From Solidesulfovibrio carbinolicus (GTDB taxonomy: Bacteria > Desulfobacterota > Desulfovibrionia > Desulfovibrionales > Desulfovibrionaceae), in contig NZ_CP026538.1 of the NCBI RefSeq assembly GCF_004135975.1, forward strand, positions 2,790,001 to 2,854,000: a stretch of DNA of 64,000 nucleotides, written 5' to 3'. How positions within the stretch are numbered: the stretch's first letter is position 1; every line of letters begins with the position of its first letter. Positions 1-64,000 of the stretch are shown here, piece after piece. The notes under the pieces are model-generated. The model made no database searches. It was not told where the DNA came from and worked only from the letters and a program-made list of their open reading frames with translations. The position numbers and the translations under genes are program-made.

Positions 1-411
1 GGCAACGACGCCAACAACGCCATCGCCGGCAAGGGCGCGGGCACGCCGGAATGGCACGAGGCCTACACGGCCAAGGTGGAGCGTTTTCTGGCCATCGCCG
101 CCAAGGCCGGTGTCCAGGTCATGTGGGTCGGGCTGCCGGCCATGAAGGACCCGGCCTACGGCCAGCGCGTGGCGGCGGTCAACGCCGCGGCCCGGGCCGG
201 CTGCGCCAAGACGACCGGCTGCCGTTATCTCGAACCCGGCGACGTCTTTACCGACGCCTCGGGCAATTATGTCCAGGCCAAGGACATCGGCGGCAAGACC
301 GTCACCCTGCGGGCCGGCGACGGCGTCCACATGACCATGACCGGCTACGACCTGCTCTGTCGCCGGGTTCTTGATGTCCTTGGCCCGACCGCAAGCCCGG
401 CCAAACCGTAA
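1..411 (+). CDS. SGNH/GDSL-type hydrolase, DUF459-like (C-terminal part)
   Basis: The reading frame is open from the left edge, so the start is missing and 136 C-terminal residues are visible. The first residues read GNDANN, fitting the block III Gly-x-Asn/Asp of SGNH hydrolases. GDGVHMTMTGY near the end fits block V, which carries the catalytic Asp and His (DGxH). A Tyr/Cys-rich middle segment (residues about 65-80) lies between them. This arrangement resembles the DUF459 (COG2845) branch, usually periplasmic or membrane-linked and often near acyltransferases for surface glycans. The substrate cannot be told from the sequence. The family call rests on two motifs only. Confidence 0.6.
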   Translation, partial: GNDANNAIAGKGAGTPEWHEAYTAKVERFLAIAAKAGVQVMWVGLPAMKDPAYGQRVAAVNAAARAGCAKTTGCRYLEPGDVFTDASGNYVQAKDIGGKTVTLRAGDGVHMTMTGYDLLCRRVLDVLGPTASPAKP

Positions 412-422
412 GGAGCTTGTCC

Positions 423-1181
423 ATGCGCCGCCAACTGTCCCAGGCCGAGGTGCTGGCCGCCGTGGTCGATGACGTGCTGGCCCTGCCCGACCGGCCCATC
501 GATTCCCTGACCATGGGCACGTGTCTGGCCGCCGTGGCCTCGCACGGCCTGGGGCTGGCCTCGCTGGTCTCCCACATCGTCCCGGGGCTGGCCCCGGCCC
601 GGCCCAAAAACGTGCCGGCCACGGTTCACGAGGCGTTACGGTTGCTCGCTGACCCGGCCACGGACGGGACCGATCTGGCCTCGGTGGCCATGGCTGCGGC
701 CAATTCCCTGCTGCCGCTTCCCGAAGACGTCCGCGACGGCGCGGGCCAGGACCTGCTGACGTCCCTGGGCCGGGGCAAGGACGTGGCCGTGGTCGGGCAT
801 TTTCCCTTCACGGCCAGCCTGCGCGAAGCCTGCCGCACGCTGTGGGTCCTGGAAAAACGGCCGCGCCCGGGCGATCTGCCGGCCGAGATGGCCGGCGAGA
901 TCCTGCCCCGGGCCGACATGGTGGCCGTCACCGGCACGACGCTTTTAAACGGCAGCCTGGCCGGGCTGCTTTCCGCCTGTCGGGAGGACGCCGTGGTCAT
1001 CATGCTCGGCCCCACCACGCCCTTTGCCCCGGGCCTTGTGCGCTGCGGCATCGACGTTCTGGCCGGCTGCGTCGTGCCCGACCCCGAGGCGGCCCTGGCC
1101 GGCATCCGGGCCGGCAGCTGCTTCAAGGGGCTTTCCGGGGTGCGCCAGTGCTCCTGGCCGCGGCCGGGGCTGACCGTTTAG
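423..1181 (+). CDS. DUF364 / putative heavy-metal-chelation domain protein
   Basis: A cytosolic protein of 252 residues. The C-terminal half has the features of the DUF364 family: a Rossmann-like VAVVGHFPF strand-turn, then LEKRPRPGDLP, a VTGTTLLNG turn and MLGPTTPFAP. The N-terminal half fits the DUF4213 partner domain. In other genomes such proteins are suggested to bind metals or take part in molybdenum/tungsten cofactor or nitrogenase-related functions, but no reaction is established. ATG 423 is chosen over the in-frame TTG at 417 because GGAG at 412-415 sits 7 nt before it. The gene begins 11 nt after the upstream stop, so the two are probably cotranscribed. Confidence 0.7.
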   Translation: MRRQLSQAEVLAAVVDDVLALPDRPIDSLTMGTCLAAVASHGLGLASLVSHIVPGLAPARPKNVPATVHEALRLLADPATDGTDLASVAMAAANSLLPLPEDVRDGAGQDLLTSLGRGKDVAVVGHFPFTASLREACRTLWVLEKRPRPGDLPAEMAGEILPRADMVAVTGTTLLNGSLAGLLSACREDAVVIMLGPTTPFAPGLVRCGIDVLAGCVVPDPEAALAGIRAGSCFKGLSGVRQCSWPRPGLTV

Positions 1182-1343
1182 GGCGGCTTCCCGGCCCTCC
1201 CGCCCGGCCGCCGTATGACGGCTAAACGCCGCGTCGCGTTCCCGAGACGCTTAGGCCCCGAACAAGCGGCGCGCCCTTGACGGCGATTTTGTTCCGGCTC
1301 CCGTCGCTCCCGTCAGGACGCCCCACAACGAGGCGACGCCCCC

Positions 1344-2771
1344 TCAATGGCGGCCGCCGCTCCCGGGACAGCCAGGGGGCGACCCCGGGCAAACCGTTTC
1401 GTCGTCGTCTTGTTCCCGGCAGGCCGGATCATCCACTGCTTCGCCGCGCCGCAACACGGCAAAACCATAGACTCCGGCCAGGGCCGAGGCCACGAGGATG
1501 GACACCTTGGCCTGATCGGCCACGGCTGCGCCGTCGCCAAAGGCCAGACCGGCGATGAAAATCGACATGGTAAACCCGATGCCGGCCAGCACCGAGGCCC
1601 CATAATAATGGGAGAGCCGCATTCCCTCCGGCATGGACGCCAGCCCCAGGCGGAACAGCCCCAGGCAGGTCAGGAAGATGCCGAGCTGCTTGCCAATGAA
1701 AAGCCCCAGGAAGATGCCCAGGGACACCGGCTCGGCCAGGGACTGCCCGGCCTGGCCAAAGAGCGGCACTCCGGCGTTGGCCAGGGCGAACAGCGGCATG
1801 ATGCCGTAGGCGACCCATGGATGCAAAGCGTGCTCCAGGCGGGGCAAGGGGGCGCTGGCGCGCTGACAGGCGGACTCAAGGTTTTCCAACGTCCCTTGCA
1901 TGGTTTTGTTGGCCAAGAGCACCTGGCCCGGTTCCATGGACGCGGCGAAACAATCAAGGAGCCGACGCGCTTTGTGCAGGAACGCCCCGGCCGAAATGCG
2001 GGTGCGCGCCGGGATGGTCATGGCCCCCAGCACCCCGGCCACGGTGGCGTGGACGCCGGATTTGAGAAAGGCCAGCCACAGGATCGCGCCGCAGATGCCG
2101 TAAACGGCAGGATGGCGCGCCCCGGCCATGTTGAGGCCGAGCATTGTCACGAACATGGCCCCGCCGACCACCAGGGAAAACAGGGAAATATCGCCGGAAT
2201 AAAAGATCGCGATGACCAGCACCGCGCCGATGTCGTCAACGATGGCCACGGCCGCCAGGAAAACCTTGAGCGAAACCGGCACGCGATTGCCCAGAAGCGA
2301 CAAGATGCCCAGGGCAAAGGCGATGTCCGTGGCCATGGGCACGCCCCAGCCGGCCATGGTCGGCTGACCGTAGTTGAAAAGCACATAGAGCAGGGCCGGC
2401 ACAACCATGCCGCCCACGGCCGCCGCCACGGGCAGGATGGCCTGGGCCGGCGAATTGAGTTCGCCGACCAGGATCTCGCGCTTGATTTCCAGGCCGACCA
2501 TGAAAAAAAACACGGCCATGAGTCCGTCATTGATCCAGTGCAGCAGGGTCTTGGACAGGACGTGGTCGCCAAAGCCCACGGTCACGGGCGTTTCCCACAA
2601 GGCGAAATAGGCCGGGGCCAGGGGCGAATTGGCCCAGACCAGGGCAATCAGGGTACAGGCGATAAGCACGATGCCGCCCGAGGCCTGGACCTGGCTGAAA
2701 CGGCGAAACGGGGCCAAGGCCTGCTCCAGCAGGGGCAACGGCCGGGAAGGGGTTAGAGGATGATCTGCCAT
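1344..2771 (-). CDS. nhaA: Na+/H+ antiporter NhaA
   Basis: A polytopic inner-membrane antiporter of 475 residues that exchanges cytoplasmic Na+ (or Li+) for external H+. The conserved Asp of VPMATDIAFALG (about residue 149) and the Asp pair of AIVDDIGAV (about 179-180) match the E. coli NhaA transport residues Asp133, Asp163 and Asp164. About 11-12 hydrophobic helices follow. ATG 2771 was chosen because a GGAG lies just upstream on the minus strand; the upstream in-frame extension is basic and unlike NhaA. It is longer than E. coli NhaA because of both tails; the last 30 residues are polar and rich in Asp, Gly and Pro. The gene stands alone, convergent with DUF364. Confidence 0.95.
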   Translation of the reverse strand: MADHPLTPSRPLPLLEQALAPFRRFSQVQASGGIVLIACTLIALVWANSPLAPAYFALWETPVTVGFGDHVLSKTLLHWINDGLMAVFFFMVGLEIKREILVGELNSPAQAILPVAAAVGGMVVPALLYVLFNYGQPTMAGWGVPMATDIAFALGILSLLGNRVPVSLKVFLAAVAIVDDIGAVLVIAIFYSGDISLFSLVVGGAMFVTMLGLNMAGARHPAVYGICGAILWLAFLKSGVHATVAGVLGAMTIPARTRISAGAFLHKARRLLDCFAASMEPGQVLLANKTMQGTLENLESACQRASAPLPRLEHALHPWVAYGIMPLFALANAGVPLFGQAGQSLAEPVSLGIFLGLFIGKQLGIFLTCLGLFRLGLASMPEGMRLSHYYGASVLAGIGFTMSIFIAGLAFGDGAAVADQAKVSILVASALAGVYGFAVLRRGEAVDDPACREQDDDETVCPGSPPGCPGSGGRH

Positions 2772-3131
2772 GCAACTCCAATACAGTTTGATGCAATACT
2801 TTGCACGTTGACGGTGTGACAGCCAAGGACGCGACACGACGCCTCGGACGATTCAAGATTATCAAGGGTAAGACAGCTTCACGCGCTGGGCAAGACAATT
2901 CGGAAAAGCACTGTTTCCGTGAGGTTGACGGCCAAAAATTCCGGGGATGCCTGGGCCGTCCTCGCTTGCGCGGCCACTGCGCCGTCAGGGAACCGCTATT
3001 TCGGGCTACGCCAGCCCCTTTCCGGACATGGTCCGCCCGCTACTGGCAATTCCCAGCCTGGGCCAGCCGTGACCGCCATTGCCCCCGTGCCGGCCTTGGG
3101 CTATAGACCGCCGAGGAATTGCGTACCCCCT
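2772..3131. other. Intergenic region between divergent nhaA and dus
   Basis: About 360 bp without a convincing gene. Open frames here have no family features and are read as chance. The nhaA-proximal 100 bp is less GC-rich than the surroundings and should hold the two divergent promoters, but I see no clear -35/-10 pair. A short inverted repeat, TGCAA-4 nt-TTGCA at 2792-2805, lies about 20 bp from the nhaA start and could be an operator half-site pair. Nothing else stands out. Confidence 0.5.
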
Positions 3132-4145
3132 ATGTCCCATCCTTTCGGCATATCCCCTCCACCCATCGCTCCCGACGCGCCCTGGCTGGCCCCCCTGGCC
3201 GGTTTTTCCGATCTGCCCTTTCGCTTGTTGTGCCGGGAACTCGGCGCGGCGGTGGCGGTGACGGAAATGGTCAGCGCCAAAGGGCTTTTTTACGATTCGC
3301 GCAACACCAAACGCCTGCTGGCCACCTGCCCGGCCGACAGCCCGCTGGTGGTGCAGCTTTTCGGGGCCGAGCCGGACTATCTGGAGCGGGCCGCCGCCGC
3401 CCTGGCCGAGACCGGCTACACCTCTTTCGATCTCAACTGCGGCTGTTCGGTGCGCAAGGTGGTCAAGACCGGCGCCGGCGCGGCCCTGCTCGGCGCCCCG
3501 GACCGGCTGGTCGCCTGCGCCAGGGCCATGGTCCGGGCCGTGGGCCCGGGCCGGGTCGGGGTCAAGCTGCGCCTGGGGTCCAAGCCCCCGGCCCGGGTCG
3601 ATCTGGAGCTGGCTGCGCGCCTGGCCGAGGCCGGCGTGGCCTGGTTGGCCCTGCACCCGCGACATGCCAGCCAGGGCTTTGCCGGCACGGCCAACCGGCC
3701 GGCCCTGGGGGAATTCGTCGCCGCCTCAACCCTGCCCGTCATCGCCAGCGGCGACCTCATGACCGCCGCGGACGGCCGCGCGGTCCTGGCCGAAACCGGC
3801 GCGCACGGCGTCATGTACGCCCGGGGAGCCCTGGCCGATCCCCGCGTTTTCGCCCGCCATGCCGCCCTTTTCGCCGAAAAGGGGCACGACGCGCCCCAGG
3901 CCGTCCCGTCGGTGTGCGACGTCGTGCGCCGCCACGCCGCCCTGTGCCGGGAACATGCCGACGACCGCCAGGCGCTTTTGCGCATGCGCACGGCCGTGCC
4001 CCGCTACCTGCGCGACCTGCCCGGTTGCCGGGCGCTGCGCGACCGATTGTGCCGGGTGCAGTCCTGGAACGAACTGTCCGACATCATAAGCGAGGCCGAG
4101 GCCCTGGCCGCCGCCTCGCCCCAAGCCGCCGGAGAAGCCGCATGA
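3132..4145 (+). CDS. tRNA-dihydrouridine synthase (DusB-like)
   Basis: An FMN-dependent TIM-barrel enzyme of 337 residues that reduces uridines in tRNA. The N-terminal APLAGFSDLPFR segment (residues 20-31) and TEMVSAKG (44-51) are the Dus signature. LNCGCSVRKVVKTGAG (101-116) holds the catalytic loop; the usual GCP is GCS here, with Cys105 as candidate proton donor. ATG 3132 is chosen because homology begins there; the open frame continues upstream but with no family-like sequence. Its TGA overlaps the ispH start codon by 2 nt, so translation is probably coupled. Which uridine is modified cannot be told from sequence. Confidence 0.9.
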   Translation: MSHPFGISPPPIAPDAPWLAPLAGFSDLPFRLLCRELGAAVAVTEMVSAKGLFYDSRNTKRLLATCPADSPLVVQLFGAEPDYLERAAAALAETGYTSFDLNCGCSVRKVVKTGAGAALLGAPDRLVACARAMVRAVGPGRVGVKLRLGSKPPARVDLELAARLAEAGVAWLALHPRHASQGFAGTANRPALGEFVAASTLPVIASGDLMTAADGRAVLAETGAHGVMYARGALADPRVFARHAALFAEKGHDAPQAVPSVCDVVRRHAALCREHADDRQALLRMRTAVPRYLRDLPGCRALRDRLCRVQSWNELSDIISEAEALAAASPQAAGEAA

Positions 4146-5002
4146 AACTCCTTCGCGCCCAGACCGCCGGATTCTGCATGGGCGTCGATCTGGCCCTGAA
4201 AAAACTCGCCGCCCTCATCGACGCCCCGGCCAAGGACGCCCCGGCCAAAGCCATCGTCACCTTCGGCCCCATCATCCACAATCCGCAGGTGCTCGAAGAC
4301 TACGCCGCCAAGGGCGTAGGCGTGGTCAACGACCCGGCCGCCATCGCCCCCGGGACCACCGTGGTCATTCGCGCCCACGGCATCCCCGAACCCGTGCGCC
4401 GGGCCATCGCCGACCGGGGAGCCGAGATCGTGGACGCCACCTGTCCCAAGGTCAAAAAGGCCCAGACCCTCATCCAGGCCCAGGCCAAGCAGGGCCGGAC
4501 CTTGCTGCTTTTCGGCGAGGAGGATCATCCCGAGGTCAAGGGGCTTTTAAGCTACGCCACGGCCGGAGCCCATGTCTTCGGCGACATGGACGAGCTCGAA
4601 AAGCTCGACCTGCCCCACGGTCCCACCTATTTCCTGGCTGCCCAAACCACCCAAGACGAACAGGAATTCCTGCGCATCCGCGACTATCTGCGAAACCGCT
4701 TCGGCGCAGGCCTGACCGTGCTGTCCACCATCTGCAACGCCACCATGAACCGCCAGCAGGAGGCCATGGATCTGGCCGCCGCCGTGGACTTCCTGGTGGT
4801 GGTCGGCGGACGCGACTCCGGCAACACCAGACGCCTGGCCCAGGTGGCCCGAAGCGCCGGCACGCCAAGCATCCATATCGAAACCGCCGATGAACTTTCG
4901 CCCGGGATGTTCACGGGCTACGTCACAATCGGCTTGACAGCCGGCGCTTCAACGCCGAAGAAAATAATTGACCGTGTCCAGCAGGTGCTGGAATCCTATT
5001 AG
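4142..5002 (+). CDS. ispH: 4-hydroxy-3-methylbut-2-enyl diphosphate reductase
   Basis: Last step of the methylerythritol phosphate pathway: reductive conversion of HMBPP to IPP and DMAPP by a [4Fe-4S] enzyme. The protein has 286 residues, close to the usual length. The three cluster cysteines are at 12 (AGFCMGV), 101 (VDATCPKV) and 198 (STICNAT). Substrate-binding His residues are in IIHNPQ (46), RAHG (79) and EDHPE (129). The SGNT motif near the C-terminus replaces the common SSNS. The start overlaps the dus stop (ATGA), which places ispH in the same transcript. Confidence 0.97.
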   Translation: MKLLRAQTAGFCMGVDLALKKLAALIDAPAKDAPAKAIVTFGPIIHNPQVLEDYAAKGVGVVNDPAAIAPGTTVVIRAHGIPEPVRRAIADRGAEIVDATCPKVKKAQTLIQAQAKQGRTLLLFGEEDHPEVKGLLSYATAGAHVFGDMDELEKLDLPHGPTYFLAAQTTQDEQEFLRIRDYLRNRFGAGLTVLSTICNATMNRQQEAMDLAAAVDFLVVVGGRDSGNTRRLAQVARSAGTPSIHIETADELSPGMFTGYVTIGLTAGASTPKKIIDRVQQVLESY

Positions 5003-5092
5003 CCTCACGCCGGTTGCCCGCCACTAGCGACCGACCGGCCGACAAACGCCGCCCCGCCCTTGTCCGGCGCGGCCTCAACCGCGGAGAACCTC

Positions 5093-6082
5093 ATGGCCCA
5101 GACCAACATTCTCCTGGAAGCCGGCACCAACGAGCTGGAGATCGTGGAGTTTTTCATCGACGAACCCACGGCTTCCTCGTTCACCGCCGACGCTCCCGAG
5201 GCTTCGGGCCACTACCGGGGCTACTACGGCGTCAACGTGGCCAAGGTGCTGGAGATCATCCGCCTGCCCAAGGTCACGGCCATGCCCGAGGTGTCGCACC
5301 CGAGCGTCATGGGCGCGTTTAATCTGCGAAACCACATCATCCCCCTGGTGGATCTCTCCATCTGGCTTGACAAGCAGCGCCAGGACACGGCCTCGCCCAA
5401 GGTCATTGTCACCGAATTCAACAACGTCACGTCCTCGTTTCTGGTCTCCGGCGTCACCCGCATCCACCGCATGAGCTGGGAGTCGGTGGAGCCGCCCAAC
5501 CGCTACGTATCCAAGATGAGCGGCGATTCCATCACCGGCGTGGTCAAGCTGGAAGACCGAATCGTCTTTCTTCTGGATCTGGAAAAAATCGTGGCCGACC
5601 TCAACCCGAGCCTGGGGCTACGCCTGGACATGAGCATCGAATGGAACTCGTCCAGCCGCTATCGGGCCCTGGTCGCCGACGACTCGGTGCTGGTGCGCGA
5701 GATGTTAAAAGATCTGCTCAACAAGGCCGGCTTCGACGTTACGGCCGTGCAGAACGGCCGCGAGGCTTGGGAACTCCTCAGTCAGATCAAGGAGAAGTCC
5801 GAGGCCGAACACCAGCCCCTTTCCAACTTTGTCCACTGCATGGTGGCCGACATCGAGATGCCGGCCATGGACGGCCACAACCTCACCAAACGCATCAAGG
5901 ACGACCCGGTCCTGCGCGAGCTGCCGGTGATCCTTTTTTCCTCGCTCATTACCGACAAGCTGCGCCACAAAGGCGAGGCCGTGGGCGCCGACGACCAGAT
6001 TTCCAAGCCCGACGTCAGCCAGCTGGCCATGCGGGCCAAGGCGCTCATTGAGCGCAAGCTCGGTCAGAAAACCGCCGCCTGA
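5093..6082 (+). CDS. cheV: Chemotaxis protein CheV (CheW domain plus receiver)
   Basis: A cytosolic chemotaxis coupling protein of 329 residues. Residues about 25-180 form a CheW-like domain (KVLEIIRLPKVT, FNLRNHIIPLVDLSIWL) that would link receptors to CheA. Residues about 195-325 form a receiver domain: the acidic pair is in VADDSVLVR, the phosphoacceptor Asp is in VADIEMPAMDG and the conserved Lys is in ISKPDV. Phosphorylation of CheV is known to adjust receptor adaptation. ATG 5093 has GGAG upstream and begins MAQTNILLEAG, a typical CheV start. It stands alone after ispH, with no other che genes nearby. Confidence 0.95.
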   Translation: MAQTNILLEAGTNELEIVEFFIDEPTASSFTADAPEASGHYRGYYGVNVAKVLEIIRLPKVTAMPEVSHPSVMGAFNLRNHIIPLVDLSIWLDKQRQDTASPKVIVTEFNNVTSSFLVSGVTRIHRMSWESVEPPNRYVSKMSGDSITGVVKLEDRIVFLLDLEKIVADLNPSLGLRLDMSIEWNSSSRYRALVADDSVLVREMLKDLLNKAGFDVTAVQNGREAWELLSQIKEKSEAEHQPLSNFVHCMVADIEMPAMDGHNLTKRIKDDPVLRELPVILFSSLITDKLRHKGEAVGADDQISKPDVSQLAMRAKALIERKLGQKTAA

Positions 6083-6150
6083 GGCCGCCTTGGCCTCCTG
6101 TCCGGCCACGTCCTCGCACTTTTTTGCGGCGCGCGACGTGTTGTAGCCCC

Positions 6151-7782
6151 ATGCCCCGTAACCGCCTGTCCTTCCCGACAGACACATCCGGCATCACCCG
6201 CTTCGGGCGGCCGCCGGCGATGTCCGGGCCATGGTTCGGCCCCGGTCCTTCCATGGCCGCCGGGACGGATCAGGCGGTTTCCATGCTGTGCGACCCTTAC
6301 CGCGACCTGTTCGCCGCCGAACAGGCCGTCTCACCCTATCTCGTGGACTGGTCCCAGGCCTTCGCCGATCTTGACCCGACCCAGGCCGCGCCCGTGGCCC
6401 TGGTGTTCAAACGCTCGCCCTACCCGGATGTGGTGGAACGCTGGCTGTTGCCGGACCTGGCCGATCCGCGCTCCCGACGGATCGCCGAACTGCACCTCTC
6501 GGCCCGGCTCAACAACGTGTTGTCCATTGCCGGAGCCCACGGCATCGACATAGTCACCCCAAAAGCCCCCGATGCCGGACTGCTGGCCGCCGTTCGCGGC
6601 AATCTTCTCGCCCGGCTCGACGATTTTTCCAACATGTCCCTCTATTTCCTGCATGGCCTCGTGCAGTCGGCCTTTGGCCGCGACCTGTCCATCAACGCCA
6701 GCCAGACCGATGGCTGCCTGCCCGAAGCCCGAGGACACGGCGGCGCGACAGGCGGGGAAAAGCCCGGGCAGGCACGGCCGGGGCTGGCGCTGGCCGTCAA
6801 CATCGGCCAACACCTGACGAGCTGGGGACTTATTCGCCTCACCAGGGACGGCGGCTGCGTCGTGGAACGCCTGTGTCGCCGGGAAACCTGCCTCGACCTG
6901 ACGCGCTGCTGCCTGACAGCGGAAATCGCCGACATCCTGGCCGCCGTACAGTCTGATCTGGGCCAGGCGACCGACGGCGTCGAAGCCGTGGGCATAAGCC
7001 TCGCCGCCACGGTCCTGGACGGCCGGCCGCTGCCGGTGGCCGAATTCGGACTGTTCGCCGCCTGCTCCCAGGGCGAGCTTGACCGCGCGGCCACGGTTCT
7101 TCACGAAGCGCCCGCCCGAGCCTTTCCGGGCCGGCCGGCGGTCCTGGTCAACGACGGCCGGGCCCAGGCGCTTTTTGCCTTCCACTTTGCCGGCGGCAAG
7201 ACGGCCGCCGGCAGCGGCCATCTGCTGACCCTGCGCCTGGGGGCCTGCCCCTGCGTCCACTGCCTGGACGCCGACGGCCACAGCCCGCCGGGATTTGACG
7301 AGTTCGGCTGGCTGGCCATCCGGGCCGTTCCCTCCCGGCCGGGCGGACCGCTATTCTCCACCCCGCGCCACCCGCTCTCCCATTACGGCCTGGCCGCCGC
7401 CGCCCATGAACTCGGGCTTCTGGCTCGCTATGGCCTGGGCATTGAGGACGCCATCCCCTTTTTCCACAGCCGGCTTACAGGCGAAGACCCCGAGGCCGCC
7501 CGGGAAGCCGCCGGCATCTACCGAATCCTCGGCGCACATCTGGCCATGCTGGCCGCCGAAATCCACGCCCACCGCCCCCTTGGCGCGATCATGGTCATGG
7601 GCTCCCAGGCCAACCGTCTGGACAGCCCGGCTTTTGCCGCCCTAAGCGACGGCTACGCCGCCTTTGCCGCCGGCCGGCCCCTAGTCCCGGCCACGGCCGG
7701 GCGCATCCTCGTCGAGGAAGCCTCGGCCGAGGCCGGACTCGTGGGGGCGGCCTTTGCCGCCCTGTCCGCCGACCCGGCCTAG
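6151..7782 (+). CDS. ROK/sugar-kinase-fold (ASKHA-like) protein of unknown substrate
   Basis: Not recognised as a named enzyme. The second half can be laid onto the actin/sugar-kinase fold. ALAVNIGQHLTSWGLI fits the first phosphate strand, VEAVGISLAATVLDG the regulatory strand, VLVNDGRAQALFAF the Asn-Asp site of ROK kinases, LTLRLGACPC the second phosphate site and GAIMVMGSQANRL the adenosine site. The usual ROK zinc motif is not clear. The first 250 residues show no family. The start is uncertain: ATG 6151 is used, but ATG 6220, 6253 and 6283 are possible and none has a good ribosome site. The fold assignment is inference from motif spacing. Confidence 0.55.
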   Translation: MPRNRLSFPTDTSGITRFGRPPAMSGPWFGPGPSMAAGTDQAVSMLCDPYRDLFAAEQAVSPYLVDWSQAFADLDPTQAAPVALVFKRSPYPDVVERWLLPDLADPRSRRIAELHLSARLNNVLSIAGAHGIDIVTPKAPDAGLLAAVRGNLLARLDDFSNMSLYFLHGLVQSAFGRDLSINASQTDGCLPEARGHGGATGGEKPGQARPGLALAVNIGQHLTSWGLIRLTRDGGCVVERLCRRETCLDLTRCCLTAEIADILAAVQSDLGQATDGVEAVGISLAATVLDGRPLPVAEFGLFAACSQGELDRAATVLHEAPARAFPGRPAVLVNDGRAQALFAFHFAGGKTAAGSGHLLTLRLGACPCVHCLDADGHSPPGFDEFGWLAIRAVPSRPGGPLFSTPRHPLSHYGLAAAAHELGLLARYGLGIEDAIPFFHSRLTGEDPEAAREAAGIYRILGAHLAMLAAEIHAHRPLGAIMVMGSQANRLDSPAFAALSDGYAAFAAGRPLVPATAGRILVEEASAEAGLVGAAFAALSADPA

Positions 7783-7852
7783 CCCGTTCGCCCCAAGCGG
7801 CCATTGTCCGTCGAAAAGCCGGCCAACCGGCCCGTTTGAGGCCCCACGCCTT

Positions 7853-7880
7853 TTGACACTCCCGGCCCTTTGTGCTTAAT
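7853..7880 (+). promoter_or_regulatory. Sigma-70-type promoter for the TPR protein gene
   Basis: A perfect -35 box TTGACA (7853-7858) is followed after 16 nt by CTTAAT (7875-7880) with an upstream TG, so it resembles an extended -10. The start codon at 7926 would be about 38 nt below the transcription start. Confidence 0.5.
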
Positions 7881-7925
7881 TGACCTCCTTTTCGCGAAAC
7901 TCGTACGCGCTTTGGAGGCGTTTCC

Positions 7926-8591
7926 ATGACTGATTCTCCCGCTTCGCAACACGGCTCGGCCAAACCGTCCGACATCCCCGCCGCGCTGCGCCTTCCTGTC
8001 CAGTACTGGCGGCATTCCCTGGCCGCCGCCGCCATCGTACTCGTGGCCGCCGGCGGCTACGCGCTGTTTGGCGTCTACCAAAAGGGGCAGGTCGAAAAGG
8101 CCGAGGCCGCTCTGGGCGAGATCATCACCACCAAGGCCGGCGCGGACCGCGTCGCCGCCCTGGAAACCCTGGCCAAGTCCGCTCCCGAAGGAGCCAAGGC
8201 CGGCATCTATCTGGAACTGGCCAAGACCGCTCAGGGCCTGGGCGATTTCACCAAGGCCGCCAGCGCCTTCGAAGCCGTGGCCAAGTCCGCTCCGACCGGC
8301 ATGAAGACCATCGCCGGCCTCGGCGAAGCCGCCGCCCTGTCGCGCGCCGGCCAGGACGCCAAGGCCGTGGATGTGCTGGAATCCCTGGCCGCCAAGGCCC
8401 CCAAGATCTTCGCCATGACCATCGACCGCCAGTTGGCCGTCACGGCCGAGGCCGCCGGCCAGTGGCAAAAGGCCCTGGCCGCCTATGAGCGCATGAAGGC
8501 CGACGGCAACGTGCAAAACGCCAGCTTCATCGACGCCCGCATCGCCGACCTCAAGGGCAAGACCGCCGGCGCGGCCAAGACCAACGGATAG
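7926..8591 (+). CDS. Single-span membrane protein with periplasmic TPR-like domain (YfgM-like)
   Basis: A protein of 221 residues. A short cytoplasmic tail is followed by one hydrophobic segment at about residues 33-51, then an Ala/Lys-rich helical domain with TPR-like pairs such as AGIYLELAKTAQGLGDF and AGQDAKAVDVLESLA. The plan (N-in single span, TPR_21-type domain) matches YfgM, a SecYEG-associated protein that hands secreted proteins to periplasmic chaperones. The match is by architecture only. A TTGACA promoter and a purine-rich ribosome site lie upstream. Two GC-rich hairpins separate it from iorA, so it is probably a separate transcript. Confidence 0.65.
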   Translation: MTDSPASQHGSAKPSDIPAALRLPVQYWRHSLAAAAIVLVAAGGYALFGVYQKGQVEKAEAALGEIITTKAGADRVAALETLAKSAPEGAKAGIYLELAKTAQGLGDFTKAASAFEAVAKSAPTGMKTIAGLGEAAALSRAGQDAKAVDVLESLAAKAPKIFAMTIDRQLAVTAEAAGQWQKALAAYERMKADGNVQNASFIDARIADLKGKTAGAAKTNG

Positions 8592-8597
8592 TCCGAA

Positions 8598-8617
8598 CGC
8601 GGCCGATCACGGCCGCG
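8598..8617 (+). other. Perfect 8-bp hairpin after the TPR gene
   Basis: CGCGGCCG, loop ATCA, CGGCCGCG, starting 6 nt after the stop codon. No T-run follows. It could stabilise the 3' end of the message. Confidence 0.35.
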
Positions 8618-8653
8618 ACCGTAACGCTTTGCCTCTCCCCCAAAAGGGAGCGC

Positions 8654-8673
8654 GGACGCCGACGGCGGCGTCC
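8654..8673 (+). terminator. Hairpin terminator or leader structure before iorA
   Basis: GGACGCC, loop GACGGC, GGCGTCC: a perfect 7-bp stem followed by CTTTC. It ends 10 nt before the iorA Shine-Dalgarno TGGAGGA (8684-8690). It may end the upstream transcript or act as a leader structure for iorAB. The T-run is weak. Confidence 0.35.
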
Positions 8674-8697
8674 CTTTCATGTGTGGAGGATTGACGC

Positions 8698-10539
8698 GTG
8701 GGCAAGGAACTTCTCAAGTCCGAGGGCGGCGACACCCTGCTGCTGCTCGGCAACGAAGCCATCGTCCGGGGAACCCTGGAAGGCGGCGTGCGCTTTGTGA
8801 CCTGCTACCCGGGTACGCCCTCGTCCGAGGCGCCGGACACCTTTTTCCGCTTGAGCCAGGGCGCACCCTATTACTTTGAATATTCCGTCAACGAGAAGGT
8901 GGCCCTGGAAGTGGCCGGCGGCGCGACCCTGGCCGGTTTGCCGACCCTGTGCACCATGAAGCACGTCGGCGTCAACGTGGCCGCCGATCCGCTCATGACC
9001 CTGGCCTACGTCTCGGCCCCGGGCGGGCTGGTGCTCCTGTCCGCCGACGATCCGGGCTGCCATTCCTCGCAAAACGAGCAGGACAACCGCCTCTACGCCC
9101 GCCTGGGCGGCCTGCCCTGCTTCGAGCCGGCCACGGCCCAGGAATGCAAGGACATGGCCCGCGACGCCATGCTCCTTTCGCGCAAGCTCGAAACGCCGGT
9201 GCTGCTGCGCACCACCACCCGGGTCAACCACGTGCGCGGCCCGGTGGTCACCGGCGACCTGCCGGCCACACCTTATGAAAAGCCCTTTGTCAAGGATCCG
9301 GCCAAGTATGTGCCCCTGCCGGCCTCGGCCCGGGTCATGCACAAGCGCCTGCGGGCCATCCTCGACGGCCTGGTCGCCGAGGCCGACGCCTCGCCCTACA
9401 ACGTTGAATCCGGCGCGGGCGAACTGGGCTTTATCAGCTCGGGCGTGTCGCGCAACTATCTCACCGACGTCCTGGAAGAAGAAGGCCTCGTCGGCAAGGT
9501 ACGCCTGCTCGAACTCGGCCTGACCTACCCCTTGCCGGAAAACCGCATCGCCGCGTTCCTTTCCGCCTGCAAAAAGGTGCTCATCGTCGAGGAACTCGAA
9601 CCGGTGCTGGAAAACGAGATCCGCGCCCTGGCCCAGACGCGCGGCATCAGCGTGGAAATCCTCGGCAAGAGCGAACACCTGCCCCGTCTGGGCGAGTTCT
9701 CCACGGCCAATGTCCGCCAGGCCGTGAGGGCCTTCGTCGGCCAGCCCGCCGCCGTGGTCGAGGCGCTCACCGTGCCGGGCGACCTGCCCCGGCGGCCGCC
9801 CAACCTCTGCGCCGGCTGCCCCCACCGGGCCGCCTACTACGCCGTGCGCGAGGTCTACGGCGACACCGCCGTCTATTCCTCGGACATCGGCTGCTACACC
9901 CTGGGCTTTTTGCCGCCTTTCCGGGCCGCCGATTTTCTCCTGTGCATGGGCTCGTCCATCTCCACCGGAGCCGGGTTCGCCCGGGCCTCGGGCAAGCCGG
10001 TGGTGGCCTTCATCGGCGACTCCACCTTCTTCCACTCCGGCATCACCGGGCTCATTGACGCCGTGGCCTACAACCACGACGTGCTCATCGTCATCCTCGA
10101 CAACCGGACCACGGCCATGACCGGCCATCAGCCCAATCCCGGCGTGGACACCACCATCTTTGGCGAAAACCCCAACCCGGTGGACCTCATGGCCCTCATC
10201 CGGGCCTGCGGCGTGGAGCCGGTCAAGGTCAATCCCCTCAACCACAAGGCGACCCTGGCCGCCCTGACCGAGCTGTCCAAGCAGACCGGCCCGCGCGTGC
10301 TGGTGGCCGAATACCCCTGCCCCATCCACGCCCGGCGCGTGGGACAGGCCAAAAAGACCTTGCCCGCCCGGGTGGCTGGCGATCCCGCCGCCTGCCTGAC
10401 CGTGCGCGACAATCTGGCCTGCCCGGCCTTTGCCATGGTGGACGGCCAGTTTACCATCAACGCCGAACAGTGCGACGGCTGCATGTTCTGCGTCCAGCTC
10501 TCACCGGACCTCAAGCCCGGCAAGAAGGAGGCGAAATGA
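8698..10539 (+). CDS. iorA: Indolepyruvate:ferredoxin oxidoreductase alpha subunit
   Basis: The TPP-containing catalytic subunit (613 residues) of the enzyme that oxidatively decarboxylates indolepyruvate and other aryl pyruvates to aryl-acetyl-CoA, reducing ferredoxin. The N-terminal pyrimidine-binding domain has GNEAIVRGTLEGG and TCYPGTPSSE. The TPP motif GDSTFFHSG...ILDN lies near residues 440-470. The C-terminus normally carries two [4Fe-4S] motifs. Here only CPAF (near residue 577) and CDGCMFC (about 592-598) remain, then LSP instead of the usual CP, so one cluster is predicted. The GTG start has TGGAGGA 7 nt upstream. Its stop overlaps iorB. Confidence 0.95.
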   Translation: MGKELLKSEGGDTLLLLGNEAIVRGTLEGGVRFVTCYPGTPSSEAPDTFFRLSQGAPYYFEYSVNEKVALEVAGGATLAGLPTLCTMKHVGVNVAADPLMTLAYVSAPGGLVLLSADDPGCHSSQNEQDNRLYARLGGLPCFEPATAQECKDMARDAMLLSRKLETPVLLRTTTRVNHVRGPVVTGDLPATPYEKPFVKDPAKYVPLPASARVMHKRLRAILDGLVAEADASPYNVESGAGELGFISSGVSRNYLTDVLEEEGLVGKVRLLELGLTYPLPENRIAAFLSACKKVLIVEELEPVLENEIRALAQTRGISVEILGKSEHLPRLGEFSTANVRQAVRAFVGQPAAVVEALTVPGDLPRRPPNLCAGCPHRAAYYAVREVYGDTAVYSSDIGCYTLGFLPPFRAADFLLCMGSSISTGAGFARASGKPVVAFIGDSTFFHSGITGLIDAVAYNHDVLIVILDNRTTAMTGHQPNPGVDTTIFGENPNPVDLMALIRACGVEPVKVNPLNHKATLAALTELSKQTGPRVLVAEYPCPIHARRVGQAKKTLPARVAGDPAACLTVRDNLACPAFAMVDGQFTINAEQCDGCMFCVQLSPDLKPGKKEAK

Positions 10540-11138
10540 CCCGCGCCCGCATCTTTTTCACCGGCGTCGGCGGCCAGGGAACCCTGACCGCCACCACCCT
10601 TCTTGCCCGCACCGCCCTGGACGCCGGCCTGCCCGTCACCTCGGGCGAGATCCACGGCATGGCCCAGCGCGGCGGCGTGGTCGAATCGACCCTGCTCGTG
10701 GGCGGCTACAAAAGCGCCATCATCGCCCCGGGCGAGGCCGACGTGATCCTGGGCTTCGAACTGCTGGAAACCCTGCGCGGCCTGCCGATGCTTAGGCGCG
10801 GCGGCTTTGTCGTCGGCAACAGCGAAGCCCTCCAACCCGTGGGCGTGTGCCTGGGCCGGGAGTGCTACCCGCCCCTGGAGGCCGTGCTGGAAACCGCCAA
10901 GGGTTTCGCCGCCCAGGTGGTGCTGGTCCCCTGCATCAGCCTGGCCGAGCAGGCCGGCACGGCCAAGGCCGCCAACACTGTGCTTTTAGGCGCGGCGGCG
11001 GCCTGCGGCGCGCTGCCGTTTGGCGTGGCCGACCTCACTCGCTCCATTGAGAAGTACCTGAAACCCAAGCTGGTGGACGTGAACCTCAAGGCCCTGGCCC
11101 TGGGAGCCGAGGCCGCCAAGGCGGGCCAGGCGGCGTGA
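10536..11138 (+). CDS. iorB: Indolepyruvate:ferredoxin oxidoreductase beta subunit
   Basis: The gamma-domain-like partner subunit (200 residues) of IorA. It opens with RIFFTGVGGQGTLTAT, the glycine-rich signature of the 2-oxoacid:acceptor oxidoreductase gamma family, followed by SGEIHGMAQRGGVVES, also diagnostic. The full enzyme catabolises transaminated aromatic amino acids in anaerobes. The ATG overlaps the iorA TGA (ATGA), and its own TGA overlaps the GTG start of the regulator, so the three genes are one translationally coupled unit. The length is typical of IorB. Confidence 0.95.
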   Translation: MTRARIFFTGVGGQGTLTATTLLARTALDAGLPVTSGEIHGMAQRGGVVESTLLVGGYKSAIIAPGEADVILGFELLETLRGLPMLRRGGFVVGNSEALQPVGVCLGRECYPPLEAVLETAKGFAAQVVLVPCISLAEQAGTAKAANTVLLGAAAACGALPFGVADLTRSIEKYLKPKLVDVNLKALALGAEAAKAGQAA

Positions 11139-12733
11139 TCGATTCCTTGACGTCTTTCGACGGGGCCGGACCGGCGTTTTACGGCGCGCTGTCGCGCATC
11201 GTGGCGCTGACCGGCCCTGGCCGGGCGGTGCGGCGCGGCCTGGAAAACGCCCTGGCCGTGCTGGTCGAGGCCCTGGGCTACCGCCGGGCCTGCCTGGAGC
11301 TCCACGATCTGCCCCAACAAGGGGCGCGCATCGTGCTCTCCCACGGCCGCCAGCAGGGCCTGGACCACCTCTATGGTCCGGCCCCCATCACCATGGGCCA
11401 GGTCATCGGCTCGCGCCGCTCGCTCATCCTCCAGGACGTCAAGGACCATCCCGACTTCATCGGCCGGCCGCCCGAGGAACTCTCCAACCTGTCCCACATC
11501 TGCGTGCCCGTCACCGTGCCCATGCCCGACGGCCACGTGGAGGGTTTCGCCCCGGTCGGCTCGTCCGACGTCATCGGGGCGCTGAGCGTCGATCTGCCCA
11601 AGGCCCCCATGGTCTTTTTGGAGGCCCACCGAGAAGTGCTGGCCGTGGTCGGCGGCATCCTCGGCAACGCCGCCCTGCGCTTGCGCGACGAGCTCGATCT
11701 GTCGCGGCGTTCCGTGGCCGCCGCCCAGCCGGTGGCCGTCTCCGCCGAGGAACCCGCGACCGAGGCGGCCCCGGCCCAGCCCGTGGCCGTGTCCAAGAGC
11801 ATTCGCCTGGTCCTGCGCCAGATTTCCCAGGCCGCCGATTCCTCAGACCCGGTGTTCCTGCGCGGCGAGGAAGGCACGGGCAAGGAGTGCCTGGCTCGCT
11901 GGCTCCACAGCCAGGGCAACCGCCGCCATCGGCCGTTTCTGCGCCTGGGCTGCGGCGAAATGCCGCCCGAGGCGGTCATGGAACATCTTTTCGGCGTCCA
12001 GAAGGGCGAGCGCTCCAAGGCCACCCGCTCCAAACGCGGCCTTTTCGAGCTGGCCCAGGGCGGCGTGGTCTTTCTCGACGACATCGAGGAACTGTCCCTG
12101 GAAGCCCAGTCCCGGGTGCTTCAGGTCATCCAGGAAGGAGCCGTGGCCCGCATCGGCAGCGACGCGCCCGTGGCCGTGGACGCCCGGGTGCTGGCCGCCA
12201 GCACCGCCTCCCTGGAAGACGCCATGGCCCAGGGCGACTTCCTCGAAGACCTCTTCTACGGCCTGGGCGTGTTTCCGCTCTACGTGCCGCCGCTACGCGA
12301 CCGCATGGGCGACATCCTGCCCCTGGCCGAACATTTCTTGGAAGACTTTTCCCAGCGCACCGGCAAGAGCGTGCGCCGCATCTCCACGCCGGCCATTGAT
12401 CTCTTAAGCCAGTACCACTGGCCGGGCAACGTCCGCGAACTGGCCAACTGCATGGAGCGCGCCGCCACCCTTTGCGACGAGGCCGTGGTGCGCACCTACC
12501 ATCTGCCCCCCACCTTGCAGACCGGCGAATCCTCCGGCACCGAACCCTCGCTGTCCTTTGGCGAGGCCGTGGCCAAGTTCGAGCAGGAACTGCTTGTCGA
12601 AGCCCTCAAGAAGGCCCGCGGCAACATGTATCAGGCCGCCCGGGACCTGCGCGAGAGCTACCGCGTGGTCAACTACAAGGTCAAAAAATACGCCATCGAT
12701 CCCAAACGCTTCACTCCGGGACGACGCGGCTGA
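11135..12733 (+). CDS. GAF-AAA+-Fis enhancer-binding-type regulator lacking GAFTGA
   Basis: A cytosolic regulator of 532 residues with bacterial enhancer-binding protein layout. A GAF-like sensor spans about 25-185, an AAA+ domain about 220-455 and a Fis-type helix-turn-helix about 475-525 (YQAARDLRESYRVVNYKV). Walker A is GEEGTGKE (244-251), Walker B VVFLDD (311-316), and WPGNVREL is present. The loop that should read GAFTGA is GERSKA (291-296), in the frame LFGVQKGERSKATRSKRG. GAFTGA is needed to open sigma-54 holoenzyme. As in TyrR, loss suggests action through sigma-70 or as a repressor. It is coupled to iorAB, so control of aromatic amino acid catabolism is a fair inference. Confidence 0.85.
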   Translation: MIDSLTSFDGAGPAFYGALSRIVALTGPGRAVRRGLENALAVLVEALGYRRACLELHDLPQQGARIVLSHGRQQGLDHLYGPAPITMGQVIGSRRSLILQDVKDHPDFIGRPPEELSNLSHICVPVTVPMPDGHVEGFAPVGSSDVIGALSVDLPKAPMVFLEAHREVLAVVGGILGNAALRLRDELDLSRRSVAAAQPVAVSAEEPATEAAPAQPVAVSKSIRLVLRQISQAADSSDPVFLRGEEGTGKECLARWLHSQGNRRHRPFLRLGCGEMPPEAVMEHLFGVQKGERSKATRSKRGLFELAQGGVVFLDDIEELSLEAQSRVLQVIQEGAVARIGSDAPVAVDARVLAASTASLEDAMAQGDFLEDLFYGLGVFPLYVPPLRDRMGDILPLAEHFLEDFSQRTGKSVRRISTPAIDLLSQYHWPGNVRELANCMERAATLCDEAVVRTYHLPPTLQTGESSGTEPSLSFGEAVAKFEQELLVEALKKARGNMYQAARDLRESYRVVNYKVKKYAIDPKRFTPGRRG

Positions 12734-12811
12734 CAGAAAACGAAAACGGTTTACCCGCACCTGGCAAACGCGTAGAAACTGACGTCACTTCACCGCCCCA
12801 CAGGAGGGTTC

Positions 12812-14545
12812 ATGGCAAGCCTCGCCAGTCACGACTACTACCGCGACGACATGACCAAAATGCCGCCGCTGCGCTCCATCGCCCAGACCCTTTGCCTGGA
12901 CAAGCGCGTCCGCAAGGTCACGGCCGCCGAGGCCTACGAACTGGCCAAGCGCCAGCACGACGTCATGGACACCGATCTGCCCGTCTACCCGCCGGCGGCC
13001 AAGCGCCTGGGCCTGCCCGAAGGGGCCACCGTGCTCAATAACTGCCACGGCCGCATCGTCGGCCGCACGGCCCTGGCCCGGCGCTTTTACACCCGCATGG
13101 AGGCCGTGGAGCGGCGCAAGGTCGAGTCCGACCTGCGTGAAGCTGTCTACGCCATGCAGCGCTATCCGCTGATCAAGGCCGAAGCGATCCTCGGCCTCGA
13201 CGCCGATCTCATGATCAAGGCCACCATCGTCGGCACCGAAGACGATGCGGTCAACATCTTCAACTGGCTGGCCAATTTCACGCCCTATGAAGAGCTGGCC
13301 GAGGCCTACGCCAAAAGCCCCAAGCTGCCCATTCCCGACATCCTGGTGGTCGGCTTCAACCACTGGACCACCACCGACCCGTATTACCACAATGCCGGCG
13401 GCTCCCAACTGGCCCTGGTCGACGAAGACGCCAACGTCATCTTCAATTTGGGCATGCGCTACTTCGGCGAACGCAAGAAAGGCACGCTGACCCTGGCCTG
13501 GACCTCGGGCATGCGTCTGGGCCTGGCCGCCTGCCACGGCGGCATCAAGGAAATCGATTTCTCGGGTTGCGCCGACGCCAAGGCCCAGGACATGGGCAAA
13601 CGCTCCATCGCCTTTTTCGGCCTGTCCGGCACGGGCAAGTCGTCGCACACCAACTCCCACGACAACGGCGGCACCCTGCCGGCCGGGTTTTCCAAGGTGG
13701 TGCTCCACGACGACGCCTTCCAGATCGACTGCGAAAACAAGGTCTGCCGCGTCTGGGAACCGACCCTGTTCGACAAGACCGATTCGCGCCCCACGGGCCA
13801 TCCCGACTGGCGCTACATGATCTCCACCATGAACCTGGGGCTGACCGAAGTCGGCGACAAGGTGTTGCCCCTGGGCCAGGACGTGCGCAACCCCAACGGC
13901 CGGGCGCTTATTGACCGCGACCTGCTTGGGGCCTACGTCAACCGCTGCTCCTTCCCCAACCTCATGGTCTGGCTCATGAAGGACACCTGCCTGCCGCCGG
14001 TGGTGCGCTTCACCGACAAGCATCTGGCCGTGGCCATGGGCGCGTCGCTGATGACCCGGCGCAATCTGGCGGAAAACGTCAGCGAGGAGGAGCTCAAAAA
14101 GCTCGTCTTCGAGCCTTTCGCCAATCCTTTCCGGGTGTATGAGCTGTGGAAGGACGTGGAAGCCTTCGTCAAGGTCTTCGAGGCCGGGGCCGTGGGCTAC
14201 ACGTTTAATTCCGTGGGGTTCTGGAAGACTTCCGATCGCGAGCTGCAAAAGATTCCGCTGCAAAGCTCGCTGACGCTGCAAACGGCCCTGTTGCTGGAGC
14301 GCCTGGAGTGGGAGGACTGGGATCTGCTGCCCGGCGCCCAGTTGCCCAAGGCCGACAGCGTGGAAAAGCTCCTGCCCGGCTACGCCGCGCTCTACGATCC
14401 CTCCCGGGTGGAAAACCGCGACCGCTACCTGGAAACCCTCAAGGACCGTTTCCACCAACGCCGCGTCTATCTGCAGAATTCCGACCTACACAACCGGCCG
14501 GATCTGCTCATGCGCCTGGTCAACGCCCTCATGGTGCGGGCCTAG
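12812..14545 (+). CDS. pckA: Phosphoenolpyruvate carboxykinase (ATP type)
   Basis: A protein of 577 residues. It decarboxylates and phosphorylates oxaloacetate to phosphoenolpyruvate, the entry to gluconeogenesis. The kinase loop FFGLSGTGKSSHTNS (about 267-281) is the PEPCK-specific P-loop, in which ATP enzymes usually have TGKTT. HDDAFQID follows as the metal/kinase-2 region, and RALIDRD lies beyond it. The protein is somewhat longer than E. coli Pck (540), mainly at the N-terminus. CAGGAGGG at about 12800-12807 supports ATG 12812. It follows the regulator by 78 nt. A strong hairpin with a UUCG loop lies downstream. Confidence 0.88.
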   Translation: MASLASHDYYRDDMTKMPPLRSIAQTLCLDKRVRKVTAAEAYELAKRQHDVMDTDLPVYPPAAKRLGLPEGATVLNNCHGRIVGRTALARRFYTRMEAVERRKVESDLREAVYAMQRYPLIKAEAILGLDADLMIKATIVGTEDDAVNIFNWLANFTPYEELAEAYAKSPKLPIPDILVVGFNHWTTTDPYYHNAGGSQLALVDEDANVIFNLGMRYFGERKKGTLTLAWTSGMRLGLAACHGGIKEIDFSGCADAKAQDMGKRSIAFFGLSGTGKSSHTNSHDNGGTLPAGFSKVVLHDDAFQIDCENKVCRVWEPTLFDKTDSRPTGHPDWRYMISTMNLGLTEVGDKVLPLGQDVRNPNGRALIDRDLLGAYVNRCSFPNLMVWLMKDTCLPPVVRFTDKHLAVAMGASLMTRRNLAENVSEEELKKLVFEPFANPFRVYELWKDVEAFVKVFEAGAVGYTFNSVGFWKTSDRELQKIPLQSSLTLQTALLLERLEWEDWDLLPGAQLPKADSVEKLLPGYAALYDPSRVENRDRYLETLKDRFHQRRVYLQNSDLHNRPDLLMRLVNALMVRA

Positions 14546-14619
14546 GCCCTGGCCTGGCCGCCTGACGCTCCAGAGCCAGACCGCCGCATGAACCCTTGCA
14601 CGGCCCACCGCCATGACCG

Positions 14620-14655
14620 CCGGCCGCAGGCTTCCTTCGGGAGGCTTGCGGCCGG
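14620..14655 (+). terminator. 16-bp hairpin with UUCG tetraloop after pckA
   Basis: The arms 14620-14635 and 14640-14655 pair over 16 bp with two G-U wobbles and close on a C(UUCG)G tetraloop, which is exceptionally stable in RNA. TTTCGG follows, so the U-run is short. It lies 75 nt after pckA and just before the next gene, and may end or attenuate the transcript. Confidence 0.5.
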
Positions 14656-14670
14656 TTTCGGACCCACGCC

Positions 14671-15153
14671 ATGAGCCTGCGCTCCGTTTTGGGCCTTATC
14701 GGGCTTGCGGTCTCGCTGCCCTTTCTGGGCTACCTGGTCTACATCAGCCAGGCCAAGGCCCCCACGCCCGACCAGATCATCTTTCTGGCCTTTGCCTTTT
14801 CCGTCACCTTCCCCACGCTCATCCTGCTGTCGCTGGTGCTCTTCCGCAGCCTGGTGATCCTGGCCGCGGCGCTGCCGGTCTACGCCGCCTGCGTCATTGC
14901 CGGCTACGCCCGCACGTTCATGGCCTTCCAGATCCTGTGCAACGGCAAGCCGACGGAATCCTTCCGCGACTGCCTGTATTTCAGCGTGTCGCAGTTTACC
15001 AACACCGGCTGCGCCGATTGCATGCCCACGCCCCAGCTGCGGCTTTTGGCCGCCTCGGAAGCCTTTTTCGGCTATCTGTCGCTGGGGGTGTTCACCGCCT
15101 GCCTCATCGTCATCCTCGTGCGTATGATCACCACCGACAAGCTGCGCCAGTAG
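14671..15153 (+). CDS. Small membrane protein resembling a two-helix potassium channel pore
   Basis: A protein of 160 residues with four hydrophobic segments at about 5-25, 37-57, 60-85 and 125-153. The last half follows the Ion_trans_2 pore plan: a helix, then CLYFSVSQFTNTGCADCMP (101-119), then a long C-terminal helix. In true K+ channels the same place reads as Tyr-Phe-Ser-x4-Thr-x-Gly-Tyr-Gly-Asp-x2-Pro. Here the filter residues are TNTGCADC, so K+ selectivity is not expected. Function is unknown. The N-terminal pair of helices is not part of a minimal pore. A clear Shine-Dalgarno is absent. It lies downstream of pckA and is convergent with the molybdoenzyme gene. Confidence 0.6.
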   Translation: MSLRSVLGLIGLAVSLPFLGYLVYISQAKAPTPDQIIFLAFAFSVTFPTLILLSLVLFRSLVILAAALPVYAACVIAGYARTFMAFQILCNGKPTESFRDCLYFSVSQFTNTGCADCMPTPQLRLLAASEAFFGYLSLGVFTACLIVILVRMITTDKLRQ

Positions 15154-15165
15154 TCGCCCGACGCC

Positions 15166-15192
15166 AAGCGGGGCCGCTTCGCGGCCCCGCTT
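15166..15192. terminator. Bidirectional terminator between convergent genes
   Basis: A perfect 12-bp stem (AAGCGGGGCCGC / GCGGCCCCGCTT) closes on a TTC loop. It lies 13 nt after the channel-like gene and 30 nt beyond the stop of the convergent molybdoenzyme gene. The downstream T-run on the plus strand is TTTCTCGTCTT. Confidence 0.65.
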
Positions 15193-15221
15193 TCTCGTCT
15201 TAGCCTCGAAGCTGTCTCCGT

Positions 15222-18200
15222 TTAGGCTGTCTCCTTGGTCACCCGCACCCTGGTGCTGCTGAAATCCGGGATGCCGGCCACGGCGTCGGTCAGCGGCGTA
15301 TTGCCCAGGGCCGGATCGAGCCGGGCCACGTCGTTGGGATTGATGCCGGCCCGATACGCTTGCCTGGGCACAAGCCGGTCGCCGTCGGCGACGGCGCTCC
15401 CGCCCAGGAAAACCGAGGCCGCGTCCTTGACAGCCAGGGCCGTGCCGCCAAACTGGGTGTGGCCGAAATGAAAGGACACGGCCACGCAGCCCGGGCGAAC
15501 CATGCGCGTAAGCTCCAGCCGTCCGGCCACGCCTTCGTGATTGGAAGCCGAGGCCAGGCGGATGCGGTCCCCCTGGGCCAACCCCAGCCCGGCCGCGTCA
15601 TCGGGGTGCATCTCCACGGCATTGTCCGGCACGATGGCCATGGCCCGGGAATACCACAGCGAGCGCGATTGGGTGTGCAGATGGCGCTTGTAGGTGACAA
15701 GGGTCAGCGGATAGTCGCGGTCGGTATTGGCCAGATCCGTGCCGTCGCCGGTTTGGGGCGGCATCCAGACGGGCGTGCCCGGCAACCGCCGGCCGGTCAT
15801 GGAATCCTTGGTCCGGGCCAGGGTCTCGTTATAGACCATGTAGCGCTCGATGCCGCGCGTGAAACGCTCTCCCTCGAACACATCCTCGTAAGGCCTGAAG
15901 ACCCCGCCCCGGGCCAGGATGCGGCAAACGGCCCGCCACTGGTCGTTTGGCAGCAGGCCCTTGCGGGCGGCTATCGGATAGTTGCCCTCCACAAAGGCCA
16001 CGTCGGCGTCGGTGGCTGGCTTGGCCTTGGCGTTGTGGGCCAAGTTGGCGAAGGCGCGCAGATAGAAGTCCTCGGCCGTGCGCAACGGATGGGTCGCGCC
16101 GTCGGCGCCGGGAATGGCGGCGTCGCCGAAGCCGGGCAGGCCCAGGCGCAGCGCCAGATCAATGAGCAAGGTTTCCGTGCCGAACGGACGGCCGTCGGCG
16201 GTCCGGCCGGTCAGCGGCTCCATCATGGGCGTGCGCACGGCCGTGAACCGCAGGGCCGGGGCATGGGGCGTGAGCCAGCCATGGTGGCCTTCGGGGTAGC
16301 ACAGGTCGGGCACAATGTAGTCGGCGTAGATGTTGGTCTCGTTGATGGCCGTGTCGATGGACACGTGCAGGGGCGTGCGCCCGGGATCAAGGAGCGTTTC
16401 CTTGAACCGCAAGCCTCCCGGGGCGGAATAGACACCGTTGTAGAGGTAGGTGAAAAGCACCTCGGCTTTGTAGGGGTAGCCGGCGTCCAGGCCGATGAGG
16501 GCCTCATTGGAAAGGCCGCCGGCGGAAAAAGGAAACCAGGGCAGCCTGGCCGGATAGGGATTGGTTCCGGCAGCTTTTTTCTTCTTGTACTCGCTGGTTT
16601 TTTCATAGGCGAATTTCTCGCGGGAAATCGCCGCGCCGCCAGGTTTGCGCTGGCCCGGGAACTCCTTGAGATTGTACAGCCCCGTCTCGCAGTCCCCGGC
16701 CCCGCCGCCGCCCTTGAGATAGCCGCCGCGCATGTCCGGGCTCCCGACCAGGGCCGAGAGCAGAGCCACGGCATAGGCCGCATGGACGCCGCAGATGTAG
16801 TTGCCGGCCCCGTGGTACTGGGTCACCGCGCCGCGGGTGCCGGCGGCGGCGAAGTCCCGGGCCACACGGCGCAGTTCGGCCGCATCCACACCGGCCTCGG
16901 CGGCGTAGGTCTCCACGGAGTGGGCCTCGATGCCGGCCCGCAGCAGGGAAAAGGCGGTTTCGACCTGCCAGGCATTGCCGAAATAGTCGGTGGCCACGGC
17001 CTTGCCCTCCAGCACGGCCTCGCCTGTGGCCTCGGCCGCGACCACCCGGCCGGCGGCGTCAAGGACCATGAGCGTTTCGCCCGCCTGGCCGCCCTTGGAC
17101 GGATCAATGTCCTTGAGGCGCAACATGCGGCCGTTTTCCGGATGCCTGGGATCGACGATGACCAGACAGGGCGCGTTGGTGCAGGAACCAAATCCCCGCA
17201 GTCTGGCTTCCTTGGCTGAGGGGGCGCTCAGATACCGCAGGTTGCACAGGTTTTCGTCCAGCAGCGCCCGGGCCAGGCCCAGGGCCAGGGCCCCGTCCCG
17301 GCCGGGACGCACCGGCAGCCAGGCGTCGGCGTGGACGGCGGCCCGGGTGGCCCGGGGATCGATGACCGCAAAGCGCAGGCTCCCCTCGGCTTGCCTGCGG
17401 GCCATGAGCGCGCCGTAGGTGTTGATGCCGGGTTGCAGGGCCTCGTAGACATTGGCCCCGAAGACCAGGATGTAGGCGGCCGAGAGCGGATCGGCCTTGA
17501 GCTCGATCTCCTTGCCCTGGGTCAGGGCAAAGTTCCCCATGCGAAAGCCCAGGCCGCAGATGTCGGTATGGCCGATGCGGTTGGCGGAGCCCACCGCGCC
17601 TTTGACGAAGCGGTCGATGAACTGCTGGCGGCCGGTTTGCAGGCGGCCGGTGACAAAGACCAGACCGTTGCGGCGGCTGCCCAGCTCCGGGGCGGCCGGC
17701 TCAATGGGCTCGTCGCTCAACAGGTCCTTGATGCCCGGAACGTGGCGCTCCTCGCCGATATGGGCGAAGTGGCGGCCGCCCTCGGCGATCTCGACCACCA
17801 GCCGGTCCCATTCGATGGGCTCGAATTGTCCCGAGCCGCGTGGGCCGCAGCGCTTGAGCGGCCGCACGAGGCGATAGGGGCTTTGGGTATGGTTGGCCGT
17901 GTCCTGGCACTTGCCGCACACCGGACTGGGCACGGCCAGGGAATCCGCCGCCGGCGTGTCCTGGTCGATGGGGTCAAAGGCCATGTTGTAGGGATGGTAG
18001 GGATTGCCCGAAACCCGTTGCAGCCGGCCGCCGCGCACTTCGCCGCGCACACCGCACACGGCGTTGCAGGCCAGGCACACGGAATGGACCACCCTGGTCT
18101 CGCCGTCAGCCGGGGGAGTCGTCCCGGCCTGGGCCGAAGCGGCGTCGCCAAGGATCGTCCCGGCGGCGGCCACGGCCGCGCCCTGGCCGACCCGGCGCAG

Positions 18201-18251
18201 GAACTGGCGGCGATTCAGTTCGCCCTGGCCGTTGTTGCCCTCGCCCGTCAT
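15222..18251 (-). CDS. Tat-exported molybdopterin oxidoreductase, tetrathionate-reductase (TtrA)-like
   Basis: A protein of 1009 residues, about the length of TtrA. The twin-arginine signal RRQFLRRVGQGAAVAAAG (residues 14-31) sends the folded enzyme to the periplasm. Cys59, 62, 66 and 112 or 115 (SVCLACNAVC ... VCGKC) would hold the N-terminal [4Fe-4S] cluster. Cys232 in HTDICGLGF is the candidate Mo/W ligand. The substrate cannot be read from sequence: tetrathionate, thiosulfate, arsenate or selenate are possible in this clade. The start overlaps the stop of the upstream ferredoxin-subunit gene (ATGA), so the two are translated together. No membrane anchor gene lies beside it. Confidence 0.8.
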   Translation of the reverse strand: MTGEGNNGQGELNRRQFLRRVGQGAAVAAAGTILGDAASAQAGTTPPADGETRVVHSVCLACNAVCGVRGEVRGGRLQRVSGNPYHPYNMAFDPIDQDTPAADSLAVPSPVCGKCQDTANHTQSPYRLVRPLKRCGPRGSGQFEPIEWDRLVVEIAEGGRHFAHIGEERHVPGIKDLLSDEPIEPAAPELGSRRNGLVFVTGRLQTGRQQFIDRFVKGAVGSANRIGHTDICGLGFRMGNFALTQGKEIELKADPLSAAYILVFGANVYEALQPGINTYGALMARRQAEGSLRFAVIDPRATRAAVHADAWLPVRPGRDGALALGLARALLDENLCNLRYLSAPSAKEARLRGFGSCTNAPCLVIVDPRHPENGRMLRLKDIDPSKGGQAGETLMVLDAAGRVVAAEATGEAVLEGKAVATDYFGNAWQVETAFSLLRAGIEAHSVETYAAEAGVDAAELRRVARDFAAAGTRGAVTQYHGAGNYICGVHAAYAVALLSALVGSPDMRGGYLKGGGGAGDCETGLYNLKEFPGQRKPGGAAISREKFAYEKTSEYKKKKAAGTNPYPARLPWFPFSAGGLSNEALIGLDAGYPYKAEVLFTYLYNGVYSAPGGLRFKETLLDPGRTPLHVSIDTAINETNIYADYIVPDLCYPEGHHGWLTPHAPALRFTAVRTPMMEPLTGRTADGRPFGTETLLIDLALRLGLPGFGDAAIPGADGATHPLRTAEDFYLRAFANLAHNAKAKPATDADVAFVEGNYPIAARKGLLPNDQWRAVCRILARGGVFRPYEDVFEGERFTRGIERYMVYNETLARTKDSMTGRRLPGTPVWMPPQTGDGTDLANTDRDYPLTLVTYKRHLHTQSRSLWYSRAMAIVPDNAVEMHPDDAAGLGLAQGDRIRLASASNHEGVAGRLELTRMVRPGCVAVSFHFGHTQFGGTALAVKDAASVFLGGSAVADGDRLVPRQAYRAGINPNDVARLDPALGNTPLTDAVAGIPDFSSTRVRVTKETA

Positions 18252-18901
18252 GACGCCTCCTTGCGTTTGGCCGGCCGATACAGCACGGCCCCTTCAAGCC
18301 CAAGCTCGGGCCTCTCCGGCTGCAAGCCGCCGGCGGCCAAATGGTCGGCAAAAAGCCCGGCCGGATTGTTGCGGTCGCCAAAGGACCGGGCTCCGGTGGG
18401 GCAAGCCTCCACGCAGGCCGGGACTAGCCCCTTGGCCAGACGTTCCCGGCAGAAATCGCATTTGTCGACCTTGCCGGTGCGGCTGTCGATAAAGCGCCTG
18501 CCGTAAGGGCAGGCGGTCACGCAGGCCCCTGCGCCGGTGCAGCGCTTATGGTCCGTGACCACGATGCCGTCGGCCTCACGGCGCACCGCGCCGTTGGGGC
18601 AGACCGGCAGGCACGGCGCCTCGCGACACTGGTTGCAAAGGGTCGGCAGGAAGCGCAGCACGGCAAAGGGACCGGACGTATCCTCCGTCTCCTCCACCTT
18701 GGTGGGAAAGCCCCCGGGCATGGCGTCGTTATGTTCCTGGCAAGCCACCACGCAGGCCAGGCAGCCGTTGCAGCGGCCAAGATCGATGATCATGGCGTAG
18801 TCGGGGGGCGGCACCTCGGCGGCCAGGCCTGTCGCCGGCAGGACGGCGGCAACCAGGCAAGCGCCAAGACCCTGGCGCAAAACCATGCGTCTGGTCGGCA
18901 T
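18248..18901 (-). CDS. Tat-exported four-cluster ferredoxin subunit, TtrB-like
   Basis: The electron-transfer subunit (217 residues) for the molybdoenzyme. The RRMVLRQGLG signal (residues 4-13) suggests Tat export. Four cysteine motifs follow: CNGCLACVVAC (44-54), CNQCREAPCLPVC (89-101), CTGAGACVTAC (121-131) and CDFCRERLAKGLVPAC (148-163). The third has Ala124 in place of the second Cys, so a [3Fe-4S] cluster or an altered site is expected there. ATG 18901 has AGGAGGT just upstream and begins right at the signal; the longer frame has no signal. It is the first gene of a two-gene operon. Confidence 0.82.
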   Translation of the reverse strand: MPTRRMVLRQGLGACLVAAVLPATGLAAEVPPPDYAMIIDLGRCNGCLACVVACQEHNDAMPGGFPTKVEETEDTSGPFAVLRFLPTLCNQCREAPCLPVCPNGAVRREADGIVVTDHKRCTGAGACVTACPYGRRFIDSRTGKVDKCDFCRERLAKGLVPACVEACPTGARSFGDRNNPAGLFADHLAAGGLQPERPELGLEGAVLYRPAKRKEAS

Positions 18902-18918
18902 GGAGTACCTCCTGGGCA

Positions 18919-18947
18919 ACGGCCGCGCCCAGGCAGGACGCGGCCGT
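18919..18947 (-). promoter_or_regulatory. Leader hairpin upstream of the molybdoenzyme operon
   Basis: ACGGCCGCG and CGCGGCCGT form a perfect 9-bp stem with an 11-nt loop, ending about 17 nt before the start codon at 18901 and next to its Shine-Dalgarno. It could affect translation of the operon. No known regulator site is recognised. Confidence 0.3.
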
Positions 18948-19065
18948 GAGGGGATTAGCGGGTGTCGTGCCGCATCCGTGAAACGGACACGGGCCATTTC
19001 GCTGGAGCCGCGCGAAAACGACGAAGTTCCCTTAAACCATACGCCGAAGATTCAGAGACGCGACG

Positions 19066-20082
19066 TTAGTCGGCCTTGAATTCCACGGTGTAGGCAAAGG
19101 TCTTGGGGCTGAAGAAATCCAGGGTGCGGCCATCGACCTGGGCAAAGGGATACATGTAGTAGGTCAGCGGCGGGCCGGCCTGCTTGGGAGCCAGGGTTAC
19201 GTCGGTGGTCCCGCGTTCCAGGGCGATGCGGAACAGGTCGTCCCCGCCCCAGAAAAACTCCACCCACTGCTTGGCGTCCTTGAGTTCCAGCTTGTTGACC
19301 AGCATCATCTTGCGCACATCGGCGGGATCGACCGGAACCCAGCCCGTGCCCGGCAGATAGAATTCCACCCAGCAGTGATAGTCGCCGGTAATGGTTCCGG
19401 TCTTGGGGGCGGCCATGCGCAGGCCGTACACGTCGCGGCAGGGGATGCCGGCGGCCCGGGCCACGGCCACAAAAACGGAACTGATGTCGGCGCACTTGCC
19501 GCCGCCGTTGCAGCTGGACAGCGTGCGGCCCGGCTGGCCCAGGCCGCAGCCCACCACGTCGTTGTCGCGGTAGGTGTGGGCGATGACCCATTCGTAAACG
19601 CCGCGCGCCTTGGCCAGCGTGCCCTTGCGACCCTTGGTCGCCTCCTTGGCCATGGCGGCGAAGGACTTCTCATCCTGGGGCGTAAGGCCCACCTGCTTGA
19701 GATAGGGAACGACCTCGACCGGAATGGGGCCGCCGTTGTCCACGAGCCGGGGCAGTTTGGCGTAGTGGGAATCGACGTGAAACGACAGCGTCAACTTGGG
19801 CTGTTCCTTGGGTTCTTTCCACTGGGCGTAGAGGGAAACCGCGCCGCTGGCCGGGTCGCGGTAGACGCCGGACTGCTCGAAGTTGCCGCCAAGGCGCACG
19901 TCGCTGATGTCCTGGTTGGCGTCGGAAAGAGGATACGGCAGCCACAGACGCACATTTTGGGCGTCGGCCGCAGCCTGGACATCAACCGTGTAGGTGACGG
20001 TTCCACCGCGCACCGTTTCGGCCAGGGCCGGGGCGGACAAAGCGACAAGCAACACCAGGGCGCAGGCAAAACGCAAACGCAT
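19066..20082 (-). CDS. Secreted transglutaminase-like cysteine protease/peptidase fold protein
   Basis: A protein of 338 residues with a signal peptide (MRLRFACALVLLVALSAPAL, then AE). The mature N-terminal part is beta-rich. The transglutaminase core has Cys197 in GGGKCADIS, His236 in GDYHCWVEF and Asp252 in VPVDPAD, the expected catalytic triad order. Such periplasmic proteins are often peptidases or peptide-bond-modifying enzymes; the substrate is unknown. ATG 20082 has GGAGGT upstream, and the alternative at 20103 would add seven residues in front of the signal. It precedes the ttr-like operon on the same strand but is separated by about 165 bp. Confidence 0.8.
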   Translation of the reverse strand: MRLRFACALVLLVALSAPALAETVRGGTVTYTVDVQAAADAQNVRLWLPYPLSDANQDISDVRLGGNFEQSGVYRDPASGAVSLYAQWKEPKEQPKLTLSFHVDSHYAKLPRLVDNGGPIPVEVVPYLKQVGLTPQDEKSFAAMAKEATKGRKGTLAKARGVYEWVIAHTYRDNDVVGCGLGQPGRTLSSCNGGGKCADISSVFVAVARAAGIPCRDVYGLRMAAPKTGTITGDYHCWVEFYLPGTGWVPVDPADVRKMMLVNKLELKDAKQWVEFFWGGDDLFRIALERGTTDVTLAPKQAGPPLTYYMYPFAQVDGRTLDFFSPKTFAYTVEFKAD

Positions 20083-20110
20083 GGGACCTCCCAACAAGGG
20101 CAAAAGGATT

Positions 20111-20138
20111 CACGATCACCAATTCTCAAAGGATCGTG
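20111..20138 (-). promoter_or_regulatory. 7-bp inverted repeat upstream of the transglutaminase gene
   Basis: CACGATC and GATCGTG with a 14-nt spacer (about two helical turns between centres) lie 30 bp upstream of the start at 20082. Possible operator; no matching regulator is known from the window. Confidence 0.25.
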
Positions 20139-20223
20139 CCTTATGCCACAGACGGCAGGCGGTTCACCAATCGTTTGTTACTATCGCTTCCCCGGCCATG
20201 CATCACGTAGCGTCATAACACGT

Positions 20224-20607
20224 TCAGGCCAAGGCGTCGGTCACCACCGCCTTGCAGCCCAGGGTCCGGCGCACCGGGCAGCTTCGGGCGGCGCGCAGGA
20301 TGCGGCGGCGGTCATCGTCCGTCAGGTCCCCTTCGAGGGCAATGGCGCAGGCGTAGGCCGCCGTTTCCGGGACCGAGCGGTCAAGCGTCACGGTCACGGC
20401 GACGCCGGCCAGGGGAATGTCATGGCTGGCCGCGAACTTGGTCATGATCATGACCAGGCAGGAGCCCAGAGCGGCTTCCAACAGCTCATGGGGCCGAAAG
20501 CCCTGGCCAGCCCCGCCTTTGTCCGGGGTAGCGTCGCACAGGCCGGTGAATTGGCCGTTGCCAAAGGCCACCTGCAACGGCGTGGGAAGTCCTCGGCATT
20601 GAATCAT
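20224..20607 (-). CDS. OsmC/Ohr-family protein
   Basis: A small cytosolic protein of 127 residues of the OsmC family. The two family cysteines lie in the helix AALGSCLVMIM (about residue 50) and in ARSCPVRRTL (about 110). In OsmC and Ohr these reduce organic hydroperoxides with help from dihydrolipoyl proteins. FRPHELLEAALGSC is the family signature. ATG 20607 has AAGGAGA upstream; the longer frame to 20661 runs into the terminator hairpin and is rejected. It stands alone, downstream of the M16 protease terminator. Whether it is a peroxidase or a YhfA-like relative cannot be decided. Confidence 0.85.
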   Translation of the reverse strand: MIQCRGLPTPLQVAFGNGQFTGLCDATPDKGGAGQGFRPHELLEAALGSCLVMIMTKFAASHDIPLAGVAVTVTLDRSVPETAAYACAIALEGDLTDDDRRRILRAARSCPVRRTLGCKAVVTDALA

Positions 20608-20660
20608 ACGCCTGTCTCCTTTTCCTGTTTCTTGTCCCAATCGCCAGGCAATAGCCAGCA

Positions 20661-20696
20661 AAAAGCCCCTGCCGACAGTCGCCGGCAGGGGCTTTT
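20661..20696. terminator. Intrinsic terminator after the M16 protease gene
   Basis: A perfect 14-bp stem (AAAAGCCCCTGCCG / CGGCAGGGGCTTTT) with an 8-nt loop. On the minus strand it continues into a T-run (CTTTTTGC), 30 nt past the protease stop. The symmetric A/T ends make it usable in both directions. Confidence 0.85.
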
Positions 20697-20726
20697 CCGA
20701 GGCTTTACACGGTTTGCACTGTCGCG

Positions 20727-23351
20727 TCAGGGCTTGACGCGGTAGATGTAGGCCTTTTCCGGCAGCAGATACTTGCCGGCCAGTTCCTTGAGGGTTTCGG
20801 CCGAGACCTGCTGGGCCGCCTCGACCTGCTGCCGCTCGCGGTCCAGGGGCCAGCCCCGGGCCAGGGCATTGGCCGCTTCGCTGCTGCGGGCCTTGAGGCT
20901 TTGGCGCTCGCGGTAGTAATCGCCGGCCATGACGTTTTTGGCGCGAAGCATCAACTCGTCAGGCAGCGGCGTGGAGCCCAGCTGCTGCGCCACCTCGGCA
21001 AAGCCGGTCCGGGCCGCCTCGGCCTTGTCCGGGGATGTGCCGATGTAAAAGGCCAGGAACCCGGCCTGGGGCGACTGCCACAAAAAGGAGGTGACGGAGT
21101 AGCCGAGGTTTTCGCCGTCGCGAAGGCGGGTAAAGAGCAAACCGGACTGTCCGGCCAGGGTTTCGTTTAAAAGTGTTAGGGCCGGGGTTTCCGGGGAATC
21201 GCTGCCGGGCACCGGGAAGATCATGAACAGATGTTCCTGGTTGCGCTCGGTGAGCGTGGCCACGCCGTCCCGGGTCTGGCCCCAGGCCGGCACGGGGAAG
21301 GCGAAGGGTCTGGCCGGTCCGCCGGCCTTGGCCAGGGTGTCGGCCAGACGGCGCACGGCGGCGGCGTCGAAGTCGCCGCAAACGGCCATGACCCAGGGCA
21401 TGGCCTGCTGGTCCTTCCAGAAGCCGGCCACGTCCTTGGGCGTGAACTTGGCCACGAAAGCGGACTGGCCCAGGCGCATGTAGCCGTAGGGGGAGTCGCC
21501 GAATAAAAACGGGAAGATGCGGCGGAAGGCCAGGCCCATGGGCTCGTCTTCCTTGGCCTTAATGGCCGCGAGCTGATCCTTGACGTCCCGGGCAATCTCG
21601 ACCGGAGCAAAGGCTGGCGCGGTCAGCACCTCGGCGAACAGGCCGTACAGGTCTGTCTGGAAGCGGCTGGGGAAGCGCGCCCCGACCGAGAAGGAATCGC
21701 GGCCCGAGGCAGCCGAGATCGAGGCCGAACGGTCGGCCAGATAATCTTCCACGGCGTTGGCCGAGCGCTTGGCCGTGCCGCTGGTCAGGCTGCTCGAAGT
21801 AAGCTCCGCCAATCCCTGTCGATCCTTGGCCAGCAAGGCGTCGCCGCCGTTATACACCATGGAGATGGAGACATAGGGCAGGGTCGCGTCGGGTAAAAGG
21901 ACCAGGGTGCGGCCCTGGCCCAGGGACACGACTTCCGCGCCGGTCTTGTCGGCGGCGGCGACGGTCGCTACCTCGGCCGCCTTGGGCCTCGGCCAGACGC
22001 GTCCGGCCGTTGCCTCCAGGCTGGCGGCGGTGACCACGGCTTCATCGGCCTTGGGGACCAGGGCGGCCACGGTCAGACGCTCGGGGCGAAACGCGGCGGC
22101 AATGACGTCGCCCAGGCTCTTGCGGTCAACGAGCTGCACCGCGCGCAGGTAGTTGGCCTCGCCGCCCGGCTCGTAGCCGTAGAATTGGAAGTAACCGGCT
22201 TTCATGGCCAAGCCGGAAAGGGTCTCCTTGGCCCCGAACAGCCCATCCTCGGCGTTGCGCTTGACCCGCTCGATTTCCTTGTCGCTAAAGGACGCGCCGG
22301 ACAGCTTGGCCAGATCGGCCAGCAGGCCCTGCCAGAAGGCGGCCACATTCTTGGCGTCCAGGGTGGCGTCGATGATGAAAAGCCCGGAACGCTCCAGGGT
22401 CATGGCGGCGCAGGAGATGTCGTCCACGAGCTGCTTGTCGTACTTGAAGGCGCGGTAGAGCCGGCTGGTCTCGTCGCCGGCCAAAAGCCCGGAGAGCACG
22501 TCCAGGGCGGCCTCGTCGGCGCTGCGCAGGGCCGGCATGGGGAAGGCGACCTGGAGCCGCACCTTGCCCCACTGGCCGTATTCCACCGCCACCGACTTCG
22601 CGAGCGTCACGGGAGCGGCATACAAGGCCGGCGGGGTCACGGTCCGGTCGTTTTGCAGCTCGCCGAAAAGCGCCCCGGCTTCCAGGAGCACCTCGTCGGC
22701 GCGCACCTTGCCGGCCACCACCAGCAGCATGGACTGGGGCTGGTAGCGCTCGGCCACGTAGTCGCGCAGGTCCTTGTCGGTAAAGCCCGAAACCGTCTCG
22801 GGATAGCCGATGACCGGCCGGCCGTAGCCCTGCCCCGGCCAGACCAGGCCCTGGGTCAGCTGAAACAGGCGGCTGTCCGGGTCGTCGCGGCCACGGGCGA
22901 TCTCGGAGAGCACCACCTGCTTTTCGCCGTCCAGTTCGGCCGGGTCGAACTTGGCCCCGAAGATCATGTCCTTGACCACGTCCAAACCCAGCCGCCAGCG
23001 CTCGGCCGGCAGGTCCACCCGATAAATGGTGCTGTCAAAGCTTGTGGCCGCGTTGAGTTCGCCGCCCGCGCCCTCGATGTCCGAGGCCACCTGGCCGGCC
23101 GGCCGCTTTTCCGTGGACTTGAACACCATGTGCTCCAGCAGGTGGCTGAGGCCCGCCTGCTTGGGCGTCTCGTAGGCCGACCCGGCATGGACAAAAAGCC
23201 GCACCGAAGCCAAGGGGAATCGGTCGTCCTCGATGGTCATGACGGTAAGCCCGTTTTGGAGCCTGACGACCTTGGGGGCGTCGGCCGCGAAGGCGGCCGT
23301 GGAAAGCGTCAGAACGACGGCTACAAAAAAAAACAAAGTACGCCAACGCAT
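20727..23351 (-). CDS. Secreted M16 zinc protease (two-domain, PqqL/insulinase-like)
   Basis: A protein of 874 residues with a signal peptide (MRWRTLFFFVAVVLTLSTAA). The N-terminal M16 half has the inverted zinc motif HLLEH (His70, Glu73, His74) and a later EKQVVLSEI (143-151) supplying the third ligand. The C-terminal half is a second M16 copy without the motif, as in fused M16 proteases. The substrate is unknown; such enzymes degrade small peptides in the periplasm. GAGGAG sits 9 nt before ATG 23351 and only 3 nt before ATG 23357, so 23351 is preferred. The upstream methyltransferase ends about 90 bp away on the same strand. Confidence 0.9.
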   Translation of the reverse strand: MRWRTLFFFVAVVLTLSTAAFAADAPKVVRLQNGLTVMTIEDDRFPLASVRLFVHAGSAYETPKQAGLSHLLEHMVFKSTEKRPAGQVASDIEGAGGELNAATSFDSTIYRVDLPAERWRLGLDVVKDMIFGAKFDPAELDGEKQVVLSEIARGRDDPDSRLFQLTQGLVWPGQGYGRPVIGYPETVSGFTDKDLRDYVAERYQPQSMLLVVAGKVRADEVLLEAGALFGELQNDRTVTPPALYAAPVTLAKSVAVEYGQWGKVRLQVAFPMPALRSADEAALDVLSGLLAGDETSRLYRAFKYDKQLVDDISCAAMTLERSGLFIIDATLDAKNVAAFWQGLLADLAKLSGASFSDKEIERVKRNAEDGLFGAKETLSGLAMKAGYFQFYGYEPGGEANYLRAVQLVDRKSLGDVIAAAFRPERLTVAALVPKADEAVVTAASLEATAGRVWPRPKAAEVATVAAADKTGAEVVSLGQGRTLVLLPDATLPYVSISMVYNGGDALLAKDRQGLAELTSSSLTSGTAKRSANAVEDYLADRSASISAASGRDSFSVGARFPSRFQTDLYGLFAEVLTAPAFAPVEIARDVKDQLAAIKAKEDEPMGLAFRRIFPFLFGDSPYGYMRLGQSAFVAKFTPKDVAGFWKDQQAMPWVMAVCGDFDAAAVRRLADTLAKAGGPARPFAFPVPAWGQTRDGVATLTERNQEHLFMIFPVPGSDSPETPALTLLNETLAGQSGLLFTRLRDGENLGYSVTSFLWQSPQAGFLAFYIGTSPDKAEAARTGFAEVAQQLGSTPLPDELMLRAKNVMAGDYYRERQSLKARSSEAANALARGWPLDRERQQVEAAQQVSAETLKELAGKYLLPEKAYIYRVKP

Positions 23352-23437
23352 GGGCATGTGCTCCTCTGGCGGCGGTTGGAACAGCGGCATGAGGTAATGC
23401 CGCTTTGACGGACGCGACGGAGAGATAAAACGCTGCA

Positions 23438-24166
23438 TCAGTCGTTTTGGGCAACGATGGTGACAAGTCCTCGTGTCATTTCCTCAACAAGAACGACATA
23501 ACCGGCGTCCTTGAGCATCTCCACCACAACGGGTTGGCGCAAACGCACCTTGCAATAGGCGCTTTTTTCCATGTTCCAGCCCGAAACAGCGCGATAATGG
23601 ACGATATCGGTAACCGTGATGACGTCTTCATCGTAGTCCAAGAGACAAACGAAGTGAAAGTCGTCATCGCTGGCCACAGGCAAAATGCGATCCGTGCCGG
23701 TCAAGGCCCGCTGCTGGTCGCGAAAGGTGAGGACCAAACGCGCCCTGGGCTCAAGCGAGGCGCGCAGCGCCGCCAAAAAGGCTCCGATTTCCTGAAGCGA
23801 GCCAAGGTGGGCCAGGGTGTCGCCCATGCAGACGGCCAGTTCGGCCGGCTCGCCGACCAAGGCTGCGACGTCGCGGATATCGCCAAGAACCGGGGTGACC
23901 TTACGCCCGGCCGTGCGCTGGGAAAGCTCCGCCACGAGAGTGGGAGAAAAGTCCACGGCCGTAACCGAAAACCCCCGTTCGGCCAAAGGCAGGCTCTGAA
24001 AACCCGACCCCGCGCCCATATCCACCGCTCGCCCGGAAGTGCGGGGCACGATCCCGAGGCGGTCGAAAAGCGCCCCGTTTTCCGCGGCCTTGGCCTCAAA
24101 GCCCCCCATGGCCCGTGAATAATGGCGCGCTAACAACTGTTCATAATGCGTTTTGGCATCCAGCAT
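23438..24166 (-). CDS. Class I SAM-dependent methyltransferase
   Basis: A protein of 242 residues. The SAM-binding motif I is VDMGAGSGFQSLPLA (about residues 48-62), motif II has AVDFSPTLVAEL, and a GDIRDVA acidic loop follows, so this is a class I Rossmann methyltransferase. The C-terminal half (LVLTFRDQ, then beta-rich) fits the Methyltransf_25/11 small-molecule group. The substrate is unknown. AAGGAGGT upstream of ATG 24166 is a strong ribosome site. It is probably cotranscribed with the M16 gene downstream. There is no cysteine pattern or helper domain to suggest a specific target. Confidence 0.8.
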   Translation of the reverse strand: MLDAKTHYEQLLARHYSRAMGGFEAKAAENGALFDRLGIVPRTSGRAVDMGAGSGFQSLPLAERGFSVTAVDFSPTLVAELSQRTAGRKVTPVLGDIRDVAALVGEPAELAVCMGDTLAHLGSLQEIGAFLAALRASLEPRARLVLTFRDQQRALTGTDRILPVASDDDFHFVCLLDYDEDVITVTDIVHYRAVSGWNMEKSAYCKVRLRQPVVVEMLKDAGYVVLVEEMTRGLVTIVAQND

Positions 24167-24304
24167 CTTCGACCTCCTTCCATCGTCCGTACCTCGTGGG
24201 AGTCAACCGTATGCGGTCCCCGGCAAAGCCCGGATTTCCCTTGGACGAACGATGCCCGAAGGCAAGGTGCGGACTTTTGGCAGGAAAGGGAACTTAAAAA
24301 ACCT

Positions 24305-26854
24305 TCACGAAAGTGGAAACGAGCCGCCGTCGGCAAAGGTGACCGTGGTTTTTCGCAAGCCGTAGCGCCCCCGGACAAGCCCCGGACAGACCGCTTCGAC
24401 CAAACGCAAGGGGCTTAAATAGGTCTCGGAAAAATCGCAGGAAAAGCGTACGCGGCCTGGGCCCGCCGGGAGCACGCCCCACACCACGGTCTTGGCGTCC
24501 AGGGTGCGCGGCCCTTTCTTGGATTCCCAGGTCACGGGGAAGGTATTGGCCGCCTCGAAAGCCTCGAAGCCTCGAAGACAGGCCTCGGCCTGGTCGTCCG
24601 ACACGGTCAGCTCAAAGGTTTCAATCACCGGATGGGCCACCTTGCGCCCTCCGGCCAGCTCATCCACCCCGACCACGGTCAAGCCCTCGGGCAAATTGGG
24701 GTTCAGGCGCGCGGCAAATTCCTCGGGCGCAATGGGTTCGCGCAGGAACAGCCCCATCCACTCGGCCCGGCTGGATACGCCCACAGGCAAAGCCCGGCCA
24801 AAGGAAATCTGGGGCAACGGATGGTAGCCGGCCGAGAAGCTCGGCTTGAGTCCGGCCCGACGCAGGGAGCGTTCGATGACCCGGCCAAGCTCAAGCTGGC
24901 TTAAGTAAATGGCGCTGCCCTCCTTGGCGTACCAAACCCGAAAATGGGCGGCCTTGCGGGTGATGTCTTCCCGGGGCGGCGCCGGCGGCGCGGCCACGGC
25001 CTCGCGCTCCAGGGCCGGACGATTGAGCCGGGGCTTGATGACCGCCTCGGCGGTCAGGGAACTCTTGCGGCCGGCGTCGTTGCACACGCCGCAGCCGGTG
25101 CAGTCACCGAAGCGGCAATCGGCCGTGACCGTGCCGGACAGCGCCCGCTTGCGCTCCAGGCGCAGGTAAGCCGGCGACACGCCGCAGGACAGATGGTCCC
25201 AGGGGAGCGGTTTGTCCACCGGGCGCTCGGCCAGCCAGTCGGCCGGATCAAGCCCGGCCTCGGCGAAAATCTCCAGCCACGGGGCCAGGGAAAAGCGGTC
25301 CACCCAGGAGCAAAAAAGCGCGCCCTTCTGCCAGCCGGCCTCGACCACGGGGGCCAGCTCCCGGCCGGCCCGGGAGAACACGCCTTCCAGAAAGCTCATC
25401 TCCGGCTCGTGCCAGCGCAGGGTCAGCCGGCGGTCGCTGGCGAAAAGGTCGCGCAGGTAGCCCACCCGGGCGCGAATCTGCTCCAGGCTGATCTGGCCGT
25501 GCCACTGAAAGGGCGTGTGGGGCTTGGGCACAAAGGGCGAGATAGCCGCCGTGACCTGAAGGCGCTTGACGCCTTTGGGGGCCTGGGCCAGCACCTTTTT
25601 GGCCAGCTCGAAAATACCGTGGACGTCTTCCTCGGTTTCCGTGGGCAGCCCGATCATGAAGTAGAGCTTCACCTGCTGCCAGCCGTGCTCGAACAGCCGG
25701 GCGGCGTGGGAGAGGATGTCCTCCTCGGTGATGCCCTTGTTGATGACGTCGCGCAGGCGCTGGGTGGCGGCCTCCGGGGCCATGGTGGCTCCGGTGCGGC
25801 GGATGCCGGCCATCATGTCGAGGATGGAGTCGGACAGCGTCCCGGCCCGCAGCGACGGCAAGGATACGGCCACCTGCTCGCGGCGGCAGCGGTCGATGCT
25901 CTGGGCGAAAAGGCTTTCCAGGGCCGAAAAATCGCCGGTCGACAGGGAGAGGAAGGACAGCTCCTCGTAGCCGGTGCGGCATAGACCCTCGCCGACAAGA
26001 CTTTCAAGAGTCGAGAGGCTGCGTTCGCGCACCGGGCGGTAGACCATGCCGGCGTGGCAGAAACGGCAGCCGCGGGTGCAGCCCCGGGCGATCTCCACCG
26101 AGAGGCGGTCGTGGACGGCCTGGGCAAAGGGCACCACCTGGCAGGCCGGAAACGGGGCCGTGTCCAGGTCGGCCACAATGGCCTTGTCCACCCGCTCGTA
26201 GCCAGGAAGCAGGCTTCGCACTCCGGTTTCGGGGTCGAATTCGAAAAATTCCGGCACGTAAAAGCCGGGCATGGCGGCCAGGGTCTCCAGGAGCTGGCGG
26301 CGGCTCGCCCCGCTCACCCGGGCGTCGGCCACGGCGGTCAACAGATCGACGATGGCCTTTTCGCCGTCGCCAAGGACCATGACGTCGAAAAACGGGGCCA
26401 TGGGCTCGGCGTTGAAGGCGCAGCCGCCGCCGGCCACCACCAGGGGCCAGCCGCCCTGCCCGGCCCGCTGGGCGCTGCGGAAGGGAATGTCGGCCAGATC
26501 GAGCAGGTGCAGCACGCTGGTGTAGCACAGCTCGTGGGTGAGATGGAAAGCCACCACGTCACAGGCGGCAAGGGGCGTGTCGGACTCCAGGGTGGCAAGG
26601 CTGGTTCCCGTCTCGCGCATGACGGCCACGGCATCGTCGGCCGGAGCAAAGACACGCTCGGCGGCCAGTCCCTCGACCCGGTTGACGGCTTCATAGAGAA
26701 TACGGCCGCCGACATAGGACATGCCGACTTCGTAAAAATCCGGGAAGGCCAGGGCCAGACGGGCGCGCACCGTGGACGGGTCCTTGGCCGTGCGGCCCCA
26801 TTCGCCGCCGAGGTACTGGGTGGGCTTTTGGATACGGGAAACGAGCTCGCGCAT
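24305..26854 (-). CDS. Radical SAM fusion protein (TIGR03960 plus DUF2344)
   Basis: A protein of 849 residues. After an N-terminal cobalamin-binding-like region (about 35-200), the radical SAM core begins with CTRGCRFC (Cys259, 263, 266). Near residues 595-615 a second cluster of cysteines, CRFGDCTGCGVC, may bind an extra Fe-S centre. From about residue 640 the sequence matches the DUF2344/TIGR03936 domain (FRVWYAKEGSAIYLSQLEL, SAGYHPLPQISFGRALPVG). This fusion is common in Deltaproteobacteria and its reaction is not established to my knowledge. ATG 26854 has GGAG 7 nt upstream and starts at the family N-terminus MRELVSRIQKP. Confidence 0.85.
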   Translation of the reverse strand: MRELVSRIQKPTQYLGGEWGRTAKDPSTVRARLALAFPDFYEVGMSYVGGRILYEAVNRVEGLAAERVFAPADDAVAVMRETGTSLATLESDTPLAACDVVAFHLTHELCYTSVLHLLDLADIPFRSAQRAGQGGWPLVVAGGGCAFNAEPMAPFFDVMVLGDGEKAIVDLLTAVADARVSGASRRQLLETLAAMPGFYVPEFFEFDPETGVRSLLPGYERVDKAIVADLDTAPFPACQVVPFAQAVHDRLSVEIARGCTRGCRFCHAGMVYRPVRERSLSTLESLVGEGLCRTGYEELSFLSLSTGDFSALESLFAQSIDRCRREQVAVSLPSLRAGTLSDSILDMMAGIRRTGATMAPEAATQRLRDVINKGITEEDILSHAARLFEHGWQQVKLYFMIGLPTETEEDVHGIFELAKKVLAQAPKGVKRLQVTAAISPFVPKPHTPFQWHGQISLEQIRARVGYLRDLFASDRRLTLRWHEPEMSFLEGVFSRAGRELAPVVEAGWQKGALFCSWVDRFSLAPWLEIFAEAGLDPADWLAERPVDKPLPWDHLSCGVSPAYLRLERKRALSGTVTADCRFGDCTGCGVCNDAGRKSSLTAEAVIKPRLNRPALEREAVAAPPAPPREDITRKAAHFRVWYAKEGSAIYLSQLELGRVIERSLRRAGLKPSFSAGYHPLPQISFGRALPVGVSSRAEWMGLFLREPIAPEEFAARLNPNLPEGLTVVGVDELAGGRKVAHPVIETFELTVSDDQAEACLRGFEAFEAANTFPVTWESKKGPRTLDAKTVVWGVLPAGPGRVRFSCDFSETYLSPLRLVEAVCPGLVRGRYGLRKTTVTFADGGSFPLS

Positions 26855-26961
26855 GGATGGTCTCCGGCCGGCAACAGGCCGGGGGGTCGTGGCCAGGCGG
26901 CCAGGAAAAAAAGACGCGCCGCCGCCGGGTTTCTCCCAAGACGGCGGCGCGGACAAACAAC

Positions 26962-27309
26962 TTATTTCTTGAGCAGATTCGAGATGTTGCCGCCCTTGCC
27001 GGCCAGGGACGACAGATTCTTGAGGTCGCCTGAGGTGGACAGGGTCAGGTTGCTCGTGGCCTCCAGGTAGCGGGTCTGGAGCTCGTCGGGGAACTTCTTG
27101 AACTGATACAGGATATGGGCGCCGTCGATCTCGCCGCCGATCTCGGTCTCAAAGGGGTAGCCGAAGGGCAAAAGCATCATCTGCACGCCCTGCTGGGAGG
27201 GAATGGTCTGGAGCAGCGCGATTTCAGTGAGCTTATTGGCGGCCTCGTCCCATTTTCCCAGGACGGTTTCGCCGTTGATGAGTTTGACCAGTCGGATGTC
27301 GTAAGCCAT
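26962..27309 (-). CDS. Conserved small protein, possible Sm-like fold
   Basis: Not recognised as a named protein. It has 115 residues. The N-terminal IRLVKLINGETVLGKWDE followed by alternating hydrophobic strands resembles the start of Sm-like (LSm) small beta-barrel proteins, which often read as strand-NGE-strand. The C-terminal 35 residues are Ser/Gly/Lys-rich and likely flexible. No catalytic motif or signal is seen. It has a good ribosome site (AAGGAGAATGCCCC before ATG 27309) and lies upstream of the radical SAM gene on the same strand. RNA binding would be inference only. Confidence 0.6.
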   Translation of the reverse strand: MAYDIRLVKLINGETVLGKWDEAANKLTEIALLQTIPSQQGVQMMLLPFGYPFETEIGGEIDGAHILYQFKKFPDELQTRYLEATSNLTLSTSGDLKNLSSLAGKGGNISNLLKK

Positions 27310-27392
27310 GGGGCATTCTCCTTGATGTCCGGCGCTTCGCGCCAGGCGTTGAAATCGATACGGTCTTGGCCTTTGTCAAGGCCGGCCGGACG

Positions 27393-28484
27393 CTATTCGT
27401 TGAGGTCGAAGACGGCGAATCCCTGGCTTTTGCACAGCGCGTCGCGCTCGGCGTCGCGCAGATCGGCGCGCACCATTTCGGTCACCATCTCTTCCAGGGT
27501 GATCTTGGGCACCCAGCCCAGGCGCTGCCGGGCCTTGGTGGGATCGCCAAGCAGCGTCTCCACCTCGGTGGGGCGGAAATAGCGCGGGTCCACGGCCACC
27601 AGGCAGGCGCCGGTCTTGGCGTCGTAGCCCTTCTCGTCGGCCCCCGTGCCTTCGAAACGGATGGAGATGCCCAGTTCGGCGGCGGCCATCTTGACGAAGT
27701 CGCGCACGGAATGCTGGCGGCCGGTGGCGATGACGAAATCGTCCGGGGCGTCCTGCTGGAGCATGAGCCACTGCATCTCGACGTAGTCCTTGGCGTGGCC
27801 CCAGTCGCGAAGGGCGCTCAAGTTGCCGAGGTAGAGGCAGTCCTGGAGCCCGAGCTTGATGCGGGCCATGGCCCGGGTGATCTTGCGGGTGACGAAGGTC
27901 TCGCCGCGCAGGGGCGACTCGTGGTTGAACAGGATGCCGTTGCAGGCGTACATGCCGTAGGCTTCGCGGTAGTTGACCGTGATCCAGTAGGCGTAGAGCT
28001 TGGCCACGGCGTAGGGGCTGCGCGGATAAAAGGGCGTTTTCTCGGTCTGGGGCGTCTCCACGACCTGGCCGTAGAGTTCCGAGGTGGAGGCCTGGTAGAA
28101 GCGGGTGTGCTTCTCCATGCCCAGGATACGCACGGCTTCGAGCAGGCGCAACGTGCCCAGGGCGTCCACGTCGGCGGTGTATTCCGGAGACTCGAAGGAC
28201 ACCTTGACGTGGCTCTGGGCGGCCAGGTTGTAGATCTCGTCCGGGCGGACCTGCTGGATGATGCGAATGAGGTTGGTCGAGTCGCTCAGGTCGCCGTAGT
28301 GGAGCGTGAACTTGCGGCCGATGTCGTGGGGATCGCGGTAGAGATGGTCGATTCGCTGGGTGTTAAAAAGGGAGGCCCGGCGTTTGATGCCGTGGACTTC
28401 ATAGCCCTTTTTGAGCAGCAGTTCGGCCAGATAGGCCCCATCCTGGCCGGTTATGCCGGTAATGAGCGCGACTTTGCCTTTCAT
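27393..28484 (-). CDS. gmd: GDP-mannose 4,6-dehydratase
   Basis: An NADP-dependent short-chain dehydrogenase family enzyme of 363 residues that makes GDP-4-keto-6-deoxy-D-mannose, precursor of fucose, rhamnose, perosamine and others. The nucleotide motif is [11 protein letters not shown] (10-20). The catalytic residues Thr134, Glu136 (QASTSELYG), Tyr158 and Lys162 (YAVAK) match the E. coli set. [15 protein letters not shown] (36-50) fits the NADP and interface loop. The start codon overlaps the stop of the upstream paralog (ATGA), so the two form one coupled unit. The phosphomannomutase at 57.8 kb can supply its precursor. Confidence 0.96.
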
Positions 28485-29449
28485 TTCTGGAGAATCTCCT
28501 GTTGTTCGTGGACGGCCATGGCCCGGGCCACGTCGGCCGGTCCCATGGTCGCCTTCCAGCCCAGCGCCTGCGCCGCCTTGGCCGGATTGGCCCGGCTGAC
28601 GGCGATGTCGGCGGGCCGAAAAAGTGTGGAATCGACCTGCACGTGGTCCTGCCAGTCCAGGCCCAGGGCGGCGAAGGCCTCGGCCACGAACTGGCGCAGG
28701 GTGATGGTCTGGCCGGTGGCGATGACGTAGTCTTCCGGGACGTCCTGCTGGAGCATCAGCCACATGGCTTCAACGTATTCCCGGGCGTTGCCCCAGTCCC
28801 GGGCCACGTCGATGTTGCCCAGATGCAGCGTCTCGCCCGAGCCGGCGGCAATGCGGGCAGCGGCGGCCACGATCTTGCGGGTGACGAAACGCTTGGGCCG
28901 CAGCGGCGACTCGTGGTTGAAAAGGATGCCGTTGCAGGCAAAAAGCTTGTAGGCCTCCCGGTAGTTGGCCACCTCGAAATGAGCCGCCGCCTTGGCCACG
29001 GCATAGGGGCTTCGCGGGGCAAAGGGCGTGAGTTCGGTTGCCGGCTCGCCGCCGGTATCGCCGAAGCAGTCGCTGGAAGAGGCGTGGTAGAGCCTGGCCG
29101 GCGCGCCGAGAAAGCGCACGGCCTCCAGGAGGTTGAGCGTGCCCACGCCGATGGACATGAAGGTTTCCACGGGCTGGTCAAAGGACAGGCCCACCGAGGA
29201 CTGGCCGGCCAAGTGGTAGATCTCGTCGGGCTTGACCTTGGCCAGCACGGTCAAGACGCTGCGAAAATCGGTCAGGGTGACGGAATGGACCTCGACCTGC
29301 TCGCCAATGCCAAGGGCGGCCAGGCTGGCAAAAGACGCCATCTGGGCGTCGCGGGAGGTTCCGGCCACCCGGTAGCCTTTCTGGAGCAGAAGCTGCGCCA
29401 GATAGGCTCCGTCCTGGCCTGACACGCCAAAGATGAGGGCTTGCTTCAT
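28481..29449 (-). CDS. Second GDP-mannose dehydratase-family SDR enzyme
   Basis: A protein of 322 residues, related to gmd along its length: [15 protein letters not shown] at the N-terminus, [17 protein letters not shown] in the middle and [11 protein letters not shown] near the end. It is about 40 residues shorter. The catalytic site reads ASSSDCFG (123-130), so the usual Thr and Glu become Ser125 and Asp127, while Tyr149 and Lys153 remain. It could be a diverged dehydratase, the epimerase/reductase for the next step (GDP-rhamnose or GDP-fucose type), or act on another GDP-sugar. It is the first gene of the coupled pair; its ribosome site is weak. Confidence 0.75.
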
Positions 29450-29496
29450 ATGCGAAATGGCATCCAGGGAGGGGCGGTTACGCGTAAGCGCATCTT

Positions 29497-29982
29497 CTAG
29501 GAGTTTCCCGGGTCGCCGTCAACAGCCGCGCCGGACGGGCGGCTTTTGGACTCCCGGCAGGCGGCGCACACGCCGTCGATGCGCACCTCCACGGCCAGCA
29601 CGTCCATGGCCAGACCGGCGCCCAGGGCGGCCACGTCGGCCAGACCGGCCCCTTGGGGCAGACATTGCATGGCCCCGCAGCGCACGCAGTAGGCATGGCC
29701 ATGGGGCGCTCCGGCGGTCCCGGGCTCCAGGCAGTAGCGCTGGGCCCGGTCCCCGGCGCTGTGGCGGCGGGCCAACCCCTTTTCCACCAGCAGATCGAGA
29801 ATCCGGTAGAGCGTCACCCGGTTGGCCGGGCGCAGTCGGCGCACCAGGGCCAGGATATCCCCGGCCGGCAGCGCCCTGCCCGCCCCGGCCATGGCCCCGA
29901 CCACGGCCAGCCGCAGCGGCGTGGCCCCGATGCCGGCCCGGGCCAACATCCGGGACGAGCTCTCGTGAAGCGCGGCGTCCAT
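29497..29982 (-). CDS. zur: Fur-family zinc regulator
   Basis: A DNA-binding repressor of 161 residues. The winged helix spans about 10-80 (TPLRLAVVGAM, RVTLYRILDLLVEKGL). The metal site is HGHAYCVRCG (His94, His96, Cys99, Cys102) with CAAC (139-142) as the structural zinc ligands, so the fold is Fur-like. The zinc identity (Zur rather than Fur) is inferred from its place as the last gene of the znuACB operon. It begins 12 nt after znuB stops. The operon promoter has a palindrome that this protein should bind, which would give autoregulation. Confidence 0.88.
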   Translation of the reverse strand: MDAALHESSSRMLARAGIGATPLRLAVVGAMAGAGRALPAGDILALVRRLRPANRVTLYRILDLLVEKGLARRHSAGDRAQRYCLEPGTAGAPHGHAYCVRCGAMQCLPQGAGLADVAALGAGLAMDVLAVEVRIDGVCAACRESKSRPSGAAVDGDPGNS

Positions 29983-29993
29983 GGCGGCTCTCT

Positions 29994-30809
29994 CTAGGCT
30001 CCCTGCCGCCGCCGGGCCAGGCCCGGAACCAGGGACACGAAGAAGGTCGCGGCGGCCACGGCGATGATGGCCGCGCCCGAGGTCAGGTTGAAGGCATAGG
30101 CCAGCCCCAGGCCGGACAGGCAAAAGACGATGTTGAGAAGGCCCGCCCAGACCATGGCCCGGCCCAGGGAGGCGGCCCGGCGCACGGCCAGGCTGGGGGC
30201 CACCGAGAGCAAGGCGATGACCAGAATCAGGCCGGCCACCCGGATGAGCAGCACCACCGAAACGGCGGCCAGGGCCGTGAGCAGGCAATGGAGAAACATC
30301 ACCGGCACCCCGCGCACGGCGGCGAATTCCCGGTCGAAGGCCATGGAAACAAAGCCGTTGTAGTGGCGCAGGGCGGCGGCCAGGAGCACCACGTCCAGAC
30401 CGGCCAGGGCGTACAGGTCGCTGTCGGGCACGGTGATGATGCTGCCAAACAGGTAGCTCATGAGGTCGGGCTTGTAGCCGGGCGTGAGGTCCAAAAGGAT
30501 GATGCCGAAAGCCATGCCGGCGGCCCACAGCACGCCGATGACGGTGTCGGTGTCCTCGACGCGCCTAAGCGTCACGGCGGCCATGGCCAGGGCGGCGGCC
30601 ACGGTGAAGGCGACGGTGACGGGCAGCACGGGCAGGGCCAGGAAATAGGCCAGCCCCACGCCGCCGTAAGCGGCATGGGCCGCGCCGCCGGCCAGAAAAA
30701 CCATGCGGTTGGCCACGACCAGGGTGCCGATGACGCCGCAGCACACGGCGGCCAACAGCGCCGCCAGGGCGGCGTTTTGCATAAACGGCAGGGAAAGCGC
30801 TTCGATCAT
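29994..30809 (-). CDS. znuB: Zinc ABC transporter permease
   Basis: An inner-membrane permease of 271 residues of the ABC-3 family with about eight helices. VANRMVFLAGGAAHAAYGGVGLAYF (start of the core) is the conserved first loop region, in which the AHAAYGGVG segment is typical. The ATG overlaps the znuC stop (ATGA), so it is translated with znuC. It pairs with ZnuC as the ATPase and ZnuA as the binding protein. Zinc rather than manganese is inferred from the zur gene in the same operon and the His-rich ZnuA. Confidence 0.95.
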   Translation of the reverse strand: MIEALSLPFMQNAALAALLAAVCCGVIGTLVVANRMVFLAGGAAHAAYGGVGLAYFLALPVLPVTVAFTVAAALAMAAVTLRRVEDTDTVIGVLWAAGMAFGIILLDLTPGYKPDLMSYLFGSIITVPDSDLYALAGLDVVLLAAALRHYNGFVSMAFDREFAAVRGVPVMFLHCLLTALAAVSVVLLIRVAGLILVIALLSVAPSLAVRRAASLGRAMVWAGLLNIVFCLSGLGLAYAFNLTSGAAIIAVAAATFFVSLVPGLARRRQGA

Positions 30810-31597
30810 GGCCGCTCCGACGGGGACAGCCGGGCGAGGTCCGGCGGAATGCGGCGCAGATAGGCGTCCATGGGGCAGGCGTGGCTGTGCACGCCGTAGA
30901 GCAGGTCAAGCATGTCCTGGCTCAGGCGCGGCTCGGGCGAATAGGCCACCCGGCCGTTGACGCAGGCCACGGCCGTGACCCCGGCGGCCAGGATGCTCAG
31001 GTCATGGCTGACGACCAGGGAGGTGACGCCCGCGCCGATGCGCGAGAGCACCTCGTAGAGGCAGAACTTGCCCTGGGGGTCGATGTTGGCCGTGGGTTCG
31101 TCGAGAATGAGCAGGCCCGGATCGGAAACCAGGGCCCGGGCAATAAGCGTGCGCTGCTTCTGGCCGCCGGAGAGCTCGCAAAAACGGCGCTGGGCCAGCC
31201 CGGCCATCTCGACCCGGGCCAAGGCGTCGTCGGCCTTGTCGATTTCCTCAGACGTGTAGCGAAAGCCCCGCCGCCCAGGCGACAGCAGGCCCATGAGCGC
31301 CACCTCGCGCACCCGGATGGGCAGGTCCTTGCGCTCGGCCACGCCGTCCAGACGCTGGGGCACGTAGCCGATGCGGGCGCTGTGCCGCCCCGGCTCCTCG
31401 CCAAAAACCCGGATGGTTCCGGCGCTGGGCGTCAGGATGCCCAGGATGAGCTTTAAAAGCGTGGTCTTGCCCCCGCCGTTTGGGCCGAGCACGGCCAGAC
31501 GCTCTCCCTGGGCAACGGCCAGACGCACGCCCGAAAGCGCCGCCTGGCCGTTGTAGGAAAAGGTCAGGTCGCGGATGTCGACGACCGGTTGCGTCAC
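30806..31597 (-). CDS. znuC: Zinc ABC transporter ATPase
   Basis: The ATPase of the zinc importer, 263 residues. Walker A is GPNGGGKTT (about 38-46), the Q-loop is near VPQRL, the signature is LSGGQKQR (about 145) and Walker B is LLILDEPT, followed by VSHD as the H-loop. The GTG start overlaps the znuA TGA (GTGA) and the stop overlaps the znuB start, so all three genes are coupled. The C-terminal 35 residues (HSHACPMDAYLRR) include a His/Cys pair, seen in several znuC proteins. Confidence 0.96.
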   Translation of the reverse strand: MTQPVVDIRDLTFSYNGQAALSGVRLAVAQGERLAVLGPNGGGKTTLLKLILGILTPSAGTIRVFGEEPGRHSARIGYVPQRLDGVAERKDLPIRVREVALMGLLSPGRRGFRYTSEEIDKADDALARVEMAGLAQRRFCELSGGQKQRTLIARALVSDPGLLILDEPTANIDPQGKFCLYEVLSRIGAGVTSLVVSHDLSILAAGVTAVACVNGRVAYSPEPRLSQDMLDLLYGVHSHACPMDAYLRRIPPDLARLSPSERP

Positions 31598-32535
31598 TTG
31601 GTCTCCGTCTTGCCGGCCAGTCCCTGGCGCAGGGCTGCGGCCGCGCCGCGAAGGCTGGCCGGCCAGTCCTCGGCCAGGGGATTGATGGCGGCGGTGGCGC
31701 CGCCGATGCCCTTGGCGATGGTCTCGGCCTGGGCGGCGCTTAATTGCGGTTGCACGAAAATCACCTTGACCCCGTCGGCCTTGGCTTCCTTGATGAGCCC
31801 GGCCAGGGCCTTAGGGCCGGGTTCGCGGCCAAGTTGTTCGATGGGAATCTGGGTCAGCCCGTAGTCCCGGGCAAAATACCCCCAGGAAGGATGAAACACC
31901 ATGAATTTGCGCTGCCCGGCCGGCACATCGGCAAATACCTTTTTGATCTCCGCGTCAAGGGCGTCGCACTGGGCGGCGAAGCGCGCATAACCGGCGGCAT
32001 AGTCGGCCGCGCCCTCGGGATCGGCCTTGGCCAGGGCGTCGCGCATGGACGCGCCGATGACCTTGACCAGGCTCGGCGACAGCCAGACATGGGGATCGGG
32101 CTCGCCGTCATGGTGCTCGTGGCCTTTTTCCGTCTTGCCGTGGCCGTGGCCTTTTTTCCCCTTGTCATGATCGTGATCGTTGTCATCGTGATGGGCGACC
32201 ATGGGGATCTTGTCGATGCCGGCATCGGTTTTGACGATGACCATCTTGGGGTTGGCCGCCGCGAACCGGGGCAGCCAGGCGTCCTCGAAGTCCATGCCGA
32301 TGGCAAAATAGACCACCGCCTTGGACAGATCGGCCAGTTGCCGGGGTTTGGGCTCGTAGGTATGGGCGTCGGCCCCGGGCGGCACCATCACCACCACCTC
32401 GGCCCGCTCGCCGGCGATCTGCTTCAGGAAATAGGCCTCGGGCGCGATGCTGACCGCAGCCAGGATCTTGGCCTGGACTGGCGTGGCGGATATGAAAATG
32501 ATACCCAGAATCAAAAGAGTCAAGCGTTGGATCAT
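31594..32535 (-). CDS. znuA: Zinc-binding periplasmic protein
   Basis: The solute-binding protein of the zinc ABC importer (313 residues) with a signal peptide (MIQRLTLLILGIIFISATPV). The likely metal ligands are His58 (DAHTYEPKP), His149 (DPHVWLSP), a later His in VFHPSWGYF and an acidic residue near the C-terminus. A charged, His-rich loop (about residues 115-142: HHDDNDHDHD and GHGHGK) is characteristic of ZnuA and may trap zinc. AAGGAG precedes ATG 32535; the longer in-frame extension lacks signal character. It is the first gene of the operon, under a Zur-type operator. Confidence 0.96.
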   Translation of the reverse strand: MIQRLTLLILGIIFISATPVQAKILAAVSIAPEAYFLKQIAGERAEVVVMVPPGADAHTYEPKPRQLADLSKAVVYFAIGMDFEDAWLPRFAAANPKMVIVKTDAGIDKIPMVAHHDDNDHDHDKGKKGHGHGKTEKGHEHHDGEPDPHVWLSPSLVKVIGASMRDALAKADPEGAADYAAGYARFAAQCDALDAEIKKVFADVPAGQRKFMVFHPSWGYFARDYGLTQIPIEQLGREPGPKALAGLIKEAKADGVKVIFVQPQLSAAQAETIAKGIGGATAAINPLAEDWPASLRGAAAALRQGLAGKTETK

Positions 32536-32571
32536 GGCAGCTCCTTGGCGTCGCCTGGACGCGCAGCTGAC

Positions 32572-32600
32572 AATGCAACAAAGTTGCATCACAAAGTCAA
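32572..32600 (-). promoter_or_regulatory. znuA promoter with operator between -35 and -10
   Basis: On the minus strand TTGACT (32600-32595) is the -35 box. After 17 nt, TGCATT (32577-32572) is the candidate -10. The znu palindrome covers the spacer and the -10, so a bound regulator would block RNA polymerase. Confidence 0.6.
32573..32589. promoter_or_regulatory. Zur-type operator palindrome
   Basis: ATGCAAC-AAA-GTTGCAT, a perfect 7-bp inverted repeat with 3-nt spacer, about 38-54 bp upstream of the znuA start. The TGCAAC...GTTGCA pattern is of the kind described for Zur boxes in several proteobacteria. The regulator gene itself is in the operon. Confidence 0.75.
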
Positions 32601-32682
32601 GCCCGGCGCGCCCCCGGCGCGGTCCACGGATGGCAACAAAAACCTTGAATTCCCAGGGCAGGCCCTTTACCCCAAGGCAGCC

Positions 32683-33186
32683 ATGACCAAACAAGCGCAA
32701 TCGCCTGCCGCGACCAAGACCTCGGCCCTGGCCGTCTGGGGGCTTGTTCTCCTGACGGCCCTGGCCGCCTGGCATTTCACGGCCTGCTTCCTGCCCTGGT
32801 ACACGGGCCAGCGGGCCGAGCACTTCGCCAGACGCCTGCACGACCTGTCCAGCCTGCGTGCCGCCCTGGCCGACTACCACGCCAAGTACGGCCGCTATCC
32901 GGCCAACGCCGGTTTCGATGGGGCCATAGGGCCCAAGGGCGAGACCAAAAACGACTGGCTGCCGGAACTGGCCGGCGAATTTCTGCCCGCCCTGCCCCGC
33001 GACCCGGCCGGCACGAGCGATCCCGACAAGCAGTATCTCTACCACGGCGACGGCGCGGACTACAAAATCATCGTCCACGGCTCCGGCGACTGCGCCCTGG
33101 CCCGCAAGGCCCATCCCGACATGGTCGATCCAACCCGGGACTGCTGGGCTTACGGCTTCTGGACGCCCGGCGCGGCCAACTGGTGA
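32683..33186 (+). CDS. GspG-like pseudopilin-domain protein
   Basis: A protein of 167 residues with one hydrophobic helix (about 13-35) followed by a periplasmic domain that resembles the C-terminal part of type II secretion major pseudopilin. The helix-to-strand segment LRAALADYHAKYGRYPANAG is typical of GspG, and LPALPRDPAGTS-D-PDKQYLYHGDG matches the domain end where calcium-binding Asp residues lie. There is no clear prepilin peptidase site (no Gly before a Phe-Thr-Leu-like helix), so it may not be a real pilin. It lies divergent from znuA, upstream of an acyltransferase. Confidence 0.6.
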   Translation: MTKQAQSPAATKTSALAVWGLVLLTALAAWHFTACFLPWYTGQRAEHFARRLHDLSSLRAALADYHAKYGRYPANAGFDGAIGPKGETKNDWLPELAGEFLPALPRDPAGTSDPDKQYLYHGDGADYKIIVHGSGDCALARKAHPDMVDPTRDCWAYGFWTPGAANW

Positions 33187-33191
33187 CTTCC

Positions 33192-34331
33192 ATGACGCAA
33201 CTTAAGAACTCCGCTCCCGCATCGTTTGCCGCGTCCGGCCGCCGCTTGGGCGACTGGCTGGCCGAAACCTTTTTGCTGCGCGGCGCGCGCATTCCGGCCC
33301 TGGACGGCATTCGCGGCTGGGCCATCCTCATGGTCTTCAACGTGCATTTCTTTGCCCGTTACCAGCCGAAATTCTATTTCACCGAACCCGGCGGCGCGCC
33401 CTGGACCGCCTTGACCATCGTGCACGCCGGAAGTTTCGGCGTGGACTTGTTCTTTTTTTTAAGCGGCCTGCTCGTTTACAAAAGCCTCATGGCCAAGCCG
33501 GTTGGGGCCTTGCGCTTTCTCTACGACCGCTACCGGCGGCTTTTGCCGGTCATCGTCTTCGTCACCCTTTACGTGGCCGCCGACACGCCGCCCAGACGGC
33601 TTTTCGACAACCTCTTTTTTCTCAATATCTTTAACGAGCCGCCCATCCATTTCTTCACTTGGCCGCTGGTCTACGAAATGTATTTCTACGTGCTGTGCGC
33701 GGCCGTGTTCATCGGCTGCCGGCGGCTTCGATTCGTTTCCGGCTGGCCGTTTTTCTTTGCCCTGGTCGCGGCCCTGGTCGTGTGCGAGTTCGAGGTGCGC
33801 TTTCGCATTTCCTTCAGCCGTTTCCTGGGCTTTTTCTGGGGCGTGGCCCTGGCCCGCCTCCTGGCCGTCGAGGCCGGCCGCCGCGCCCTTGCCGCCCTGC
33901 CTTCCTGGACCTGGGCCGTGGGGTTGGGGCTGTTGCTCTATTGCCGCTGGCTGTGGGGCTCGGGCTGGTTCATGGCCGCCGGCGGCAACGAGCATCTCAA
34001 GAATCTGCTCTTTTTCAGCGCCGTCAACGCCTCGCTGTTTCTCGTCACGGCCTCGGTCATGACCCGGGCCTCGATTCTGTCCCGCCTTTTTTCCTCCACG
34101 CCCCTGCGGTTTCTGGGCATCATCAGCTATTCGCTTTTCATGACCCACATGCTGGCCCTGCAGATCACCCAAAACCTGGTCGGCATCCCGGTGACGAACG
34201 TCTGGTCCATGCTGGCCAACCACGCCGTCACCGTCCTGGCCGCCACGGGGCTGGCCATGTTCTCATTTTATTATCTGGAGCGGCCCTATTTTCTCCGCCC
34301 AGCCTCCCCCAAACAGGCCCCCCCTCGGTAA
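33192..34331 (+). CDS. Acyltransferase 3 family membrane protein (OafA/YrhL-like)
   Basis: An inner-membrane acyltransferase (379 residues) with about 10 hydrophobic helices. PALDGIRGWAILMVFNVHFF (about 31-50) holds the conserved Arg and His of the family, and FGVDLFFFLSGLLVY the second motif. Such proteins O-acetylate or O-acylate surface polysaccharides, lipid A or peptidoglycan. The start is ATG 33192; GTG 33183 overlaps the upstream stop and would add three residues. It is probably cotranscribed with the pseudopilin-like gene. The glycan target is not clear. Confidence 0.88.
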   Translation: MTQLKNSAPASFAASGRRLGDWLAETFLLRGARIPALDGIRGWAILMVFNVHFFARYQPKFYFTEPGGAPWTALTIVHAGSFGVDLFFFLSGLLVYKSLMAKPVGALRFLYDRYRRLLPVIVFVTLYVAADTPPRRLFDNLFFLNIFNEPPIHFFTWPLVYEMYFYVLCAAVFIGCRRLRFVSGWPFFFALVAALVVCEFEVRFRISFSRFLGFFWGVALARLLAVEAGRRALAALPSWTWAVGLGLLLYCRWLWGSGWFMAAGGNEHLKNLLFFSAVNASLFLVTASVMTRASILSRLFSSTPLRFLGIISYSLFMTHMLALQITQNLVGIPVTNVWSMLANHAVTVLAATGLAMFSFYYLERPYFLRPASPKQAPPR

Positions 34332-34356
34332 TGGGGCCGTCAGGAGACATCGCGCC

Positions 34357-34416
34357 ATGCCCTACGCGATTCCAGGCTTGACCGCCGGTCAAGCAGCCCA
34401 TCTGCTTCTCGTTTGA
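34357..34416 (+). other. Possible 19-codon leader ORF before the cysteine-cluster gene
   Basis: ATG 34357 has GGAG at 34343-34346 and reads MPYAIPGLTAGQAAHLLLV before TGA. The stop overlaps the TTG start of the next gene (TTGA at 34413-34416). It may be a coupling peptide. It could also be the displaced start of one longer protein after a frameshift. Spacing (10 nt) is longer than ideal. Confidence 0.35.
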
Positions 34417-34685
34417 GTTCGCGGCCCTGCGTGGGGTGCGGCTGGTGTTGCCTGGCCGATCCCTGCGTGGAGTCCCACATCCGCTACGGCTATCGTCGCC
34501 GGTGTCCCGACCTCTCCTGGGACGAAGCAACCGGCTGCTACCGCTGCCGGCTGGCCGAAGACCCTGAGCACGGCGAGCGTTTCCGGTTTCTGCTCGGCGT
34601 CGGGCACGGCTGCTGCGCGCCGCTTAACGCCTGGCGCGACGACGTGCGCAATCGTGACGATCCCGAGACGACAAATGACGATTGA
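34413..34685 (+). CDS. Small cysteine-cluster protein
   Basis: A protein of 90 residues with ten cysteines. CVGCGWCC (about 6-13) followed by ADPC is like the cysteine clusters of YkgJ-type proteins, which bind zinc or Fe-S. Later cysteines are at RRRCPDL, GCYRCRL and HGCCAPL. The only start in frame that keeps the first Cys is TTG 34413, and it lacks a Shine-Dalgarno. A short upstream ORF ends exactly on this start, so coupling or a frameshift may serve it. It lies between the acyltransferase and dapA on the same strand. Function unknown. Confidence 0.6.
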   Translation: MSSRPCVGCGWCCLADPCVESHIRYGYRRRCPDLSWDEATGCYRCRLAEDPEHGERFRFLLGVGHGCCAPLNAWRDDVRNRDDPETTNDD

Positions 34686-34758
34686 CCGCCCTGACGCCCT
34701 TGCCGCCGCGCCAAAAACATTCTAGGAAATGACGGGGTTTCATTCCAAGGAGGAACGT

Positions 34759-35637
34759 ATGGAGTTTCGCGGCGCAATTACGGCGTTGGTCACGCCGTTT
34801 CGAAGCGGCGAAGTCGATGAGGAGGCTTTCCGCGCCCTCATCGAATGGCAGATCGAGCAAGGCATCCATGGCCTTGTCCCCTGCGGCACCACGGGGGAAT
34901 CCGCCACGCTGTCCCACGAGGAGCACAAACGGGTCATCCGCATCTGCGTGGACCAGGTCAAAGGCCGCGTGCCCGTCCTGGCCGGGGCCGGCTCCAACAA
35001 CACCCGCGAGGCCATCGAGCTGACGCAGGACGCCAAGGACGCCAAGGCCGACGGCGCGCTCCTGATCACCCCCTATTACAACAAACCGACCCAGGCCGGA
35101 CTGGTGGCCCATTTCAAGGCCATCGCCGACCGGGTGGACATGCCCTTTATCGTCTACAACGTGCCGGGCCGCACGGCCGTCAATCTGCTGCCCGAGACCC
35201 TGGCCATCCTCAAAAAGGAGATCCGCCAGGTCATCGGCGTCAAGGAAGCCACCGGCGACCTCACCCAGGTCTCGCGCGTGCTGGAATTTTGCGGCGAAGA
35301 CTTCCAGGTGCTCTCCGGCGACGACTTCACCGCCCTGCCCACCATGGCCATCGGCGGCTGCGGCGTCATCTCGGTGGTCTCCAACTTCGTGCCGAAAAAG
35401 ATGTCGGCCATGTGCGAGGCGGTCTTTGCCGGGGACCTCAAGACGGCCAAGGCCCTGCACTACGACATGAGCCCGCTGTACCGGGCGGCGTTTATTGAAA
35501 CCAACCCCGTGCCGGCCAAGACGGCCCTGGCGCTTATGGGCCGCTTCCCCTTCGAGACGCGCCTGCCCATGGTGCCGCTGCTGCCGGACAACAAGGCCAA
35601 GCTCGAAGCCGTGCTCCAAAAAGTCGGCCTCATCTAA
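34759..35637 (+). CDS. dapA: 4-hydroxy-tetrahydrodipicolinate synthase
   Basis: A cytosolic enzyme of 292 residues that condenses pyruvate with aspartate-semialdehyde, the first committed step of lysine and diaminopimelate synthesis. PCGTTGES (near residue 42) is the family signature, the catalytic Tyr is in FIVYNVPGRT (about 133) and the Schiff-base Lys is in IGVKEATGD (about 163). AAGGAGG at 34747-34753 supports ATG 34759. It is followed by a strong intrinsic terminator. Confidence 0.97.
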   Translation: MEFRGAITALVTPFRSGEVDEEAFRALIEWQIEQGIHGLVPCGTTGESATLSHEEHKRVIRICVDQVKGRVPVLAGAGSNNTREAIELTQDAKDAKADGALLITPYYNKPTQAGLVAHFKAIADRVDMPFIVYNVPGRTAVNLLPETLAILKKEIRQVIGVKEATGDLTQVSRVLEFCGEDFQVLSGDDFTALPTMAIGGCGVISVVSNFVPKKMSAMCEAVFAGDLKTAKALHYDMSPLYRAAFIETNPVPAKTALALMGRFPFETRLPMVPLLPDNKAKLEAVLQKVGLI

Positions 35638-35656
35638 TCGCTCCTTGCCATTTCTC

Positions 35657-35692
35657 GCGCGGGCCTTCCATCTGGGAGGCCCGCGCTTTTTT
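35657..35692 (+). terminator. Intrinsic terminator of dapA
   Basis: GCGCGGGCCT/AGGCCCGCGC forms a perfect 10-bp stem, extended by three more pairs (one G-U) to an ATCT loop and followed by six T residues. It starts 19 nt after the dapA stop codon. Confidence 0.92.
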
Positions 35693-35724
35693 CAACCTTT
35701 GCCGCAGGGTTCGTGAACTCCGCC

Positions 35725-37233
35725 ATGCGCATTGAGCTGCAAAACGCTTCCGTCACCCTGGCCAGGGCCAAGGCCCTGTCCGACGTTTCCCTGACCCTGG
35801 CTGCCGGCGAGACCCTGCTCGTCCTTGGAGCCAACGGCTCGGGCAAATCGACGCTGCTGCGCCTGCTTCGGGGCGACATCTGGCCCGACGACGACGGCCA
35901 GGGAAGGCGCGTCTACGTCAGCGGCCCTGGCCCGGGCCGGGCCTCGCCCATCGGCGTGCGCCACCGTTTCGCCGTCATATCCCCAGAACTCCAGCGCACG
36001 GTCAAACGGCTGTGGGGCCACCTGGACGCCGCAACCGTCATCCTGTCCGGCCCCCGCGACGCCATGTATGTCCAGGCCGCGCCGACCCCGGCCGAGCGGG
36101 CCGCTCTGGAAGAGGCGCTCACGCGTCTTGGTATCGAGCACCTGCGCGACGCCCCGGTCGGCGCGCTCTCCAACGGCCAGTTGCGGGCCGTGCTCCTGGC
36201 CCGGGGGCTGGCCTGCCGGCCGAAGGTCCTATTTCTCGACGAATTTCTCGACGGTCTGGACGCGGCCGCCGCGCGAACTGCCAGCCAGGTCATGGCCGCG
36301 GCGGCGGCCTCGGGCGCGGCCATCGTGCTGACCAGCCATACCGGGGCCGGCCTGCCGCCCGGTCCGGCCCGGGGGCTGGTCCTGGCCGGCGGCCGTGTGG
36401 TCCATGAAGGCTCGGCCAATTCGGCCCGGGAACACTACGCCCGGACCATCGCCGGCTGCCTGGAAACGGTGTTGCCGGCCCATAGTCCGGAGTGCGCCCT
36501 GGCCGACGAGGCCGACGCTTATGAGGCCTCGGGCCTGCCGCTGGTGGTTGTGGAAAAGGCCTCGGTCTTTCTCGACCGGCGGGAAATCCTGCGCGCGGTG
36601 AATCTGACCGTTACACCGGGCGGCCATCTGGCCCTGGTCGGGGCCAACGGCTCGGGCAAGTCCACGCTTTTAAAGCTCATGGCCGGTGAGCACCATCCGG
36701 CCTTGGGCGGCCGGGTCAGTCGGCCGGGGCTGGCCGCGCCCGAGGGACTGACCGACCTGCGCGACATCCGCCGCCGCATCGGGCTAGCCTCGTTTGAACT
36801 CGAAGCCGACTACGATAAGGAGATTTCCGCCCTGGAGGTGGTCCTGTCCGGCGCCCAGGCCAGCATCGGGCTCTACATGGAGCCCACGAACCGGGAGCTT
36901 CGCGCGGCGCAACGGTGGATGGCCTTTTTCGGAGTGGAGCAACTCGCCGAGCGCAAGCTCGGGGCGCTTTCCGCCGGCCAGACGCGGCGGCTGTTTCTGG
37001 CTCGGGCCATGGCGGCCGAACCGCGATTGCTCCTTTTGGACGAGCCGTTCTCAGGCCTGGACGCGACCTCGCGCCGGGCGGCCATGGAGGCCGTGTCGGC
37101 GGCGGCCCGGGCCGGGGTCACGGTGGTGTGCGCCGTGCACCGGCCCGAGGACGTGATTCCCGAAATACGGGCCGTGGCCCGCATCAAGAACGGCCGGGTC
37201 AGCCTCGCTGGACCCGACGCGGCGTTTCCTTAG
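35725..37233 (+). CDS. Two-domain ABC ATPase (ModF-like)
   Basis: A protein of 502 residues with two ATPase domains and no membrane span. Domain 1 has GANGSGKST (about 34-42) and a weak signature LSNGQLRAV; its Walker B is LFLDEFLDGLD. Domain 2 has GANGSGKST (about 306-314), signature LSAGQTRRL and Walker B LLLLDEPFSGLD. The layout resembles ModF, linked to molybdate transport or possibly DNA-photorepair proteins of E. coli, but there is no mod gene here. ATG 35725 is preferred; GTG 35713 is possible. Its 3' end overlaps the convergent LysM-MscS gene by 35 bp. Confidence 0.8.
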   Translation: MRIELQNASVTLARAKALSDVSLTLAAGETLLVLGANGSGKSTLLRLLRGDIWPDDDGQGRRVYVSGPGPGRASPIGVRHRFAVISPELQRTVKRLWGHLDAATVILSGPRDAMYVQAAPTPAERAALEEALTRLGIEHLRDAPVGALSNGQLRAVLLARGLACRPKVLFLDEFLDGLDAAAARTASQVMAAAAASGAAIVLTSHTGAGLPPGPARGLVLAGGRVVHEGSANSAREHYARTIAGCLETVLPAHSPECALADEADAYEASGLPLVVVEKASVFLDRREILRAVNLTVTPGGHLALVGANGSGKSTLLKLMAGEHHPALGGRVSRPGLAAPEGLTDLRDIRRRIGLASFELEADYDKEISALEVVLSGAQASIGLYMEPTNRELRAAQRWMAFFGVEQLAERKLGALSAGQTRRLFLARAMAAEPRLLLLDEPFSGLDATSRRAAMEAVSAAARAGVTVVCAVHRPEDVIPEIRAVARIKNGRVSLAGPDAAFP

Positions 37234-38134
37234 GCGTAGCGGCCTTACCGGCCTTGGCCACCACAACAATCTCCCCGGCCGCCTTGGCGTTGGGCACGTA
37301 GACGGCCTCACCCGTTTCGGAGCGGATGGCCACGTACCACGCGCCCATGGACTCCACCCGGCCGACGATGCCGGCCAGGCTCACGGCGTCGCCCGTACGA
37401 AACGGCCGCAGCAGCCGCAAGGTCATCCCGGCGGCCAGATTGCCCAGCGCCCCCTGAAAGACGAAAACCAGCGCCAATCCGCTGGCCGCGACGGCGACCA
37501 CGCCCCAAACAGGCCATCCCTTGGCGGCCGGGCCAGAGGCGGCTTCCGGCCCGGTCGGGGTCGGCGCGGGAGCGGCATTCGATGCGGCAGGCATGTCCCG
37601 CGATCCGGCCACCGCGCCGGCCAACGAAGGGGCCGACGGCGCGGACGGCTTGGCCCCGCCGGCCTGGGGCAGATCGCGCGGGCCGGTCGAGGGCGGGGAC
37701 AGGGGCGCGATTTTTTGCGGGCTGTCGGGCAGATCGTGGCCGTGCAAGGGGGGCGTGGCCTGGGGAGCCTTTTCCGGGCGCAGCTCCAGGCCGCCGCTGC
37801 CGGCCGGGGCCGTCACAGGAGCGGACTGGACAGCCGGCACGGCCTCGCCTGCCGTTTTTGTGCCGCTGGGGATGATGATTTCCTTGCCCAGGGGCAGCCG
37901 GGCCGGGTTGAGGCCGGGGTTGGCCTTCAAAATAGCGGCCGTGGGCACGCCGTAGCGCAGGGATAGAAGCCCCAGGGTGTCGCCGGCCTTGATGACGTAT
38001 TTGCCGGGACCGGCGGCCAGCACCAGGGCCGGCGCGGTGGCGTCCCGGGAATGGCAGAGGTTGGCCTGTCCCCCGAGCAGGCAGGCCGCCAGAAAGAGGA
38101 TCAGGCCCCAGAATCTCGCCGCGTCGCCGGTCAT
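37199..38134 (-). CDS. LysM-linker-MscS fusion membrane protein
   Basis: A protein of 311 residues. After a signal or anchor helix (about 8-24), a LysM domain spans about 45-90 (YVIKAGDTLGLLSLRYGV, ILKANPGLNP, LGKEIIIPSG) that should bind peptidoglycan. A Pro/Ala-rich linker (about 91-205) leads to one hydrophobic helix (207-229) and an MscS-type beta domain. GLALVFVFQGALGNLAAGM (219-237) fits the MscS pore helix, and RPFRTGDAVSLAGIVGRVESMG (243 on) with VYVPNAK fits the beta domain. It may be a mechanosensitive channel tied to the wall. ATG 38134 has GGAGGT upstream. Confidence 0.8.
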   Translation of the reverse strand: MTGDAARFWGLILFLAACLLGGQANLCHSRDATAPALVLAAGPGKYVIKAGDTLGLLSLRYGVPTAAILKANPGLNPARLPLGKEIIIPSGTKTAGEAVPAVQSAPVTAPAGSGGLELRPEKAPQATPPLHGHDLPDSPQKIAPLSPPSTGPRDLPQAGGAKPSAPSAPSLAGAVAGSRDMPAASNAAPAPTPTGPEAASGPAAKGWPVWGVVAVAASGLALVFVFQGALGNLAAGMTLRLLRPFRTGDAVSLAGIVGRVESMGAWYVAIRSETGEAVYVPNAKAAGEIVVVAKAGKAATPKETPRRVQRG

Positions 38135-38335
38135 GAACACCTCCGCAGGCCGCCGTCTGGCGGATGGCATCTGGTTAGCACGGCTGCAAACAAAGGCCAA
38201 GTGCAGCCTTTTGTTACGTTTTCTCTCCCGGCCTAGACTCTGGTGCGCCGGGCCGTAAGCACGCCGGAGCCGATGGGCACAGCCGGTGTGAGTCCGGGAA
38301 ACATCCCCAGCCCTCCTGTGGCGGCCACGGCCGCG

Positions 38336-38779
38336 TTATTGGAAAACGAACTCGCCGAAATAGATGTTTTTCACCTTGCCCGGACCGGCGTACGTGGTGA
38401 ACAGGTCCATGAGCTCCTTGCGCAGGATCATCTTGCCGGAATTGGTGAGCAGATCCTCGGCCAGCTTGTTGGACAGCATAAGGATGAGATCTTCCCGGGC
38501 ATCGGCTTTGTAGAGGCGCTCGGCCGAGGGGTCGTCCACGCACTCCACGATCATCTCCAGGCGCATGAACCGGTAGCCTTTTTTGCTCAAGATGTTGACG
38601 GTCATCGGCCCGATGGTGATGACGCCGTTTTCCACCTTTCCGGGTTCTTTCTTCTCTTTCTTTTCTTCCTTTTTCTCTTGTTTCTTGGCTTCGCCGCCGC
38701 CAGAAGAGGCCGGCAGGACCTGGGGCAAGGCCAGGAACAGGGCAAGGATCAAAGCAAGTCCAATCGCACTGCGTCGCAT
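38336..38779 (-). CDS. FliL-like basal-body protein
   Basis: A protein of 147 residues with an N-terminal hydrophobic helix (about 3-22) and a Lys/Glu-rich linker (KKQEKKEEKKEKKEPGK). The C-terminal domain (about 50-147) matches FliL: RFMRLEMIVEC, LILMLSNKLAEDLLTNSG and LRKELMDLFTTYAGPGKV. FliL surrounds the flagellar stator and stabilises it. It is outside any flagellar operon, so it may be a stray paralog. ATG 38779 has GGAG 7 nt upstream. Cleavage after the helix is possible, which would release the protein. Confidence 0.8.
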   Translation of the reverse strand: MRRSAIGLALILALFLALPQVLPASSGGGEAKKQEKKEEKKEKKEPGKVENGVITIGPMTVNILSKKGYRFMRLEMIVECVDDPSAERLYKADAREDLILMLSNKLAEDLLTNSGKMILRKELMDLFTTYAGPGKVKNIYFGEFVFQ

Positions 38780-38947
38780 GAGCGCTCCATGAAACCTGGC
38801 CCGGGTAGGGGACGGCCGGACCGTTGTTGTCGCTTTTCCCGCCGAGTTTCGCGTCCGCCCTAAGCGCCTATGGCGTTTGGTCGGCAACGAACCAAAACCC
38901 TGTACTGTTCTTCATAAATACCAGCGTAGTTATGAAGGGACGCGACA

Positions 38948-41122
38948 CTAGCCCCGGGCCTTGGCCTGGCGGCGGCGGGCGGTGAGGATAGGTTCGGTGT
39001 AGCCGTTTGGCTGATTTATCCCCTCAAAAATGAGCTCCCAGGCAGCCTTGTAGGCCAGGGAATTTTCCGTGTCGGCGGCCATGGGCCGGTAGGCCGGGTC
39101 CAGGGCGTTTTGGCGGTCGACCACGGCGGCCATGCGCGCCAGCGTCGCCTCCACCTCCTCGGGCGTGCACAGGCCATGGCGCAGCCAATTGGCCAGGTGC
39201 TGGCTGGAGATGCGCAACGTGGCCCGGTCTTCCATGAGGCCCACGTCGTCGAGGTCCGGGACCTTGGAGCAGCCGATGCCCTGGTCCACCCAACGCGACA
39301 CGTAGCCGAGGATGCTTTGGCAGTTGGTCTCGATCTCCCGCTTCTTGTCCTCGGGGGAAGGACCTTCTCCGGCCGGCAACACCGGCAATTTGAGCAGGTC
39401 GAGGCGGTTGGCCGGTGTGCGCCCGGCCAGTTCGCGCTGGCGGGCGAAAACGTCCACGGCGTGGTAGTGCATGGCGTGCAGCGTGGCCGCCGTGGGCGAA
39501 GGCACCCAGGCGCAGTTGGCTCCGGCCTTTGGGTGGTCGATCTTGGCCGCCACCATCTCGGCCATGCGGTCCGGCTTGGCCCACATGCCCTTGCCGATCT
39601 GCCCCTTGCCGGAAAAGCCGCAGGAAAGGCCCACGTCCACGTTGCCGTCCTCGTAGGCGGCCATCCAGGCCTGGGAGCGCATGGCGTTTTTGCCGACCAC
39701 CGGTCCGGCTTCCATGACGGTGTGGATCTCGTCGCCGGTGCGGTCCAGAAAGCCCGTATTGATGAAAATGATGCGATCCTTTGCGGCGCGCACGCATTCC
39801 TTGAGATTGAGCGACGTGCGCCGCTCCTCGTCCATGATCCCGATTTTGAGCGTACGCGGCGGCATGGAAAGCGCCCGCTCCACCCGCTCGAAAATTTCAC
39901 AGGCAAAAGCGACTTCCTCGGGGCCGTGCATCTTGGGTTTGACGATGTAGACGCTGCCATGGCGGGAATTGCGTTTCTTGCCCAGGTCGCGCTGGTCGTG
40001 CAGGGCCACGGCGGCGGTGGCCAGGGCGTCGAGGAAACCTTCGGGAATCTCCTCGCCGGCCGCGTCCAGCACGGCGTCGGTGGTCATCAGGTGGCCGACG
40101 TTGCGCACAAGCATGAGGCTGCGGCCGGGAAGCCGGAGCGCGCCGCCGTCCGGGGCGGTGAACGTCTTGTCGTTGGCCATGGCCCGGGTCAGGGTCTTGC
40201 CGCCCTTTTCAAAGGCCGCTTCCAGTTCGCCTCGAAAAAGCCCCAGCAGATTGCGGTAGGCCGCAGCCTTGTCCGGGCCGTCCACCACGGCCACGGAATC
40301 CTCGCAGTCGAGAATGGTGGTCAATGCCGATTCCAGGACCACGTCTTTCAGTCCCGAAGGGCTGGCCGCGCCCACTGGGTGGGAACGGTCGAAGCGCAGT
40401 TCGACGTGCAAACCGTTTTTGACCAGGACCACGGCCGTGGGGGCCTTGGCCGGGCCGGCGTAGCCGGCGAACTGGTCGAGGCGGGCCAGGCCCGTCATAC
40501 GGCCGTCGGCGAAAGTGACGGTCAGGACGCCGTCCAGGACGGCGTAGGCCGTCACCTCGGCATGGCGGCCAAAGGCCAGGGGCACGGCCATGTCCAAAAA
40601 GGAGGCGGCGTAGGCGACAACCGCCGCGCCGCGTTCGGGATTATAGCCCGGTCCCTTCACCGCGCCGCCGGTCTCGGGGATGACGTCCGTGCCGTAGAGC
40701 GCGTCGTAAAGGCTGCCCCAGCGGGCGTTGACGGCGTTGACGGCGTAGCGGGCGTTGGTGACGGGAACCACGAGCTGGGGTCCGGCGATGGTGGCAATCT
40801 CGGGATCAACACCGGTGGTTTCTATGGCAAAATCCGGCCCTTCGGGCAGCAGGTAGCCGATGCCGGTCAAAAAGCAGTCGTAGGCGTCGGGATCGTGGGG
40901 CTGGCCGCGTCGCTCGTTGTGCCAGACGTCGACGGCGGCCTGCATGACGTCGCGCTTGGCCAGCAGCTCCCGATTTTTTGGGCCCAGCTCGGCCACAAGG
41001 CCGGCCAGGGCGGCAAAAAAAGCTTCGGCGGCGATGCCGGTGGCGGGCAGGATGTCCCCCGCGAAAACATCGTACAGGGTCTTTTCAACGGACAGGCCGG
41101 CAACGGCCACGCGCTCGGTCAT
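38948..41122 (-). CDS. glcB: Malate synthase G
   Basis: A cytosolic enzyme of 724 residues that condenses glyoxylate and acetyl-CoA to malate, the length typical of the monomeric G isoform. [17 protein letters not shown] (near residue 420) and [13 protein letters not shown] (near 455) are the conserved catalytic and Mg2+ regions. [14 protein letters not shown] lies earlier in the barrel. AAGGAG precedes ATG 41122. No isocitrate lyase gene is nearby, so glyoxylate may come from glycolate or glycine. The gene stands alone; the next gene upstream on this strand is a nitroreductase. Confidence 0.96.
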
Positions 41123-41203
41123 GGGGCACTCCTTGGTACTGCCTGCCTCCCCTGGAACCGGGAGGCTGGCCGGCAGTGTACGAGATTTGCCAAGGAGTGC
41201 AAC

Positions 41204-41229
41204 GGGAAGCGGCAAGGCTGCCGCTTCCC
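41204..41229. terminator. Hairpin after the nitroreductase gene
   Basis: A perfect 11-bp stem (GGGAAGCGGCA / TGCCGCTTCCC) with an AGGC loop, about 16 nt past the nitroreductase stop on the minus strand. The T-run is weak (CGTTGC), so efficiency is uncertain. Confidence 0.5.
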
Positions 41230-41244
41230 GCAAGCAACAAATCG

Positions 41245-41859
41245 TTATTTCAGGAGAATCTCTTCAAGGCTCTTGCGTTTTCGCGGATAGACCACCGGCT
41301 CGTCGGGCCGCCCCACGGCCAGCAGATTGACCACCCGCCAGCCGGCCGGAAGGGCCAGCTTCGCCTTGATGTTGGCCTCGTCGAACATGCCGATCCAACA
41401 AGTTCCAAGGCCCATTTCGGTGGCCCGCAGCATCATGAACGACACGGCCAGGGCTACGTTCATGGCGCAGGCGCCGAATTTCGCCGCCTCTTCCTTGGCC
41501 GCTTCCCGGGCCACGTAGGCGTCGATGCCGTCCATGGGCTCGCCGTCGATGATCTTGTTGTCGCGGTAGAAAAAGGCGGCCGACTGGGAATCCTTGACGT
41601 AGTGTTCAAGGTCGGCGCAGCAGACGATGATGGCCGGCACGCTGCCGAGCCAGGCCTGCTTGCGGCTGGCCTGGCTGGTGCCGAACCAGGCCAGGTCGGC
41701 CGGATCGGTGACGACCTTAAAGCGCCAGGGCTGGGAATTGAGGCTGGAGGGGGCGTTGCGGCCGGCTTCCAGCAATTCGTGTATTTGTTCGGTGGTCAGC
41801 GGTTCCTTGGCAAAGGCGCGCACGCTGTGGCGCGCGGCGATGGCGTCTTTGACGGACAT
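41245..41859 (-). CDS. Nitroreductase-family FMN oxidoreductase
   Basis: A cytosolic flavoprotein of 204 residues. The N-terminal [14 protein letters not shown] and [14 protein letters not shown] (about 34-47) are the FMN-binding motifs of the family, and [15 protein letters not shown] the C-terminal cofactor region. Substrates range from nitroaromatics to flavins; none can be inferred. AGGAGG upstream of ATG 41859 is a strong ribosome site. It is followed by a terminator-like hairpin and then by glcB. Confidence 0.88.
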
Positions 41860-41975
41860 GGGGCGTCCTCCTGAGTTTTCCCGTTACGACACGTCGAAGT
41901 GGGCAAACATGGACACGCCGGATGGCGATAGTCTGTCCGATTTCCGCTTCTTTGGGGGCGGCGTCAAGCCGCACC

Positions 41976-42737
41976 TCACCCCGCCGGCCGGTCAAACACC
42001 GCCAGATACTCCTGGTTGCCTTTGGGTCCCTTGACCTTGGACGGGACTACGCCGCGAAGCGACAACCCCAGCGCGTCGCGGGCAAAGCCCGCCACCAGCT
42101 CCACCGCTTCCTGCTGAAAGGCTTCTTCGCGCACCACGCCGCCCTTGCCGATCTTGTCCGGCGACAGCTCGAACTGGGGTTTTATCAGGGCCGCCACGAA
42201 ACCGCCCGGTTTCAAATACTGCAGGCAGGACGGCAAGACCTTGGTCAGCGAGATAAACGACACGTCGGCCACCACCACATCCACCGGTTCGGGAAGCAGA
42301 TCGGCCGGGGCATGGCGCAGATTGACGTTTTCCATGGACACGACGCGCGCATCGGCCCGCAGCTTTTCATGAAGCTGGGCCGTGCCCACGTCCACGGCGT
42401 AGACCCTTATCGCGCCGTGCTGGAGCAGACAGTCCGTGAAGCCGCCCGTGGACGCCCCGGCGTCCAGGGCGACCAGCCCCGTGACGTCCAGGCCGAAGGC
42501 TTCCATGGCCGTTTCAAGCTTGCCCCCGCCCCGGCTGACGTAACGCTCGCCCTGCTTGAGCACAAACACGGTCTCGGCCCCGAACATGCGCCCGGGCTTG
42601 TCCACCGGCCTCTCCCGGCCGCCTGAATCAATGAACAGCACCTGGCCGGCCATAATGAGCCGCTTGGCCCGCTCCGGGTCGTCCGCCAGCCCCTGGTCGC
42701 GGACAAGCTGGTCGGCCCGGGCCTTTACTTTCGCCAT
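41976..42737 (-). CDS. tlyA: TlyA-family rRNA 2'-O-methyltransferase/hemolysin
   Basis: A protein of 253 residues. Residues about 1-60 are an S4 RNA-binding domain (ARADQLVRDQGLADDPERAK). The FtsJ-like methyltransferase follows with the SAM motif LDAGASTGGFTDCLLQ (about 92-107) and the catalytic Lys-Asp-Lys-Glu type sites in ADVSFISL and ALIKPQFE. TlyA 2'-O-methylates cytidines of 16S and 23S rRNA and affects capreomycin sensitivity. GGGAGG precedes ATG 42737; the longer frame adds a basic tail. It sits just downstream of the PAS activator. Confidence 0.92.
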   Translation of the reverse strand: MAKVKARADQLVRDQGLADDPERAKRLIMAGQVLFIDSGGRERPVDKPGRMFGAETVFVLKQGERYVSRGGGKLETAMEAFGLDVTGLVALDAGASTGGFTDCLLQHGAIRVYAVDVGTAQLHEKLRADARVVSMENVNLRHAPADLLPEPVDVVVADVSFISLTKVLPSCLQYLKPGGFVAALIKPQFELSPDKIGKGGVVREEAFQQEAVELVAGFARDALGLSLRGVVPSKVKGPKGNQEYLAVFDRPAG

Positions 42738-42800
42738 GCCGCGCCTCCCGAAAAATCCAACGGACGCGATCCGCGTCCGCGAGCGACCCAACAAGACGCG

Positions 42801-44138
42801 TTAATCGTCCGCATCGCGACGCCCCAAAATCCGGCGCAAGGTGTCCTTGGAAATGCCCAGTTCGCGGCAGGCGGCGTTGCGGTTGCCGCCATGGCGATCC
42901 ACCGCGTCGCTGGCCGCCTGGAAGCGGATTTCGGCCATGGTGCGCCCGGCCCGGGGCGGACAGGCCCCGGCCTCGCCGCGCAGATGTTCGGGCAGATGGC
43001 ACAGTTCGATGGTCTGACCTTGGCAGAGGATGGCCGCGTATTCGATGATGTTTTCCAGTTCCCGAATGTTGCCCGGATAGTCGTGGCGCATAAGCCGCGC
43101 CATGGCCTCGGGGCTGACCGTCTCGATGTTCTTGCTGACGGCCATGCGGCAACGTCCCAGGAGCCGTTCCGTCAAAAGCGGCACGTCGTCCAAACGGTCG
43201 CGCAGGGCCGGAATGCGGATGACCACCACGCTTAGCCGATAAAAAAGATCCTGGCGGAAGGTTCCCTCGGCCACCATGCGGCCCAGGTCGCGGTTGGTGG
43301 CGGCCACCACCCGCACGTCGGCCGGCACGGTCTCCACGCCCCCCAGCGGCTCGAAAGCGCGCTCCTGCAAGGCGCGCAAAATCTTGGCCTGCATGGCGTA
43401 GGGCAGATCGCCGATCTCGTCGAGAAACAGCGTGCCCGCCTCGGCCAGGGCGAACCGGCCGGGCTTGTCCTTGCGCGCGTCGGTGAACGCCCCGGATTTG
43501 TAGCCGAAAAGTTCGGACTCCATGAGCTGCTCAGGCAGCGCCCCGCAGTTGACGGCCACGAACGGCCCGCCATGGCGCTGGGACAGCTTGTGGATGGCCC
43601 GGGCGAAAAGCTCCTTGCCCGTGCCGGACTCGCCAAGGAGCAGCACGGTGGAGTCGCTTTGGGCGATCTGCGGCAACATCCGCACGATCTCCGACAGTTG
43701 GGGATCGCGCGTGCCGAAGTCGTCCAAGGGTTGCAAGCCGGCCAAGCGGCTGACGAAGCCGCCGCCCGAGAGATCACGAAAAACCTGCACCCCGCCGATG
43801 ACCGTGCCGCCCATGGCCCAGATGGGCGCGGCGCTGATGCTGACCGGCACTTCCGGACAGCCCGTGCGTTTTAAGGTCACGATGCGGTTGGCGATGGCGC
43901 GCGCCTCGTCCATGCTCTGGCGCAACACGCAGACCGTGCGGCAGTTCTTGACGCCAAACACCTCGCGGCAGGTGCGGCCTATGGCCTCCTCCGGGGCGCA
44001 ACGGGCCACCTCGGCGGCGGCCAGGTTGCAGTAACGGACGATGAAATCACGGTCCACGGCAAATACGGCGTCAGCCACGTTTTCCAGGGCAAAGGCGCTG
44101 GCTTCGTCGCCGGGAAATGGATCAAGGGGTCTTTTCAT
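42801..44138 (-). CDS. PAS-AAA+-Fis sigma-54 activator (GAFTDA variant)
   Basis: A transcription activator of 445 residues. The PAS domain (about 15-125) contains a Cys-rich segment, GVKNCRTVC (63-70), possibly a redox or Fe-S sensor. The AAA+ domain has GESGTGKE (169-176), the loop GAFTDA (216-221, usual GAFTGA) and Walker B TLFLDEIGD. The Fis-like helix-turn-helix is at the end (GGNRNAACRELGISKDTLRRI). It is divergent from a gene with a -24/-12 promoter, which is the natural target. The signal sensed is unknown. Confidence 0.92.
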   Translation of the reverse strand: MKRPLDPFPGDEASAFALENVADAVFAVDRDFIVRYCNLAAAEVARCAPEEAIGRTCREVFGVKNCRTVCVLRQSMDEARAIANRIVTLKRTGCPEVPVSISAAPIWAMGGTVIGGVQVFRDLSGGGFVSRLAGLQPLDDFGTRDPQLSEIVRMLPQIAQSDSTVLLLGESGTGKELFARAIHKLSQRHGGPFVAVNCGALPEQLMESELFGYKSGAFTDARKDKPGRFALAEAGTLFLDEIGDLPYAMQAKILRALQERAFEPLGGVETVPADVRVVAATNRDLGRMVAEGTFRQDLFYRLSVVVIRIPALRDRLDDVPLLTERLLGRCRMAVSKNIETVSPEAMARLMRHDYPGNIRELENIIEYAAILCQGQTIELCHLPEHLRGEAGACPPRAGRTMAEIRFQAASDAVDRHGGNRNAACRELGISKDTLRRILGRRDADD

Positions 44139-44292
44139 GGGATGGGGGTTCTCCGCGCCGGCGGGCCGAGCGCGGCCGGAGTGTGCTTCGGAAGGCGTTT
44201 GGGGTCAACCAAAACGGACGCAAAAATCGTCCAACAGAGTCACCAAACCCCTTGGCACACTTTCAACATACCAGAAATAAAGATAAAAATAT

Positions 44293-44309
44293 TCGGCATG
44301 AAAAGTGCT
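44293..44309 (+). promoter_or_regulatory. Sigma-54 (-24/-12) promoter of the cysteine-rich gene
   Basis: TCGGCAT-GAAAA-GTGCT, with invariant GG (44295-44296) and GC (44307-44308) 10 bp apart as required. It lies in a locally AT-rich stretch about 64 bp upstream of the start codon at 44373 and is divergent from a sigma-54 activator. Neither half is a perfect consensus. Confidence 0.6.
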
Positions 44310-44372
44310 TTTTTTCTCAATCAAACGGGCAAGCACTGCATCACCCGAAATCATCTCCCAAGGAGTCCCCAT

Positions 44373-44939
44373 ATGAACCTGACCCTGACCATCTCCGGCG
44401 TCTGCTGCGATCTGGCCCTGCATCCGGTGAACGTCGAAACCGCCGCCCGCGTCTGCATGCTCGGCGACAATCTCTACAAGACCAACTCCATCGAGTGGTG
44501 GCGCGCCAACAGCAACAACACCTGCGGCATGCGCCTGACCGCCGATGCGCGCATCGAAGCCGCCCTTGACGGCGCTTGCATTGCTTTCGACGTCTCCCGC
44601 ATGAGTGCTTCGGCCGCCATGCTCACCCAGCGGCCCTTCCTGGAGAGCCCGGAAAAGAGCCTGTGCCTGCTCGGCTACGACGACGAGGCCTGCTCGCGCA
44701 CCTGGACCTGGCGCAACGTCACCGACTACGACATGAGCCGCTTCGAATTTTTCGTCCAGCGCTGGGACGCCATCCTCGGCGTGGCCGACTACCTCGTCAT
44801 CGACGACGTCTGCTACGACGGCCGGCCGGCCGATGAAGCCGTCTGGGGCGAAAGCGAAGGCTTCACCTTCCGCACGCCGCTCATCGTGCCCGCCGCCGCC
44901 GCCCGCGAACTCGCCGCTGCCACGCGTCGCGCCGCGTAG
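44373..44939 (+). CDS. Unknown cysteine-rich cytosolic protein
   Basis: Not recognised. It has 188 residues with no signal peptide and no membrane helix. There are eight cysteines, at about 11, 12, 28, 51, 69, 98, 107 and 147, plus a Trp-rich segment (TWTWRNVTDYD, EWWRANSNN). The start ISGVCCDLALHPVN is beta-rich. The cysteines are not in a known metal motif. AAGGAG before ATG 44373 is a strong ribosome site. It is divergent from a sigma-54 activator and has a -24/-12 promoter, so it is likely to be induced under a specific condition. Function unknown. Confidence 0.8.
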   Translation: MNLTLTISGVCCDLALHPVNVETAARVCMLGDNLYKTNSIEWWRANSNNTCGMRLTADARIEAALDGACIAFDVSRMSASAAMLTQRPFLESPEKSLCLLGYDDEACSRTWTWRNVTDYDMSRFEFFVQRWDAILGVADYLVIDDVCYDGRPADEAVWGESEGFTFRTPLIVPAAAARELAAATRRAA

Positions 44940-44957
44940 CGGCAAGGAGAGAAGAGG

Positions 44958-45058
44958 GAAGAGCCTCCGGCGGCCAGGAGAGGCGCTGCCTCTCCTGGAC
45001 CTCTCCGCTGGGGGCCTTAGGCCCCCAGACCCCCATCATGGGAAAATGTTCAAGGGGG
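44958..45058 (+). repeat. Palindromic 3'-end element, copy A
   Basis: Core GCCTCCGGCGGCC (44963-44975), then an 11-bp hairpin (44974-44984 / 44988-44998) with a GCT loop, then a second hairpin CTGGGGGCC-TTA-GGCCCCCAG (45008-45028). It starts 19 nt after the stop of the gene at 44373-44939, on the same strand. A third pairing of CCCCC with GGGGG runs into TTTT at about 45059, so the end resembles a terminator. Confidence 0.75.
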
Positions 45059-45211
45059 TTTTGACGTCTGCCGATGGTTTGGTCGGGTGTGGTCCGGGCC
45101 ACGTCATGAACACATAACCAACGATCTTCCCACGCTGGCGAACGGGCAACCGTCCTCCTCCCGCCCGCCAGCGCCAGCCGGTTCCCGCCATGCCGCCGGC
45201 CGCCAATACCG

Positions 45212-45249
45212 ACGCCGGCCTGGAGAAGGTCCCCTCTCCAGGCCGGCGT
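45212..45249. repeat. Perfect 15-bp inverted repeat
   Basis: The arms at 45212-45226 and 45235-45249 pair without mismatch around the loop AGGTCCCC. It lies just upstream of copy B of the palindromic element. Confidence 0.8.
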
Positions 45250-45262
45250 TATGTTGCGGGGA

Positions 45263-45316
45263 GAAGATATGCCTCCGGCGGCCGGGGGCCTGAGGCCCCC
45301 GGACCCCCCGCATGGG
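45263..45316 (+). repeat. Palindromic 3'-end element, copy B
   Basis: GAAGATATGCCTCCGGCGGCC, with a 9-bp hairpin CCGGGGGCC-TGA-GGCCCCCGG (45282-45302), then a second short hairpin CCCC-GCAT-GGGG at the end. This copy is not directly behind a gene. Confidence 0.75.
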
Positions 45317-45384
45317 GAAAGGGGGCGGCTGCGCCGCAGGGCGACAAACGGTTCCTGCTCGTTCTTCCTGGAATCTTCCTGTTT

Positions 45385-45431
45385 GGGGGCGCGTTTTTCG
45401 CCAGGAGGAACCTGGCGAAAAACGCGCCCCC
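45385..45431. repeat. Perfect 21-bp inverted repeat
   Basis: The arms at 45385-45405 and 45411-45431 are fully complementary and contain a central TTTTT/AAAAA run. The loop is AGGAA. It adjoins copy C of the palindromic element, downstream of the thrC stop on the minus strand. It would form a very stable hairpin in RNA on either strand. Confidence 0.85.
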
Positions 45432-45491
45432 TAACTGGGAGGGTCCGGGAGGGGGTAACCCCCTCCCGGCCGCCGGAGGCATCTTCTTCTT
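45432..45491 (-). repeat. Palindromic 3'-end element, copy C
   Basis: On the minus strand it begins about 10 nt after the thrC stop with GAAGATGCCTCCGGCGGCC, then an 11-bp hairpin CCGGGAGGGGG-TTA-CCCCCTCCCGG (45469-45445). The stem sequence differs from copies A and D while pairing is kept. Confidence 0.75.
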
Positions 45492-45500
45492 ACGTTCTCA

Positions 45501-46952
45501 TCATTTACGCGCCAAGCCCAAGCTTTCGACAATGGCCGAGGCGGCCTTGGCGGTGTAGTCTTCGGGAGTCAGCGCCGCCTTGTCGGCGTCGGTCATGATG
45601 GAGCGCGGCCGGTTGACGTACTTGGAGTCGGCCTTGACGCCGTAGGCGGCGGGGAAGCTGTCCTCAAAGTACATTTCCTGGAAGCCGATGAATTTGAGGT
45701 GGTGGGCGGTGGCGTCGAGGATGGCCTCTTCGGAGGCTTCGATAAGCCCGAGTTCCTTGGCCTTTTGCAGGCCGGCCAGGCATTCGCCGCCCTGGGTGCA
45801 ACTGATGTGGCCGTGGCGGTTGGCCAGAAGCATGCCTTCGACGATGGCCTGCTCGGTGACCTGCACCACCTGGAAGCTGCCGGGGCCGCCGATCTTTTCG
45901 TATTCCTTGGCGAAATGGGCCACGCGCGGAAACGACACCGGGTTGCCGATCATGGCCGCCTGGGCGGCGCTGGGGGTGACGGGCACGGCCCTAAACTCGC
46001 GTTTGGCCGGATCGGCCTCGTCGTAATACTGGAAGACCGGGTCGGCGTGGTGGGACTGCACGCCGAAGATGCGCGGCAGGGAGCGGATGATGCCGAGCTT
46101 TTTGAGCTTTAAAAAGCCGCCCATGATGGCCGTGACGTTGCCGGCGTTGCCGATGGGCACGAACACGCATTTGCGGTAGGTGTCCCAGCCGTACCACTGG
46201 GCCACTTCGAAGGCGTAGGATTCCTGGCCGAGGATGCGCCAGGCGTTTTTGGAATTGAGCAGCGCCACGCGGTAGTTGTCGGCCAGATGCTCGACGACCT
46301 TCATGCAGTCGTCGAAGACGCCGGGCACTTCGATGACCGTGGCCCCGCTGCCCAGGGGCTGGGCCAGTTGCTGGGGCGTCACCTTGCCCTTGGGCAGGAT
46401 GACCACGGACTTGATGGGGCCGCCGACATAGGCGGCGTAGAGCGCGGCGGCGGCCGAGGTGTCGCCGGTGGAGGCGCACACGGTCAGGACCGAATCCCAG
46501 CCGTTGACCCGCACGAGATGCTTCAAATAGCTGAACGCGCAGGCCATGCCCCGGTCCTTGAAGGAGGCGCTGGGGTTTTGGCCGTCGTTTTTATAGGCAA
46601 ACGGTACGCCGACCATCTCGGTCAGGGCGGCGTTGGCGCTAACGATGGGCGTATGGCCCTCGCCCAGGTAGACGATGTCCTGTTCCTCCATGACCGGGGC
46701 CATGAGCTCATAAAACCGCAGCACGCCGCGCAGGGCCGTGGAACGCGAAGAGGCGCGCTTGTCGAAAAGGCCCTGCCAGTAGCTGGCCGGGTATTCAAGC
46801 AGGCTGTCGAAGGTGGTGTCCTCAAGCAGGAACACGCCGCCGCAGTGGGGGCAGGTGTAGTAGAGTTCGCGAATGTCGAACCGGGCCTGGCAGCCCAGGC
46901 AGACGTACTCCATCTTGCCCCGGTATTTGGGAAAATCGCTCGTCGTAATCAT
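45501..46952 (-). CDS. thrC: Threonine synthase with N-terminal zinc ribbon
   Basis: A PLP enzyme of 483 residues that converts O-phosphohomoserine to threonine. It has an N-terminal ribbon with Cys18, 21, 34 and 37 (CLGC ... CPHC), a variant known in archaea and some Deltaproteobacteria. The PLP-binding Lys132 is in NPSASFKDRG, and SVLTVCASTGDTS carries the phosphate site. GGGAG precedes ATG 46952. It lies upstream of the DUF456 gene in the opposite reading order on the same strand, but no overlap is seen. Palindromic elements follow its stop. Confidence 0.93.
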   Translation of the reverse strand: MITTSDFPKYRGKMEYVCLGCQARFDIRELYYTCPHCGGVFLLEDTTFDSLLEYPASYWQGLFDKRASSRSTALRGVLRFYELMAPVMEEQDIVYLGEGHTPIVSANAALTEMVGVPFAYKNDGQNPSASFKDRGMACAFSYLKHLVRVNGWDSVLTVCASTGDTSAAAALYAAYVGGPIKSVVILPKGKVTPQQLAQPLGSGATVIEVPGVFDDCMKVVEHLADNYRVALLNSKNAWRILGQESYAFEVAQWYGWDTYRKCVFVPIGNAGNVTAIMGGFLKLKKLGIIRSLPRIFGVQSHHADPVFQYYDEADPAKREFRAVPVTPSAAQAAMIGNPVSFPRVAHFAKEYEKIGGPGSFQVVQVTEQAIVEGMLLANRHGHISCTQGGECLAGLQKAKELGLIEASEEAILDATAHHLKFIGFQEMYFEDSFPAAYGVKADSKYVNRPRSIMTDADKAALTPEDYTAKAASAIVESLGLARK

Positions 46953-47067
46953 GGCGCTCCCTGCGCTTTATCCGCTTCCCCTTCGGAGCGGAAGGCCGTT
47001 AGGACGTAATGCTTCGCAAAAACGATCTTTTGGTCACCTGCAACAATGGCCGAACCGGCGGTCGGCC

Positions 47068-47574
47068 TCAGGCCGGCCAGAGTTCCCGGGCGCTGGCCGT
47101 CCACATGACGACGCCGCAGGCCACCTTGGCCGTGAGGCCAAAGACCTTGCCGTACAGGGCGCCCAGGGCGGCGCGCCGGGCCTCGGCGTCGTCGCGGCCA
47201 TGCAGCCGCTCGAACATATAGCAGCCGAAAAACGCCCCGGCAACGGCCCCGAAAAGGGCTCCGAGGCCCAGGAAAAACGGCGCGCCGCACAGCGCCCCGC
47301 CAAAAGCGCCCAGAAAGCCGCCCAGATTGCCCTTGCCGCTGGCCCCGTAGCGTTTGGCCCCGAAAAGCTGGGCAAAGAGTTCCACCGCCTCGCCGGCCAG
47401 GGCCACGCACACGAGCAGGGCGTAAAACCCAAATCCCAGATGCAGTTCCGGGTGGAACACATCCCACAGGATGACCAGGCCCAGAAGCGCCCAGTTGCCC
47501 GGCAGGCCAAAGACGTGGAGCGTCAGGCAGCCGAGCAGGACCAGGAGGAAAACGGCCAGGGCGACAAGGCTCAC
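47068..47574 (-). CDS. DUF456 family membrane protein
   Basis: An integral membrane protein of 168 residues with about four hydrophobic helices and a glycine-rich core. FGLPGNWALLGLVILWDVF (about 22-40) and the Gly-rich GGFLGAFGGALCGAPFFLGLG fit DUF456, a family of unknown function. The GTG start overlaps the stop of the phenylacetate-CoA ligase gene (GTGA), so it is translationally coupled to it. It may have a role linked to aryl-CoA metabolism or be a bystander; no evidence decides. It ends about 115 bp before the thrC start. Confidence 0.75.
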   Translation of the reverse strand: MSLVALAVFLLVLLGCLTLHVFGLPGNWALLGLVILWDVFHPELHLGFGFYALLVCVALAGEAVELFAQLFGAKRYGASGKGNLGGFLGAFGGALCGAPFFLGLGALFGAVAGAFFGCYMFERLHGRDDAEARRAALGALYGKVFGLTAKVACGVVMWTASARELWPA

Positions 47575-48872
47575 GCCCCGCTCTCCCGCTTGTCCACCAC
47601 CCGCGAGGCCTTGCCCTCGGTCTTGGGCAAGCTGTTGCGCTCCACCAGCTCCACCTTGGGCGTGACCAGGATCTCGTCGCGAAGCCGGGCGGCGATGCGT
47701 TTTTGCAAGGCCCCGAGCTGGCGCATGTCCTCGACGAAGAACTCGTCGCGGATTTCCACTCGTACCCGGATGTTATCGATGTAGCCGTCGCGCTCCAGCA
47801 CGATCTGGTAGTCCTGGCCCACCTCGGGCATGGCCATGAGCACCCGCTCGATCTGCATGGGGAAGATGTTGACGCCCTTTATGATGAGCATGTCGTCGCA
47901 GCGCCCGTGCAAGCGGTCGATGCGGCGATGGGCCCGACCGCAGGGGCACTGTCCGGGCAGGAAACGGGTCATGTCCCGGGTGCGGTAGCGGATGACGGGC
48001 ATGCCTTCACGGCCAAGGGTGGTCATGACCAGTTCGCCGAGTTCGCCCTCGGCCACCGGTTCGCCCGTGGCCGGATCGACGATCTCGGCCAGGTAGGCGT
48101 CCTCCCAGACGTGCATGCCGTTTTGCTCCTGGCACTCAAAGGCCACGCCCGGCCCGTTCATTTCGGACAGGCCGTAGGAGTTGTAGGCCTTGATGCCGTA
48201 GAGCTCCTGGAGGCGTCCCCGGGCTTCTTCGGTGTAGGGCTCGGCCCCGACCAGGGCGACGCGCAGGGGCAGGTCGCGGGGATCGACGCCGATCTCGGCG
48301 AAGATGGAATGCAGATACAGGGCATAGGACGGAATGATGTGGATGCCCGTGACCTTGAAGTCGGTGAGGAGCTTGATCTGGCGGTGGCTGTTGCCGGCTC
48401 CGGCCGGGATGGTCAGACAGCCGAGCTTTTCCGCGCCGTAGTGGATGCCAAGGCCGCCGGTGAAAAGCCCGTAGCCGGACATGTTCTGAAAAACGTCGGT
48501 GCGCCTCAGCCCAACCATGTACATGCAGCGGGCCATGAGCGAAGCCCACCAGTCCAGGTCCTTCTGGGTGTGGTAGATGACCGTCGGCGTGCCGGTGGTG
48601 CCGGAGGAGGCGTGCATCCGCACCATCTCGCTGTGCGGCAGGGCCAACATGGCGTCGGGGTAGCTGTCGCGCAGGTCTTGCTTGGTGGTAAAGGGGATGC
48701 GGCCCACGTCGTCCAGGGAATGGACGGATTCGGGATCAAACCCGACCTCGGCAAAACGGCGGGCGTAAAACGGCGATTGGGCTGCCTGGGCCAGGGAACG
48801 GCGCAGCCGGCCGATCTGCAGTTGGGCGATCTCGGGCCGGGAAAGGGCCTCGGCGGCATCGTAGCAATCCAC
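47571..48872 (-). CDS. paaK: Phenylacetate-CoA ligase
   Basis: A cytosolic adenylate-forming enzyme (433 residues) that activates phenylacetate or a related aryl acid to its CoA thioester using ATP. The phosphate-binding loop is SSGTTGTPT (89-97). AYNSYGLSEMNG carries the aryl/AMP site, and YRTRDMTRFLPGQCPCGRAH plus DDMLIIKGVNIFPMQIE mark the C-terminal lid of the PaaK clade. The GTG start at 48872 has AAGGAG 6 nt upstream. Since IorAB makes aryl-CoA from aryl pyruvates, this enzyme could salvage the free acids or run in reverse to make ATP. A 22-bp palindrome lies upstream. Confidence 0.92.
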   Translation of the reverse strand: MDCYDAAEALSRPEIAQLQIGRLRRSLAQAAQSPFYARRFAEVGFDPESVHSLDDVGRIPFTTKQDLRDSYPDAMLALPHSEMVRMHASSGTTGTPTVIYHTQKDLDWWASLMARCMYMVGLRRTDVFQNMSGYGLFTGGLGIHYGAEKLGCLTIPAGAGNSHRQIKLLTDFKVTGIHIIPSYALYLHSIFAEIGVDPRDLPLRVALVGAEPYTEEARGRLQELYGIKAYNSYGLSEMNGPGVAFECQEQNGMHVWEDAYLAEIVDPATGEPVAEGELGELVMTTLGREGMPVIRYRTRDMTRFLPGQCPCGRAHRRIDRLHGRCDDMLIIKGVNIFPMQIERVLMAMPEVGQDYQIVLERDGYIDNIRVRVEIRDEFFVEDMRQLGALQKRIAARLRDEILVTPKVELVERNSLPKTEGKASRVVDKRESGA

Positions 48873-48892
48873 GACATCTCCTTGCTGGCGAA

Positions 48893-48938
48893 TGTGGGGA
48901 GGGACCCCCTTTTTGAAAAAAGGGGGTCCCTCCCCACA
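48893..48938. repeat. 22-bp perfect inverted repeat upstream of paaK
   Basis: The arms at 48893-48914 and 48917-48938 pair fully around GA. The arms hold GGGACCCCCTTTTT, a motif I recognise as frequent between genes in related Desulfovibrio genomes. It lies 21 nt upstream of the paaK start codon on the minus strand, close to its Shine-Dalgarno. It could end the upstream dnaB transcript or act on paaK translation. Confidence 0.75.
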
Positions 48939-49049
48939 CCCCTCCTCCCCTAAAAACTTTCCACGGGAGGGTTAAGTGACTTGTGTTGTGCCTTCGAGGC
49001 TATACCCCCGGCAGGGCACGGGTTCAAGGGGCGCGGGAGGAGAAAAGAC

Positions 49050-50504
49050 TCAGCCCATGCCGAATTCGGACGGGGGCGGGATGTCGGAGAGGTTCTCAAA
49101 CGCCGTGGATTCCTTGAGGAACAGCAGCTTCACCATGCCCGTGGGGCCGTTTCGCTGCTTGCCGATGATGACCTCGGCCACGTTGTCCTCGGGGGTGAGC
49201 TCTTCTTTTTTCTTATAGGCGGCGGCTCGGTAGAGAAAGATGATGACGTCGGCGTCCTGTTCGATGGCCCCGGATTCGCGCAGGTCGGACATCATGGGGC
49301 GTTTGTCGGCGCGCTCCTCGACCTTGCGGTTGAGCTGGGACAGGGCCACCACCGGCACGTGCAGCTCCTTGGCCAGGGCTTTTAAGCTGCGGGAGATGTC
49401 GGAAATTTCCTGCTCGCGGGAGTCGATGTGGCGCGAGGCGCGCATGAGCTGGAGGTAGTCCACCATGATGAGCCCCAGGCCGTGCTCGGCCTTGAGGCGG
49501 CGGCAGCGGGCGCGCAGGTCCATGGTGGTGATGGCCGGGGTGTCGTCCACGAAAATGGGCGAGGCGGACAGATGATTGGCCGCGTCGTAGAGCCGCGACC
49601 AGTCCTCGTCGTCAAGCCGCGCCCGGCGCAGCTTGGCCAGATCGACCTTGCCCCAGCAGCACAGCATGCGCTGCATGATCTGCTCCATGGACATTTCCAG
49701 CGAAAAAACGGCCGTGGGAATGGCCGACATGGCGGCGGCGCGCATGGCCACGTTCATGGCAAAGGCGGTCTTGCCCATGGACGGCCGGCCGGCCACGATG
49801 ATGAGATCGGAGGGCTGGAGACCGGCGGTCATCTCGTCGAACTGGTAGTAGCCCGAGGCCACGCCGGTGACGAGTTCCTTGTTCTCCATGCGCTGTTCGA
49901 TCTGCTCGAACACGTTGTGGATGATGTCCTTGGAGGACTTGAGCCCCTTGGTGGCCTTGGAGTCGGCGATGGAAAAAATGGCCTGCTCGGAGGCATCCAG
50001 AAGCTGTTCGGTGGTCTGGGCCCCTTCGTAGCAGCTGCTGATGATGTCCACGGCGGTGCTGATGAGCCGGCGCTGGACGGACTTTTCGCGGACGATCTCA
50101 GCGTGGTGGGCGGCGTTGGCGGCCGAGACCGTGGCCGAGGCCAGTTCGGCCAGATAGGCCGGGCCGCCGACCTCGTCGAGCTTGCCCGAGGCGCGCAGGG
50201 CTTCGGCCAGGGACACGAGGTCCACCGGGGCGTTGCGCCGGGCCAGATCAAGGATGGCCTGATAGATGAAGCGGTGGGCCGGGGAATAGAAATCGTCCTC
50301 GCCGATGACGTCGACGAGATTGAAAAGCGTGGCGTTTTTGAGGAGAATCCCCCCCAAAACCGACTGTTCGGCTTCGAGGTTCTGGGGGGGAACTTTTCGC
50401 AGGACGTCGGAAGAGACCCGCTCCAGGGCCTGCCCGGTCAGCGGTTCGCCGCTTCCCGAGCCGGCGGCTCTGGCGTTACGCGGTTTCTTCCGTGGAGTTT
50501 CCAT
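49050..50504 (-). CDS. dnaB: Replicative DNA helicase
   Basis: A hexameric 5'-3' helicase of 484 residues at the replication fork. The N-terminal domain (about 40-140: PPQNLEAEQSVLGGIL) and the RecA-like C-terminal domain follow. Walker A is AGRPSMGKTAFA (about 217-228), Walker B IMVDYLQLM and the motor's arginine motif is near SDLRESGAIEQDAD. ATG 50504 (METPRKK) is chosen as the usual start; ATG 50555 would add 17 residues. Its start overlaps the 3' end of rplI by 29 nt. It is last in the ribosomal protein operon, a common arrangement. Confidence 0.95.
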   Translation of the reverse strand: METPRKKPRNARAAGSGSGEPLTGQALERVSSDVLRKVPPQNLEAEQSVLGGILLKNATLFNLVDVIGEDDFYSPAHRFIYQAILDLARRNAPVDLVSLAEALRASGKLDEVGGPAYLAELASATVSAANAAHHAEIVREKSVQRRLISTAVDIISSCYEGAQTTEQLLDASEQAIFSIADSKATKGLKSSKDIIHNVFEQIEQRMENKELVTGVASGYYQFDEMTAGLQPSDLIIVAGRPSMGKTAFAMNVAMRAAAMSAIPTAVFSLEMSMEQIMQRMLCCWGKVDLAKLRRARLDDEDWSRLYDAANHLSASPIFVDDTPAITTMDLRARCRRLKAEHGLGLIMVDYLQLMRASRHIDSREQEISDISRSLKALAKELHVPVVALSQLNRKVEERADKRPMMSDLRESGAIEQDADVIIFLYRAAAYKKKEELTPEDNVAEVIIGKQRNGPTGMVKLLFLKESTAFENLSDIPPPSEFGMG

Positions 50505-51009
50505 CGGCTTCGGCCCGGGCTTCGGCCACCGGAGCGGCTTCGGCGATTTCTTCATCCTCGGGGCCGCCCTGGCGCACCACCGAGACCTTCACGGAACCGC
50601 GCAGCTCGGGCAGGAGCTTCACGGGCACATCGTAGTGGCCAAGGGACCGGATGGGTTCGGCCAGAACGATCTTCTTGCGGTCGATGTCGAAACCGAGTTC
50701 GGCCAGCTTATCGGCGATGATGGCGGTGGTGACGGAGCCGTACAGCTTGGCGCCTTCGCCCACGCGCACTTCAATGATGATGGCGATTTCGGCCAGACGG
50801 TCGGCCAGGCCCTTGGCGTCGGCGATCAGGGCGTCACGCTTGGCCTGGAGCTTCTTGCTCTCGTTTTCGAAACGGCGCAGATTGGCTGGCGTGGCCAACA
50901 TGGCCAGGCCCTGGGGGATCAGATAGTTGCGGCCGTAACCGGGCTTGACCGAGACTTTATCGCCAAGGCGGCCCAGATTTTCCACGTCCGCGCGCAAAAT
51001 GAGTTCCAT
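50476..51009 (-). CDS. rplI: 50S ribosomal protein L9
   Basis: A protein of 177 residues. It begins MELILRADVENLGRLGDKV, and GYGRNYLIPQGLA matches the conserved N-terminal rRNA-binding domain. A long central helix (about 40-75) and the C-terminal domain follow. The last 30 residues (EDEEIAEAAPVAEARAEADG) are an acidic tail, longer than in E. coli. GGGAAG precedes the start. It sits third in rpsF-rpsR-rplI-dnaB, and its last codons overlap dnaB. Confidence 0.97.
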   Translation of the reverse strand: MELILRADVENLGRLGDKVSVKPGYGRNYLIPQGLAMLATPANLRRFENESKKLQAKRDALIADAKGLADRLAEIAIIIEVRVGEGAKLYGSVTTAIIADKLAELGFDIDRKKIVLAEPIRSLGHYDVPVKLLPELRGSVKVSVVRQGGPEDEEIAEAAPVAEARAEADGNSTEETA

Positions 51010-51021
51010 GGCTTCCCTACC

Positions 51022-51279
51022 TTACATCTTCTTCAGGTGTTCGGCGCTGTGCGTGGCCGTGTAGTACAAGAGGGCCATCTGGCGGGCGCGCTTGATCTCA
51101 AGGGTCAGGCGACGCTGGCACTTAGCGCAGGTGCCGGTGATGCGCCGGGCGATGATCTTGCCGCGATCCGTGATGAAATCCTTCAGGATGTCCGGACGCT
51201 TGTAATCAACGGGCAGGTTCTTGTTGGCGCAAAAACGGCAGAACTTCTTTTTCGGGGTGAACTTTTTCTTAAAGGCCAT
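51022..51279 (-). CDS. rpsR: 30S ribosomal protein S18 (zinc-ribbon form)
   Basis: A protein of 85 residues that binds S6 in the 30S platform. [20 protein letters not shown] is the family core. Four cysteines, in FCRFC (near residue 13) and TCAKC (about 47), make it the cysteine-containing (C+) form, able to bind zinc, unlike E. coli S18. C+ ribosomal proteins are linked to zinc homeostasis in other bacteria, often with C- paralogs repressed by Zur; none is seen here. It lies 2 nt downstream of rpsF. Confidence 0.96.
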
Positions 51280-51281
51280 GG

Positions 51282-51590
51282 CTAGGCTCCCTCAGGCACG
51301 TATTTGTCGGCAAGCTTGACGGTGATGAACTTCATGACGCCGTCGGTGATGCGCACAATGCGTTCGAATTCGGCGATGGCCGTGGCCGGGGCGGCGAATT
51401 CAAAACGGGTGTAGTGGCCGCGGGTCTTTTTCTGCACCGGATAGGCCAGATCCTTCATGCCCCACTCGTCAACGCTGAGCATGGTGGTTCCCTGGCGTTC
51501 GAGAACACCCTTGAGGTTCTCGACGATCTCCTGCCGATTGTCCGTCGCCAGCTCCGGGGAGAGCAGCAACAAGGCTTCGTACTTCCGCAT
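51282..51590 (-). CDS. rpsF: 30S ribosomal protein S6
   Basis: A protein of 102 residues. [14 protein letters not shown] and [19 protein letters not shown] match the S6 family strand and S18-contact region. It is the first gene of rpsF-rpsR-rplI-dnaB. AAGGAGGA precedes the start. The promoter region with a TTGACA box lies about 80-100 bp upstream. Confidence 0.97.
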
Positions 51591-51661
51591 GGTTCCTCCT
51601 TTTGGTCCATGGCCCTTCCTCCGGGACGGCTGTCCTCCGGGAAGAGCAAGGCGAAGGGGAG

Positions 51662-51690
51662 TCGTTAGTCGCCCACCCCGCTTTTGTCAA
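51662..51690 (-). promoter_or_regulatory. Candidate promoter of the rpsF operon
   Basis: On the minus strand a perfect TTGACA (51690-51685) is followed after 17 nt by TAACGA (51667-51662). The -10 match is weak. It stands about 72 bp upstream of the rpsF start. Confidence 0.45.
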
Positions 51691-51749
51691 GCCCCAGGCG
51701 CGAAGACAACGGCCGCGACGCCGACGGTCTTGCCCCCGAAAACGCCGCC

Positions 51750-51780
51750 TTGCCAAGGCGACCGGCCCCGTCTACATAAT
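51750..51780 (+). promoter_or_regulatory. Candidate promoter of the SpoIIE-type gene
   Basis: TTGCCA (51750-51755) and CATAAT (51775-51780) are each 5 of 6 to the sigma-70 consensus, with a 19-nt spacer that is longer than usual. The start codon is at 51830. Confidence 0.4.
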
Positions 51781-51829
51781 CCCACGGCGCGTCCGCGCCA
51801 AGCGCCCTTGCCGGGCGGCCGAGGTAGCC

Positions 51830-53845
51830 ATGCGCATCCGCGCCAAACTGCTCATCATCCTGCTTGCCCTGGTGCTACCGCCCCTGGTTGCCGTCAGCTA
51901 CTACGCCCTGCGCGAGGCCCGGCTTCTGGGCGACGAACTGGCGACCCGGGCCGCCCAGTCCTTCAAGCATGCCGCCGAAGCCGAATTGGCGCTCATGGTG
52001 GACCTTATCGGCGAGGACGTGGGCGACAACCGGCTTTTGCTCGAACTGGGCCAAACCATGCTCGCCACGGACGCGGCCCGGATTTTGGAATCGCCAGTCC
52101 AGCCCGCTGAACCGGGACTTGCGCCGTCCATCAGCGCTCCGTCCGGGGTGGATGAGGCCCAGGTCCGGTCGTCCGGCGCGCCTCTGCTCCGCCTGGCTCC
52201 GACGTTTGCCACACTACAAGCCCGGCTTGGCGGCAACCTGCTGTGGGCCTACGTCGCCCTGCCCGACGGCGTCATGGCCACCGCCCCGAGCCATGGCCCC
52301 ATGCCGGCCGGCTTCGACGCCCGCGCCCGGCCCTGGTTCCAGGCGGCCATGCACACGGACCACCTCGTCTGGACCATTCTGGTCGATGCCGCCACGGGCC
52401 GCCTGACGGCCACGGTTTCCGGTACGGTGCGCGGCCGTGAGGGACAGATTCTCGGCGTAGCCGGCGTCGATGCGCCCCTGGAGGCGCTGTTGCCGGAAAG
52501 CGATCTGTCGCGCCGCTGGGGCGACGGGGTGCGGGCTTCCTTCGTGCGCCTGGAAGCGGGCCGGCTGGAACTCATCGGCAATCGCGACTTCCTGGACCCG
52601 GCCCTGGGCTGGAAAACGCCGTTGACGCCGATGCCGCTGGCCATCGACAACGCCGATGGCCAGGCCGCCCTGGTCGCGGCCATGCAGTCCCATAAACCGG
52701 CGTTGGTGGCCCTGTCCGTGGACGGCGAGGACTATTTCGCCGCCCTGCGCCCCTTTACCGAGGCCCCGGCCGGACTCCTGGTGCTGGTGCCCAGGCAGGC
52801 CGTGTTGCATCAGGCCGATTCGGCCGAATCGGCCATCCTGAAACGCACCAAGGCCATGATGGCGGTAGTGGCGGGCATCACGCTGCTTGGAGCCGGCGCG
52901 GCCGTGCTCCTGGCCTTTTTCGGGTCCAGGGCCGTGACCCGGCCGCTGACCGGACTGACTGCGGCGGCCGGCAAGCTGGCCGAGGGCGACCTCGACGCCC
53001 GGGCTCCGGTGGGCGGCCGCGATGAACTGGGGCAGCTTGCGGCGGCGTTTAACGCCATGGCCCCGAAACTCGCCGAGCGGATGCGGCTCAAGCAGGACAT
53101 GCTTTTAGCCAAGGAAGTGCAGCAAAATCTGCTGCCCAAGGCCCCGCCCCATCTGCCGGGCCTGGACATGGCCGGGGCGACGATTTTTTGCGACGAAACC
53201 GGCGGCGACTACTTCGACTATCTCAGCTTTGCCAAGGCTCCCCACGGCGGCTGCGACGTCATTGTGGGCGACGCCACCGGGCATGGCATCGCGGCGGCGC
53301 TGTTCATGGCCACGGGCCGGGCGCTGCTGCGCGGCGGGCAAGGGGTCGGCTGCGGCCCGGCGGAGCTGCTCACCCTGGCCAACGCGCTGCTGTGGCAGGA
53401 CACGGCCGATTCCGGGCGCTTCATCACGCTGTATTTCCTGCGTCTGGAGGGCGGGGGGCTGGCCCCTTACGGTCGGCTGACCTGGGCTCGGGCCGGCCAC
53501 GATCCAGCCATGGTCTACGACCCGGCTACCGATGATTTCATCGAATTGCTCGGCCCTGGCCTGCCCCTGGGCGTCCTGCCGGACCATGTCTACGCCGAAC
53601 AGAGCTGCCCGGGGCTGACGCCTGGGCAGGTGCTGCTTCTTGGCACCGACGGCATCTGGGAGGCCCGCGACGCCGGGGACGCCATGTACGGCAAGGACCG
53701 GCTGCGCGAAGTGATCCGCCGCCATGCCGGCGGCACGGCGGCCGAGCTGGTGGCGGCCATCCATGCCGACGTAGCCGCTTTTCAGGCCGGCGCGCCCCGG
53801 GACGACGACATCACCGTGGTCGCCATCAAAGCCCTGCCCATCTGA
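51830..53845 (+). CDS. Membrane sensor-HAMP-SpoIIE/PP2C phosphatase
   Basis: An inner-membrane protein of 671 residues. Helix 1 spans about 8-28. A periplasmic sensor (about 30-340) of dCACHE type has the ligand-like segment DARARPWFQAAMHTDHLVWT. Helix 2 (about 345-365) leads to HAMP (SRAVTRPLTGLTAAAGKLAEGDLDAR, about 367-420). The PP2C-like SpoIIE phosphatase (about 440-671) has GDYFDYLSF, VGDATGHGIAAALFMA and the Asp pairs near its end (RDDDITVVAIK). It would act on anti-sigma antagonist proteins, but no such gene is nearby. GAGGT precedes ATG 51830. Confidence 0.9.
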   Translation: MRIRAKLLIILLALVLPPLVAVSYYALREARLLGDELATRAAQSFKHAAEAELALMVDLIGEDVGDNRLLLELGQTMLATDAARILESPVQPAEPGLAPSISAPSGVDEAQVRSSGAPLLRLAPTFATLQARLGGNLLWAYVALPDGVMATAPSHGPMPAGFDARARPWFQAAMHTDHLVWTILVDAATGRLTATVSGTVRGREGQILGVAGVDAPLEALLPESDLSRRWGDGVRASFVRLEAGRLELIGNRDFLDPALGWKTPLTPMPLAIDNADGQAALVAAMQSHKPALVALSVDGEDYFAALRPFTEAPAGLLVLVPRQAVLHQADSAESAILKRTKAMMAVVAGITLLGAGAAVLLAFFGSRAVTRPLTGLTAAAGKLAEGDLDARAPVGGRDELGQLAAAFNAMAPKLAERMRLKQDMLLAKEVQQNLLPKAPPHLPGLDMAGATIFCDETGGDYFDYLSFAKAPHGGCDVIVGDATGHGIAAALFMATGRALLRGGQGVGCGPAELLTLANALLWQDTADSGRFITLYFLRLEGGGLAPYGRLTWARAGHDPAMVYDPATDDFIELLGPGLPLGVLPDHVYAEQSCPGLTPGQVLLLGTDGIWEARDAGDAMYGKDRLREVIRRHAGGTAAELVAAIHADVAAFQAGAPRDDDITVVAIKALPI

Positions 53846-53884
53846 TTGCTCGCCCCGTCACGACCAGCCCAGCCCCCCCCTCCT

Positions 53885-53956
53885 CCTCCCCATGTCGGGA
53901 GGTCCAGGAGGGGCTGAGCCCCTCCTGGCCGCCGGAGGCATCTTCATCTTCTTCTT
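53885..53956 (-). repeat. Palindromic 3'-end element, copy D
   Basis: On the minus strand it begins 13 nt after the ferredoxin-nitroreductase stop with GAAGATGCCTCCGGCGGCC, then an 11-bp hairpin CCAGGAGGGGC-TCA-GCCCCTCCTGG (53928-53904) and a second hairpin CCTCCC-GACAT-GGGGAGG. Confidence 0.75.
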
Positions 53957-53969
53957 TTATTACAAAGAT

Positions 53970-54752
53970 CTACAACCATTTTGCCCTTACCGCATTGCGG
54001 GGCGGCACGGCGGCGTAGCGCAGGGCCGGGTAGCCGAGCATGAGTCCGCCTTCGATGACGCAGCCTTGGGGTATGCCCAGGGCCTTGGCCAGGGCGGCGT
54101 CGTTGCGGGCGGCCCGCACGAGCAGTCCGGCCCAGCAGGTTCCCAGGCCCCGGGCCACGGCGGCCAGCTCCATGAAGGTGAGCGCGATGCCGCAGTCTGC
54201 CGCGCCGTAGGGAGCGTCGGCCGGGGCATAGGCCACGGCCAGAGCCGGCGCGCCGCGAAGGAAAGCGTCGCGGCCTTCGGTCCACATGGCCGAATATTTG
54301 GGTCGCGTGCCGGCGGCGGCGAAATACGTGGCGGTCTTGGCCGCCAGGTCGTGGACCTTGGCCGGATCGACGGTGACGCACCAGCCCACTTCCTGGGCAT
54401 TGGAGGCGGTGGGGGCAAAGCGGGCCACGTCGAGGAGCGTTTCCATGGTTTCGCGGGCCACGGGCATGTTCTTATAGGCCCGAATAGAGCGGCGGCCGCG
54501 CAACATGCCGTCCACGATCTCGGGGTCGGGCCAGTGGCGCAGGGTCTTGGTCATGGCCGCCGGATCGACCCGGCTGATGGTCAGGGCGGATTTGGGGCAC
54601 ACGGCCACGCAGTGGCCGCAGGCGATGCACAGTTTTTCTTCGGCGACCACGGGCCGGCCGTCGGCGCCGGCTTCCAGGCAGCCACTGGGGCAGACGACGG
54701 CGCACAGGCCGTCGGCGTTGCACCGCTCGTTATCCAGGGTCAAAAATGGCAT
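53970..54752 (-). CDS. Ferredoxin-domain nitroreductase
   Basis: A protein of 260 residues. The N-terminal 60 residues form a two-cluster ferredoxin: CNADGLCAVVCP (11-22) and CIACGHCVAVCP (42-53). In the first motif Asp14 takes the place of the second Cys, as in P. furiosus ferredoxin and D. africanus FdIII. From about residue 80 the sequence is a nitroreductase: RRSIRAYKNMPV, ARFAPTASNAQEVGW and GLGTCWAGLL. Electrons would pass from ferredoxin to FMN; the substrate is unknown. GGAGGT precedes ATG 54752. It is divergent from the receiver gene. Confidence 0.88.
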   Translation of the reverse strand: MPFLTLDNERCNADGLCAVVCPSGCLEAGADGRPVVAEEKLCIACGHCVAVCPKSALTISRVDPAAMTKTLRHWPDPEIVDGMLRGRRSIRAYKNMPVARETMETLLDVARFAPTASNAQEVGWCVTVDPAKVHDLAAKTATYFAAAGTRPKYSAMWTEGRDAFLRGAPALAVAYAPADAPYGAADCGIALTFMELAAVARGLGTCWAGLLVRAARNDAALAKALGIPQGCVIEGGLMLGYPALRYAAVPPRNAVRAKWL

Positions 54753-54856
54753 GGCGTACCTCCGGGAAAGCGCCCGCTTGGTCAGCGCAGCGCCAGGATG
54801 GAGCCAGGGTATGCCCCTTGGGCGGTTTTGCAAGCAGGCACGGAAAAGTAGCGTGA

Positions 54857-54915
54857 TACCCTGCGGGGTACCGTACCGGCAGGCTGTCGGGGCAACGGCG
54901 GCGTCCCTGCCGGTA
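54857..54915. promoter_or_regulatory. Two inverted repeats between divergent genes
   Basis: TACCC-TGCG-GGGTA (54857-54870) is followed by TACCGGCAGG ... CCTGCCGGTA (54874-54883 / 54906-54915, perfect 10 bp). The region separates the nitroreductase (minus) from the receiver gene (plus). They may be operator sites. No matching regulator is known in the window. Confidence 0.35.
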
Positions 54916-54936
54916 ACGACATAACGGGTTTTTTTC

Positions 54937-54965
54937 TTGAATCTTTTTGCTCTTCGACGTATGTC
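54937..54965 (+). promoter_or_regulatory. Weak promoter candidate for the receiver gene
   Basis: TTGAAT (54937-54942), 17-nt spacer, TATGTC (54960-54965). Matches are 4 and 3 of 6. The start codon is at 54992, only 27 bp below. Confidence 0.3.
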
Positions 54966-54991
54966 TGGCAAAGTCGTAATGGGGAGGCTTC

Positions 54992-55393
54992 ATGCGTGCT
55001 TTGGTAGTGGACGACGATCCGGCCAGCCGGCAAGTGCTGGCGGCCCATCTGGGGGGCTTGGCCGACTGCGTGCTGTGCGAGTCGGGCGCTTCGGCCGTGT
55101 CGGCCGTGGCCGAAGCCATTGTCGAAGGCCAGCCCTTTGACGTGGTTTTTCTCGACATCATCATGCCCCATATGGACGGCCACGAAACGTTGGCGCAGAT
55201 CCGCGAGACCGAGGAAACCGCCTGCCTGCCGCCATCCGAACGGGCCAAGGCGGTCATGGTCACCTCCATGGATGACGAAGCCAACACCTTAAACGCCCTG
55301 TTTGACGGCCAGGTCGCGGCCTATCTCATCAAGCCGGCCAACCGTTCCCAACTCCTGGACAAGCTCTCGGTCCTCGGCTTGCTGCCGTCCTAA
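54992..55393 (+). CDS. Stand-alone CheY-like response regulator receiver
   Basis: A single receiver domain of 133 residues with no output domain. The acidic pocket is in ALVVDDDPASR (5-8), the phosphoacceptor Asp in VVFLDIIMPHMDG (near 52), the Thr/Ser switch in VMVTSMDD (near 90) and the conserved Lys in AAYLIKPANR (near 113). GGGGAGG precedes ATG 54992. No histidine kinase gene is adjacent, so its partner is elsewhere. It could act as a phosphate sink or as a CheY-like effector; cheV lies in the same window but not near. Confidence 0.93.
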   Translation: MRALVVDDDPASRQVLAAHLGGLADCVLCESGASAVSAVAEAIVEGQPFDVVFLDIIMPHMDGHETLAQIRETEETACLPPSERAKAVMVTSMDDEANTLNALFDGQVAAYLIKPANRSQLLDKLSVLGLLPS

Positions 55394-55728
55394 GAACTAT
55401 CCCGGGAACGCCTTGCCTTCCGTCGCTCCCAAGCGGCGGCCGCAATCTTCGCCTTTGGCGCGGCTGTGCCATTGCTCCGTCTCCCGCTTCGTGCCGCATT
55501 CAGGCGCGTTTCGCGGTCAAGAGGTGAAACCAGTGGTTTTCGTTCATCTTCTCGCCTTTCTTCAAGTGGCGTGACAAGGCCGTACCAACGAAGCCTCCAG
55601 GCGGTTTGCGGCGGCGTGTCCCAGGCCCGCCCAGGTTCTCAGAAGTCTTCCTGGACCCCCGATAAAAAATGCCCGGCAGGACCATGGTCCCGCCGGGCGT
55701 GAGAGTTGCATCAGCCGTCCCTTGATGG
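55394..55728. other. Intergenic stretch with the hflC terminator only
   Basis: About 335 bp between the receiver gene and hflC. No gene with family features is seen. The only clear element is the hairpin and T-run at 55664-55698 that ends hflKC. Remaining sequence has no further notable structure. Confidence 0.6.
55664..55698 (-). terminator. Intrinsic terminator of hflKC
   Basis: On the minus strand a 14-bp stem with one mismatch (GCCCGGC arms flanking GGACCA) is followed by ATTTTTTATC. It begins about 30 nt past the hflC stop. Confidence 0.9.
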
Positions 55729-56577
55729 TCAGCGCAGATATTTGAGGAAGGGGCTGTCCGGCGTCAAAAAGAGCCGGCTGTTTTTGGCGAAGGCCTTGCG
55801 GTAGGCTTCCAGGCTGCGGGTGAAACCGAAAAAGTCCGGGGACTTGCTCACGGCCTCGGCCCACACGGCGGCGGCCTCGGCGTCGCCCTGGCCGCGCAGC
55901 ACCTCGGCCTGGCGCTCGGCTTCGGCCAAAAGCACGGCCCGTTCCTTGTCGGCGCCCGACTTGATCTTCTCCATTTCTTCCCAGCCCTCGGACCGGTAGA
56001 GCTTGGCCTGGCGCTCGCGCTCGGCCTGCATCCGCCCGTAGATGGCCTGGGCGTTTTCCGGCGGCAGGTCGGTGCGCTTGATGCGCACGTCCACCACTTC
56101 GATGCCGTAGGGCGACAGCAGCCGCGAGGACTTGGTGGTCACCTCGCCCATGATGACGTCGCGCTTGGTGGAAACGACGTCGAGCAGCGTATACTGGCCC
56201 AGGGCCACGCGCAGCTCGGCGTAGATGATGTCGTCCAGGCGGGCCGTGGCCCGGGACAGGGTGCGCAAGGTCCGGTAGAACTGCAAGGGGTCGGTGATGC
56301 GCCAGCGGGCGTAGTTGTCGACCACCAAATTTTTCTTGTCCAGGGTCAGCACTTCGGCCGTTTTGGCGTCGTATTCCATGAGCCGGGCGTCGAAGTAGAC
56401 CACGTTTTGCACAAAGGGCAGCTTGAAGTGCAGGCCCGGCTTGATGGGGCCGGCCACGGGCTTGCCGAGCTGCAGCACGATGGCCGTTTCGGTCTGGTCC
56501 ACCACGTAGAGGGATTGGGAAACGGCCACAGCCACCAAAAAGGCGACCACGATCCCAATGACAAGCGACGTTTTCAC
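55729..56577 (-). CDS. hflC: HflC, SPFH membrane protein (FtsH regulator)
   Basis: An inner-membrane protein of 282 residues with an N-terminal signal-anchor (about 5-24) and a periplasmic SPFH/band 7 domain. YVVDQTETAIVLQLGKPV and GLHFKLPFVQNVVYFDARL open the domain; NLVVDNYARWRITDPLQFY and KSSRLLSPYGIEVVDVRIKRTDLP follow. HflKC forms a complex with the FtsH protease and limits its degradation of membrane proteins. The GTG start overlaps the hflK stop (GTGA) with GGGAGG upstream, so the two are translated together. Confidence 0.95.
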   Translation of the reverse strand: MKTSLVIGIVVAFLVAVAVSQSLYVVDQTETAIVLQLGKPVAGPIKPGLHFKLPFVQNVVYFDARLMEYDAKTAEVLTLDKKNLVVDNYARWRITDPLQFYRTLRTLSRATARLDDIIYAELRVALGQYTLLDVVSTKRDVIMGEVTTKSSRLLSPYGIEVVDVRIKRTDLPPENAQAIYGRMQAERERQAKLYRSEGWEEMEKIKSGADKERAVLLAEAERQAEVLRGQGDAEAAAVWAEAVSKSPDFFGFTRSLEAYRKAFAKNSRLFLTPDSPFLKYLR

Positions 56578-57686
56578 TGAGCGCCTCCCTTGGCCTTGGC
56601 CGGTCCCGCGGACGGGGCGGCCGTGGTTTCAGGGGCCTTGTGTCCGGGCCTTACCGCTTCCAGGGGCAGATAGGGCACGGCCTGCCGGGCCGCCTCGTCG
56701 CTCATGATGAGCTTGTCCAGCTCGGGGTTGGCCAAAAGCGTTTCCATGCCTTCGATGAAAAGGCGCTGCCGGGTCACGGCCGGGGCCTTGTCGTATTCGG
56801 TGCGAAGGGCCGTGAAACGGTCCGCGCCGCCCTTGGCCCGGCGGATGACCTGCTCCCGGTAAGCCCCGGCCTCGTTGATGATGGCCGCCGAACGGCCCCG
56901 GGCCTTGGGCAGGATGTCGTTGGAATAGGCGTCGGCCTCGTTGATGAAGCGGATCTTGTCTTCCCGGGCGCTGGCCACGTCCTTGAAGGCGTCCACCACC
57001 TGTTTGGGTGGATGCACGTCCTGAAGCTGCACAGCCACCACTTCCACGCCGCAGTTGTACAGCTGAAGCATGGCCTGAAGCACGCGTTTGGTGTCGTCTT
57101 GGACCGTGACCTTTCCCGAGGTGAGCACGGTGTCGATCTTGGCGTCGCCGATGACCTCGCGCATGGCCGCCTCGGCCGCGCTTTTGACGGTTTCGTCCGG
57201 CCGGTCCACCTTGAAGAGGTAGTCCACGGGGTTGCTGATTTGATACTGGACGATAAACTGCACATCGACGATGTTTTCATCCCCGGTCAGCATGAGCGAT
57301 TCCTCGGGCACGGCCCGGGACTGCGTGGTCATGCCGTCGCGGGAGGAGGAACGGAAGCCCACTTCCACCCGGCGCACCTGGGAAACCTTCGGGGTCTTTA
57401 CGGTCTCGATGGGAAACGGTAAATGGTAGTGCGGCCCCGGTCCGGTGGAATAGGCGTAAGCGCCAAAGCGCTGCACCACGCCGGCTTCGTCGGGTTCCAC
57501 GATGTAGATGCCGCTGGCCGCCCACAAGAGCGCCAGGACGCCGATGATGATTTTGGGGCCGCCAGGCAGCCGTTTTTTCATATCCGACAATCTGTCGGCC
57601 AGGTCCTCGCCAAGCCGTCCAGGGTCCGGAATCGGAGATCCCTGGCGGCGTTTTTGCTCCGAGAGCTTGTCCCAATCCCAGTTCAT
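56574..57686 (-). CDS. hflK: HflK, SPFH membrane protein (FtsH regulator)
   Basis: The partner of HflC, 370 residues. A short cytoplasmic segment (MNWDWDKLSEQKRRQG) precedes a membrane helix at about 43-62, then the SPFH domain (VEPDEAGVVQRFGAY, PIETVKTPKVSQVRRVEVG, DENIVDVQFIVQYQI). A coiled C-terminal half rich in Ala/Glu/Lys follows (VIRRAKGGADRFTALRTEYDKAP). The tail is Pro/Ala/Lys-rich. ATG 57686 is used; a TTG at 57722 would add 12 residues. The ribosome site is weak. It is divergent from the phosphomannomutase gene. Confidence 0.94.
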   Translation of the reverse strand: MNWDWDKLSEQKRRQGSPIPDPGRLGEDLADRLSDMKKRLPGGPKIIIGVLALLWAASGIYIVEPDEAGVVQRFGAYAYSTGPGPHYHLPFPIETVKTPKVSQVRRVEVGFRSSSRDGMTTQSRAVPEESLMLTGDENIVDVQFIVQYQISNPVDYLFKVDRPDETVKSAAEAAMREVIGDAKIDTVLTSGKVTVQDDTKRVLQAMLQLYNCGVEVVAVQLQDVHPPKQVVDAFKDVASAREDKIRFINEADAYSNDILPKARGRSAAIINEAGAYREQVIRRAKGGADRFTALRTEYDKAPAVTRQRLFIEGMETLLANPELDKLIMSDEAARQAVPYLPLEAVRPGHKAPETTAAPSAGPAKAKGGAQ

Positions 57687-57766
57687 CCTGAACGAATAGG
57701 GGACAACATGGGGGCAGGTCAAGGGACGGCCGGACGTAAAACTTACCTTCGCGCACAGGAGACCGC

Positions 57767-59131
57767 ATGAAGCCGATCACACCCGCGCCGTTTCGGGCCT
57801 ATGACATCAGGGGAATCGTCGATGCCGACTTCGACCAGGAGTGGGTGGAACGCCTTGGCCGGGCATTGGGGACATTTTTCCTGCGCCGGGGCCACAGCCA
57901 GGCCGTGGTCGGCCACGACTGCCGTCTGACCTCGCCGGGCTACCAGGCCCAGCTGGCCGCCGGACTGGCCTCCTGCGGCCTGGACGTGGTCTGCCTGGGC
58001 ATGGTCCCCAGCCCCGTTTTCTACTACGCCGTCAAGGCCCTGGGCCGCCGGGCCGGCGCGGTGGTGACGGCCAGCCACAACCCGTCGGAATTCAACGGTT
58101 TCAAAATCTGGTCCGGGGAAACCACCATCCACACCGACGACATCCGGGAAATCTACGACATCATGGCCGCCGGGGAATTTCCCTCGGGCGCGGGCATCGT
58201 GTGCGAGCACGACATCAAGCCGTCGTACATCGAACACGTGGCCGAGCAGATGGTGCTGCCCCGGACCGTCTCGGTGGTGGTGGACGGCGGCAACGGGGCC
58301 GGAGGGCTTGTCTGCTGCGACGTGCTGCGCCAGGCCGGGGCCCGGGTCACGCCCCTCTACTGCGAGCCCGACGGCCGCTTCCCCAACCACCACCCCGACC
58401 CGGTCATCCACAAAAACATCGCCGATCTGGCCGCCCGGGTCGTGGCCGAGGGCGCGGATTTCGGCGTGGGCCTTGACGGCGACGCCGACCGCATCGGCGT
58501 GGTGGACAACACCGGCCGGCTGCTCTACGGCGACCAGCTCCTGGCCATCTACGCCCGGGCCGTGCTCCAAAACCACCCCGGGGCCACGGTCATCGGCGAG
58601 GTCAAGTGCAGCCATCTGCTCTATAAAGACATCGCCGCCCACGGCGGCGATCCCCTCATGGCCGCCACCGGCCATTCGCTCATCAAATCCAAAATGCGCG
58701 AAACCGGGGCCATCCTGGCCGGCGAGATGAGCGGCCACATGTTTTTCGCCGACCGCTACTACGGTTTCGACGATGCCATCTACGCCGCCGCCCGGCTGGC
58801 CGAGATCGTGTCCGCCTCGTCCACGCCCCTGTCCGAGATGCTGGCCGACTGGCCGGCCACGGTCAACACGCCGGAAATCCGCGTCGATTGCCCCGACGCC
58901 ATCAAGTTCGCGGTGGTGGACAAGGCCAAACGGCACTTTACCAATGGTTACGACGTCATCGACGTGGACGGTGTGCGCCTGACCTTCCCGGACGGTTGGG
59001 GACTGCTGCGCGCCTCCAATACCCAGCCGGCCCTGGTGGTGCGTTTCGAGGCCGAGAACGAGACGCGCCTGGACGAAATCCGCCGTCTCATCGAGGAACC
59101 GGTGGCGGCCTGGATCAAGGAGCTTTCCTAG
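57767..59131 (+). CDS. Phosphomannomutase/phosphoglucomutase
   Basis: An AlgC/ManB-type phosphohexomutase of 454 residues that interconverts mannose-6-P and mannose-1-P (and the glucose pair). The phosphoserine is Ser103 in VTASHNPSEFNGF, the Mg2+ loop is DGDADR (237-242), the sugar loop GEMSGH (about 326) and the phosphate-binding end is RASNTQPALVVRF. It supplies mannose-1-P for GDP-mannose, the substrate of Gmd at 27-29 kb. CAGGAG precedes ATG 57767. A GC-rich 14-bp hairpin follows the stop. Confidence 0.93.
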   Translation: MKPITPAPFRAYDIRGIVDADFDQEWVERLGRALGTFFLRRGHSQAVVGHDCRLTSPGYQAQLAAGLASCGLDVVCLGMVPSPVFYYAVKALGRRAGAVVTASHNPSEFNGFKIWSGETTIHTDDIREIYDIMAAGEFPSGAGIVCEHDIKPSYIEHVAEQMVLPRTVSVVVDGGNGAGGLVCCDVLRQAGARVTPLYCEPDGRFPNHHPDPVIHKNIADLAARVVAEGADFGVGLDGDADRIGVVDNTGRLLYGDQLLAIYARAVLQNHPGATVIGEVKCSHLLYKDIAAHGGDPLMAATGHSLIKSKMRETGAILAGEMSGHMFFADRYYGFDDAIYAAARLAEIVSASSTPLSEMLADWPATVNTPEIRVDCPDAIKFAVVDKAKRHFTNGYDVIDVDGVRLTFPDGWGLLRASNTQPALVVRFEAENETRLDEIRRLIEEPVAAWIKELS

Positions 59132-59157
59132 GGTCGCGCCCCGATCATGCCCGTGTC

Positions 59158-59197
59158 CGCCGGACGGCCGGCCGCAACCCGGCCCGGCCGTCCGGCG
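59158..59197 (+). terminator. 14-bp hairpin after the phosphohexomutase gene
   Basis: CGCCGGACGGCCGG and CCGGCCGTCCGGCG form a perfect stem with a 12-nt loop, 26 nt after the stop. There is no T-run, so it may be a stabilising or partial terminator. Confidence 0.4.
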
Positions 59198-59224
59198 ACT
59201 CCCCGTCAACGCCCCGGAGGAGAC

Positions 59225-59722
59225 ATGCGACACGCCTTCCCGCCCCGCCTGCTGGCCGTTCTCGTGGCTCTGGCCGCCTGGACAGCCCCAATCCGAGCCC
59301 TGGCCCAGGACTACCGGCCAAACGCCGCCCTGGGCGAACTGCTGGCCCACACGCCCTACGTCAAAAGCGGGACCAATCCCGGCGGCAAAAACGTGTTGGA
59401 AAACAGCTGCATCTACAAGGACAGCTTCTCCATCAGCCCGTCCAAGGAGGTGCTGGAGCGCTGCGACGTGGCCGGAGCCGTGGCGGAATTCACGGCCAAA
59501 AACGGACCGCCCGATTTGGTGTCCGAGGCTCCCGGCGGCAAGAAACTGCTGGAATACCGCCTGCTGCACGGCGGCAACAGTTACTTTGTCAAGATCTACG
59601 TGGCCTGCGCCGGAGGCAAGACCGAGATCTTCGCCATCGCCGAGTGCAAGGAGGAAAAAAACCGGGTCAAACCCGGACCGCCCAAGGATGACCGCTCGTT
59701 CTGGAAGAAGATGCTGCCCTAG
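59225..59722 (+). CDS. Exported protein of unknown function
   Basis: Not recognised. It has 165 residues with a signal peptide (MRHAFPPRLLAVLVALAAW, about residues 1-27). The mature part contains four cysteines (ENSCIYKD, LERCDVAG, VACAGGK, AECKEEK), which may form two disulfides in the periplasm, and Lys-rich ends (KKLLEYRLLHGG, KDDRSFWKKMLP). GGAGGAG just upstream supports ATG 59225. It lies between the phosphohexomutase and the MacA-like adaptor and may share a transcript with either. Confidence 0.75.
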   Translation: MRHAFPPRLLAVLVALAAWTAPIRALAQDYRPNAALGELLAHTPYVKSGTNPGGKNVLENSCIYKDSFSISPSKEVLERCDVAGAVAEFTAKNGPPDLVSEAPGGKKLLEYRLLHGGNSYFVKIYVACAGGKTEIFAIAECKEEKNRVKPGPPKDDRSFWKKMLP

Positions 59723-59862
59723 CGGCCCGGCCGTTGAAAAATGCGGCATGGCAAGGACGCGCCGGAATACTCCCTGCCAAGGGGCCAAGCTCGCCTCGCC
59801 ATTTGCTCCCGGGCGCGATTGGGGCTATAGGACGGTGAAACCAGACCACCGGACACCACCGC

Positions 59863-61131
59863 ATGCGCATATTCAAATGGCTTTTCCTGCTCGCCCTCCT
59901 CACCGCCGGGGGCTACTTCGGCTACAAACACTACACCAAAAAACCCGAGCCGCCCCGGGTCATCGCCACGGCCGAGGCCAGCCTGGGCAACGTGCGCAAG
60001 GTGCTGGAGGCCACGGGCATCATCAAGGCCCAGGTCGGGGCCATCGTCAAGATCGGCGCCCGAGCCACAGGGACGATCAAGGAAATGAACGTCAAGGTCG
60101 GCGACGAGGTCAAGCGCGACCAGCTCATCGCCGTCATCGACTCCCGGGAGTTGCGCTCCCAGCTTGATGAAGCCGAAGCCAGGCTGGCCCGAGCCAATGC
60201 CGAGCTGTCCCAGGTCGAGACCGTCTACCCCCGCCGCATCGCCGAAGCCGAGGCCGAACTGCGCCTGTCCCAAGCCAAGTACGACTACGCCGCCTCCACC
60301 CTCAAGCGCCAGGACGAGCTTTTCCGCAAGGAACTCGTGGCCCGCGACGTTCTGGACGCCGCCCGCCGCGACAATCTGGTCAGCCAAAACGAGGTCCTGG
60401 CCCGGGAGGCCTCGCTGGTGCGGGTGCGCACCGAATTCGAAAAAGAGCTCATCAAGGCCCAGCGGGCCAGGGACGAGGCCCAGGCGGTCATCGACTCGGC
60501 CAACACCAAGATTTCCTACACCCGCATCGTCAGCCCCATTGACGGCGTGGTGGCTCTGGTCACCTCCCAGGCCGGCGAGACCGTGGTGGCCGGTTTGCAG
60601 GTGGCCAACCTCATCACCGTCCTTGACCCCAGCCGCCTGGAAATGTGGATCTACGTGGACGAGACCGACGTCGGCCAGGTCAAGGCCGGCATGGCCGTGG
60701 AATTTCGGGTGGACGCCTACCCGGGCACGACCTTCAAGGGCAGCGTCAACCAGATCTACCCCCAGCCCGAAATCCGCGACAACATCGTCTACTACCAGGC
60801 CCTGGTGCGCCTGGACCCGGCCGAATCCACCAAGCTGCGGCCGGAAATGACCACCCAGTGCCAGATCGTGGTGCAGGAGAAAAAGGGCGTGCTGGTCATT
60901 CCCAACGCGGCGCTCAAATGGATCGGCGACAAGCAGGTGGTCTTCGCCGTGGCCGAAGGCGGTGGCGTGCGCGAGGTACAGCCCAAGCTCGGTCTGGAAG
61001 GGCTTAACGAAACCGAGATACTGGAAGGCCTCGCCCCGGGCGAGAAAGTGGCCACCCAGATCGTGCTGCCGGGACTGGCCGCGCCGACGATAAACGCCCC
61101 CAAGGCCAACCGTCCCGGCGGCGGCCGATGA
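59863..61131 (+). CDS. MacA/HlyD-family membrane fusion protein
   Basis: A periplasmic adaptor of 422 residues. One N-terminal helix (about 4-22) precedes a lipoyl/barrel-sandwich domain (about 45-80: IVKIGARATGTIKEMNVKVGDEVKRDQ). A long coiled-coil hairpin (about 90-215) follows, then the second lipoyl half (ISYTRIVSPIDGVVALVTSQAGETV). It joins the MacB-like ATPase and permease to form a tripartite-type exporter, with an outer-membrane partner elsewhere. Its stop overlaps the ATPase start by 4 nt. The substrate may be a macrolide, peptide or lipoprotein. Confidence 0.93.
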   Translation: MRIFKWLFLLALLTAGGYFGYKHYTKKPEPPRVIATAEASLGNVRKVLEATGIIKAQVGAIVKIGARATGTIKEMNVKVGDEVKRDQLIAVIDSRELRSQLDEAEARLARANAELSQVETVYPRRIAEAEAELRLSQAKYDYAASTLKRQDELFRKELVARDVLDAARRDNLVSQNEVLAREASLVRVRTEFEKELIKAQRARDEAQAVIDSANTKISYTRIVSPIDGVVALVTSQAGETVVAGLQVANLITVLDPSRLEMWIYVDETDVGQVKAGMAVEFRVDAYPGTTFKGSVNQIYPQPEIRDNIVYYQALVRLDPAESTKLRPEMTTQCQIVVQEKKGVLVIPNAALKWIGDKQVVFAVAEGGGVREVQPKLGLEGLNETEILEGLAPGEKVATQIVLPGLAAPTINAPKANRPGGGR

Positions 61132-61832
61132 CCGGACAGACGCCCCCCGGCCAGGGCGAGCCCCTTATCCGCCTGACCGACGTCACCCGAGGCTACGTCA
61201 TGGGCGGCGCGACCAACACGGTGCTTTCCGGGGTGACCCTCGACATCGCGGCCGGCGAATTCGCGGCCATCATGGGGCCGTCAGGTTCGGGCAAGTCCAC
61301 CCTGCTCCACATCCTGGGCCTGCTCGACCGCCCCACCTCCGGCAGCTACCGGCTGCGCGGCCGGGAGACCGGCACGCTGTCCGACGACGCCCTGTCCCAT
61401 CTGCGAAACCAGGCCATCGGCTTCGTCTTCCAGAGCTTTTATCTCATTCCCTACGCCACCGCCCTGGACAACGTGCTGCTCCCGGGGCTCTACAGCGACG
61501 CCCCCCGGGCCGCACTGACCCGGCGGGCGCATGAACTCCTGGAAAAGGTCGGGCTGACCGCCCAGGCCCGGCACAAGCCTTCCCAGCTCTCCGGCGGCCA
61601 GCAGCAGCGCGTGGCCCTGGCCCGGTCGCTCATCAACAATCCCGACCTCATCCTGGCCGACGAACCCACCGGCCAGCTCGATTCCGGCACCAGCCGCGAA
61701 ATCATGGAACTCCTCGCCGCCATCAACCGCGACGCCGGCAAGACGGTCATCGTCGTCACCCACGACCCGGACACCGCCGCCTACGCCCGCCGCCAGATTG
61801 TCGTGACCGATGGCCGTGTGGCGCGTTCTTAG
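61128..61832 (+). CDS. MacB/LolD-family ABC exporter ATPase
   Basis: A cytosolic ATPase of 234 residues. Walker A is GPSGSGKST (about 51-59), the Q-loop is FQSFYL, the signature LSGGQQQR (about 157) and Walker B LILADEPTGQLDSGTS, typical of the MacB and LolD clade. The ATG overlaps the adaptor stop (ATGA), and its end overlaps the permease by 23 bp. Unlike E. coli MacB, the ATPase and permease are separate proteins here. Confidence 0.95.
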   Translation: MTGQTPPGQGEPLIRLTDVTRGYVMGGATNTVLSGVTLDIAAGEFAAIMGPSGSGKSTLLHILGLLDRPTSGSYRLRGRETGTLSDDALSHLRNQAIGFVFQSFYLIPYATALDNVLLPGLYSDAPRAALTRRAHELLEKVGLTAQARHKPSQLSGGQQQRVALARSLINNPDLILADEPTGQLDSGTSREIMELLAAINRDAGKTVIVVTHDPDTAAYARRQIVVTDGRVARS

Positions 61833-63072
61833 CCGCTATCCGCGCCTGCTGTGGCGGCTGCAGGGCATGGCCGGCCTGGCCCTGCTCGCCCACAAGGCGC
61901 GCAGCCTTTTTGTCGTGGCGGCCGTGGCCATGGGTATCGCGGCGCTCACCGTCATCGTCGCCTCGGTGGACGGCGCGCGGCGAAAGGCCCTGGAAATCGT
62001 CGATTTCTTCGGCCCGGACGCGGTGCTGGTCCTTGGCGGCGACATCGAGAACCGACCCGTGGGCCAGCGCACAAACACCCTCACCTGGTCCGATGCCCGG
62101 GCCATTGCCCGCTCCTTGCCCGGAGCCTACGCTGTGCTGCCCATGCGCTCGGTGCGGGCCGTGACCCTGCGCTACGGCAACAAGAACCATGAGGCCCCCA
62201 CCGTGGTCGGAGCCACCGAGAATTACGCCGCCACCTGGAACTGGCCCCTGTCCGAAGGCCGCGACCTGTCCGAAGAGGACATCGCCCGAGGAGCCAAGGT
62301 GGCGCTTATCGGCGACGCCCCGGCCAAGGCCCTTTTCGGCGACGCCTCGCCCATCGGCCGCACCGTCATGGTCAAGAACCTGCCCGTGCAGATCGTCGGG
62401 CGGCTGTCCTACCGGGGCTTTACCGGCGGCGGCTCGGACGTGTCCGTGGACGACCGCCTCATCATGCCCATCTCCACCCTGACCCAGCGCTTCAACCTGG
62501 ACCGCAACTACTTCCGGGGCCTGCGGGTGCGCTTCCATGACCCGGACCTCATCGGGGTCCACATGGAAAACCTGCGCGCCCTGCTGCGCCATGAACACAA
62601 GCTCGGACCGACCATCCCCGACGACTTCACCATCATGTCGGCCAGCGAAATTCTCAAGTTTCTTACGGCGTTTACCGGCGGGCTGGTGGCCTTTCTCGGG
62701 GTCACGGCCGGGGTGGCCATCCTGGTCGGCGGTTTCGTGCTGGCCAACCTCATGTTTCTGGGCGTCAGCGAACGGCGCGTGGAGATCGGGCTGCGCAAGG
62801 CCGTGGGGGCCACCTCCGGGGCCATCCTCATCCAGTTTCTGTCCGAGGCCGTCTACCTGACCCTGGCCGGGGCCATCCTCGGCGTGGGACTCGGCGTGGG
62901 CCTGGGCGAATCCCTGTCGCGCCTGGGAATGTTGGAGCTGCGCCTGTCGCCCAAGATCTTTGTCCTGTCCCTGGCCGCCGCCCTGGCCATCGCCCTGGCC
63001 TTCGGCCTGCGCCCGGCCCGCAAGGCGGCCGGTCTCGACCCCATCGAAGCCCTGCGCGGCGGCGGCGAATAG
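61810..63072 (+). CDS. MacB-like ABC exporter permease
   Basis: An inner-membrane permease of 420 residues with four helices in the 1+3 arrangement of the MacB family. Helix 1 is at about 30-52. A large periplasmic domain (about 55-290: PTVVGATENYAATWNWPLSEGRDL, LIGDAPAKALFGDASPIGRTV) is the MacB_PCD region. Three C-terminal FtsX helices follow (about 290-415: FVLANLMFLGVSERRVEIGLRKAVGAT). It ends 10 nt before the inserted group II intron, so any transcript reads into the intron in the opposite sense. It pairs with the ATPase and adaptor upstream. Confidence 0.94.
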   Translation: MAVWRVLSRYPRLLWRLQGMAGLALLAHKARSLFVVAAVAMGIAALTVIVASVDGARRKALEIVDFFGPDAVLVLGGDIENRPVGQRTNTLTWSDARAIARSLPGAYAVLPMRSVRAVTLRYGNKNHEAPTVVGATENYAATWNWPLSEGRDLSEEDIARGAKVALIGDAPAKALFGDASPIGRTVMVKNLPVQIVGRLSYRGFTGGGSDVSVDDRLIMPISTLTQRFNLDRNYFRGLRVRFHDPDLIGVHMENLRALLRHEHKLGPTIPDDFTIMSASEILKFLTAFTGGLVAFLGVTAGVAILVGGFVLANLMFLGVSERRVEIGLRKAVGATSGAILIQFLSEAVYLTLAGAILGVGLGVGLGESLSRLGMLELRLSPKIFVLSLAAALAIALAFGLRPARKAAGLDPIEALRGGGE

Positions 63073-63081
63073 CCGGCCACC

Positions 63082-63160
63082 ATCGGGATAGGGGGGAGCC
63101 TTGCGGCTCCCCTCCTCCCACACCACCGTGCATACGGGTCCGTACACGGCGGTTCGGCAA
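63082..63160 (-). ncRNA. Group II intron domains V and VI
   Basis: On the minus strand a 30-35-nt hairpin (about 63122-63153; arms ACCGCCGTGTACG and CGTATGCACGGTGGT) matches domain V, though its tetraloop reads GACC rather than GAAA. The next hairpin GGGGAGCC-GCAA-GGCTCCCC, with a bulged A near CCTATCC and the end CCCGAT, matches domain VI. Catalytic residues are inferred by position. Confidence 0.8.
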
Positions 63161-63169
63161 GTTAAGCGT

Positions 63170-64000
63170 TCACCTGGCACCTAGGGTTGGCAGTCCGAGT
63201 GAGGCAAAATAGCTGTTGGGCAGAGCGATGCTCAGGGCCGGGCTTCGGCTGATATGCCAAGGTCCGAGAGGACTTCCGGCCGTTTGAGCGGCAAGGTCTT
63301 TACCTACGCCCCTTGACCTCAGTTCAGCAAACCGCTTCCGCCCCCGTTTCCACTGCCGCCACAACACGCATCGCAAGCGACGCCTGAGCCATGAGTCCAG
63401 GCCTTTGAGCACTGATTTCGCCTGGCAGAATCCAAAGTACCCGATCCAGCCGCGCAGGTAGACCGATAGACGTTCCACCGTCGTTTCGATACTCCGTCCC
63501 GTACCGGACAGTTCACGGATTCTGCCTTTGAACCGCTTGATCGCCTGCGGCGCTATCCGCCGTCGCGGCTCACTTCCGGCCGTAAAGCTGACTCCGAGAA
63601 ACTTCCGCCGGGCTGGCCTGTCCACCGCACTTTTCCCTGCGTTCACCTTGAGCTTGAGGCGCTTTTCCAGAAAACGGCTGATGCTGTGCATTGTCCGCTC
63701 TCCGGCCCGCCTACTGCGCACGTAGATATTGCAATCATCCGCGTAGCGCACAAAGCGGTGGCCGCGTCTCTCAAGTTCCCGGTCCAAGACGTCGAGCACG
63801 ATGTTCGACAACAGCGGCGAAAGGGGACCGCCTTGCGGCGTCCCTTCGTCCGTCGGGCCTACGAGCCCTCTCTCCATCACCCCCGCGTTCAGGAACGCAC
63901 GGATGAGCCGGAGCATGCGTTTGTCTTCCAGCCGCTTGGCCAAAAGCCCCATCAGGATGTCGTGGTTGACCCGGTCGAAGAACTTCTCCAGGTCGATGTC
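63170..64000 (-). CDS. ltrA: Group II intron reverse transcriptase/maturase (C-terminal part)
   Basis: 276 residues are visible; the N-terminal part is off the right edge. The RT blocks are DIDLEKFFDRVNHDI (first Asp of the active site), GTPQGGPLSPLLSNI and the catalytic FVRYADDCNI. The maturase X domain follows with VYLRGWIGYFGFCQAKS and RRRLRCVLWRQWKR. No HNH endonuclease domain lies after it, as in many group IIC-type introns. The frame is intact in the visible part, so it may be active. Confidence 0.93.
   Translation of the reverse strand, partial: DIDLEKFFDRVNHDILMGLLAKRLEDKRMLRLIRAFLNAGVMERGLVGPTDEGTPQGGPLSPLLSNIVLDVLDRELERRGHRFVRYADDCNIYVRSRRAGERTMHSISRFLEKRLKLKVNAGKSAVDRPARRKFLGVSFTAGSEPRRRIAPQAIKRFKGRIRELSGTGRSIETTVERLSVYLRGWIGYFGFCQAKSVLKGLDSWLRRRLRCVLWRQWKRGRKRFAELRSRGVGKDLAAQTAGSPLGPWHISRSPALSIALPNSYFASLGLPTLGAR

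Follow-up and report, generated by a model that had tools for sequence, protein, structure and literature searches.

Little is known of how transcripts are ended or trimmed in GC-rich bacteria that lack strong U-run terminators, and a tagged hairpin recurring in a 64-kb stretch of DNA (the window; 2.79–2.85 Mb of a 4.69-Mb Solidesulfovibrio genome) raises the question of what such an element does at gene ends. Four copies are present where the preliminary description had located them, namely at 44958 on the plus strand (A), 45263 plus (B), 45491 minus (C) and 53956 minus (D). Their stems are AGGAGAGGC in A, GGGGGCC in B, GGGAGGGGG in C and AGGAGGGGC in D, and each pairs perfectly across a 3-nt loop (GCT, TGA, TTA and TCA, respectively). 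The 19-mer ascribed to all four is exact in C and D, and near variants of it occur in B (3 mismatches) and A (one letter shorter). With up to 3 mismatches allowed, the 19-mer matches the window 3 times against 0.13 expected, a number reached in 0 of 100 shuffles. Copies A, C and D indeed start 19, 10 and 14 nt past the stop codon of a gene on the same strand. Copy B is not at a sense gene end: it lies head-on to C, and the nearest same-strand stop is 332 nt before its tag.

Copy A spans 44963–45006 on the plus strand and, as judged by sequence and fold, comprises the tag GCCTCCGGCGGCC (44963–44975) and the stem-loop AGGAGAGGC/GCT/GCCTCTCCT, followed in the sequence by GGACC at 44997–45001 and a C-rich repeat of the right arm. 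The core lies 24 nt past the stop of a plus-strand gene ending at 44939. A second hairpin, again from sequence and fold, occupies 45008–45028 on the same strand (CT GGGGGCC TTA GGCCCCC AG, then ACCCCC); its stem is that of the commonest subtype of the family, while the loop differs. Copy B (45271–45317, plus) consists of the tag, GGGGGCC/TGA/GGCCCCC, GGACC and a small second hairpin, CCCC GCAT GGGG. Copy C (45435–45480, minus) contains the tag, GGGAGGGGG/TTA/CCCCCTCCC, GGACC and CCCTCCC, with the tag positioned 21 nt past the stop of threonine synthase (45501–46952, minus), which shows 98% identity to the threonine synthases of two Solidesulfovibrio magneticus assemblies. Copy D (53894–53939, minus) is built of the tag, AGGAGGGGC/TCA/GCCCCTCCT, GGACC and CCTCCC, the last of which could pair with GGGGAGG further on, outside these coordinates; its tag is 31 nt past the stop of the minus-strand gene 53970–54743. 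Between B and C lies a long perfect hairpin with an internal T5/A5 (45385–45431), which reads terminator-like from C (CCCTCCC-AGTTA-GGGGG-CGCG-TTTTT); the relative G133 carries its 5-nt loop in inverted orientation.

A genome-wide count, proposed as a check in the preliminary description, gives 245 exact 13-mers (119 + 126) of GCCTCCGGCGGCC, compared with 0 for the reversed control. To place the tags relative to genes, we called genes with a simple codon-usage script rather than a standard annotator, and sampled 464 kb, made up of the window and 20 stretches of 20 kb at even spacing, taking C or T as the last letter of the tag. All 32 tags of this even sample are intergenic, with 0 in coding sequence. 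The upstream gene is in sense for 26 of 31 tags, and placement is not random, as 25 of the 31 stand in sense at 3–41 nt past a stop (the 26th being B, at 332 nt), whereas only 7.5% of random intergenic strand-positions of this genome fall in sense within 60 nt of a stop. The genome G058 (460 kb sampled) behaves similarly: among its 62 tags, 2 of which lie in coding sequence, 43/58 are in sense and 41/58 within 60 nt, against 10.9% at random. Smaller samples gave 3/3 in G109 (with 2 further tags inside predicted genes), 3/5 in G133, where the gene caller performed poorly (47% coding), and 6/7 in sense with 4 within 60 nt in G069, which belongs to another genus. Placement is weaker at short loci of six other genera, where 8/23 tags are in sense within 60 nt, and about 1 in 5 copies in the own genome and 17/58 in G058 lie more than 60 nt from a sense stop or have none.

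Scoring 352 gene ends of the own genome for a tag within 100 nt, we found tags at 0/93 same-strand gaps of up to 40 nt, 2/62 of 41–120 nt and 12/98 wider ones, as well as at 12/96 convergent ends and 2/3 edge cases. Since the element is absent at tight joints and present at wide and convergent ends, it likely marks transcription-unit ends, and convergent ones are not preferred. In total, 28/352 gene ends bear a tag; most do not. Close pairs of elements are mostly convergent (3/4 in the own even sample, 10/12 in an own hit-centred sample and 11/14 in G058); G109 and G069 each have one divergent pair, and G133 has none. A composite mobile unit bounded by B and C as a matched inverted pair is unsupported as a general rule, as most pairs judged by eye have differing stems and convergent genes by themselves would yield convergent pairs. 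Long hairpins similar to that at 45385–45431 recur between convergent elements at L035, L039, L040 and L169, and the same four loci share with B–C of the window the order type-1 element, long hairpin, type-3 element.

The stems vary throughout the family while their pairing is kept. A perfect stem of at least 6 bp adjoins the tag in 28/32 copies of the even sample, 91/106 own tags and 45/60 tags of G058, compared with 0.2–0.5% when the following letters are shuffled and 0.5–0.6% after other GGCY sites. For a measure independent of pairing, we let the GGA..CC anchor alone define where the stem ends on the right and scored the first six positions over 1000 shuffles. In 88 own copies, each left arm pairs with its own right arm at 0.968, against 0.673 for shuffled arms (maximum 0.746), and the values in 56 copies of G058 are 0.943 and 0.743 (maximum 0.807). 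The copies are related and comprise few independent kinds; reduced to distinct arm pairs over these six positions, the 13 kinds in the 88 own copies still give 0.872 versus 0.678 (maximum 0.846) and the 15 kinds in G058 give 0.822 versus 0.596 (maximum 0.733). The early observation that stems differ and keep pairing thus extends from four copies to the family, and covariation is present. Two further analyses agree with the anchor-set test, although both are biased because register or copies were selected by pairing. In the first, a register-by-pairing parse of a somewhat relaxed tag found a hairpin in 113 of its 126 own-genome copies; these represent 47 different stem-loops, of which GGGGGCC(TGA) is the most frequent (40/113). 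The remaining 13 comprise 9 whose tag is missing its first C, two elements, L022 and L038, whose stem is imperfect or longer, and two sites, L046 and L048, at which no element is seen. In the second, an alignment of 37 copies picked for perfect stems shows both-side changes in 7/11 pairs (68 cells versus 20 shuffled); the outermost pair fails in 5/35 rows and the next in 9/35.

Covariation reaches beyond the stem proper. The last base of the tag covaries with its partner (C-G 92, T-A 9, other 12; n=113), and bulge size downstream of the stem tracks the number of As at the start of the left arm (AAA with AAA 13, AAA with AAT 4). The commonest subtype continues as ACCCCCCANATGGGGAAAGGGG (41 copies, with conservation of only about one half at some positions), which provides a small second hairpin. 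The stem mismatches point in another direction: selection on the sense RNA should favour G.U, and the excess of A.C over G.T on the sense strand (12 versus 4, from 16 mismatches in 204 copies; p=0.08) therefore leans against a sense-RNA reading and fails the wobble expectation of more G.T than A.C. The first hairpin (H1) is predicted to fold at -20 to -25 kcal/mol in A–D. With surroundings included, the fold z-scores are -4.3 for A, -7.7 for C, -3.4 for D and -0.8 for B, so that B is not unusual for its composition.

The tag itself had been likened to a single-stranded anti-Shine-Dalgarno target, a proposal that we reject. At tag-plus-hairpin sites, conservation runs across the whole 12-mer rather than CCUCC alone (exact to one-mismatch tags 26:7), and the tag is predicted to be partly paired, with GCC-UCC-GGC forming its own 3-bp hairpin and the tag end entering the stem. 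In the degenerate-core scan one mismatch is informative (7 versus 0–1); once 2 or more mismatches are allowed, six shuffled cores match as often and the scan no longer discriminates. In models, the CCUCC of the tag can alternatively pair with the left arm while the right arm has yet to be synthesised (-6 to -11 kcal/mol), which makes it a candidate folding switch.

RNA 3' ends are suggested jointly by the sense placement at likely ends of transcription units, the fixed polarity and the retained pairing. The best explanation, to which we give slightly less than an even chance, would be a lineage-specific dispersed 3'-UTR stem-loop that sets and protects mRNA 3' ends and has spread by insertion and gene conversion. 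Specifically, the sense RNA would run from the stop codon through a mostly purine leader of 3–41 nt into the tag GCCUCCGGCGGCC and a perfect stem with a tight loop, followed by a bulged GG-A-CC closing segment and often a C-rich stretch able to form a second small hairpin. The stem sequence would be free to vary provided that pairing is kept. Transcripts ended further on by Rho or another U-independent route may be trimmed back to the stem, whose predicted stability would halt 3'-to-5' exonucleases and so protect them. In GC-rich genomes, U-less stem-loop 3' ends may be I-shaped terminators or Rho-dependent transcript ends protected from 3'-5' exonuclease, according to PMC8269248. We tentatively favour the protected Rho-dependent end for the present element, as stem stability is kept while the sequence is free. 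The position and stability of the stem-loops ending Rho-dependent transcripts in that source fit the element, which differs in being one sequence family with a common tag and hundreds of recurrences. The sparse occupancy of gene ends and the weaker placement in the six other genera count against this reading, as do the copies away from sense stops, the small number of independent arm pairs and the mismatch count. One recognisable tagged element with many natural paired variants occupies 100–360 tagged places per Solidesulfovibrio genome. For one of the species, D. magneticus RS-1, a genome-editing method has been published (PMC6210102), so the 3'-end question is directly testable.

Could the hairpin itself release RNA polymerase? 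A U-less (I-shaped) or modified intrinsic terminator, acting through the hairpin or through H1 plus the second hairpin, perhaps with a tag-reading family-specific factor, is in our estimate rather unlikely. Intrinsic terminators, including the U-less I-shaped ones of GC-rich bacteria, share with the element a stable GC stem soon after stops, and the occurrence at likely unit ends but not at tight joints agrees with this. In its favour, 4/88 own copies, among them C, bear a run of T5 or more after the second hairpin, and T-runs occur in some copies of other genera, e.g., L137 of G082 and L142 of G023. An intrinsic terminator, however, has its U-run directly after the hairpin, and 84/88 own copies show no T5 within 30 nt (T4 or more exists in 7/88); on the short loci of other genera, T4 within 25 nt is seen in only 3/26 copies. 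A canonical terminator is thereby excluded for most copies. The transcript-end element of the preliminary description is supported by position, orientation and pairing, but not as a terminator of canonical form. To our knowledge, neither a fixed sequence tag nor a bulged closing segment is a feature of terminators. DNA uptake sequences from which terminators are built in Neisseria and Pasteurellaceae resemble the element in tying a conserved oligomer to gene-end hairpins (PMC1852404); they form both arms of the stem and generally number at least 1,000 copies, whereas the present oligomer is single, lies 5' of the stem and has 245 copies.

The threonine synthase locus also argues against the U-less terminator. 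About 250 bp past the stop, beyond B and across the C...B block from the gene, an intact hairpin at 45212–45249 is probably the old threonine synthase terminator, and it carries no T-run on the gene-read side, unlike in three relatives. In a comparison of 14 genomes of the genus, C is present in the four closest and was not found in nine, with one end unreadable; those same four genomes carry D, which was not found in ten. Most of the nine genomes without C have, by eye, a GC hairpin after the stop, followed in three by a T-run of at least 4, and in relatives such as L250 a hairpin that looks similar by eye stands soon after the threonine synthase stop. The C...B block thus intervenes between the stop and this hairpin, most simply through an insertion, with loss elsewhere as the alternative. 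The locus may illustrate how a repeat comes to occupy gene ends next to terminators of earlier origin. One of the nine genomes without C (G149, L258) bears a degenerate opposite-strand copy, with the tag GCCTCCGGCGTCC, at the threonine synthase 3' end. We also regard as unlikely a family-wide 3'-end code, under which a putative Desulfovibrionaceae factor would read GCCUCCGGCGGCC plus the bulged GG-A-CC and make or protect a 3' end lacking a U-run; with equally low confidence, the stem would drift while pairing, as the element takes over gene ends and supplants earlier U-run terminators.

A repeat of REP type, selfish or neutral, that lands in permissive post-stop space without RNA function seems quite unlikely. 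The nine Solidesulfovibrio genomes of a family-wide draw hold 117–363 tags each, and at least one tag occurs in 122/149 genomes of that draw, low counts including coding-looking matches. A covariance-model search returned at least 96–150 candidates per genome in 14/14 Solidesulfovibrio genomes, values that are lower bounds rather than copy numbers. We further scanned 247 genomes of the phylum Desulfobacterota with a fuller pattern (CCTCCGGCGGCC, 9–36 nt, GGACC), which matches in 28, with 169 matches in the own genome, 23 and 8 in two of eight other family members and none in six. Outside the family, 25 genomes have 1–4 matches each, and among those listed one (G389) could form a 5-bp stem; within this sample, more than 4 matches are restricted to Desulfovibrionaceae. 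The presence of C and D in close relatives only, near-identical copies such as the 40 with GGGGGCC(TGA) and the species-specific dominant stems would suit a selfish repeat. In G133, about 94–96% identical to the window in nucleotides, inspection by eye accepts 11 own tags of the overlap as true elements (five further loose-pattern matches look coding); 11/11 are at the same place, two with mutated tags, and the single G133-only match is not an element. At L049:18275 the G133 stem is a chimera of two types, which suggests gene conversion and would also fit a selfish repeat. We know of no enzyme for such gain by insertion or gene conversion.

The strong sense orientation, the kept pairing and a tag common to several genera all stand against a purely selfish repeat, as does sequence retention: between own genome and G133, at sites selected by the tag of the own genome, 351/379 positions of the element are identical, against 240/290 for the leader and 346/447 for the trailer. 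REP elements have stem variants within one genome. Like the REP/BIME/REPIN families of E. coli, Pseudomonas and Stenotrophomonas, the present element (245 tags; 32/32 intergenic) is a high-copy short intergenic palindrome, and PMC3733652, PMC12306157 and PMC8266576 describe such palindromes as lying in some cases near stops and as proposed mRNA stabilisers. REP palindromes are flanked by a GTAG (or CGTC) tetranucleotide (PMC8266576, PMC3733652); the element has its 13-letter tag there instead, mostly oriented as the upstream gene, and in the 37 aligned copies, picked by tag, the tag directly adjoins the stem, neither GTAG nor CGTC intervening. The RAYT/Y1 transposase family PF01797 had no match in G058 (363 tags, the most tag-rich genome scanned), G097 (211), G109 (121) or G009 (127), and RAYT-driven REP was rejected on this basis; G000 has three PF01797 matches. 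At the gathering score, no Rfam family matches the element in the whole window, and a permissive search of 44900–45520 gave 13 weak matches (best 30 bits versus a cut-off of 58). The single gathering-score match is a group II intron elsewhere, at 63082–63154 on the minus strand (41.9 bits, cut-off 40). A literature search returned no description of a tag-hairpin element, a weak negative as subscription papers were mostly outside its reach. By anatomy, the element stands between REP elements and terminators, matching the full definition of neither.

Reading the opposite strand, one may envisage a terminator or roadblock for opposing transcription, in which the antisense hairpin, with GGCCGCCGGAGGC and then a pyrimidine tail (CATCTTCTTC) downstream, would shield the gene 3' end from convergent transcription. 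We consider this improbable. Purines dominate the 20 nt preceding the tag (A 0.42, G 0.38; 88 copies), a stretch that becomes a pyrimidine tail when read from the other side, a point against the 3'-UTR stem-loop as well; the excess A.C mismatches would read as G.U in antisense RNA, and a simple terminator scan flags the antisense side of C. The tail, however, is U/C rather than U and is separated from the stem by a 13-nt gap, and convergent ends are not enriched (12/96 versus 12/98 wide same-strand gaps). A translation-level element stalling the last ribosome near the stop codon, by analogy with E. coli REPs within 15 nt of stops (PMC12306157), is very improbable: of the 25 own tags close to a stop, 8 begin at a distance of 15 nt or less, as this reading would expect, but the other 17 start beyond the reported range.

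Variant forms of the element occur outside the own genome. Among phage-contig stretches with the pattern (n=21), about 9 have hairpin copies by eye, and a 75-nt query containing copy B matched no plasmid record. The phage or prophage contigs L317:4026, L331:1797 and L332:6649 bear the element; the first two copies are in sense, 10 and 29 nt past a stop, and the third is followed by a T6 run. In G109 (L194, L199, L200) and G058 (L238, L240), the tag is joined to a long A/T-centred stem (AGGGGGAAACTTTTTGAAAAAAGTTTCCCCCT in G109), mostly followed by GGACCCC and AAAAACT. G065, a member of another genus, has a double-hairpin version (L333, L344, L355), in which a short H1 is immediately followed by a different second hairpin, e.g., GTCAAGGGGGTGACCCCCTTGAC.
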